From Armatimonadetes bacterium 13_1_40CM_64_14 (lineage in GTDB: Bacteria; Sysuimicrobiota; Sysuimicrobiia; Sysuimicrobiales; Kaftiobacteriaceae), in assembly GCA_001917855.1 (NCBI GenBank), contig MNEU01000044.1, positions 1-35,339 on the forward strand: a stretch of 35,339 bases of DNA, read 5' to 3'. Below are positions 1 through 35,339 of the stretch, in pieces. The notes beneath the pieces are model-generated. The model made no database searches and was not told the origin of the DNA. It saw nothing but the letters and a program-made list of their open reading frames with translations. Within the stretch, counting starts at the first letter, position 1. Each line of letters starts with the position of its first letter. A program made the translations under genes and the position numbers.

Positions 1-361
1 CGCGGGCCACTTCCGCGATCTCATCGAGTTCCACATGGAACGGGAACACCAAGTGCGCTCGATCCGACACCCGCAGCCGGGCGGTGGAAATGCCGGCACT
101 CTCCAACATGGTTAGCTCTTCGAACAACGCGCGCGGATCGACAACGACGCCCGGTCCAATGATGCACTCCACACCGGGATGCAAGATGCCAGACGGCACC
201 AGGTGCAACCGCAGTTCGCCGTGGTCGCCGACAATCGTGTGCCCGGCATTGTTGCCCCCATTGAACCGGATGACGTGGTCGGCGTGCGCGGCGAGGGCAT
301 CGACGACCTTGCCTTTGCCCTCGTCGCCCCAATGACCACCCACAATCGCTGTCACAGGCAT
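1..361 (-). CDS. purA: Adenylosuccinate synthetase, N-terminal part (cut by window edge)
   Basis: PurA joins IMP and aspartate using GTP to form adenylosuccinate, the first step from IMP to AMP in the cytoplasm. The frame stays open from an ATG at 361 to the left edge, giving 120 of the usual ~430 residues. The GTP-binding segment reads GGHWGDEGKGKVVDAL near residues 8-23; most PurA proteins have Q where this one has H. The segments RFNGGNNAGHTIV and LVPSGILHPG, typical of the IMP-binding N-terminal region, follow. The start codon comes one base after the purE stop, so purD-purE-purA is one transcription unit. The identification is firm; the C-terminal three quarters lie outside the window. 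Confidence 0.95.
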   Translation of the reverse strand, partial: MPVTAIVGGHWGDEGKGKVVDALAAHADHVIRFNGGNNAGHTIVGDHGELRLHLVPSGILHPGVECIIGPGVVVDPRALFEELTMLESAGISTARLRVSDRAHLVFPFHVELDEIAEVAR

Positions 362-362
362 G

Positions 363-911
363 TCAGGCTCCTCGCGACGGCGGGGTCGGTAGCCGCGCTT
401 CGGACGCATTCGCTTCCAGGCGGCGGGCCATCGCGGCTTTGTAGCCCCGCACGCGCTCACGCAGTTCAGGATCCCCCGTCGCCAGCATCTGCACGGCCAG
501 CACGGCGGCATTGCGCGCGCCCCACGCGCCAATCGACACCGCCGCAACGGGAACGCCCGGGGGCATCTGGACTGTCGACAGCAGGGCGTCCAGTCCGCCC
601 AGCCCCGTGGCATCCAGCGGCACGCCGATCACGGGGAGGACCGTGCGAGCAGCCAGCGCTCCGGCAAGGTGCGCCGCTCCCCCGGCGGCAGCGATGAGGA
701 CCCGAATCCCGCGCCCTTCGGCCGCACGCACGTAGCGGTCCACGAGCTCGGGGGAGCGATGCGCCGAGGCGACGACCATTTCCCAGGGGACGCCAAACTC
801 CCCGAGCGTCCGCGCGGCATCTTCCATCACCGCGCGGTCAGAATCACTCCCCAGCACAACGGCCACTTGCGGATTTCCCGAGGGTGAGACCGGAGGTTGA
901 TTTGTCGTCAC
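363..911 (-). CDS. purE: N5-carboxyaminoimidazole ribonucleotide mutase
   Basis: Class I PurE converts N5-CAIR to CAIR in purine synthesis and works as a soluble octamer. The 182-residue protein carries the family core: [12 protein letters not shown] near residue 20, the SAHRSPE loop with the active-site histidine, [15 protein letters not shown], and the [17 protein letters not shown] segment. The start is GTG at 911 with a GGAGG ribosome site about nine bases upstream, inside the end of purD, two bases after the purD stop. No PurK, the usual supplier of N5-CAIR, is seen here. About 20 residues at each end extend past the family core. Confidence 0.95.
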
Positions 912-913
912 AG

Positions 914-2203
914 TCAGATGCCTCCCCCCGCGATCGCAGGAGCGACGGGCGCGACGGCGGCCGAGCGCCCTATGTCCCGGCGATACTGCATCGCGTCAAA
1001 CTGAATTCCTGGAATGGCGGTGTAGGCCCGATCGCTCGCCTGAGGAATCGAGGCCCCCCGGGCCACGATGTTCAGCACGCGACCGCCCGCCGTCACAACA
1101 TCGGCGCCGCGGAGACCCGTCCCGGCGTGGAACACCACCACGTCTTCGCTCCCAGCGTCGAGCCCACTAATGGGCAGGCCGGTCCGAAACTGCCCCGGGT
1201 ATCCTCCAGAGGCCAACACTACGCAGACCGCTGATTGGTTGGCCCACCGTAACTCCGGCTCCCGGCCATGGACCACGTCAAGGAGCACGTCTGCCAGGGG
1301 AGCATCTAGCAACGGCAGGATCACCTGAGTCTCAGGATCGCCGAACCGGCAGTTGAACTCGAGGACCTGGGGGCCTGTCGGTGTGAGCATGATGCCGGCA
1401 TAGAGGACGCCGATAAAGGGGCACCCGTCGGCGGCCATCGCCGCGGCGGCGGGTTCGAGGATCTGCGCGGTAATCTGGTCCATCACACCTCCGGGCAGGG
1501 GGGGCGGCGCCACCGCGCCCATGCCTCCCGTGTTGGGTCCGGTGTCTCCGTCGGCCGCCCGTTTGAAATCTCGCGCGGGCAGTAACGGCCACACGTGTGC
1601 GCCGTGGACGAAGGCGAGCACGCTCACTTCCTCACCGTCGAGCTTCTCCTCGATGACAATGCGCGCACCGGCGTCCCCGTGCACACGGCGGGCCATGAGG
1701 GCGTCAATCGCGCTGACCGCCTCCGTGGTATCGCGGGCGACGACGACCCCTTTGCCGGCGGCCAATCCATCTGCTTTCACGACAGCGGGCCGCCTGAGGC
1801 GGCGGACAAACGCAGCGGCGTCTGCGGGATCCTCGAAGACGGCGAACGGTGCGGTGGGGATGCGGGCGCGACGCATGAGATTCTTGGCAAACACTTTGCT
1901 CGCTTCCAGTTGGGACCCGCGCTGCGTGGGACCGAACGCGAGTAAGCCACAGGCGGCAAACGCATCGACGAGCCCAGCGGCGAGAGGCGCTTCGGGACCG
2001 ACGACGGTGAGATCGATGTGCAACTGCTCGGCGGCGGAGGCGAGGGCGGAGATCGCGGTGGCCTCAATCGGGAGGCAGCGGGCAAGCGACGCGATGCCGG
2101 GATTACCGGGTGCGGCGTATAGCTGGGCCCCCCCATCCCGGGCGAGTTGCCAGGCCAGGGCGTGCTCTCTGCCGCCGGATCCCACGACCAGAATCTTGGG
2201 CAC
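914..2203 (-). CDS. purD: Phosphoribosylamine--glycine ligase
   Basis: PurD ligates glycine to phosphoribosylamine with ATP, step two of purine synthesis. The N terminus KILVVGSGGREHALAW is diagnostic. The ATP-grasp middle is visible (VVKADGLAAGKGVVVA, then VIEEKLDGEEVSVLAF), as is FNCRFGDPETQVILPLL near the end. I chose the GTG at 2203, which starts the protein at V-P-K-I-L-V-V-G as homologues do and gives 429 residues. A GTG at 2230 would add nine residues of no family match. Head gene of purD-purE-purA. Confidence 0.94.
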   Translation of the reverse strand: MPKILVVGSGGREHALAWQLARDGGAQLYAAPGNPGIASLARCLPIEATAISALASAAEQLHIDLTVVGPEAPLAAGLVDAFAACGLLAFGPTQRGSQLEASKVFAKNLMRRARIPTAPFAVFEDPADAAAFVRRLRRPAVVKADGLAAGKGVVVARDTTEAVSAIDALMARRVHGDAGARIVIEEKLDGEEVSVLAFVHGAHVWPLLPARDFKRAADGDTGPNTGGMGAVAPPPLPGGVMDQITAQILEPAAAAMAADGCPFIGVLYAGIMLTPTGPQVLEFNCRFGDPETQVILPLLDAPLADVLLDVVHGREPELRWANQSAVCVVLASGGYPGQFRTGLPISGLDAGSEDVVVFHAGTGLRGADVVTAGGRVLNIVARGASIPQASDRAYTAIPGIQFDAMQYRRDIGRSAAVAPVAPAIAGGGI

Positions 2204-2280
2204 TGCGCAACCTGGAAAGTTCGGACTCACACCGCCGTGCGCGGCTCACGGAGCACGTCGGCAGCACAACCGGCGAGATA

Positions 2281-2309
2281 ATCATAAACAAAGATGCCTC
2301 CAGCAGCAA
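2281..2309 (-). promoter_or_regulatory. Candidate promoter of the purD-purE-purA operon
   Basis: On the minus strand TTGCTG (2309-2304) and TATGAT (2286-2281) are separated by 17 bases. The -10 differs from consensus at one position; the -35 matches at three of six. It lies about 80 bases upstream of the purD start in an otherwise gene-free 242-base gap. No purine riboswitch or clear PurR box was seen. Confidence 0.4.
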
Positions 2310-2411
2310 CAATGTTCGCCTTTTGGCGTTCAACGTTCGGGGTTTGAGACCCGCGCTAGCTCCCCCGTGATTGATCAACTCCAGTGGTACAAGGAATCCG
2401 GCACAAACACA

Positions 2412-2444
2412 CAGGCCTCACCGACCGATGCCTGGTGAGGCCTG
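2412..2444 (-). terminator. Stem-loop terminator after groEL
   Basis: CAGGCCTCACC (2412-2422) and its exact complement GGTGAGGCCTG (2434-2444) form an 11-bp stem with an 11-base loop, 28 bases past the groEL stop. On the minus strand it is followed by a T-rich stretch (TGTGTGTTTGTG), which fits intrinsic termination of groES-groEL. Confidence 0.65.
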
Positions 2445-2472
2445 AGCATCAGTGCTCTTCCCGCGTCAATGA

Positions 2473-4089
<1,617 letters not shown>

Positions 4090-4161
4090 TCACCTCTCTC
4101 CACAAGACTCTCGTAACGCCCGCAGCCCCGCCTGACACTCAGGGAGACCGCAAGCGATGCG

Positions 4162-4479
4162 TCATTTCTTGCCTGCAGTCGCGGGCTCGCGGTCGACGAT
4201 GGCGAGGATGTCGCTGCTCCGCAAGATGAGATGCTCCACGCCATCGATCTTGAACTCCGAACCCGAGTACTTCGCATACAGCACGTGATCGCCGGCCTTG
4301 ACGTCCAGTGGGACGCGTTTGGTCGCGCTTTCATCCCAATCGCCCGGACCGGCGGCCACCACTTCGCCTCGCTGGGGCTTCTCTTTCGCGGTATCGGGTA
4401 ATACGATCCCGCCCTTAGTGCGCTCCTCGTCCTCTAGCGGCTTCACCACCACACGGTCCCCTAACGGCCGCACCTTCAT
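4162..4479 (-). CDS. groES: Co-chaperonin GroES (10 kDa)
   Basis: GroES caps the GroEL ring as a heptamer. The protein starts at ATG 4479 ([20 protein letters not shown] follows), with a strong GGGAGGG ribosome site seven bases upstream, and is 105 residues long. The mobile loop that contacts GroEL is [20 protein letters not shown] near residues 20-40. The [19 protein letters not shown] segment and the [11 protein letters not shown] end are family-typical. An upstream in-frame ATG at 4539 would lie within the CIRCE/promoter zone and add 20 unrelated residues, so I reject it. The tail after the family end ([10 protein letters not shown]) is a little longer than usual. Confidence 0.97.
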
Positions 4480-4508
4480 CGATGGTCCCTCCCCTTTATG
4501 TGCATGAA

Positions 4509-4535
4509 TTAGCACTCGACGATGGCGAGTGCTAG
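4509..4535 (-). promoter_or_regulatory. CIRCE operator (HrcA binding site) before groES
   Basis: TTAGCACTC (4509-4517), nine bases, GAGTGCTAG (4527-4535). This is the CIRCE consensus with one difference at the last base. It sits between the promoter and the groES start, around or just after the expected transcription start, the standard place for HrcA to repress groESL. The hrcA gene is not in the window. Confidence 0.93.
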
Positions 4536-4544
4536 GCACTCACC

Positions 4545-4573
4545 ATCTTAGTCCGCCCCTGCTTTCTGTTCAA
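4545..4573 (-). promoter_or_regulatory. Sigma-70-type promoter of groES-groEL
   Basis: On the minus strand TTGAAC (4573-4568), a 17-base spacer, then TAAGAT (4550-4545). Both boxes are close to consensus. Transcription should start near 4538, immediately before the CIRCE element. Confidence 0.75.
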
Positions 4574-4750
4574 GACCGTATCGGGGGATTGTGCCTTCCC
4601 GCCTCCCCCACGCGGCCTCATCCCTCTCCATTCGAGCCGAGACGGCCGATCGTGCGAACGACCGCCCCGCGCGGGGGCGTGCGCGCTCTCGAGGACCGCC
4701 CCCGGCCCCCCCCCACCCTGCCCGGGCGGGAAAATCCCTTGCAGGAGGCC

Positions 4751-4780
4751 TTATACACCGGGTTATCCACATTATCCACA
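4751..4780 (+). promoter_or_regulatory. Tandem DnaA boxes between tsaD and groES
   Basis: Two perfect DnaA boxes, TTATCCACA at 4763-4771 and again at 4772-4780, directly abut. A third, weaker box TTATACACC (4751-4759) lies three bases before them. All face the same way. They lie in the 268-base gap between the groES promoter and the end of tsaD, which holds no gene. They could be part of a replication origin, a DnaA-titration site, or a DnaA-controlled regulatory site. No dnaA, dnaN or AT-rich unwinding region is seen nearby. Confidence 0.6.
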
Positions 4781-4841
4781 GGGCGACAATCCCCAGCCTT
4801 CTGGGCGAACATCCGGATGATGAAGAGCAGGCGGATGCGGC

Positions 4842-5852
4842 TCAGACCAGGGCCAGGTCGCTCGATGCTCCCAGGTGCAGGTCGGCGCGCAGTCCGCGAC
4901 GCAAGCGCTGATAGCCGGCGGCGGCGATCATCGCCGCATTATCGGTGCACAGAGGTAGTGGCGGCACAACCAATCGAACTCCCGCCTGGCGGCAGGCGCG
5001 GTCCATCTCGGCACGCAGACGCGAGTTTGCCGCCACCCCGCCGACCACGAGCACGGTCGACACACCGGTCTGCACGGCCGCGCGCATGGTTTTCGCAACC
5101 AAGACTTCCACGACCACACGCTGCAGACTGGCCGCGAAATCAGCGTCAAATTGCGCCGACCGGGAGGCGGTGGCAAGGACCCGCAAGGCCGCGGTCTTGA
5201 TCCCGCTGAACGAGAACTCGAACGACTCGTCTGCCATCGGCAGGGGAAGCGGCACGGCGCGGGGATCTCCCCCGTGGGCGAGGCGGTCCAGCTCGGGCCC
5301 GCCGGGATAGCCCAGCCCCATTGCTCGAGCGACTTTGTCGAACGCTTCGCCGGCGGCGTCGTCTCGGGTCCGCCCGAGAACCTCGTAGTGCCCATGGTCA
5401 CGCATGACGACCACGTCGGTATGCGCGCCGGAGACGATCAGGGCAACTGCGGGAAGCGCGAGATCCGGGGCCGCCAACCACGCGCCATAGAGGTGCCCTT
5501 CCAGGTGGTTGACGCCCACGAGGGCCAGGTCGCGGCTCAGTGCGAGAGCCTTCGCCGCCGCCACGCCGACGGTGAGGGCGCCCACCAGCCCCGGCCCCTG
5601 CGTAACGGCTACCGCGGTGAGATCCTCCAGCACGGCGCCCGCGCGCTCTAACGCCTCGTCCAGCACGGGAAGCAGCCGCTCGAGGTGCTGGCGGGAGGCC
5701 AGTTCGGGGACCACGCCCCCAAAACGGCGGTGCAGATCGGCTTGGGAGGCGACGACGTTGCTCCGGATGTCCGAGCCGTGCGCGAGGACGGAGACGGAGG
5801 TCTCATCACAGGACGTTTCGATGCCCAGAATCAGCGACTCTGCGGAGGTCAC
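4842..5852 (-). CDS. tsaD: tRNA N6-threonylcarbamoyladenosine transferase TsaD
   Basis: TsaD (Kae1/Qri7 family) moves the threonylcarbamoyl group to A37 of ANN-decoding tRNAs, working with TsaB and TsaE. The 336-residue protein has the ASKHA signature ILGIETSCDETSVSVL near 8-23, the metal ligands H116 and H120 in NHLEGHLYG, the IVSGAHTDVV segment, the GVAANSRLR nucleotide loop, and a C-terminal TDNAAMIAAAGY. The start is GTG at 5852 with GGAGG nine bases upstream. It is the last gene of lig-nfeD-tsaE-tsaB-rimI-tsaD, 24 bases after rimI. No clear terminator follows. Confidence 0.97.
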   Translation of the reverse strand: MTSAESLILGIETSCDETSVSVLAHGSDIRSNVVASQADLHRRFGGVVPELASRQHLERLLPVLDEALERAGAVLEDLTAVAVTQGPGLVGALTVGVAAAKALALSRDLALVGVNHLEGHLYGAWLAAPDLALPAVALIVSGAHTDVVVMRDHGHYEVLGRTRDDAAGEAFDKVARAMGLGYPGGPELDRLAHGGDPRAVPLPLPMADESFEFSFSGIKTAALRVLATASRSAQFDADFAASLQRVVVEVLVAKTMRAAVQTGVSTVLVVGGVAANSRLRAEMDRACRQAGVRLVVPPLPLCTDNAAMIAAAGYQRLRRGLRADLHLGASSDLALV

Positions 5853-5876
5853 AAACGGAGGCCTCCCATAGGCGCC

Positions 5877-6401
5877 TTACGCCTCGGACGAATCATCGAA
5901 AGCGGCCCGAAATGCGTCGAGTTTGTGGCGATACTCGCGGTCCTGCAGATTTCCGCTCCACATCACGATCGCGTCCTCGCGGTTATCGCTGTAGTACCCC
6001 TTGCGGACGCCGATCTCGCGGAAGCCGTACTTCTTGTACAGAGTCTGCGCCACGTCGTTGGAGCGGCGGACTTCCAGTGTCATCCACCGAGCCCCGCGGG
6101 CTAGGGCGGCATCGATCAACCCTAACAGGACCCGCTCCCCGATGTGCTGCCCGCGGTAGACCGGGTCGACCGCAATCGTCGTCACATGCGCTTCATCGAG
6201 GATGACCCACATCCCGCCATACCCGACAATCGCATCATCCGTTTTCGCGACGAGGTAGGCGGCGAGCCGGTTCTCATTCAGCTCATGGGTGTAGGCATCT
6301 CGTGGCCACGGCGTGCGGAAGGATTGGCGCTCGATGGCCAACACGCGCGGAATGTCGTCCATCCGCATTGCCTCAAGGGTCACACGCGTAATCTGTTTCA
6401 T
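5877..6401 (-). CDS. rimI: Ribosomal protein S18-alanine N-acetyltransferase-like GNAT
   Basis: RimI acetylates the N terminus of ribosomal protein S18 in E. coli; relatives acetylate other N termini. Starting at ATG 6401 (MKQITRVTLEAMR) the protein has 174 residues and one GNAT domain. The acetyl-CoA loop is RGQHIGERVL at about residues 83-92, preceded by the TTIAVDPVY strand. RimI-specific parts are LEVRRSNDVAQTLYKKYGF and the GYYSDNREDAIVMW end. A longer start at 6455 would overlap tsaB by 20 bases and add residues unlike the family. Its place between tsaB and tsaD supports the name; the in vivo substrate is not shown. Confidence 0.88.
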   Translation of the reverse strand: MKQITRVTLEAMRMDDIPRVLAIERQSFRTPWPRDAYTHELNENRLAAYLVAKTDDAIVGYGGMWVILDEAHVTTIAVDPVYRGQHIGERVLLGLIDAALARGARWMTLEVRRSNDVAQTLYKKYGFREIGVRKGYYSDNREDAIVMWSGNLQDREYRHKLDAFRAAFDDSSEA

Positions 6402-6435
6402 CGCCGTCGAGCTTACTCCGAAGACGATACTCCGT

Positions 6436-7119
6436 CTAGCCTTGGGCGCCCGCACTCTCCTTGTCGGTCGGCGCCCGGCTGTAGGTGGGATGCAACCGGT
6501 AGACGTCGTCGTGCTCGCCGCGTGCCAGGCGCTCCCACCCCAGGTGTCCCACCGCTGAGGCCATGGGGTACCACTGCGGCCGGGGGGCGAAGGTGGCCTG
6601 GTCCCGCAGCCCCACGATGGCCTCCCCGTAGCGCTCTAGCGCATCCCCACTGAAGGTAATCGGCCCCGGGGGCAGACTCTCGAGGACGCTCGCGACGGAT
6701 CCCACCCGATCGTCGGTCATCCTCTGGAGCACCCCGTCCCGGCGGAACAGCGCGAAGGCCACTTCGCCGCGCCGCACATCGAGAATGGCTCCGATGAGGC
6801 CGGGGGTCTGCGTGCCCAGCGCCACGGCATCGAGTGTGGGGACGCCGACAGCCGGAATGCCGCGGGAGCGCGACCACATCGCGGCAGTGGCGATCCCAAT
6901 CCGCAGGCTCGTAAACGAGCCTGGCCCGGTGGACACCGCCACCGCCTCCACGTCCCCCGGCGTCCACCCGGCAGCGGTGAGGACTCCTGCAACCGCCGGC
7001 ACTAGCCACTCCAGGTGCTGTCGCGGCACACGATCGCTGTGCTCCCTCACCACGACGCCGTCGTCCAGCAGCGCCACACTCCCCACACTCGTCGCCGTTT
7101 CCAACGCGAGCAGGCGCAT
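6436..7119 (-). CDS. tsaB: tRNA threonylcarbamoyladenosine biosynthesis protein TsaB
   Basis: TsaB is the inactive paralogue that binds TsaD and holds the t6A-forming complex together. Starting at ATG 7119 (MRLLALETATSVGSVAL) the protein is 227 residues, the family length. It contains the ASKHA-like N terminus, RQHLEWLVPAV, the typical AVAVSTGPGSFTSLRIGIA stretch, and AILDVRRGEVAFALF. Its ATG shares one base with the tsaE stop (TAATG), a sign of translational coupling. A longer frame to 7230 lies inside tsaE and is rejected. Confidence 0.94.
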   Translation of the reverse strand: MRLLALETATSVGSVALLDDGVVVREHSDRVPRQHLEWLVPAVAGVLTAAGWTPGDVEAVAVSTGPGSFTSLRIGIATAAMWSRSRGIPAVGVPTLDAVALGTQTPGLIGAILDVRRGEVAFALFRRDGVLQRMTDDRVGSVASVLESLPPGPITFSGDALERYGEAIVGLRDQATFAPRPQWYPMASAVGHLGWERLARGEHDDVYRLHPTYSRAPTDKESAGAQG

Positions 7120-7673
7120 TAGGGAGTGCGGCCACCAAGCTGCGCCAGCAGGGCCTCGAACCGCGCGCCGTGTGGCTCCAGCTCCAGCACGCGATGCTCC
7201 GCTCCAGCGCCGAACCGGATGGTGATCCACAGGTAATCGTCAGGGAGCCAGGAGAAGGCGTGCTCGGCCCATTCGATGACGACGATCCCGGAGCCGTCGA
7301 AGACCATGTCCAATCCGAGATCATCGAGTTGCTCGGGTCGATCCAGTCGGTACAGATCCACATGGTAGACGGGCGGCGTGCCATGGTACTCGCGAATCAA
7401 GGTGAACGTCGGACTGGCGACATACCCCGTCGCGCCGGCTCCACGGGCGATGCCTCGGGCGAACACCGTCTTGCCCGCACCGAGATCACCCGATAAGGCG
7501 ACCACATCTCCCGCCTGCAACAACCGGCCAAGACGCGCTCCCAGGGCTTCGGTCTGTGTAGGACTCGCCGTCTCAAAACGGACGCGGCGCCGGGTGGCAG
7601 GGATGCCTCGGGGATCGGGTCTGCTCACATTCGTCGACGGCGTCCGTGTGCGAGGGACGCCAGCGGGCCTCAC
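7119..7673 (-). CDS. tsaE: t6A biosynthesis ATPase TsaE
   Basis: TsaE is the small P-loop ATPase that drives the TsaB-TsaD cycle. The Walker A motif is SGDLGAGKTVFARG (G62 to T69 in this frame), followed by YVASPTFTLIREY, VYHVDLYRL and IVVIEWAEHA, all family hallmarks. The GTG at 7673 overlaps the nfeD stop as GTGA, which supports coupled translation and gives 184 residues. Homologues usually lack the first ~35 residues, so the GTG at 7628 is a possible alternative start. tsaC, the L-threonylcarbamoyladenylate synthase gene, is not in the window. Confidence 0.93.
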   Translation of the reverse strand: MRPAGVPRTRTPSTNVSRPDPRGIPATRRRVRFETASPTQTEALGARLGRLLQAGDVVALSGDLGAGKTVFARGIARGAGATGYVASPTFTLIREYHGTPPVYHVDLYRLDRPEQLDDLGLDMVFDGSGIVVIEWAEHAFSWLPDDYLWITIRFGAGAEHRVLELEPHGARFEALLAQLGGRTP

Positions 7674-9013
7674 CGGGGCAGCGGGCGGACGCGCAAACGT
7701 AACCCCTCCACACCGATGACGACGATGCGGTCGCCTTCTCGGATGGGCGTCCGGTCCTCCGCCTCAGCCGTCCACATCTCCCCCCGCACATGCACCTGAC
7801 CCTCGGGACTGAGCGCGGAACGAGCCACGCCGACCGCTCCAATGAGCCCTTCGGTCCCCGTGCGCACCTTCGTCCGCTGGGCACGGATCCCCGCGCCCAC
7901 GGCAAACAGGAAGAACGCCCCGGTGAACAGTGCGGTGAAGATGGCCACCTGCAGCGACACGCGGAGAAACGGCAGCTGCCGATTGGTCAGGAGCATCGCG
8001 CCCAAGACGAACGAGAGGATGCCCCCCGCCGTCAACACCCCGTGGGTCGGCACTTTAATATCGGCGATGAAGAACAGGACCGACAGCGCCAGTAATCCCA
8101 CGCCGGCGGCATTGACCTGCAAAATGGCAAAGGACGTCAGGGCCAGAACCAGGGCAATCGCCCCGATGACGCCCGGGAGGACGGCCCCGGGGTTGCTGAG
8201 CTCGAAGATGATGCCGTAGATGGCAATTGTCATTAAGATCAATCCTACGTTCGGATCGCTGAGCAAGTCCAGAAGCCGCTCGCTGACGTCCATCCCGACC
8301 GGGCGCACGGAGGCGCGAGCGGTGTGGAGCACCACCGGGCCCGCCTCGGTCTCCACCTCGCGTCCGTCTACCCGCGTGAGCAGCTCGTGCACATCCGCCG
8401 CCAGCAGATCCACGATCTTCAGACGCAGCGCCTCGGCCTCGTCGACCGATACGCTTTCCCGTACCGCTTTCTCCGCCCAGTCCGCATTCCGACCGCGCCG
8501 CCGGGCCAGGGCGCGGATGTTGGCCACGGAGTCGTTGGTGATTTTTTGCATCATCGTGGCATCCTGCGCGCCCCCCGAGCCCACCCCCACCGGATGCGCG
8601 GCTCCCAGGTGTGTGGTCGGCGCCATCGCGGCGATGTGCGCCGCATAAGTGATGAACACGCCCGCCGATGCCGCGCGGGCTCCGCTGGGACTGATGTAGA
8701 CAATCACAGGGACTCGCGAGTTTAAGATCGCCTTGGTAATGTCATCCATCGACTTCAGCAGCCCGCCGGGTGTGTCCAGTTCAATCAACAGGGCGGTGGC
8801 GGAGGCTTCTTCGGCCTCATGGATTGCCCGCTGAATGAAGCGGGCGCTGGCGGGTGCGATCACTCCGTCCACCCGGATCCGCAGCACCACCGGACCCGCA
8901 ACCACCGGGTCCGCAGCGGCGGCCGAGTCCGCCCGAGGTAGGGCCAGACCCTGGATGAGGGTCGCCCACCCCGCAACCAGCACGGTGATGACGAGTAGTC
9001 GGCGCACGGTCAT
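7670..9013 (-). CDS. nfeD: NfeD/ClpP-class membrane serine protease
   Basis: This is a long-form NfeD (NfeD1b, PH1510-like) protein of 447 residues. An N-terminal signal or anchor segment (residues 1-35) leads to a ClpP-type protease domain. The serine lies in ARAASAGVFI, and a lysine in MMQKITNDSV fits the Ser-Lys dyad of the family. Several hydrophobic membrane helices follow (about 260-385), then a C-terminal OB-fold NfeD domain (about 390-447). Relatives act in membrane quality control, often with a stomatin partner; no stomatin gene is seen here. The ATG overlaps the ligase stop as ATGA, and the stop overlaps tsaE. Confidence 0.88.
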   Translation of the reverse strand: MTVRRLLVITVLVAGWATLIQGLALPRADSAAAADPVVAGPVVLRIRVDGVIAPASARFIQRAIHEAEEASATALLIELDTPGGLLKSMDDITKAILNSRVPVIVYISPSGARAASAGVFITYAAHIAAMAPTTHLGAAHPVGVGSGGAQDATMMQKITNDSVANIRALARRRGRNADWAEKAVRESVSVDEAEALRLKIVDLLAADVHELLTRVDGREVETEAGPVVLHTARASVRPVGMDVSERLLDLLSDPNVGLILMTIAIYGIIFELSNPGAVLPGVIGAIALVLALTSFAILQVNAAGVGLLALSVLFFIADIKVPTHGVLTAGGILSFVLGAMLLTNRQLPFLRVSLQVAIFTALFTGAFFLFAVGAGIRAQRTKVRTGTEGLIGAVGVARSALSPEGQVHVRGEMWTAEAEDRTPIREGDRIVVIGVEGLRLRVRPLPR

Positions 9014-10728
9014 CGGCGCGCCCCCCGTTCTGTCGCTCGCGGGGCGACCAACTTGGGAGAACTGCCGCCCCGGCTCGAGCCCTGGTGCGCAAAGAGGCGC
9101 GCGACATCGTCCACGGTATTAATCTCCTCCGGGGTTTTGTCGTCCCGAATGCGCTTGATGCGCGGAAACCGCAGCGCGTAGCCGCTGGCGTGGCGGGGAC
9201 TGCGCGTCACCGCATCAAACGCAACTTCGAGCACGATCTTCGGTTCGACGATCTTGACCCGCCCGCGGTCCACCACCGTATGGGCGCGAAACCACTCCGT
9301 CAACGACGCGATTTCGCTGTCGGTCAGACCGCTGTAGGCCTTGCCCACCGGCGTCAGCTCGCCGTCTGAGCGCACGGCGAAGGTGACGTCACTCAGCACC
9401 CCCGCCCGTTTGCCGTGGCCCTGCTCGGCCGCGACGACCACCACGTCGAGGGTGGCCAGTTCTTCCTTCCACTTCACCCACTGCCGCCCGCGCTTGCCGG
9501 GTTGGTAGTGCCCTTCCCGCCGCTTGATGACCAACCCCTCATTCCCATGCAAGCGCGCGTCGCGGAACCGTACGTCCAGATCCTCCGGCGCACTGGCCAC
9601 CGTGGCCTCGGAGGGGCGCACGACTGATCCGAAGTGCAACGCGTCGAGCGCGCGTCGGCGGTCGGCCAAGGGATGATCGAGCAGGTCCTCTCCATTGAGA
9701 TGCAACAGGTCGAAGACGAAGAGCACCACAGGGATATCGGCAATCAGCGCCGTCGGATCCTTGCGGCGAAGGCGCTGTTGCAGCTGCGTGAAAGGGATCG
9801 CGCGGCCGTCGCGCCAGGCGACAATTTCCCCGTCGAGGATGTAGCGGTTGGCGAGCGCGCGCAGATCCGCGTGCAGGTCGGGGAAGGAGGGCGTGATCTC
9901 GTCGAGGGTGCGGCTGAAGATCGCTAGCCGCGTGCCATCGAAGTGCACCTGCGCGCGCACCCCATCGTATTTCTCCTCGACCAGCACCGCGGTCGGCGGA
10001 GGGCTGCCCTTATCCTCCCCCCGGACCGGGTCAAACGCCTCGGCGGCGGTGAAGATCGTGTCAGCCAGCATGAACCGAAAGGGAGAGAACAGCCGCAGCG
10101 CGGCCTCTCCCAACCGTCCCTGGCGCGCCAGGACGGCGACGGCGCCGATGTCGCTCATGAGCATGTTCGCCCGGCGCACATCGGCCGCGGGCTGCGCAAA
10201 CGCCTTTGCAATCGCTTCTTCGAGCAATCCTTCTTTGAGCCCGACCCGCATGTCCGAGGTGATGATCCGGGCGAGATACTTCGCTTCCAGGGGATCGGCA
10301 TTCTCGAACACCGTACGCATGGCCGCGAGCTTCCCTTGCCGGGATCCCTTACCGCTCGAGGCGGCTAAGCGGGAGAAGATCTCCTGTACGGCGCGCAAAG
10401 TCAGCACTTGCGGAAACAGAGGCAAGCGGACCTTCTGGGTCAGCAGTTCTCCGGCCACGGATCCCAGATCACCGTATTTGAGGTAGGAACGATCCAGGTC
10501 GTCGTCTGAGGCCCCCGACACCTCCCGCAACGCGTCCAGGAGCGCCGACCACCCGACATTCAGCGCGCGGGCGTCTCCGGCGGGAAACGGCGCACCGGTC
10601 AGGTACGTGCAGGCGATCCGCAGGTCGTCGTCGCCGAGGGTCTGCAGGTAGGCGGCCAGATGATCGATTTTCTGGAGTTTGCTCGCCGTCCCGGACACTT
10701 GTTCCAGGACGTCGGCCAAGCGGCGCAT
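9010..10728 (-). CDS. ATP-dependent DNA ligase, archaeal/LigB type
   Basis: This 572-residue protein seals nicks using ATP. Domains in order are an N-terminal DNA-binding domain (about 1-210), the nucleotidyltransferase domain with the adenylated lysine K253 in VEEKYDGVRAQVHFDG, and a C-terminal OB domain. Further ligase motifs seen are YILDGEIVAW, FDLLHLNGEDLLDHPL, EGLVIKRREGHYQPGKR and QWVKWKEE. The full domain order resembles archaeal replicative ligases rather than short viral-type enzymes. Bacteria replicate with NAD-dependent LigA, so this is probably a repair ligase. It heads the operon with nfeD and the t6A genes. A weak -10 (TAGAAT, minus strand, 10761-10756) lies upstream. Confidence 0.93.
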   Translation of the reverse strand: MRRLADVLEQVSGTASKLQKIDHLAAYLQTLGDDDLRIACTYLTGAPFPAGDARALNVGWSALLDALREVSGASDDDLDRSYLKYGDLGSVAGELLTQKVRLPLFPQVLTLRAVQEIFSRLAASSGKGSRQGKLAAMRTVFENADPLEAKYLARIITSDMRVGLKEGLLEEAIAKAFAQPAADVRRANMLMSDIGAVAVLARQGRLGEAALRLFSPFRFMLADTIFTAAEAFDPVRGEDKGSPPPTAVLVEEKYDGVRAQVHFDGTRLAIFSRTLDEITPSFPDLHADLRALANRYILDGEIVAWRDGRAIPFTQLQQRLRRKDPTALIADIPVVLFVFDLLHLNGEDLLDHPLADRRRALDALHFGSVVRPSEATVASAPEDLDVRFRDARLHGNEGLVIKRREGHYQPGKRGRQWVKWKEELATLDVVVVAAEQGHGKRAGVLSDVTFAVRSDGELTPVGKAYSGLTDSEIASLTEWFRAHTVVDRGRVKIVEPKIVLEVAFDAVTRSPRHASGYALRFPRIKRIRDDKTPEEINTVDDVARLFAHQGSSRGGSSPKLVAPRATERGARR

Positions 10729-11090
10729 GCGCTCGCCCCCAAACGGTGCGTTTTCATTCTAACATGTGTGCTCTCAGGGTCGGCGACGAGTGATTGGAAA
10801 ACCGGGGTGCGCGAAATGTTCAGCTTGTTACGTCCTGGCGTGGTCGGCTTCGCGGACCGCAGCTTGTCGTGGGTTCGCATAGCTGACAGCCGCGATTCGT
10901 TAGAGGCGAGCAGCGGGCTCCGACAACTCCCAATGCTTTGGGAGACGAGACGGCAGGGGGCAATAAACTCGCCCCAACAACGGAAGGGTCGGCACCCCTC
11001 GCCCAAAGGCGGCGCTCGGCGCGTATTAGACGAGTCCCGCAAGTGGTACACGCGCTTATGGACCCTTCCGCAACGCGGCGACCTGGTGTT
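10729..11090. other. Non-coding spacer between the ligase operon and the decayed MBL gene
   Basis: About 360 bases with no supported gene. Apart from the weak ligase promoter near 10756-10761 I see no tRNA, repeat or strong hairpin. Some of it may be the unrecognisable front half of the decayed metallo-beta-lactamase gene. The spacer from 11472 to 11616 holds nothing further that I can support. Confidence 0.4.
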
Positions 11091-11471
11091 TCCGGAAGCG
11101 CGCGGAGGTCGGCTGATCTACATGGTACCCCGGGCAACACGCCGGGTTCGGTGTCTTTGCTGGTATCTTGGGATGATTTTACACTGCTTGTTGCAGGGGA
11201 CACGGTTTGGGGAGGATCTCATGAGGCAGTCGGTTCGGATCTCAAGGCATGGAAGGCTTCGATGAAGCGCCTGCTTACATATGACATCGATGCTCTCGTA
11301 TGGGGGCACAGTGGCAGCCTGGTATTTGGCGATGCGAACGCTCGGCTGAAGGAGGCAGAATCCAGCCTGGCTGTCTATTTTGTTCCGTGGAGGCTTCCTA
11401 TCTCAGGGACGGGAAGATACGTTGGTAACCCCCTTGCGCCTGGAAGAATGGAATCTTTTAGGGTCCCGTGA
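11091..11471 (+). pseudogene. Decayed metallo-beta-lactamase-fold hydrolase (C-terminal remnant)
   Basis: The frame ending at 11471 encodes a recognisable C-terminal half of a metallo-beta-lactamase-fold protein: HGTPGNTPGSVSLLV, then LLVAGDTVWGG, then DALVWGHSGSLVFGDANARL. The N-terminal half with the HxHxDH metal site is missing in this frame. The usual third histidine in PGHT is asparagine here (PGNT). Upstream, the residues GDLVFPEARGGRLIYM in the frame one base off, over about 11075-11125, look like the missing preceding strand, which suggests a frameshift near 11110-11120. I call this a broken gene; the family is clear but the ancestor's function is not. Confidence 0.6.
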
Positions 11472-11616
11472 TTTTGTTAGATGCCTTACTGGGCAACCGA
11501 AGGATATGGACAGTCTCAGCGGCCTGAAGAGTTCCCTGCAGGCCGAGGAGCCCCGAAACTGAGCGGCACGAGATCGCAGGAAGATGAAACGAGCGCACAT
11601 TTAAGCAGCAGATTAT

Positions 11617-12627
11617 ATGAAGCACACGCTGGCCATTATTGGGGCTACTGGGTTTGCCGCCGAGCGTACGATCCCGGCGCTGCGGGAGTCTCGCTCCTGC
11701 GAAGTTGTCGCTATCCAAGGCCGCGACCGCGAGCGCGTCCGCCGCGTAGCTTCCGATTTCGGCATCTCCGACCAATACACGGATGTCGAGGACTTGCTCG
11801 ACCACCGAACCTACGATGCTGCATACATCGCCACTCCGCCGTTCCTACACGCGCGCAACATCGAGGCCGCGCTTCTGCGCGACATTCCAGTAATCTGCGA
11901 GAAACCTCTGTCCGTGAGTCTGGAGGAGGCCCTTCAGATCGAGGCCATGGTCAGCCAGAAACCTGGCATCCCCTTCATGGTGGCGCACCACATGCGCCAC
12001 CAGCAGGCGGTTCAGGACATCCGAGTCGCAGTCACCACTGGCCAGATCGGAAAGATGGCGACCTCCTGGATGCAGTGGGGGTACGAGCTGAACCCACGGG
12101 ACCGGTCGGCGAGCTGGAAACTCGACCACGCGCGCGGCGGCTGGGGAACCTTCGCCGACAACGGAGTGCATCTCGTCGACTTAGCCATCAGCTTCTTTGG
12201 CATGCCCGACCGCGTCTCCGGGCATTCGGCGAGCGAATTAGCACCAGGTAGCCCTGGTGATCAGGTCGCAGTGCTGATCTATGGCGATGCGACCGTCGTC
12301 CTCGCATCATCCTGGACTATGCCCGCGCCTGGCAACCACATCCTTATCTATGGAACCCGGGGGAAAGTCGAGGCTTTCGGCGGCATCGGGCAGGCACCGA
12401 TCAGGGCGATAACAATTGTGACGAACGAGGTAGCCAGAGAAAAGCGGTTCGATGCGCGCGACCACTTGGCACTCTACCGTGCCGAGGTGGAAGACTTCTT
12501 CGCCGTGCATTTCCGCGGTGAAGACCGCGATCGCGGCACGACCATTGGCGAGGCGGTCGGCGCGATGAAGATTCTTAGCGCCATCGAGGAGTCTGCAAGA
12601 CAAGGACGCTCCATTCAGCTCCAATAG
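11617..12627 (+). CDS. Gfo/Idh/MocA-family oxidoreductase
   Basis: This is a 336-residue NAD(P)-dependent dehydrogenase of the glucose-fructose oxidoreductase/inositol dehydrogenase family. The Rossmann fold begins at MKHTLAIIGATGFAAERT; the loop is GATGFA rather than the common GxGxxA. The conserved AAYIATPPFLHARNIEAAL and the lysine-bearing VICEKPLSVSLEEAL are both present, as is an HHMRHQQAVQDI segment in the C-terminal domain. Such enzymes oxidise sugars or cyclitols, often giving keto-sugars or lactones. It starts the plus-strand part of the island, followed by an amidohydrolase and a GATase1-like gene. The ribosome site is weak. The substrate is unknown. Confidence 0.88.
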   Translation: MKHTLAIIGATGFAAERTIPALRESRSCEVVAIQGRDRERVRRVASDFGISDQYTDVEDLLDHRTYDAAYIATPPFLHARNIEAALLRDIPVICEKPLSVSLEEALQIEAMVSQKPGIPFMVAHHMRHQQAVQDIRVAVTTGQIGKMATSWMQWGYELNPRDRSASWKLDHARGGWGTFADNGVHLVDLAISFFGMPDRVSGHSASELAPGSPGDQVAVLIYGDATVVLASSWTMPAPGNHILIYGTRGKVEAFGGIGQAPIRAITIVTNEVAREKRFDARDHLALYRAEVEDFFAVHFRGEDRDRGTTIGEAVGAMKILSAIEESARQGRSIQLQ

Positions 12628-12707
12628 ACGCGGCCGTAGCATGAACAGATTCTACGGGTGGCCGCGGTGTTCGACCCGCTCTCATGAGTCCTCAGCGGAG
12701 GTGAGCT

Positions 12708-13745
12708 TTGGACGACGTTTACGTCATGACCGTGCTGGGGCCCATTCCGGCCGCCGAGCTCGGCATCACCCTAATGCACGAGCACCTGATCGTTGATGTG
12801 ACATCTTGGTGGCATCCCCCTGCAGATGCGGCTCTCGCTGATGCACCGGTGTCCGCCGCGATCTACGGAGAGCTGCGAATGGACCCGTTCGGCAACCGAG
12901 ACAACTGTCGGCTTGACGATCCGCAGGCGGCCGCGGAGGAAGTCCAGATCTTCCGGGATCTGGGAGGGCGGACGGTGGCGGACGTCACCTCTCGAGGAAT
13001 CGGGCGAAACCCGAACGCTCTGCGGGCCATCGCGCGCGCGACTGGCCTCAACGTTATCATGGGCACGGGATTCTACCTGGAGGCGGCGCACCCCCTGGAA
13101 GTATACAGCATGTCCGCCGACACGATCGCTCAGCTCATCGAAAGCGACATCGTCGACGGTGTGGACGGAATCCGGGCGGGGATCATCGGCGAGATTGGCA
13201 TCAGCGCCGCCTTCTCCGCTGAGGAGCAGAAGGTGCTGCGAGGAGCGGCCAGGGCTCAGCGGGCAACTCGTGTGCCGCTAACCATCCATATGCCAGGCTG
13301 GGAGCGACTCGGTCACCGCGTGTTGGACCTCCTGGCCGAGGAGGGGATCGATTTGCATTGCGTTATCCTCGACCACATGAACCCTAGCGGGATCGATCTC
13401 GATTACCAAGCCAGCCTAGCAGAGCGCGGAGCGTACCTCGAGTACGACATGGTTGGCATGGACTACTACTATGCGGACCAGCAGGCCCAGTCACCCTGCG
13501 ACGAAGAGAACGCCGCAGCTGTCCGGAACCTGATCAGGTTCGGGCATCTTAGCCATTTGCTGCTATCACAGGACGTGTTCCTCAAAATGATGCTGACCAG
13601 CAACGGCGGGTTCGGCTACGCATACGTGCTTCGGCATTTCGTGCCTCGCCTTCGGCGGCACGGGGTTACCGAGGAGCAAGTCAAGACCATGCTTATCGAG
13701 AACCCTCGGCGGGTGTTTGTCAACGCGGCTAAGGAGGGCAGCTGA
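12708..13745 (+). CDS. Phosphotriesterase-family metal hydrolase (PHP/lactonase-like)
   Basis: A 345-residue TIM-barrel amidohydrolase. The metal ligands are visible: H24 and H26 in LMHEHLIVD, H194 in IHMPGW, H223 in LDHMNPS, and D289 in LLLSQDV. Where phosphotriesterase has a carboxylated lysine bridging the two metals, this protein has E162 in GEIGIS, as in E. coli PHP. The start is TTG at 12708 with GGAGGTGA five bases upstream; the next ATG (12726) has no such site. Relatives hydrolyse lactones or sugar-phosphate lactones. After a sugar dehydrogenase this would make sense as lactone opening, but that is inference. Confidence 0.87.
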   Translation: MDDVYVMTVLGPIPAAELGITLMHEHLIVDVTSWWHPPADAALADAPVSAAIYGELRMDPFGNRDNCRLDDPQAAAEEVQIFRDLGGRTVADVTSRGIGRNPNALRAIARATGLNVIMGTGFYLEAAHPLEVYSMSADTIAQLIESDIVDGVDGIRAGIIGEIGISAAFSAEEQKVLRGAARAQRATRVPLTIHMPGWERLGHRVLDLLAEEGIDLHCVILDHMNPSGIDLDYQASLAERGAYLEYDMVGMDYYYADQQAQSPCDEENAAAVRNLIRFGHLSHLLLSQDVFLKMMLTSNGGFGYAYVLRHFVPRLRRHGVTEEQVKTMLIENPRRVFVNAAKEGS

Positions 13746-13746
13746 T

Positions 13747-14496
13747 ATGGCCGGCATCAAGGTTCTGATCGCCGGGGAGTCGTGGGTAACAACATCCACG
13801 CACTTCAAGGGGTGGGACTTCTTTTCGAGCACCACCTTCCACACAGGAGGCGACCATCTACAGCGGGCTCTTGAGAAGCAGGGGATCGTCGTGGAGCACA
13901 TGCCTTCGCACATCGCATCCACGGAGTTCCCGCTCACCGCAGCGGCACTCGGCGCCTATGGCGTGGTGATCCTCAGCGACATTGGCGCAAACACTCTGCT
14001 CCTCCACCCGGAAACGTGGCTTTACGGGAGGCCGATGCCAAATCGTCTGCGGGCGCTGGCGGAGTACGTGCATGGAGGCGGCGGATTGGCGATGGCCGGC
14101 GGCTACTACAGTTTTGGGGGTATCTACGGGGCAGCCCACTATCATCGGACGTCCGTCGAGGAGGTGTTGCCCGTAGAAATCGCGCCGCACGACGATCGCG
14201 TCGAGGTTCCCGAAGGATTCTCTCCCAAGGTGGTCGCGCCATCGCACCCCATTGTCTCTGGAATCGCCGGACCCTGGCCTATACTACTCGGCTTCAACCA
14301 ACTACAGGCGAGAAGCGATGCCGAGGTGCTCGCTACCCACGAGGGCTTGCCGATCCTGGCAGTACGCCTGGTCGGCCGTGGCCGCACGCTGGCTTGGGCA
14401 TCCGATGTGGGACCCCACTGGTGCCCGGAACCGTTCGTCAACTGGCCTGGTTACCAGCGACTATGGGGTCAGGCGATTCGCTGGCTGGCGGAGTGA
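13747..14496 (+). CDS. GATase1-like (DUF1355-type) protein, ThuA-related fold
   Basis: A 249-residue protein of the putative glutamine amidotransferase-like family (PF07090 type; recognised from memory). It begins IKVLIAGESWVTTSTHFKGW. Other family segments are FHTGGDHLQRAL, VVILSDIGANTLLL, the glycine-rich VHGGGGLAMAGGYYSFGG and TLAWASDVGPHWCPEPF. No nucleophilic cysteine in a GxCxG elbow is seen, so true amidotransferase activity is doubtful. ATG 13747 lies just past the preceding stop with AGGAGG upstream; an in-frame start at 13717 lies inside the previous gene and is rejected. Last gene of the plus-strand set; its function is not established. Confidence 0.8.
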   Translation: MAGIKVLIAGESWVTTSTHFKGWDFFSSTTFHTGGDHLQRALEKQGIVVEHMPSHIASTEFPLTAAALGAYGVVILSDIGANTLLLHPETWLYGRPMPNRLRALAEYVHGGGGLAMAGGYYSFGGIYGAAHYHRTSVEEVLPVEIAPHDDRVEVPEGFSPKVVAPSHPIVSGIAGPWPILLGFNQLQARSDAEVLATHEGLPILAVRLVGRGRTLAWASDVGPHWCPEPFVNWPGYQRLWGQAIRWLAE

Positions 14497-14581
14497 AGCT
14501 CGTGACGGCCCAACTGTCAACTGGGTGGCAGGAAGATGCATCAACGCGGGTCATGGGCGGATCCGTAAGATTGCCGATCCA

Positions 14582-15283
14582 TCAGGTTCGGTAAGCAGCC
14601 TCGTGGAAGGCAACCTCGAGCTCCAAAGTCCGCCTGAAGATGTATACGACTTCTGCCTGACGGTAAGGCGGTAACAGGGGGCCGTAGTGGTCGAGGCGGT
14701 CGCGCAGCCAAGCGGCGTGCCCTTCGAACTCGGGAGTCACATGCAAGGCGATCCACTCGGCATAATAGGGGTGGCGCGGATGGCGGCGATGGGCTCGCTG
14801 CGACCAGGTTGCGTACATCCACTCCGCCGCGAGCATCGTGGCCAGAGCCTCCTCGTAGCCCCCATGGGCGGCCGCGCGGATGGTCGTGTCACGAAATGCC
14901 AGCACATCCGGGTCCTCGATTGGGGCGGACCAGATGGCCTCAGGAATCCCCAGCGCCTCGAACGCCCGCATAAAGAACGCCCACTGCTCGGTGGTAAGAC
15001 CCCGTAATCCTTCCGCCAACCGGGCCTTTTCGTCCATGCTCGGGGCCTTGGCAATCGCATACCCAAGAAGTGTCGCTGCCGTGACGACAAATGAGTACTC
15101 GTTGGTGAGATACCGCTTGAAGACTGATTCGTCCAGCGCGTCGTCCGCAATTTCGTGCGTAAATCGATGCTCCACCGCCCGTGTCCACGCCGGCTCAGCC
15201 TGGTCACGGAGCCAGTCACTGAACCGAAGACCGGTGCGGCGCGCGTATTCCACAAATGGTTCAGACGCTGCTTGTTCAGCCAC
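14582..15283 (-). CDS. TenA/THI-4-family protein lacking the usual cysteine
   Basis: A 233-residue all-helical TenA-like protein. TenA enzymes release hydroxymethylpyrimidine from thiamine breakdown products. The family segments are present: FKRYLTNEYSFVV near 56-68, MLAAEWMYATW at 150-160 and PYYAEWIALHVTPEF near 172-186. In classic TenA a catalytic cysteine occupies the LPCxW position; here it is A153 (LAAEW). The protein therefore belongs to the cysteine-less branch or has another role. The start is GTG at 15283. It is the last gene of the minus-strand operon, convergent with the GATase1-like gene across an 85-base gap. Confidence 0.82.
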   Translation of the reverse strand: MAEQAASEPFVEYARRTGLRFSDWLRDQAEPAWTRAVEHRFTHEIADDALDESVFKRYLTNEYSFVVTAATLLGYAIAKAPSMDEKARLAEGLRGLTTEQWAFFMRAFEALGIPEAIWSAPIEDPDVLAFRDTTIRAAAHGGYEEALATMLAAEWMYATWSQRAHRRHPRHPYYAEWIALHVTPEFEGHAAWLRDRLDHYGPLLPPYRQAEVVYIFRRTLELEVAFHEAAYRT

Positions 15284-15327
15284 CTCGCAGATTCACCCCT
15301 TCCCATCAAGCTCGGTCTGACGGGTGC

Positions 15328-16236
15328 CTAGTCGGGAAGACGAGCCCGACTGAGCAGTGATGCCAATTCTTCATGTGTGGGGAACGCACGTTGAGTTCCT
15401 CGACGGGTCACAGACAGACTCGCAGCCGCCACGGCCCATCGCGCCGCGAGGTCCGGCTTGAGCCTGCGCGCCAAGCCAGCGACGAACACTCCACAGAATA
15501 CGTCTCCTGCCCCGGTGGTATCCACAACGTCAACCGGTGGCGCTGGAATCCGTAACTGCTCGCTGCGGTGAATCAATAGGGCTCCTGCGGCACCCATCGT
15601 CGTGATGACGACATCTACCCCTTTCGACAGTATCGTTCCGGCACTCTCGATCGGATCGGCACAATGCCCAAGCGTTACCGCCTCGACCTCGTTGAGGATT
15701 GCGATGCTGACGAATGACCAGAGGTCATCATAGTCATAATGAATCGGGGCAGGATTGAGGATGACACGAGCCCCCTGCCGGTGCCCCTCCCGCAGACAAA
15801 AGCCTGTGGTTTCACGGTGAAGATTTCCCTGCAGCAACAGGATGTCGTGAGGTCCCAAGGTGGCAAGTGAGGGCATCACATCGGATGCTGCGAGCGACGC
15901 AGTCAACGCATGGCTGCTGACAATGGCGTTTTCGCCCCCGGGCACCAGGTAGATGATCGAGGTATCTGTTGGTCCGTCCCGCCGCAGCAGAAACCGCAGA
16001 TCCACACCGGCCGTGGACAGATGGCGCTCAAACTCGGCTCCCTCAGGATCTAAGCCGACCACACTGCAGAACGCCACGGGCACTCCCGCGCATGCCGCTG
16101 CCGCAGCCTGGTTTGCACCCTTGCCGCCGATATCCGCGCAGCTGCGATGAGCGAGCAGCGTCTCGCCGGGCTGGGGGAAGCGATCGAGCTCGAAGGACCG
16201 ATCGTACGTACAGTTCCCGACAACCAGGACCGCCAT
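15328..16236 (-). CDS. PfkB/ribokinase-family sugar kinase
   Basis: A 302-residue carbohydrate kinase of the ribokinase fold. The first PfkB signature is DIGGKGANQAAAAA at about residues 35-48. The second is VVDTTGAGDVFCGVF, with the catalytic base D245 and the anion hole just before it. NPAPIHYDY and ILNEVEAVTL match the ribokinase branch. The likely reaction is ATP-dependent phosphorylation of a pentose, nucleoside or related ligand brought in by the neighbouring ribose-type importer. It starts 12 bases after the BtpA-like gene and is followed by tenA. The substrate cannot be read from the sequence. Confidence 0.9.
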   Translation of the reverse strand: MAVLVVGNCTYDRSFELDRFPQPGETLLAHRSCADIGGKGANQAAAAACAGVPVAFCSVVGLDPEGAEFERHLSTAGVDLRFLLRRDGPTDTSIIYLVPGGENAIVSSHALTASLAASDVMPSLATLGPHDILLLQGNLHRETTGFCLREGHRQGARVILNPAPIHYDYDDLWSFVSIAILNEVEAVTLGHCADPIESAGTILSKGVDVVITTMGAAGALLIHRSEQLRIPAPPVDVVDTTGAGDVFCGVFVAGLARRLKPDLAARWAVAAASLSVTRRGTQRAFPTHEELASLLSRARLPD

Positions 16237-16248
16237 CCGGTTACGGCG

Positions 16249-17091
16249 TCAGAGGGAACGCACTCGGGCGACGAAGCGGCTGGCCCGCTGAGGATCGACC
16301 GCATTCCACCACACGCCATCACGCTTCAGCGCGCTGCCAATAATCACGCCATCCGCGATCCCGAGAAGGCGTTCCACATCATTCTCGGTCATCCCGCTTC
16401 CGATCACCAGCGGAAGAGGCGTGGCCTCCCGGACCTCCCGCAACTCGTCGATGGAGGGGGGATCACCCGTGCGCTGCCCTGTCACGATGACAACATCCGC
16501 ATCGAAGAACTCCAGGTCACGCGTGAGTTCGGTGATACTCCGGTCTGCAACGATGGCATGTGCCCCGTGCTTCACGTGAACATCGGCGAAGATCTTGATT
16601 TGGTTGGCGCGGACCCAGGATCGGTACCGGGCTGCGCGCCCTGCTGGTCCCTGGATGATGCCCTCGTTCGCGACATAGGCATTGGCCCATTGATTAACCC
16701 TGACAAAGCCTGCGCCACTTGCCTGCGCGACCGCGACGGCGGGAATGGCGCCGTTTGCGAGCACATTGATTCCCAGCGGGAGTCCAACCGTCTTGCGCAG
16801 CCGGTCGGCCATGACTGCCATTGTGGCTGCGGTCTCGACGCCAATCTCGTCAGGCGTCGCGAACGGGATGTCGCCGTGGTTCTCGAGGATCAGGCCATCG
16901 ACGCCAGCGTCAGCGTATTGGCGCCCTTCCTCTACGGCGAAGGCGTAGATCTCGTCCAGCGATTCACCGGTGAAGCTGGGAGAGCCTGGCAGTGGTTTTG
17001 AATGAATCACTCCGATGACGACTCCACGCGACCGCCCAAAAATCGCCGTGAGAGCATTGTCCTTTGGACGGGAAACACCGTGAGCCATCAT
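16249..17091 (-). CDS. BtpA/SgcQ-family TIM-barrel protein
   Basis: A 280-residue protein of the BtpA/SgcQ family. The N-terminal VVIGVIHSKPLPGSPSF, the LILENHGDIPFA loop, GINVLANGAIPAVAVA, RVNQWANAYVANEG and the C-terminal phosphate-binding-like VIGSGMTENDVERLL and GVIIGSALKRDG are family-typical. BtpA affects photosystem I in cyanobacteria; SgcQ belongs to an E. coli sugar-type operon; neither reaction is known to me. The fold and the late GSG and IIGSA loops suggest a phosphorylated ligand, perhaps the product of the next-door kinase. The start is ATG 17091 (17088 also possible) with GGAGGTG upstream. Confidence 0.86.
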   Translation of the reverse strand: MMAHGVSRPKDNALTAIFGRSRGVVIGVIHSKPLPGSPSFTGESLDEIYAFAVEEGRQYADAGVDGLILENHGDIPFATPDEIGVETAATMAVMADRLRKTVGLPLGINVLANGAIPAVAVAQASGAGFVRVNQWANAYVANEGIIQGPAGRAARYRSWVRANQIKIFADVHVKHGAHAIVADRSITELTRDLEFFDADVVIVTGQRTGDPPSIDELREVREATPLPLVIGSGMTENDVERLLGIADGVIIGSALKRDGVWWNAVDPQRASRFVARVRSL

Positions 17092-17125
17092 CAGCCGTCA
17101 CCTCCGAGCCCGGCCGGTTGTGGAC

Positions 17126-17911
17126 TCATGCGTTGGGCGCCGTCCTCTCCCCGGCCGAGGCCCGACGATCTGCGCCGGCAACGATCATCTCCAGGATCTC
17201 ATCGTGATTCGTCTCAACCATCGAACGTTCGCCAACAACCCGGCCATGCTTCAGAACGACCATCCGGTTAGCGACGGCGAACAAGTCCTCCAGCCGATGG
17301 CTGACGATGACCACCGCCACGCCCTGGGCTTTGAGATTCCGAATCGACTGCCGTACTTTCTCGATCGCCGTGGCACCGAGGTTGGCCGTGGGCTCGTCCA
17401 TGATGATCAGCTTTGCCTCAAACCCGGTCGCGCGGGCGATCGCCACCGCCTGCTGTTGACCGCCGGAGAGTTCCCTGACCTTGCTTCGGACCGATGGCAC
17501 CGTCAATCCCAACTGGCGAAACAGTTCCTCCGCTCTGGCGTCCATCGCAGATCGGTGAAGACGGCGAAGTCCGAGCCAGGACTTCGTCAGTTCCTTCCCC
17601 AGAAAGATATTCTCGGTGACGTCCAATTGCGGAACCAGGGCGAAATCCTGATAGATCATCTCAATCCCCAGGTCCCGCGCGTCGTGTGGGCCGCTGAAAC
17701 TCGCATCTCGTCCTTCGATCAGGATCCGGCCGAGGTCTGGAGGGTAAACGCCGCTGAGGACCTTCATCAGCGTAGATTTCCCCGCGGCATTGTCGCCCAC
17801 GACTCCGACAACTTCACCATGATGGACCACGAACGACACACGGCGCAATGCCTGCACGGCGCCGAATGCCTTCGAAATATCGATCATCTGGACCAGCGGA
17901 CTGCCGCTCAC
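17126..17911 (-). CDS. Ribose-type ABC importer ATP-binding protein (single domain)
   Basis: A 261-residue ATPase with one nucleotide-binding domain: Walker A GDNAAGKST (39-47), Q-loop MIYQDFAL, signature LSGGQQQAVAIARA, Walker B LIIMDEPTANLG, and switch histidine VSHRLEDL. RbsA proteins carry two such domains in ~500 residues; this one is half-size, like FrcA, and would work as a homodimer. The GTG at 17911 shares a base with the permease stop (TAGTG) and has AGGA eight bases upstream. A longer frame reaching 18262 lies inside the permease gene and is a shadow. Confidence 0.93.
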   Translation of the reverse strand: MSGSPLVQMIDISKAFGAVQALRRVSFVVHHGEVVGVVGDNAAGKSTLMKVLSGVYPPDLGRILIEGRDASFSGPHDARDLGIEMIYQDFALVPQLDVTENIFLGKELTKSWLGLRRLHRSAMDARAEELFRQLGLTVPSVRSKVRELSGGQQQAVAIARATGFEAKLIIMDEPTANLGATAIEKVRQSIRNLKAQGVAVVIVSHRLEDLFAVANRMVVLKHGRVVGERSMVETNHDEILEMIVAGADRRASAGERTAPNA

Positions 17912-18927
17912 TACATTTCCTCTCGGAGGGTCTGAACCCTCAGCCAGTCCTCCACCCGACGCGCGACCGTGGTATTGAACCAGATCGCTATGAGCAGGAT
18001 GATGCCCGTGACGACCCAGACGGCGAAGGGATTGACGCCGAGAAGGTTGAGGCCGTTCCGAATGAAGTTGGTGAACAGCGTACCAACGACCGTTCCCCCG
18101 ATCGTGGCCTCTCCGCCGAAGAGACTGGTACCCCCAAGGACGACTGCCGTGATGACTTCGAGTTCCATCGTCAGGCCGGCGTTGGGCGACCCGCTGGCAA
18201 CACGACCGGTGAGGATGGCGCCCGCCAGTGCAGCGAGCACACCCGTTGCCACATAGACCCATAGCTTGATTTCCCGAACGTTGATCCCCTGCCGTCGGGC
18301 GGCTTCTTCATGTCCGCCGACCGCAAGTGTGTAGCGCCCAAAACGGCTTTGGGTTAGAACGAATCGGGCAACGATGACGGTGACCGCAGCAATGATGATG
18401 GGCGTATGGATCGAAGCAATTTCTCCGCGCCCCAACGCGTTGAATGTGTCGTTGCTAATTGGAATCGTATAGCCATTGGTGTACATGAACGCGAGCCCCC
18501 GCAGGAGGCTCAGCGTAGCGAGTGTCACGACAAAGGCGGTCAGGTTCATCCGAGCAACGCAATAGCCATTGATAAATCCTGCCAGCCCGCCCACCGCGAG
18601 GACGACGAGTAGAGCCACGCCAGCTGAACCACCGCGGTGCAGTATGTCAGCAGCCACGACCGATACCAGCGCGACGATAGACCCAACGGACAGGTCAATG
18701 CCCGCGGTGGCGATCACAAACGTCATTCCGACGGCGATAATGAGCACCGGCGCCGTCTGTCGCAGCACGTTTAAGAGATTGACGGTAGTCAGAAAGTAGG
18801 GGCTGACGAACGACATCAGCGCAAAGTAAAGTAGGAAAGCTATGAACAATCCGTAGCGGATCGCCAGAAGCGGCGCGCGCTGCAGCGCGGCTGACTTCCA
18901 TCGATAGCCGATGCGGGCCCGTCCCAT
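17911..18927 (-). CDS. Ribose-type ABC importer permease (RbsC family)
   Basis: A 338-residue integral membrane protein of the RbsC/FrcC class with about eight to ten hydrophobic helices. Family markers are the PVLIIAVGMTFVIATAGIDLSVGSI stretch (residues about 55-80, given here as landmarks PVLIIAVGMTFV and GIDLSVGSI), GFINGYCVARMNL, the GGHEEAARRQGINVREIKL coupling loop and AVVLGGTSLFGGEATIGGT. It pairs with the downstream ATPase and the upstream binding protein. It starts with ATG 18927, only a few bases after a strong hairpin (18943-18968) that separates it from the binding-protein gene. Confidence 0.93.
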   Translation of the reverse strand: MGRARIGYRWKSAALQRAPLLAIRYGLFIAFLLYFALMSFVSPYFLTTVNLLNVLRQTAPVLIIAVGMTFVIATAGIDLSVGSIVALVSVVAADILHRGGSAGVALLVVLAVGGLAGFINGYCVARMNLTAFVVTLATLSLLRGLAFMYTNGYTIPISNDTFNALGRGEIASIHTPIIIAAVTVIVARFVLTQSRFGRYTLAVGGHEEAARRQGINVREIKLWVYVATGVLAALAGAILTGRVASGSPNAGLTMELEVITAVVLGGTSLFGGEATIGGTVVGTLFTNFIRNGLNLLGVNPFAVWVVTGIILLIAIWFNTTVARRVEDWLRVQTLREEM

Positions 18928-18942
18928 CGCCTGGATGCCCGA

Positions 18943-18968
18943 CGGGGCCTCCTAAAGAGGAGGCCCCG
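18943..18968 (-). terminator. Intra-operon hairpin between binding protein and permease
   Basis: CGGGGCCTCCT (18943-18953) and AGGAGGCCCCG (18958-18968) form a perfect 11-bp GC-rich stem with an AAAG tetraloop. No T-run follows on the minus strand, so it is more likely an attenuator or an mRNA-end stabiliser that keeps binding-protein levels above permease levels than a full terminator. Confidence 0.7.
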
Positions 18969-18981
18969 TGAGCCCACTACG

Positions 18982-19911
18982 CTACTTCAACCATTGGTCG
19001 AGATTGTACCTGGTGATGATCGCCACCGGCGTGTTCACGCGCGCGGGGACCTTCTCTCCGCGTGCGGCTTGAACGGCATAGCGTACGCCGAGTTGCCCTT
19101 GCAGTTCGGGCTGCTGATTGGTCACCGCAATGACACGACCATCTCGAATTGGCTGAATGAATGGCTGCGGGACTTTGTCCCAGCCGAAGAACGCGATATC
19201 CTTCCGCCCCTGGGAGGCTGCGGCCGCGAGTGCGCCGAGCAGTTGGGGTTCCCCCGTCGCGTACACCACCTTAATGGTCGGTTTGCCCGAGAGCAGATCT
19301 TCGGAGACGGCCGTTGCTCGCTCGAGAATATTCCGTCCGTCCGCAGTACCGACGACGCGCACATTCGCTCCCAGAGACTTCAGCGCCTCCATGAATCCGT
19401 CGCGTCGGGCCAGCTGCACCTCGGTAGACGCGAGGACGATCCCGATATCGGCCTTGCCACCGTACTTCCCGAGGATCCACGCGGCAATGAAGTGGCCGTA
19501 TTCCCTCGCAGCGTCGAAATTCGACACACCGACGTTGGTCGTCACATCAGAGCTGTCCAGGAACGTGTCCACCCCGACCACAACGACCCCGTTCTTCTTT
19601 GCCTCTGAGGCGGGGCCGAGGACTGCCTTGCTCTCAATGCCGTCGACAACAATGGCGTCCGCCTTCCGCGCGACACAGTCCTCAATCTGTGTTACCTGCT
19701 TCTGAACGTCCGCCTGGGGGTCCTGGACGATGATGTCAGCACCCTGCGCTGCTGCCTCACGTTTCCCGCCGTTGACACTGTCCTGGAAGAACCCAACTTG
19801 GAGGCTGAACGTAACAAAGCAGACCGTGACCTTCTTCGGGGCGGCCGGTGCTGTCTGAAACGCCGCCGCGAGCAATCCCACAGCAAGAAGAACCGTCAAG
19901 ATTTTCCGCAT
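18982..19911 (-). CDS. Ribose-type ABC importer substrate-binding protein (RbsB family)
   Basis: A 309-residue exported protein. Residues 1-23 form a signal peptide (MRKILTVLLAVGLLAAAFQT and on to an AxA-like site). The mature part has the two-lobed periplasmic-binding fold of type I: FVTFSLQVGFFQDSVNGGKREA, then DAIVVDGIESKAV, VVVVGVDTFLDSS and GWDKVPQPFIQPIRDG. Aromatic residues in the FSLQVGFFQ loop suit a sugar-like ligand. First structural gene of the importer, 68 bases after the GntR gene, with a GGGGG ribosome site. The ligand is unknown. Confidence 0.92.
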   Translation of the reverse strand: MRKILTVLLAVGLLAAAFQTAPAAPKKVTVCFVTFSLQVGFFQDSVNGGKREAAAQGADIIVQDPQADVQKQVTQIEDCVARKADAIVVDGIESKAVLGPASEAKKNGVVVVGVDTFLDSSDVTTNVGVSNFDAAREYGHFIAAWILGKYGGKADIGIVLASTEVQLARRDGFMEALKSLGANVRVVGTADGRNILERATAVSEDLLSGKPTIKVVYATGEPQLLGALAAAASQGRKDIAFFGWDKVPQPFIQPIRDGRVIAVTNQQPELQGQLGVRYAVQAARGEKVPARVNTPVAIITRYNLDQWLK

Positions 19912-19979
19912 ATTGCGCCCCCTACTCGATGAAATGAACCTCGGAAATCACAGAGAACGCATTCTCACCTCCTCCATCG

Positions 19980-20681
19980 TCATACATGCAGCCGCGTGAA
20001 ATATTGGTAACGATCGCCGCGGTAGGCCATCCTGGCAACCTCTATGGGATCTTGCATCTGGCTATAGCTGATCCGCTCGACTCGAAGCAGTGGCGCGCCT
20101 TGAGGAACACCTAGCAAGCGCGCCTCCCGACTGGCCGCCGTCACTGCGGCAATGGTTTCGTCGGCTTCCTCCAGGCGGATACGATGAGCCTCATTGAGTA
20201 CCGCATGCAGCGAGCCTTTGCGCTCCAGAGCAGCCCGGTCGATGGTCAACCCTTCTCCGAGAAAGCTTTCGTGAAGTCCGATGGGTTCGTCGTTTGCGAA
20301 ACGTAGGCGGAAAATGCGAAGGAGCGGCGTTGAGGGATTGGCACGAAGCATCTGGGCGACGTCAGGTGGGGCGGGGACAATAGACCACTCCAGGATCTGT
20401 CCGCCAGGGCGGAAACCTCTGACGCGCATATCCTCCGTGAAACTCTTCATCCGTTGAAGGTCAACCTGAACCTTGGAGCGGGCGACGAAGGTGCCACGAC
20501 CCTGACGGCGGACGACCAAGCCCTCGGCCTCCAACTCGCGCACGGCCCGCACCACTGTAAGACGGCTCACGCGAAAGCGCGCCATGAGGTCGTGTTCTCC
20601 GGGCAGGCGGTCACCCGGCGTCAATCGCTGCTGTTCAATCAAATCTCTAACTGCATCTTCGATTTCAGCGTATAGGGGCAT
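19980..20681 (-). CDS. GntR-family regulator with UTRA ligand-binding domain
   Basis: A 233-residue HutC-type repressor. The winged helix lies at about residues 3-70 (MPLYAEIEDAVRDLIEQQ, then PGEHDLMARFRVSRLTVVRA and GLVVRRQGRGTFVA). The UTRA domain follows (about 90-230), with SFTEDMRVRGF, LLRIFRLRFAN, GLHESFLGEGLT and the closing PIEVARMAYRGDRYQYFT. UTRA domains bind small effectors such as sugar phosphates. As first gene of the import and catabolic operon it is the likely local regulator, probably also of itself through the repeats just upstream at 20700-20741. Confidence 0.92.
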   Translation of the reverse strand: MPLYAEIEDAVRDLIEQQRLTPGDRLPGEHDLMARFRVSRLTVVRAVRELEAEGLVVRRQGRGTFVARSKVQVDLQRMKSFTEDMRVRGFRPGGQILEWSIVPAPPDVAQMLRANPSTPLLRIFRLRFANDEPIGLHESFLGEGLTIDRAALERKGSLHAVLNEAHRIRLEEADETIAAVTAASREARLLGVPQGAPLLRVERISYSQMQDPIEVARMAYRGDRYQYFTRLHV

Positions 20682-20699
20682 GGTCAGCGGTCACCGAGC

Positions 20700-20741
20700 T
20701 TGATATGGCATGACTTGATATGTTGATATGTCAATTGACCA
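20700..20741 (-). promoter_or_regulatory. Probable GntR operator with three CATATCAA repeats
   Basis: The octamer TTGATATG (CATATCAA on the gene's strand) occurs three times, at 20700-20707, 20715-20722 and 20723-20730. The last copy is part of an imperfect palindrome TTGA-TATG-TCAA (20723-20734). A TTGACA hexamer (minus strand, 20738-20733) could serve as a -35 box, though no good -10 sits at the right distance. The cluster begins 19 bases before the gntR start codon. Confidence 0.55.
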
Positions 20742-21074
20742 TCCCGAGGCGTTTTCCTGTCAGAAAAGGTGCAAGTACCGCGGGTGGGCTGCGGCGGTCC
20801 TACGTGGACCTCGTGGCGGCCGCGGTCACGATTCGGCGGGGATTCTACTGCTTGGGGAGGGTTTCAGGCGCGACGTGGGAACACCCCGCAGTGGGCGGGG
20901 CGCGTACGGGATGACGCCCCGGAGGACCTGGTGCTGACGGCGCGGGCTATGGTGCACGGACTGTCGGCTCTAGGAGTCGAAGGGCAGCTCCGGCACTTCC
21001 GCAGAGCACGCATGGAGGATCTCGGCCGTACCGTTACCCAGGTGCTTTACCTGAGACTGGGTCCGCGAGGCTAG
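20720..21074 (+). pseudogene. Possible remnant of a TetR-type regulator
   Basis: No intact gene is seen here. One frame, ending at 21074, encodes PEDLVLTARAMVHGLSALGVEG, which resembles the helix with the HGL motif in the C-terminal domain of many TetR/AcrR regulators. The stretch before it is split among frames, and no DNA-binding N terminus is found. I treat it as a decayed fragment; the identification is weak. Confidence 0.3.
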
Positions 21075-21105
21075 AGGCAGTCCCTTCACCCAACCCTCCC
21101 CAGGG

Positions 21106-21152
21106 GAGAGCGAGAAAAGGATTTGAGGAGGCACCTTCCGGCGCCTCCTCAA
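21106..21152 (-). terminator. Terminator after the tRNA-Thr remnant
   Basis: TTGAGGAGGC (21123-21132) and GCCTCCTCAA (21143-21152) pair perfectly over 10 bases with a 10-base loop. On the minus strand the stem is followed by a T-rich run (TCCTTTTCTC). It lies eight bases past the CCA end of the tRNA fragment, so it was most likely the terminator of the original tRNA gene. Confidence 0.6.
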
Positions 21153-21159
21153 CCAACCC

Positions 21160-21209
21160 TGGAACCGGCGACCAGATTCGAACTGGTGGCCTGCGCATTA
21201 CGAGTGTGT
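21160..21209 (-). tRNA. 3' part of a tRNA-Thr (CGT anticodon), 5' half missing
   Basis: On the minus strand one reads an anticodon loop CTCGTAA (21204-21198, anticodon CGT), the 3' anticodon stem TGCGC, variable loop AGGCC, a perfect T arm ACCAG-TTCGAAT-CTGGT (21187-21171), the 3' acceptor strand CGCCGGT, a discriminator base and encoded CCA (21162-21160). The expected 5' anticodon strand GCGCA is ACACA, with two mismatches. No matching 5' acceptor strand (ACCGGCG) or D arm lies upstream, so the molecule cannot fold as a tRNA. The conserved block starts at the anticodon loop, as at many integrase attachment sites. Confidence 0.7.
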
Positions 21210-21265
21210 TGGAGTTAGTCGCGGGAGTAGGTACCCCCTTCGACGTCTCAAAAGCCTCGCCAACC

Positions 21266-21325
21266 TCGGATCTGTCCATACAGAATCGGATCTGTCCATA
21301 GAAAAGAGGATCTTTTGATAGCCAA
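21266..21325 (+). repeat. Three tandem 20-bp iterons, possible insertion-sequence end
   Basis: The 15-mer TCGGATCTGTCCATA occurs at 21266-21280 and again at 21286-21300, with a 20-base period. A third, degenerate copy (GAGGATCTTTTGATA, 10 of 15 matching) follows in phase at 21306-21320. Arrays of about 20 bp occur at the ends of some insertion sequences (IS21 family) and at replication-protein or regulator binding sites. No transposase gene is present, so this would be a remnant. Confidence 0.6.
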
Positions 21326-21383
21326 AACACAGAGGGGGACCGATCTATGCAGCGCCCGGCGTTGGTGCGACCTCTGCCTCAAA

Positions 21384-21402
21384 ACTGACCAACTTCCTCA
21401 GT
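21384..21402 (-). terminator. Weak candidate terminator after the C26 hydrolase gene
   Basis: ACTGA (21384-21388) and TCAGT (21398-21402) form a short 5-bp stem, followed on the minus strand by TTTT. It lies about 40 bases past the stop of the last gene in the alr-pheA-pxpBC operon. It is weak but well placed. Confidence 0.3.
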
Positions 21403-21442
21403 GGCCGTTCATGGATAGGAGGATGCGCGCGCTAATCGCTGT

Positions 21443-22192
21443 CTACTTGCGCCCCGTGCCTGCCGCCCACAGTCCATGGATCCGGGCGGCGTCCATGAGC
21501 GCTTCAAAGAACTTCCGCTGAACGGTGGAGTGGCTCACCATCCGTTCCGGATGCCACTGCACGCCCAGGACGAAGGAATGAGATCGATGCTCAAGAGCTT
21601 CGACGACGCCGTCGGGCGCTTGGGCCGTCACGGCGAAGTCCGCCGCCACGACCTTCACTGCCTGGTGATGGAAGCTGTTGACCTCGGCCTCCCCTCCCCC
21701 CAGCAGAGCGGCCACGCGGCTCCCTTTCGTCACGGTCACGGAGTGGGCCGCTTCCCAGTCCTCTTTGGTACGCGGCTGCCGGTGGACCGAGGCATCGATC
21801 GGCAGGTCACCCAAATCTTGGTACAGCGATCCGCCCGCGGCGACGTTGAGGGTTTGAATGCCCCGGCAGATGCCGAAGATGGGCATCTCAGAGGCCAAGG
21901 CCGCACGCGTGAGGAGGAGTTCGGCGGCGTCACGCTGCGCGTCAATCTTCACCCCCGCGTCGGGCCGGACGATTTCTCCGTAGTACCGCGGATCGATGTC
22001 CACTCCTCCGCTGAGCACCAACCCGTCAAGCTCGCCCAACACGTCTTCCGGGGTCCGAGCAGCGAGGATCAAAGAGGGCTCGAGCCAGACGGGATCTCCC
22101 CCGGCGGCGACCACCGCCTGCGCATAGTAGCCCTCCCGCTCCTTGGCCGACCGACCGGCGGTCGTGGTGATCCCGATGCGCGGAGCATTCAC
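21443..22192 (-). CDS. Gamma-glutamyl-gamma-aminobutyrate hydrolase family protein (peptidase C26)
   Basis: A 249-residue class I glutamine-amidotransferase-fold hydrolase, PuuD-like. The nucleophile is C109 in FGICRGIQTLNVAAGGSLYQD, and the other triad residues are H214 and E216 in GVQWHPERM. The LSGGVDIDPRYYGE loop near residue 60 is also typical. Relatives split gamma-glutamyl amide bonds in polyamine or gamma-glutamyl metabolism. The GTG at 22192 overlaps the stop of the LmeA-like gene (GTGA). With 5-oxoprolinase and a D-cysteine desulfhydrase-like enzyme in the same operon, a role in gamma-glutamyl compound turnover is likely but unproven. Confidence 0.9.
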   Translation of the reverse strand: MNAPRIGITTTAGRSAKEREGYYAQAVVAAGGDPVWLEPSLILAARTPEDVLGELDGLVLSGGVDIDPRYYGEIVRPDAGVKIDAQRDAAELLLTRAALASEMPIFGICRGIQTLNVAAGGSLYQDLGDLPIDASVHRQPRTKEDWEAAHSVTVTKGSRVAALLGGGEAEVNSFHHQAVKVVAADFAVTAQAPDGVVEALEHRSHSFVLGVQWHPERMVSHSTVQRKFFEALMDAARIHGLWAAGTGRK

Positions 22193-22920
22193 GGGCGGCC
22201 GACCGACTCGTCAGAACGCAGGCAGAACGCGCACGGGGCCAGGGCATCGGGCTGCGAGGACAGCACAAACCCCTCCTTCGTCATCTGCAGCGACTTCAGC
22301 GTGAACGTCACAGGCCAATCTCGCTGACTGAGCACGGGGTTGATCTTATCTTCTAGGACCCGGATGATCGGCGAGAAAACCGGGAAGCCGTCGACCGTCA
22401 TGTTCTCAATATGAAAGTGGACCTCCTTGGTGCCATCCACCGAAAACTGACCTTTGAGCCACACGCGGAGTTTGACGCCTTCGTAGGGGAAGGACCCCTC
22501 CCCATAGAGCGAGGTGCCATCCGACCACACTTGGAGATCTTTGATCGCGCCGCCGGAGGAAAAGAAGTCTTGCAAGCGCCGCACCCCGACCTGGCCGTGG
22601 ATCGCTGTTCCCCGATAATCAAGCACCCGCAATTTCCCTTGTTGCAAGGCGGCCGGATCCAGGCTCACGCCAACCAACTTCACCCACACGTCATCGACGA
22701 CCATGCCGCCCAGGTTCGCGTTGCGCGCGTGGAGACTGATCCGCGCGTAGCCGCCGGGGTACAGATCGGGCACGCTGTCGATGACCATCTCTTGCGTGCG
22801 GAGAAATGCTCCAAACGACCGCCGCAGGTCCCCGTCGTCTTGCCCGATCGCAGCGGGCAGACGTGCGAAGACTAGCGCGGCTACAGCCGCGGTTATGATG
22901 ACCCAGCGCCCTCGTCCCAC
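22189..22920 (-). CDS. LmeA-like (DUF2993) exported phospholipid-binding protein
   Basis: A 243-residue protein with an N-terminal signal peptide (GRWVIITAAVAALVFARLPA, cleavage near residue 26) and a DUF2993/LmeA-type body. Landmarks are YARISLHARNANLGGMVVDDVW, LRVLDYRGTAIHGQVGV, and PIIRVLEDKINPVLSQRDWP before a C-terminal CAFC pair. LmeA helps lipomannan assembly in mycobacteria; relatives in other bacteria are of unknown role. Three bases separate its start from the previous stop. Its presence among amino-acid genes looks like operon sharing rather than a shared pathway. Confidence 0.75.
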   Translation of the reverse strand: MGRGRWVIITAAVAALVFARLPAAIGQDDGDLRRSFGAFLRTQEMVIDSVPDLYPGGYARISLHARNANLGGMVVDDVWVKLVGVSLDPAALQQGKLRVLDYRGTAIHGQVGVRRLQDFFSSGGAIKDLQVWSDGTSLYGEGSFPYEGVKLRVWLKGQFSVDGTKEVHFHIENMTVDGFPVFSPIIRVLEDKINPVLSQRDWPVTFTLKSLQMTKEGFVLSSQPDALAPCAFCLRSDESVGRP

Positions 22921-22923
22921 CTG

Positions 22924-23940
22924 TTAGCCCTCCTGCAATGCGCCGGCATGCGCGAACACGGCCGGCTGTCCGCCCGTATGCCAGAAGACGACGTTATGCG
23001 CAGATGTGAAGCGTCCTTGTGCCACGAGTCCCATCAGTCCGGCCATCGCCTTTCCCGTGTACACGGGGTCGAGCAAGATTCCCTCCGTGCGTGCCAGGAT
23101 CCGGATCGCATCCAAGCAGGCCGGCGTGGGCACTCCGTATCTTTCCCCGACGTAGTCATCGTAGACGATGACATCATCGGGGTGAGGGCGCCACGGCAGG
23201 TGCAACAACTCCACGAGTTCGGTAACGATTCCGAGCACGCGGGTGGTCACCACCTCTTTGCGCGGGCCCGCGCTAATCCCCACTACTTGAACGCCGCTGT
23301 CTGCGAGTTTCGTTCCCGTGTACAGGCCCGATTGCGTCCCACCCGACGTGCTGGCGTGCACGATCGCGTCTAGCCGAACGCCTAGGGCCATCATCTGCGA
23401 GCGCAGTTCCAGCCATGCCTGGACGTACCCCGACGCGCCATACGCGTTGCTGCCGCCTCGCGGGATCACATAGGGCTTTCGTCCGTCCCGTCGCAACTGA
23501 CGCTCGAGGTCAGCGACCACACCCATCAACACATAATCGTCATCAGTCTGAATGATCCGCACCTCCGCCCCAAAGATGCGGTCCAGCAGCAGATTCCCTT
23601 GGGCCTGCGGGGGCGGCTCGCCGTTGAGCACCACAATGGACCGCAGCCCCAGCTTTTGCGCGGCGGCCGCCGTCATCCGGGCATGATTGGACTGCACCGC
23701 ACCCACGGTGATGATGACATCGCAGCCCTGCGCCCGGGCCTGCGCGAGCAAGAACTCGAGTTTGCGGGCCTTGCTTCCCCCCAGGGCGAGCCCAGTGAGA
23801 TCGTCGCGTTTGATCCAAATTCGCGGCCCGCGCAGGTACTCCGACAGTCGGGGAGCCTCCTCTAATGGAGTCGGAAGCTGCGCGAGGTTTACCCGAGGCA
23901 AGCGGTCGAGTTGCGCGACGTGCTCTTCAGAAGGCGACAT
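22924..23940 (-). CDS. D-cysteine desulfhydrase / ACC-deaminase-family PLP enzyme
   Basis: A PLP fold-type II enzyme. The PLP lysine is K57 in LALGGSKARKLEFLLA. Further family parts are TVGAVQSNHARMTAAAAQKLGL, VIPRGGSNAYGASGYV, HASTSGGTQSGLYTG and DPVYTGKAMAGLMGLV. D-cysteine desulfhydrase turns D-cysteine into pyruvate, ammonia and sulfide; the related ACC deaminase opens a cyclopropane amino acid. The sequence resembles the desulfhydrase side more, but I cannot settle this by eye. I chose ATG 23940 (338 residues), where homologues begin; a TTG at 23976 would add 12 residues. It follows pxpBC in the operon. Confidence 0.87.
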   Translation of the reverse strand: MSPSEEHVAQLDRLPRVNLAQLPTPLEEAPRLSEYLRGPRIWIKRDDLTGLALGGSKARKLEFLLAQARAQGCDVIITVGAVQSNHARMTAAAAQKLGLRSIVVLNGEPPPQAQGNLLLDRIFGAEVRIIQTDDDYVLMGVVADLERQLRRDGRKPYVIPRGGSNAYGASGYVQAWLELRSQMMALGVRLDAIVHASTSGGTQSGLYTGTKLADSGVQVVGISAGPRKEVVTTRVLGIVTELVELLHLPWRPHPDDVIVYDDYVGERYGVPTPACLDAIRILARTEGILLDPVYTGKAMAGLMGLVAQGRFTSAHNVVFWHTGGQPAVFAHAGALQEG

Positions 23941-23976
23941 CGAAGGGACGGGGCTCCTCCGCGAATTCCCCCGCAA

Positions 23977-25605
23977 TCATACGCGGCTGGAGAGGGCCTG
24001 CACAGTCTGCTCCCAGTCCGCCCAGGCCGCCACGGCCTCACTCACTGTGGTCGGGGCGAAGTGGATCTTCACCCCCGGCCGCGCCTGGGCCAGGAGCCGC
24101 AGATCAGCGGATGCGACCACACCCAGCTTGGGGTAGCCCCCTGTCGTCGGCCCGTCAGGCATGATTACGATCGGCTGCCCTCCCGAAGGCACCTGAACGG
24201 CCCCAGGCACCATGCCGTCGGACAACATGCGCTCTCGTTCCACTTGCACTTTCGGTCCGTCGAGGCGGGTTCCGGCGCGGTCGCTCCGCACACTCACGGT
24301 GAAGGTCGTACGGTAGAAGGCCTCTAGGACCTCCGGCTCAAACCACGCGTCTTGTGGACCCGGAATGACGCGGACGGTTGCCTCCGTGGCCGGAATCGGA
24401 AGAGACGGCGTTCTCCGAGTGAGAAAACGGGTCGGTCCTTCTCTTCGCCCCAAGACGTCTCCTGCCCTCAGGCGAACGCCAGCTAACGAGCCGGGGACAT
24501 AGACCGACGCACTGCCCAGAACCGTCGGGACATCGAGTCCCCCAGCGACGGCTACATACGCCCACATCCCGGCGCGCGGTGCGCCGAAGGAGAGTGTCTG
24601 CCCTGCCCGCACGCTAATCGCGGTTCCCCGCTCCAGGGTCGCGCGATCCAATGTCGCCTGCAGGTCCGCGCCGGTGATCGCGATCGTCACATCCTCCAGG
24701 GCACGCAGCACGGGTCCCGGCGCGGTGCACTCGATCGCGGGAACGCCGGGCGCATTCCCGACCACCACGTTCGCCAGCTGCAACGCCGCGGGGTCCATGG
24801 CCCCAGAGAGCGGCACGCCCAAACTGCGGTAGCCGACACGGCCCAAATCCTGAACCGTGGTGTACAATCCCCCCTCACGTACGTCCCACGTCGGATGCGC
24901 CGGGCGCGGTAATGGCGCGGCCGCCTCCGCGGTGCCCGCAAACTCCGCGGAGGCGATGGGCGTGAAGCGGACGCGATCGCCGGGGCGGCAGCGGATGGGA
25001 TCGGGAGCGTGGGGGTCGTAGAGACGGTGCGGGGTGCGACCGATCAGATGCCAGCCGCCGGGAGTGGACAGGGGATAGACACCCGTCAGTTCGTCCGCGA
25101 TGGCCACCGACCCCACCGGCACCCGGGTCCGGGGCGAGGGGAGACGCGGGGTGTGTAGCGCCGTCGGCAGAATCCCGAGATAGGGAAAGCCGGGAGCGAA
25201 CCCCAGCATGAAGACGATGTATTCGTGGCCGCAGTGGAGGTCAATCGCCTCACGGGCAGTGATGCCCCACCTCCGCGCAAGCGCATCCAAGTCGGGACCG
25301 GCCTCCCCGCCGTAGACGACCGGGAGCTCAATGAGTCTCCCCGTGCCCCCCGCATCGCGGGGGAGCTGTTGGGCCAGCTGCATCGCGTCCTCCGCGATGC
25401 GGGCGCGATCTGCTTGCAATGGGTCGAGGACGATCAGCAGCGAGCGGAAGGTGGGGATGACCTCCACGACACCGGGGACGGCATGCAGGGCGCGGCCCAA
25501 CGCGCGCACACGCGCATTGATCTCCACCGACAACTCGTCCGCAAACTCGACTAAGAGCCCGCGGTCGCCGAGGGCGCGTACAGACGGAGAGGCGAGGGCC
25601 GTCAC
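23977..25605 (-). CDS. pxpBC: Fused 5-oxoprolinase subunits B and C (PxpB-PxpC)
   Basis: A 542-residue fusion. The first half (about 1-215) is PxpB/allophanate-hydrolase-subunit-1-like: SVRALGDRGLLVEFAD, then HCGHEYIVFMLGFAPGFPYLG and PRTRVPVGSVAIA and STPGGWHLIGRTP. The second half (about 230-542) is PxpC-like: VQDLGRVGYRSLGVPLSGAMD, then AIECTAPGPVLRAL and GRREGPTRFL. With PxpA these proteins use ATP to open 5-oxoproline to glutamate. In many bacteria PxpB and PxpC are separate; here they share one frame. PxpA is not in the window. The start GTG overlaps the pheA stop (GTGA). Confidence 0.92.
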   Translation of the reverse strand: MTALASPSVRALGDRGLLVEFADELSVEINARVRALGRALHAVPGVVEVIPTFRSLLIVLDPLQADRARIAEDAMQLAQQLPRDAGGTGRLIELPVVYGGEAGPDLDALARRWGITAREAIDLHCGHEYIVFMLGFAPGFPYLGILPTALHTPRLPSPRTRVPVGSVAIADELTGVYPLSTPGGWHLIGRTPHRLYDPHAPDPIRCRPGDRVRFTPIASAEFAGTAEAAAPLPRPAHPTWDVREGGLYTTVQDLGRVGYRSLGVPLSGAMDPAALQLANVVVGNAPGVPAIECTAPGPVLRALEDVTIAITGADLQATLDRATLERGTAISVRAGQTLSFGAPRAGMWAYVAVAGGLDVPTVLGSASVYVPGSLAGVRLRAGDVLGRREGPTRFLTRRTPSLPIPATEATVRVIPGPQDAWFEPEVLEAFYRTTFTVSVRSDRAGTRLDGPKVQVERERMLSDGMVPGAVQVPSGGQPIVIMPDGPTTGGYPKLGVVASADLRLLAQARPGVKIHFAPTTVSEAVAAWADWEQTVQALSSRV

Positions 25606-26423
25606 GTCAAAGGCGGGGGCGATTTCGGATACGATCCCAGCACGCGGAGAAACGTCGTAGACTGTGCCAACTCACTCAGGGCCGCAGCAGACAGGGGGTC
25701 ATCTTGGTGCCCCTCAAAATCGACGTAGAAAATGTACTCCCACGGCACTTGCCGGCGCGGCCGTGATTCCAGCTTGGACAGATTCAGGCCCCGTCCCGCG
25801 AGGGCGCCGAGCGCCCGGTACAGCGCGCCGGGCGCATTTTGCGTCATGAACACCACCGAGGTTTTGCTCTCCGGAGTCCGCGGGGCCGGCTCGCGCGCGA
25901 GGCTGAGAAATTTCGTGTAGTTGAAAGGATTGGTCTCGATGCCTTCGGCGAGTACGCTGAGCCCATAAATCGTCGCGGCGGCACGACCGGCGATGGCCCC
26001 CGCGCCGGCGAGACGCTGCTCGGCGACCATCTTGGCACTCCCCGCCGTGTCGTAGGCGGGCATGGGCTCCAGGCCGTGTTGGCGCAGAAAGACATCACAC
26101 TGGGCGAGGGCCTGCGGATGCGAGTACACTCTGCGGATGCTCTCCAACGCCTCCCCCGGGCGGGCCAGCAGACAATGCCGGATGCGTTGATCGAGTTCGC
26201 CAACGATAAACAGGGTGTGCGCCAGCAACAAATCGTAGGTCTCGTTGATCGAGCCCGCCTGAGAGTTTTCCACCGGGACGACCGCTTGATTCGCGCCCCC
26301 GGCGCTGACGAGGTCGAAGACCTCCCGTAGCGACGGGCACGGGTGCACCTCCACCTCGCCAAAGAGTGCGCGCACCGCCTCCTCGCTGTACGCTCCGCGT
26401 TCTCCTTGAAAGGCTACCTTCAT
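25602..26423 (-). CDS. pheA: Prephenate dehydratase
   Basis: A 273-residue monofunctional enzyme that turns prephenate into phenylpyruvate for phenylalanine synthesis. The catalytic domain (1-180) begins VAFQGERGAYSEEAVRALFG and contains VVPVENSQAGSINETYDLL and YSHPQALAQCDVFLRQ. The family's N-x-T-R-F motif reads NYTKF here, with lysine for arginine. A C-terminal ACT domain (about 195-270) carries NAPGALYRALGALAGRGLNLSKLESRP and YIFYVDFEGH, so feedback control by phenylalanine is likely. There is no chorismate mutase domain. It follows alr by 96 bases and overlaps pxpBC. Confidence 0.94.
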   Translation of the reverse strand: MKVAFQGERGAYSEEAVRALFGEVEVHPCPSLREVFDLVSAGGANQAVVPVENSQAGSINETYDLLLAHTLFIVGELDQRIRHCLLARPGEALESIRRVYSHPQALAQCDVFLRQHGLEPMPAYDTAGSAKMVAEQRLAGAGAIAGRAAATIYGLSVLAEGIETNPFNYTKFLSLAREPAPRTPESKTSVVFMTQNAPGALYRALGALAGRGLNLSKLESRPRRQVPWEYIFYVDFEGHQDDPLSAAALSELAQSTTFLRVLGSYPKSPPPLT

Positions 26424-26519
26424 GAATCACCACACCGATAGATCCACCCGGCATCTGGTGCCGCGTTGGTGCTGCAGGCACGAACGGGGAAGAGTCGACG
26501 ATACGGTCGGCTCGTCCCG

Positions 26520-27740
26520 TCAGCGCACATAGATGCGGGGGACGCGTAGTCCCACACCGCAGAGGACCTCGTAGGAGATCGTGTGGGCGTGGGCGGCGAC
26601 TTCATCCGCGCTCGGAGCATCGCCGAACAGCTGGACCACGTCCCCCACAGCCACGGGGTGATCGCCGACATCCACCATCAGATGATCCATGCAGACCCTC
26701 CCGGCGACTTTATGCCGCATCCCCCGGATGATGACCTCCCCGGTTTCCCCTGCTAAGCGCGGATAGCCGTCCGCATACCCGCAGGCGATGGTCGCAATTG
26801 TGGTGGACGTCTGGGCCCGATACGCGGCCCCGTAGCTGACGGTCGTGCCCGGCCCGACGCGCGCGGTGCGCACGACGCGACTGTACAGACGCATGGCCGG
26901 ACGCAGGGACGCTAGCGACCGCATCGCCGGCGATGGATACAATCCGTACATCGCGAGCCCCACCCGCGCCATGTCAAAATGCGTGTCCGGTGATGCGAGC
27001 GCCCCCGCGCTGTTGGCGACGTGCACGACCACTCGGGGAAAGCGCGCCCGGACAACGGCGAGCACCGGATGGAACCGAGCGAGTTGCTCGCTCGTCATGG
27101 CGTGATCGGCTTGGTCGGCGCTCGCGAGTTGCGTGTAGCACCCGGCCACAGACACGCCTTTCGTGACCAGGCGGTCGAGCAGAACTGGGACCTCCCGCGG
27201 GAACACGCCCAGCCGCGTCATGCCGGTGTCGACTTTGAGGTGGACACCGGTAGGCAACCGCTGCGGGCGCTCGAGGATGAGCTGTGCCATTTCCTGGGAC
27301 GTGATGCTGATACTCAGTTGATGGGCAGCGGCATCCGCGACCTCGCCCACCGTGAGACCGCCCAGCACGAGGATCGGCGCGCGGATCCCGCCCAACCGCA
27401 GCGCCACCCCCTCCCCGAGAGTCGCCACGCCCACCGCGCTCGCACCCGCTTTCAGGGCGGCTTGGCACACGGGCACGACGCCATGCCCGTAAGCGTCCGC
27501 CTTCACGACCGCCATCACGCGGGCAGAGGGCGCCAGCCGGGCGCGGATCTCCCGAATGTTGTGGGCGATGGCCCTCAGGTCTACTTCCGCCCACGCCCGC
27601 AACGCCGCGGTTTCCGTGGCAGGTCCGAGCACGGTGACCGCCTCGCGCCCCCGCAAAGTCCTTTGGCTGCGGCCACCCGACGGATTCCCGCGACGAACTG
27701 GCCCCACCGCGCGCCTGCGCTTCCGGCGTGCTTTTGCCAT
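26520..27740 (-). CDS. alr: Alanine racemase
   Basis: Alr interconverts L- and D-alanine with PLP and supplies D-alanine for peptidoglycan. The PLP lysine is K80 in VMAVVKADAYGHG. The second catalytic residue, a tyrosine, lies in TVSYGAAYRA, followed by CGYADGYPRL and GRVCMDHLMVDVG. ATG 27740 gives 406 residues with a very basic first 35 residues (MAKARRKRRR and on) not typical of the family. A GTG at 27632, with GAGG at good spacing, gives 370 residues, the usual length, and may be the true start. Head of the operon running to the C26 hydrolase. Confidence 0.94.
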   Translation of the reverse strand: MAKARRKRRRAVGPVRRGNPSGGRSQRTLRGREAVTVLGPATETAALRAWAEVDLRAIAHNIREIRARLAPSARVMAVVKADAYGHGVVPVCQAALKAGASAVGVATLGEGVALRLGGIRAPILVLGGLTVGEVADAAAHQLSISITSQEMAQLILERPQRLPTGVHLKVDTGMTRLGVFPREVPVLLDRLVTKGVSVAGCYTQLASADQADHAMTSEQLARFHPVLAVVRARFPRVVVHVANSAGALASPDTHFDMARVGLAMYGLYPSPAMRSLASLRPAMRLYSRVVRTARVGPGTTVSYGAAYRAQTSTTIATIACGYADGYPRLAGETGEVIIRGMRHKVAGRVCMDHLMVDVGDHPVAVGDVVQLFGDAPSADEVAAHAHTISYEVLCGVGLRVPRIYVR

Positions 27741-27980
27741 GACCACCTCGATTCGACGGCGGCGCACACCGGGCCTACTACGGCCGCGTCCTGCAATCTG
27801 GCAGGTTCTCGATGGCACCCGTCGTAGTTAGAGTAGGAGCGATCTTGGCAATTTCATGACTTGCGCGAAGGCCGGTGGTTCCGTGCATCCGGTCTCCGTG
27901 CCGCGCTTGAGGAGGTGGAACGGCTTAGCTTGTGGACCACGATGACTACAAGTCTGTGGCATATTCTAAGGAGGAACACG

Positions 27981-29237
27981 ATGGTACGGCGCATATGGTG
28001 GCTCACCGTTGTGAGCCTGCTCGCAATCTGGTCGTTGCTCCCCTCCAGCCACGTCGGCGCGGCCGCTTCTGGCAAGCTCGAGATCTTCAGCTGGTGGACT
28101 GCCGGCGGCGAGGCGGAAGGACTCAAGGGAATGTTTACGGCGTATCAGAAGGCCTACCCCGGCGTCGAGATTGTGAACGCGACGGTCGCCGGTGGAGCCG
28201 GCACCAACGCGAAGGCTGTGTTGGCCACGCGCCTGACGGGCGGAGATCCGCCGGACTCGTTCCAAGTCCATGCAGGACTGGAAGTGCAGAAGTACGACCC
28301 CCCGAAGTACCTGGAGCCCCTCAGCGGACTGTTCAAGTCAGAAGGATGGGAGAAGGTCTTCCCGTCCGGGTTGCTAGACTTGCTCCGCTACCAGGGAAAC
28401 TACTGGTCGGTGCCTGTCAATATTCACCGCGCGAACGTGCTGTGGATCAGCAAGCAGGTCTTTTCCTCTAATTACCTCGCCCCCGCGAAAACATTCGATG
28501 AGTTCTTCAAGCTCGCGGACACGCTCAAGGCGAAGGGGATTGTCCCCTTTGTGTTGGGGGATAAAGAAGGGTGGGAAGCGGGACACGCGTTTGAAGCGGT
28601 GCTGATCGGGACCCTGGGCGCAGACGGCTACCGCGGGCTGTGGACCGGCAAGACCGCGTGGACGGACGCGAAAGTGACCCAGGCGCTGAACACGTTCAAG
28701 CGCATGCTCACGTACACCAACAGTGATCACGCCGCCCTCACGTGGGATGGCGCCGGCCAGTACCTGATCGACGGCAAGGGCGCGATGGAAATCATGGGCG
28801 ACTGGGAAGATGGCTGGTTCCAGTCCAAGAACTTCACAGGGTACGGCTGGGCGTCCCCGCCAGGCAACGCGGGTGTCTTTGACGCGCTATCGGACTCGTT
28901 CGCGATGCCCAAGGCCGCCCGGAACCGCACCAACGCCCAGAACTGGCTGAAGGTGTCCGGATCCAAAGCGGGCCAAGAAGCCTTCAATCCCAAGAAGGGC
29001 TCGATCTGCGCCCGGACGGACTGCAACCAAGCGCTGTTTAACGCCTACCTCCAGTCCTCCGCGAAGGACTGGGCGAAGGACGCGCTGGTGCCGTCGGTGA
29101 TCCACGGCGCCGCAGCGTTTGAGAGTTGGGCGACCAAGTACAAGGACGCCATGGCTCTGTTCGTCACCAGCGGGGACGTGGCGAAGACGCAGGCCGCATT
29201 GCAGGCTGCCTGTAAGGACGCCGGGGTCTGTAAGTAA
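27981..29237 (+). CDS. Glucose-type ABC importer substrate-binding protein
   Basis: A 418-residue exported carbohydrate-binding protein. ATG 27981 has AAGGAGG seven bases upstream; the in-frame start at 27861 is rejected. A signal peptide (about 1-29) includes IWWLTVVSLLAIWSLL. The mature N terminus KLEIFSWWTAGGEAEGL, then VAGGAGTNAKAVLATRL, PPDSFQVHAGLEVQKY and SVPVNIHRANVLWIS closely match, from memory, the Thermus glucose/galactose-binding protein family (GtsA-like). Four cysteines near the C terminus (CARTDC and CKDAGVC) could form disulfides outside the cell. First gene of the operon. Confidence 0.9.
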   Translation: MVRRIWWLTVVSLLAIWSLLPSSHVGAAASGKLEIFSWWTAGGEAEGLKGMFTAYQKAYPGVEIVNATVAGGAGTNAKAVLATRLTGGDPPDSFQVHAGLEVQKYDPPKYLEPLSGLFKSEGWEKVFPSGLLDLLRYQGNYWSVPVNIHRANVLWISKQVFSSNYLAPAKTFDEFFKLADTLKAKGIVPFVLGDKEGWEAGHAFEAVLIGTLGADGYRGLWTGKTAWTDAKVTQALNTFKRMLTYTNSDHAALTWDGAGQYLIDGKGAMEIMGDWEDGWFQSKNFTGYGWASPPGNAGVFDALSDSFAMPKAARNRTNAQNWLKVSGSKAGQEAFNPKKGSICARTDCNQALFNAYLQSSAKDWAKDALVPSVIHGAAAFESWATKYKDAMALFVTSGDVAKTQAALQAACKDAGVCK

Positions 29238-29259
29238 GATCCCGTCTCACGTGCACTGC

Positions 29260-29295
29260 GCAGCGAGGCAGTCTGACTCTGGGCTGCCTCGCTGC
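29260..29295 (+). terminator. Intra-operon hairpin between binding protein and first permease
   Basis: GCAGCGAGGCAG (29260-29271) pairs exactly with CTGCCTCGCTGC (29284-29295), a 12-bp stem with a 12-base loop. It starts 22 bases past the binding-protein stop and has no T-run after it, so an attenuating or 3'-stabilising role is likelier than full termination. Confidence 0.65.
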
Positions 29296-29318
29296 ATCCT
29301 TCCGGGGACTACCCAAGC

Positions 29319-30275
29319 GTGAGCGAGACGGTTCGCGCGCAGATGGCTTCCCCCGCGGCTTCGCGCCTGCGCCGCCGGCGGGCTGTGACTGCTGACCGGC
29401 TGATCGCCGTGCTGCTCATTGCCCCCTCAGCGGCGGCCATCGCCGTGTTCGTCTACGGCTTCATTGGCTTCACCGCGTTCGCGTCGTTCACCAAGTGGGA
29501 CAACCTCTCCCCAGATTTCACGTGGGTGGGGTGGAAGAACTACGCGGCCCTGTTCAACACCGTGCGCTTTCAGATCGACCTGGGCAACACGGTCACGTTC
29601 ACGCTCCTGTTCCTGGCGATCTGTCTGTCGGTCGGCTTTACCCTCGCGGTGTTGCTGGACCGGGGAATCCGTGGGGAGGCCTTCTTCCGCAGTATCTACC
29701 TGTTCCCCCTGGCCCTCTCGTTCATCGTGACCGGCGTGGTGTGGCGCTGGCTGCTCAACCCGGGCAGCGCGCAGCTCGGCACCGCAGGCGTGAACTTGCT
29801 GTTGGAGCGGATTGGTCTCGGTATGCTGAAAACTGGCTGGTACACGGATCCCCGCATCGGCATTAAGGCCGTGGTCATCGCGGCTGTGTGGCAGTTGTCC
29901 GGGTATGTCATGGCCATGTACCTGGCGGGATTGCGGGGCATCCCGGAGGAGCTGCGGGAAGCGGCGCGAGTGGACGGCGCGAACGATTTCCAGGTGTACC
30001 GCAGCATCATCGTGCCCCTACTGCATCCAATTACGCTCGGGGCGATCATCATCCTCGGGCACATCTCGCTGAAGATCTTCGACCTCGTCGTGGCCATGAC
30101 CGGACCGGGGCCAGGGTTTTCCTCGGACGTGCCAGCGTTTTTCATGTTTGACACGACGTTTCGCGGAAACAACTTCGCCCAAGGCTCAGGGATCGCCGTG
30201 ATCCTGCTCCTCATGGTCGCGGTGCTGATTGTGCCGTACCTGGTCTTCAGCTTGCGGACGGAGACGCAGCGATAG
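29319..30275 (+). CDS. Sugar ABC importer permease (MalF/GtsB-like)
   Basis: A 318-residue inner-membrane permease with six predicted helices. The cytoplasmic N tail is basic (SRLRRRRAVTADRL), followed by IAVLLIAPSAAAIAVFVYGF as helix one. The EAA loop that docks the ATPase is EELREAARVDGANDFQVYRS near residues 220-240. KIFDLVVAMTGPGP is typical of the sugar-importer class. The start is GTG 29319, with only a weak ribosome site. Partner of the next gene; no ATPase gene is present, so a shared MsmK-type ATPase encoded elsewhere is likely. Confidence 0.9.
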   Translation: MSETVRAQMASPAASRLRRRRAVTADRLIAVLLIAPSAAAIAVFVYGFIGFTAFASFTKWDNLSPDFTWVGWKNYAALFNTVRFQIDLGNTVTFTLLFLAICLSVGFTLAVLLDRGIRGEAFFRSIYLFPLALSFIVTGVVWRWLLNPGSAQLGTAGVNLLLERIGLGMLKTGWYTDPRIGIKAVVIAAVWQLSGYVMAMYLAGLRGIPEELREAARVDGANDFQVYRSIIVPLLHPITLGAIIILGHISLKIFDLVVAMTGPGPGFSSDVPAFFMFDTTFRGNNFAQGSGIAVILLLMVAVLIVPYLVFSLRTETQR

Positions 30276-30331
30276 CACTCCCCGCAGCCCCTCCCCACCC
30301 GCATGGGCGAAAGTCCTGGCCGCGCCTAGCT

Positions 30332-31150
30332 TTGTACGCCCTCCTCACGGCGTTCGCCCTCCTCTACCTGCTGCCCATTTACGTGCTCGCCCTTACGGGA
30401 TTGAAGAGCTACGCGGAGGTGAATCTGTATCGGATGTGGGACTGGCCCGCCCATGTCTCGCTCGACAGTTTCGTGAAAGCGTGGGTGGGCAGTGAGGCTC
30501 AAGGGTTCCGGGGATTGGACAACAACTTCTGGAACAGTTTGCGCCTCGCCGTCCCGGCCACGCTCCTCTCGGCAGCGTTGGGATCGCTCAACGGGTACGT
30601 CCTGGCCAAGTGGCGGTTCCGCGGCTCCGATGCCGTCTTCACGCTGCTATTGTTTGGCATGTTCATCCCGTACCAGAGCATCTTGATCCCGCTGGTCCAA
30701 GTCCTCAATCGCTTGGGATTGTATGGCTCCATTCGGGGGCTCATCTTCGTCCACGTCGTCTACGGCATCCCCATCACAACCTTGATCTTCCGGAACTACT
30801 ACGCGACGGTGCCGAACGAACTGGTCGAAGCGGCAACGATCGACGGATCCGGCATTCTCGGAATTTTCCGCTACGTCATGGTCCCCATCTCGCTACCGGC
30901 GTTCGCCGTGGTGGCGATCTGGCAGTTTACCTCAATCTGGAACGACTTCCTGTTTGGCGTCATCGTGACCCCGCGGCCGGCGGTGCAGCCGATCACGGTC
31001 GCCCTGAACAACCTCGCGGGCAGTTACATCGTGGAGTGGAACGTGCAGATGGCGGGGGCGCTGCTCGCGGCGCTACCGACCATGCTCCTGTATGTCGTCC
31101 TGGGTCGGTACTTTATGCGCGGCTTGCTCGCGGGCTCGTTGAAAGCGTAG
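30332..31150 (+). CDS. Sugar ABC importer permease (MalG/GtsC-like)
   Basis: A second permease of the CUT1 class, six helices, with the EAA loop NELVEAATIDGSGILGIFRY and NNFWNSLRLAVPATLLSAALGS. The only standard start available is TTG 30332, giving 272 residues that begin inside helix one (LYALLTAFALLYLLPIYVL) with no cytoplasmic tail. The frame is open further upstream: an ATA at 30272, overlapping the previous stop (ATAG) and eight bases after GGAG, would add 20 residues ending HGRKSWPRLA, a normal basic tail. The true start is therefore unsettled. Last gene of the glucose-type operon, 26 bases from the convergent Hfq-like gene. Confidence 0.88.
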   Translation: MYALLTAFALLYLLPIYVLALTGLKSYAEVNLYRMWDWPAHVSLDSFVKAWVGSEAQGFRGLDNNFWNSLRLAVPATLLSAALGSLNGYVLAKWRFRGSDAVFTLLLFGMFIPYQSILIPLVQVLNRLGLYGSIRGLIFVHVVYGIPITTLIFRNYYATVPNELVEAATIDGSGILGIFRYVMVPISLPAFAVVAIWQFTSIWNDFLFGVIVTPRPAVQPITVALNNLAGSYIVEWNVQMAGALLAALPTMLLYVVLGRYFMRGLLAGSLKA

Positions 31151-31176
31151 ACGAACAGAGCCGAGGACTCGATGAG

Positions 31177-31398
31177 CTACTCGCTCTCGCGGATTCTCCC
31201 GATGGAGTCGATGGCGTGCTTGAAGATGAGTTCCTCATTCTCGCCGTCGGGCATCTCAACCAGGATCGCGTAAGTTCCCACGGCCTTCACCACCGCGTCC
31301 TCGATAAGATGGTCACCACCGCAGCGAATCCGCACCGGCCCGCCCCAGGCGGCGAGCTCCCGGAGATACTGGTCGTCTACGTTGCCAGTGCTAGCCAT
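31177..31398 (-). CDS. hfq: Divergent Hfq-like (Sm fold) RNA-binding protein
   Basis: A 73-residue protein from ATG 31398 (a TTG at 31410 adds four). It follows the Hfq plan: an N-terminal helix DDQYLRELAAWGGP, an Sm1-like part VRIRCGGDHLIEDAVV with VGTYAILVE, and an Sm2-like part ELIFKHAIDSIGRI. The KHAI segment is the Hfq hallmark; most Hfq have Y before K, here F. Hfq hexamers pair small RNAs with mRNAs. The sequence is far from E. coli Hfq and the C-terminal tail is absent. It has no clear ribosome site of its own and may be coupled to a small upstream ORF (31391-31429). Confidence 0.72.
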   Translation of the reverse strand: MASTGNVDDQYLRELAAWGGPVRIRCGGDHLIEDAVVKAVGTYAILVEMPDGENEELIFKHAIDSIGRIRESE

Positions 31399-31429
31399 GT
31401 TTGACCGCAAGATCTGCCTCTTGCTCCAT
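31391..31429 (-). CDS. 12-residue upstream ORF overlapping the hfq start
   Basis: ATG at 31429 with a perfect AAGGAGG (31445-31439) nine bases upstream opens a frame of 12 codons (MEQEADLAVKHG) ending in TAG at 31393-31391. The stop lies four bases past the A of the Hfq-like ATG (31398), so ribosomes finishing the small frame could restart on hfq. The Hfq-like gene has no good ribosome site of its own. Translational coupling is inferred; the peptide itself may have no function. Confidence 0.45.
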   Translation of the reverse strand: MEQEADLAVKHG

Positions 31430-31454
31430 TATCAGCAGCCTCCTTCTATCTACA

Positions 31455-31472
31455 TTAAGTAGCCCTACTTAA
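31455..31472. promoter_or_regulatory. 18-bp perfect palindrome upstream of the Hfq-like gene
   Basis: TTAAGTAG (31455-31462), CC, CTACTTAA (31465-31472): a perfect 8+8 inverted repeat in an AT-rich patch of an otherwise GC-rich genome. It lies just upstream of the leader ORF, where an operator would sit. It is too AT-rich and lacks the T-run for a terminator. The regulator is unknown; the HTH-TPR protein encoded 330 bases away is one candidate. Confidence 0.5.
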
Positions 31473-31804
31473 ATCTCCTACTTCCAAAAGCAAAGGAATA
31501 CATTACCCTTTCGCGAACCGCCTTCGCGAGCGCGGGGATGCACTTCTTGTGTGGGCAACGACATCAGTTGTGCCCAGTGGCAACTACCAGTTCAACCCTC
31601 TCCAGATTGCGGGCGATGTCGGCCCTGGCGGGGGTTAGCCGGGGAACGAGCTAGCACGCTCGAGAGGCGGAGCGTCGGTCCGCTTCATTCCCGCGCCGAG
31701 ACCGGCGCTCCGTCCCCTCCGGACACAAGGGTATTAGCGCAGCGTGTCAAATCTGTCCGCCAAGATCAGTCGAGCAACACACAACCCCCCCCACGGAGGA
31801 TCTC
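31473..31804. other. Intergenic region before the HTH-TPR regulator
   Basis: About 330 bases with no supported gene. The first part (to ~31510) is AT-rich and probably carries the hfq promoter, though no clean -35/-10 pair is visible. The rest is GC-rich, with short imperfect inverted repeats around 31660-31715, too irregular to call an RNA gene. The end holds the regulator's ribosome site. Confidence 0.4.
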
Positions 31805-33106
31805 ATGGCACTCGGAGAGCGAATTCGCCAGGTGCGTCAGAACCGGGGCCTTACACAAGAACAGCTGGCAGGTCGCGATTTTTCCAAGAGCTTTATCAGC
31901 CTGCTAGAGCGGGGGGTCGCCAAGCCGTCGGTCGACACGTTGGTGATTCTCGCGCGGCGCCTGGGGGCTTCTGTTGACTCCCTCCTCGGATCCGAGGGCC
32001 ACATTCCCGACCATGCCGCGATGAACTTGTTAGCCCTGAGCGCACAAGCCATGCAACAGCGCCGGTTGGATCTCACGACCGGCCTGCTCAGCGCCGCCCG
32101 CTTCATCGCCGAATCGTACAGCTTGGAGGAACCCCTGCGCGAAGTTCTCCTGCAGGAGTTGCAGCTCGCGCTAGAGCGCCGTGATTACGAGCTGACCTCG
32201 CAGAAAATCACGGAGGCGCTACGGCAATGCGAGGCGGGGCGCGATCGATGGCGTGCGGGACGGGCGTTGGTCCTGCAGGGTCGGCTCCAGTTGGTGCGCC
32301 GGGAACTTCATGAGGCGGTCAGGAGTTTCGAAAAAGCTCTTGAAGCGTTCCGTCAGGCGAAGGCGAGCCGCGATCCCACACGCACAGAAGCGCTCATCTT
32401 CCTCGGCACGACTCTCGCATACTTAGGCAAGCACGATCTCGCCCTGAAACGCTACGCTGAGGCCGCAGACGCCCAAGCCACGCGCCACGATCCCGTCCTG
32501 CGAGGTCGCGCATTGTGGGGCCTCGGCCTCAGCCACAGACGTCTGGGGAATCTCGACCTGGCCACCCAGCGCCTCAATGAAGCCAAGGAGGCGTTCGAGA
32601 TAATTGAGGAAATGCCAGATCTGGCTGGCGTCCTCCATAATATTGGTCAAGTGTCACATGAGCAGCGGCGCTACGGCGAGGCACTCCGCCATCTCACCCA
32701 GGCGCTTCGAATCGCGGAACGATTGAATCTGAAGATCACGCACGCTGCGACGCTTACGGAGATCGCCAGGACGCATCTGGCCACGAGCAATCTCGAAGAC
32801 GCTGGCGCAATCGCCCAGCAGGCAATCACGGCGGCCCAAAATGCCCCCGACGCGATGGAGGGCGCCGAGGCCCGGACAGTGCTCGCCACTGTGTACGCCA
32901 AGCAGGACCGTCCCGAGCGGGCCAAGGAGCTAATGGCAGAAGCGCTCGCGACCTTTCGGGTGCACGGAGCGCACGCGCGAATCGCCCAGGCCGCACGGGA
33001 TCTTGGAGAAGCCTTTATGCGCTACGGCGCGAAGACCGACGCGGCCGACCAACTGGTGATCGCCTTGGAAGCCGAGGACGCCTTACGCAAGCGTGCGCAA
33101 CCTTAG
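31805..33106 (+). CDS. XRE-type HTH regulator with TPR repeats
   Basis: A 433-residue cytoplasmic regulator. Residues 1-65 form an XRE/Cro helix-turn-helix: LGERIRQVRQNRGLTQEQLA, then FSKSFISLLERGVAKPSVDTL. The rest is all-helical with TPR-type repeats, for example AVRSFEKALEAFRQAK, LALKRYAEAADAQAT, ALRHLTQALRIAERL and RAKELMAEALATFRVHG. This layout matches RRNPP peptide-receptor regulators (PlcR, NprR, Rgg types) but also many HTH-TPR proteins without known ligands. ATG 31805 has GGAGG six bases upstream. A peptide ABC importer begins 437 bases downstream, which fits but does not prove a peptide signal. Confidence 0.87.
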   Translation: MALGERIRQVRQNRGLTQEQLAGRDFSKSFISLLERGVAKPSVDTLVILARRLGASVDSLLGSEGHIPDHAAMNLLALSAQAMQQRRLDLTTGLLSAARFIAESYSLEEPLREVLLQELQLALERRDYELTSQKITEALRQCEAGRDRWRAGRALVLQGRLQLVRRELHEAVRSFEKALEAFRQAKASRDPTRTEALIFLGTTLAYLGKHDLALKRYAEAADAQATRHDPVLRGRALWGLGLSHRRLGNLDLATQRLNEAKEAFEIIEEMPDLAGVLHNIGQVSHEQRRYGEALRHLTQALRIAERLNLKITHAATLTEIARTHLATSNLEDAGAIAQQAITAAQNAPDAMEGAEARTVLATVYAKQDRPERAKELMAEALATFRVHGAHARIAQAARDLGEAFMRYGAKTDAADQLVIALEAEDALRKRAQP

Positions 33107-33543
33107 GGGATCACGCAGTTCCGCTCTGGTGGCGGTTGTAATCCGGGGCTTCGTTTGTCAGGTCTGGTTTACGGGTTCGCTGCATTTCGGTTTGGGAGAC
33201 GTGAGTCCCGCCAGATCCGCCGCGACGCCTCGGCAAGTCTCTCGTGAATCCGCAGCATGTATACCAGCGGTCCTTAACTCACCCAATCCCGCCTGCAGTT
33301 CCTGAAGGTGGTCGCCTCGGCAGTTGTGCAGTCGTGCTTTCCGTAACAGGATAACTATTTCGGCGGAATGGAAGCGGGGCCGAGACTGCTCGGATTTCCG
33401 AACTCCTACCACACGAATGCCCGACGATGCACGGGGACGTCCTGCCGGGTCGGTCCTTATACGCGGCCTGGTCGCCAGCACGTTGAAGGCATAGACCGGG
33501 TGGAGCGGGAATGGAAACGGCTAGATCCTGAGGAGGGAGAGGC
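33107..33543. other. Intergenic region between the regulator and the peptide importer
   Basis: 437 bases without a confident gene. A 70-codon frame (33093-33305, GTG start) overlaps the end of the regulator gene and opens with a basic then partly hydrophobic stretch (RSSALVAVVIRGFVCQVWF); it is discussed as a candidate only. A -35-like TTGTGC lies near 33317 without a matching -10. The ribosome site GGAGGGAGAGG for the next gene ends the region. Confidence 0.4.
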
Positions 33544-35151
33544 ATGAGCGGCATCCTCGGACGCGTAGTGGCGGTCGCCATCGTCATCAGCTTGCTGGGT
33601 GTGAGTGCCCCACAGACCCTCGGTGCTCCCGTCGATGTAAACACCCTCATCGTCGGGATGAACACCGCCATCCTGATCACCCTGGATCCCGGCGTCGTCT
33701 ACGAAGTCGAAGGGTCGGTGATCGTGGACCAGCTGTATGACAAGCTGGTCGACATGGAAATGGTGAAGGGAGCGATTCAGATCGTTCCCAAGGTCGCCCA
33801 AACGTGGGCCGCCAGCGCGGACGGCAAGACCTGGACATTCAACATCCGTCAGGGGATGCGCTTTCCCAGCGGCCGCGCCGTGAACGCCGCGGCCGTCGTC
33901 TACTCCCTGCGCCGCGCCGTGCGGCTGGCCAAGACCCCGGCGTGGTTGCTGGAGCAGCTCGGGTTCGCGAAAGACAACGCGGACCAGACGATCCGGGCCC
34001 TCGACGATTACACCGTGCAACTGGTCCTCGCAGATGCCTTCGCCCCCAACCTGGTGCTGTCCGTCCTGGCCTTCCCGATCACGGGGGTCGTGGATCCCGA
34101 CCTCGTGCAGCAGCACATCACCGAAGGCGACCTTGGCAGCGACTGGCTGAAGGACCATAGCGCAGGGTCGGGACCCTACACGCTGATCCGCTGGGAGCGC
34201 AACGACGTCGTAGACCTCGTCGCCAATCCCACGTACTGGCGAGGCATTCCGCCTGTAAAGCGGATCATCATCCGCGACATACCCGAGCCGACCGCGCAGC
34301 GTCTGGCGGTGGAAAAGGGCGACATCGATGTGGCCTGGAACCTGTCGCCGCAAATGCGGGAGGAGATTCGTAAGCAGAAGACCCCGGGCGTGGACATCGT
34401 CCAGATCCCCGCCCATGGCATCGCCTACGTCGGGATGAATGTGAAATATGAACCCCTTTCCAAGGACAAGGTGCGAGAAGCGATCCGGTGGGCGATAGAC
34501 TACGATGCCATCCTGCGAGACGTGTTACGCGGGGAAGCTCTTCCCCTACAGACGTTTATCCCGACGGGGTACCTGGGGTACAATCCGTCCCGGCCGTTCA
34601 CCCAAGACCTGACCAAAGCCAAACAGCTCCTGGCCGAAGCGGGATACCCCAACGGGTTTGAGGTGGAGCTGACGACGAGTTCCCCTCACCCCACGCGCCC
34701 AGACATTGCGCAATTGATCCAGAACAACCTGGCGAAGGTCGGGATCAAGGTCAAGATCGTGCTAATGGCCTCCGGTGTGATGTACCAGAAGTTCCGCGAG
34801 CAGGGCCTGCAGATGATCCTGGCCTCGTGGGGCGTGGACTATCCCGATCCCGATGCACTCGCCAAGCCGTTCGCCGACGGCACGGTGAAACAACTGGCCT
34901 GGCGCAACGCGTGGATGGACAAGGACGCCACCGAGTTGACCAAGAAGGCGATGCTGGAGCGGGATGCCGGCAAACGCGTGGCGTTGTACCGCCAGTTGAC
35001 GGACCTGGTGCTCCACAAGGGTGCCTTCGCCATCATCTACCAGCCCACGGACAGCTGGGTGATCCGCACGTGGGTCAAGGGATACGCGGACGCGGCGGCC
35101 CTCGGCACGATGCACTTCGATTTCACAAAGGTCTCGAAGGTGCGCGAATAG
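33544..35151 (+). CDS. Peptide/nickel-type ABC importer substrate-binding protein (SBP family 5)
   Basis: A 535-residue exported protein of the DppA/OppA family. Residues 1-27 are a signal peptide (VVAVAIVISLLGVSAPQTLG). Family landmarks are VDQLYDKLVDME, PKVAQTWAASADGKTWTFNIRQGM and FPSGRAVNAAAVVYSLRRAV, then SGPYTLIRWERND, VREAIRWAIDYDAIL and YPNGFEVELTTSS. Such proteins bind di- or oligopeptides, though relatives bind sugars, nickel or opines. GGAGGGAGAGG lies right before ATG 33544. It starts an operon whose next gene is a DppB-type permease. Confidence 0.93.
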   Translation: MSGILGRVVAVAIVISLLGVSAPQTLGAPVDVNTLIVGMNTAILITLDPGVVYEVEGSVIVDQLYDKLVDMEMVKGAIQIVPKVAQTWAASADGKTWTFNIRQGMRFPSGRAVNAAAVVYSLRRAVRLAKTPAWLLEQLGFAKDNADQTIRALDDYTVQLVLADAFAPNLVLSVLAFPITGVVDPDLVQQHITEGDLGSDWLKDHSAGSGPYTLIRWERNDVVDLVANPTYWRGIPPVKRIIIRDIPEPTAQRLAVEKGDIDVAWNLSPQMREEIRKQKTPGVDIVQIPAHGIAYVGMNVKYEPLSKDKVREAIRWAIDYDAILRDVLRGEALPLQTFIPTGYLGYNPSRPFTQDLTKAKQLLAEAGYPNGFEVELTTSSPHPTRPDIAQLIQNNLAKVGIKVKIVLMASGVMYQKFREQGLQMILASWGVDYPDPDALAKPFADGTVKQLAWRNAWMDKDATELTKKAMLERDAGKRVALYRQLTDLVLHKGAFAIIYQPTDSWVIRTWVKGYADAAALGTMHFDFTKVSKVRE

Positions 35152-35181
35152 GCCGGGCGGTGCTGCCGGGAACGACGCGGC

Positions 35182-35218
35182 AGGAGACGGAGGGGTGAGG
35201 ACCTCCCTTCCGTCTCCT
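35182..35218 (+). terminator. Intra-operon hairpin between peptide-binding protein and permease
   Basis: AGGAGACGGAGGGG (35182-35195) pairs with CCCTTCCGTCTCCT (35205-35218) over 14 positions with one G-T pair and a nine-base loop. It sits 30 bases after the binding-protein stop and 20 before the permease start. The following bases are CGCATTTGG, too few Ts for a strong terminator. Confidence 0.65.
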
Positions 35219-35238
35219 CGCATTTGGAGGGCACGCGG

Positions 35239-35339
35239 GTGAATCTTCCCGCCTACATCGCCCGACGCCTCATGTTAATGGTGGGGGTCCTCTTCGGCGT
35301 CCTCATCATCACTTTCGTCGTCTCGCATGTGATCCCGGC
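35239..35339 (+). CDS. DppB-type peptide ABC permease, N-terminal fragment (cut by window edge)
   Basis: GTG 35239, with GGAGGG eight bases upstream, opens a frame to the right edge of the window. The 33 visible residues (NLPAYIARRLMLMVGVLFGV and on to VSHVIPG) match the first cytoplasmic and membrane segment of DppB/OppB permeases, including the closing H-x-I-P-G. It is the second gene of the peptide importer operon. Everything past the first helix is outside the window. Confidence 0.88.
   Translation, partial: MNLPAYIARRLMLMVGVLFGVLIITFVVSHVIP

Follow-up and report, generated by a model that had tools for sequence, protein, structure and literature searches.

Does a short reading frame that resembles Hfq encode a genuine member of that family, and is it then the Hfq of its lineage? 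The question is raised by the window, i.e. the whole stretch of 35,339 nucleotides analysed here, in which a 73-residue protein had been described as following the Hfq plan and proposed as a possible RNA chaperone that had escaped notice in its lineage. The ORF is there on the minus strand as described, running from an ATG at 31398 to 31180 with its stop ending at 31177; an alternative TTG start at 31410 would yield a protein of 77 residues. The sequence of the 73-residue protein is MASTGNVDDQYLRELAAWGGPVRIRCGGDHLIEDAVVKAVGTYAILVEMPDGENEELIFKHAIDSIGRIRESE. The features of the locus are as follows.

27861..31150, plus strand: ABC transporter operon (solute-binding protein, two permeases; Pfam), converging on hfq, neighbour only
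31177..31398, minus strand: standalone Hfq-like gene (ORF, Hfq profile matches below cut-off, AlphaFold2 model and Foldseek, purifying selection)
31391..31429, minus strand: 12-codon leader ORF, MEQEADLAVKHG followed by a stop that overlaps the hfq ATG; strong Shine-Dalgarno (SD) sequence
31455..31472, no strand: perfect 8+2+8 AT-rich palindrome, TTAAGTAGCCCTACTTAA, 18 bp, in the hfq/XRE spacer
31805..33106, plus strand: XRE helix-turn-helix and TPR regulator (Pfam), divergently transcribed, neighbour only

Coding status, fold and surroundings of the window gene

The window ORF is a real gene with a protein under purifying selection, more than a chance ORF. Its GC content at codon positions 1, 2 and 3 is 0.67, 0.40 and 0.79, and its identity to the paralogue in its own genome and to relatives in family f1 is about 0.62, 0.69 and 0.40 at the same positions. 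Position 3 is thus the most diverged, whereas a neutral simulation of decay from a fused copy (described below) gave nearly equal identities (0.72, 0.72 and 0.74) and kept the frame open in just 23% of cases, indicating that selection acts on the protein.

The initial annotation had left two ways for its Hfq reading to fail, a predicted structure lacking an Sm fold or a profile search leading to an unrelated family. Instead, the AlphaFold2 model (pLDDT 86.5), computed from a Hfq-domain alignment of the window protein and 27 relatives, shows a helix and five strands arranged as an Sm fold (H9-18, E21-26, E30-40, E44-48, E55-59, E63-68), and among the matches listed in a Foldseek search of this model against the PDB, 50 of 50 are Hfq. 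Likewise, the family profile run against solved structures matches Hfqs with E values as low as 2.8e-9, all chains at E <= 0.01 being Hfq or Hfq-like. Thus, as modelled, the window protein has the Hfq fold. The [YF]-K-H motif of Sm2 is present as F59-K60-H61, with the lysine and the histidine invariant in all 28 aligned copies. The Hfq plan that had been read from the sequence therefore stands, with its N-terminal helix, its five Sm strands and its FKHAI-containing Sm2. What does not stand is the phenylalanine before K-H as a distinguishing mark: it is common, being present in ordinary Hfqs from other lineages (L154, L155, L156 and L159), in Methanocaldococcus jannaschii MJ1435 and in the majority of the fused copies of this lineage. 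As a single sequence, the protein scores 16 bits against Pfam Hfq (PF17209; cut-off 27) and 17.9 bits against NCBIfam TIGR02383 (cut-off 61.7). Since neither cut-off is reached, we place it in the Hfq superfamily as a divergent protein and not as an equivalog of Hfq. A scan of genome contigs yielded a single match, to 19 residues within an unrelated Mycobacterium ORF, which was set aside as chance.

Upstream of the gene, the ATG of the leader ORF is preceded by the SD sequence AAGGAGG, with a duplex energy of -11.7 kcal/mol; the corresponding values are -2.4 at the hfq ATG and -5.8 at the TTG. Translational coupling of the leader to hfq is possible, or the leader may instead result from a wrongly assigned start or from a frameshift in the assembly. 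The palindrome occurs once in the window, and its 16-bp core once in the genome even with up to 2 mismatches allowed; it is a candidate operator at which the divergent XRE regulator, whose relatives in family f1 share at most 49% identity, might act. No sigma-70-like promoter was found in the hfq/XRE spacer, and Rfam gave no match on the window. Elsewhere in the window, a 572-residue ORF (9010-10728, minus strand) resembles, by eye, the ATP-dependent DNA ligases of archaeal type, which would be uncommon for a bacterium; a relative within the order (L070) carries an NAD-dependent ligase.

The usual Hfq of the order is a C-terminal domain

The kinship of the genomes suggests a phylum of the Terrabacteria that comprises one class and one order, a description compatible with Sysuimicrobiota (CSP1-3; PMC11604079). 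The window genome (2.08 Mb, 77% complete, a metagenome-type assembly) contains a second Hfq domain, at C18:51154-51348, which forms the C-terminus of a protein of about 370 residues. This domain reaches 30 bits against Pfam, above the cut-off of 27, and stays below the NCBIfam cut-off. Of the order's 43 genomes, at least 32, in families f1 and f4-f7, contain the fused protein at full length according to a whole-protein profile; it is split in two pieces in G042 and partial in G041, and was not found in families f2 and f3. Outside the order, the same profile finds no full-length fusion in any of 343 genomes, where Hfq is encoded by separate short ORFs and the N-terminal module is not joined to Hfq. 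The fused ORFs span about 370-450 residues and consist of an N-terminal module, a linker and a C-terminal Hfq, between the first and last of which the structural model places a helix and a disordered linker. Thus, the usual Hfq of the order is the C-terminal domain of a protein of about 370-450 residues, and the suggestion that the window protein is the lineage's overlooked RNA chaperone is not supported: the standalone gene was found in one genome only, and not in those genomes of family f1 that have relatives of the XRE gene. In 21 of the 43 genomes no match exceeds the Pfam Hfq cut-off, and most of these do carry the fused gene. If this reading is right, standard annotation makes lineages seem Hfq-less in which Hfq is one domain of a larger protein, and surveys that rely on curated cut-offs count too few Hfqs. 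With the terms used, no publications on Hfq fusions or nested hfq genes were found.

In a maximum-likelihood tree, the window protein falls within the clade of the order's Hfq domains (100/100), apart from 16 ordinary Hfqs, and so belongs with the former. Its branch is long (1.4 changes per column) and its place inside the clade is not fixed by the tree. The same tree groups three extra Hfq-domain copies of genus g15 that lack K-H, L065 (G030:C38:64268-64432), L066 (G027:C67:5630-5803) and L067 (G021:C1:11383-11568), with the fused Hfqs of g15 itself, so that they look like a separate duplication. Two of the three (L065 and L066) have no usable upstream start codon, and one of the copies ends a 183-residue ORF with a different N-terminus. 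L068 (G006:C156:1965-2150; 103.9 bits), from a genome of the order, was set aside: it has a canonical, proteobacterial look, lies on a 4.7-kb contig, falls among ordinary Hfqs in the tree and is probably contamination. L071 (G024:C8:9091-9225), a 127-residue ORF, has at its end a remote Hfq-like domain (LVMKHAVSVV) that does not resemble the fused family and is possibly of the mobile Hfq kind. Outside the order, L163 (G052:C1:49369-49683) is a 190-residue ORF with a winged-helix-looking N-terminus, a charged linker and a C-terminal Hfq, in a genome that also has an ordinary hfq elsewhere; similar ORFs of 174-182 residues occur in G200 and G339. L163 looks like a second, independent Hfq fusion.

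The genes around the fused hfq were inspected at two loci, in families f1 and f5. In both, a GerM-like gene (PF10646) lies immediately upstream (L069:9645-10157 and L070:6892-7422) and GNAT and MeaB genes lie downstream; nearby, L069 has a methylmalonyl-CoA mutase and L070 a carboxyl transferase. The N-terminal module has no family name in Pfam or NCBIfam. It is found across many phyla, and free-standing paralogues exist in the order, for example in the window genome (G000:C45:38156; L104:7624-8277), where the copy sits between genes that, from their sequences, resemble secA and one for a ribosome hibernation factor. The module of the fused protein resembles the LeuA regulatory domain (PF08502) in its bbba-bbba arrangement (Foldseek E 1.8e-5), and its free-standing paralogues give weak matches to Pfam LeuA_dimer (E 0.01-0.2). 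It differs from LeuA, however, in overall superposition (TM 0.26, rmsd 11 A over 170 columns), and a profile-profile comparison lent no support to homology by sequence (probability 0.7%). We therefore treat the modelled LeuA likeness as a structural lead only, and not as family membership.

In most fused genes, GGA GGT G.. ... ATG/GTG stands in frame close to the linker's end; such an in-frame SD-ATG/GTG arrangement is present in the linker of 26 of 33 genes. When all in-frame ATG/GTG sites of each ORF were scored by anti-SD pairing energy, the linker site ranked first within its ORF in 24 of the 33 genes and second in 2. The seven exceptions all come from genera g1-g4 of family f1, the subgroup of the window itself, where the SD is degraded and the start codon mostly gone (GTC or GGG), apart from an ATG in the window genome and a GTG in L010. 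Shuffling synonymous codons within each gene matched the observed energy in at most 3% of trials (p <= 0.03) for 16 genes of 11 genera, per-gene values that are not independent because the sequences are related; ten genes outside g1-g4 did not pass. A scan for synonymous conservation over the whole gene in 5-codon windows did not place the linker motif among the strongest windows, so that the case for an internal start rests on the SD-energy ranking and the codon shuffles. In L033, the SD core GAGGTGAT lies in a different codon phase and encodes another peptide, the ATG being retained nonetheless. Each fused gene is thus predicted from these signals to yield both the full-length protein and a separate Hfq of 81-107 residues, the size of an ordinary Hfq.

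Tentatively, and with somewhat more doubt than belief, we propose for the order as a whole that Hfq is encoded in the 3' end of the longer gene, where a conserved internal SD and start would provide free Hfq next to Hfq carried on a possibly metabolite-sensing, LeuA-like module, the two perhaps sharing one ring, and that this start has decayed in the window's subgroup, one genome of which has a separate standalone hfq. If so, one gene would make both a free RNA-binding protein and a module-linked form by way of a nested in-frame start, and this arrangement would be conserved.

Origin and predicted activity of the window protein

The alignment shows that the window protein retains Cys26, G41-T42-Y43, E56-L57, K60-H61, I63 and I66. 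By contrast, D28-G29-Y30-E31, near-invariant in the fused copies, is replaced by G-D-H-L, the normally conserved G29 is lost, the E. coli-type rim R16/R17/R19 has become A/A/G (segment A-A-W-G), and Q8 of classic Hfq, a glutamate in the fused copies, is an aspartate. With the E. coli numbering and the roles of the positions taken over from established Hfq structures, the retained residues include the core and the proximal pore, and the lost ones the distal face and the rim. On this basis the protein is predicted to be a ring that binds U-rich RNA, anneals weakly and has a changed specificity on its distal face.

The explanation that we consider probable is that the window gene is a standalone, divergent Hfq, copied from a Hfq domain and acting as an Sm ring on U-rich RNA, with a parent gene that makes two products. 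The gene would have arisen as a copy of the fused Hfq domain without the N-terminal module. Its protein is predicted to assemble, by itself or together with the paralogue, into an Sm ring of six subunits, and to use Y43, K60 and H61 of the proximal pore to bind U-rich RNA, such as 3' ends; annealing is expected to be weak because the arginine patch of the rim is absent, and the specificity of the distal face to be altered. The parent fused gene, for its part, would give rise to the full-length protein and, from the internal in-frame start, to the short Hfq. Since this start is degraded in the window's subgroup, one may speculate that the window gene stands in for the missing short product, an idea weakened by close relatives in which the internal start is likewise missing and no standalone copy was found, for example G002 (97% complete).

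Could the window gene instead be an ordinary hfq, inherited vertically or acquired laterally and encoding a classic global sRNA chaperone? The fold is the same, the protein has the size of a standalone Hfq and K-H is retained, yet this origin is unlikely: the tree groups the protein with the fused domains and not with the 16 ordinary Hfqs (100/100), it scores far under the Hfq cut-offs, its rim and distal residues are replaced, and the gene is missing from near relatives. Nor does it have the expected neighbour. Classic hfq neighbours include miaA (PMC11607428), which in the window genome is located elsewhere, at C56:27536-28252, on a contig with no Hfq match.

A duplicate decaying towards a pseudogene, like the extra g15 copies, would account for the long branch of 1.4 changes per column, the lost DGYE loop and the weak ribosome-binding site at the gene's own ATG, and has a parallel in L065 and L066, which lost K-H along with a usable start. 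We regard it as quite improbable, given that the codon-position pattern indicates selection on the protein, that core and K-H are kept, and that the frame is open where neutrality would leave it so in only the minority of simulations mentioned above. Equally improbable is a regulatory partner or a scaffold that still builds rings, with the Sm fold kept but no action on RNA left: the distal and rim residues are indeed replaced, and a Hfq label has been wrong before, for Borrelia BB0268/FlgV (PMC11607428), where the fold itself differed, but Y43, K60 and H61 of the proximal pore have been retained, the lysine and histidine in every aligned copy, and a mere scaffold would not need them.

Our verdict is that the window gene is a genuine, divergent and fast-evolving Hfq paralogue found in a single genome, and that the order-wide, possibly dual-start fused hfq is the more interesting finding. 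As a copy of the domain separated by nature, with a changed distal face and an unchanged pore, the window gene has an interest of its own.

Comparison with known Hfq and Hfq-like proteins

Borrelia BB0268/FlgV had been called an atypical Hfq and was later shown not to bind RNA; it has transmembrane helices and no Sm fold, and is encoded in a flagellar operon (PMC11607428). The window protein is unlike FlgV in that it is modelled as a soluble Sm fold and its gene lies outside any flagellar operon. A mobile, archaeal-derived Hfq clade is carried by phages and plasmids (PMC11607428). No relative turned up in viral contigs, so that a link to phage-borne Hfq finds no support there; the family profile is closer to classic Hfq, while the window sequence taken alone is closest to MJ1435. 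This archaeal Hfq-like protein (2qtx, 5dy9) is the best single-sequence PDB match of the window protein, with which it shares FKHAID and 37-39% identity in structural alignment. The profile of the whole family, in contrast, matches bacterial Hfq better (E 2.8e-9) than it does MJ1435 (E 2.3e-5).

With classic bacterial Hfq (PF17209, TIGR02383; Thermotoga maritima 4y91 and Bacillus subtilis 3ahu/3hsb, which the family profile matches at E 2.8e-9 to 6e-8), the order's family has in common the helix and five-strand Sm fold, the K-H of Sm2 and the length. It differs by a one-residue insertion in strand 2, an invariant Cys26, the absence of the rim arginines, an altered distal loop and scores under the curated cut-offs, and by the fusion of the order's copies to an N-terminal module; the window protein is itself without this module.
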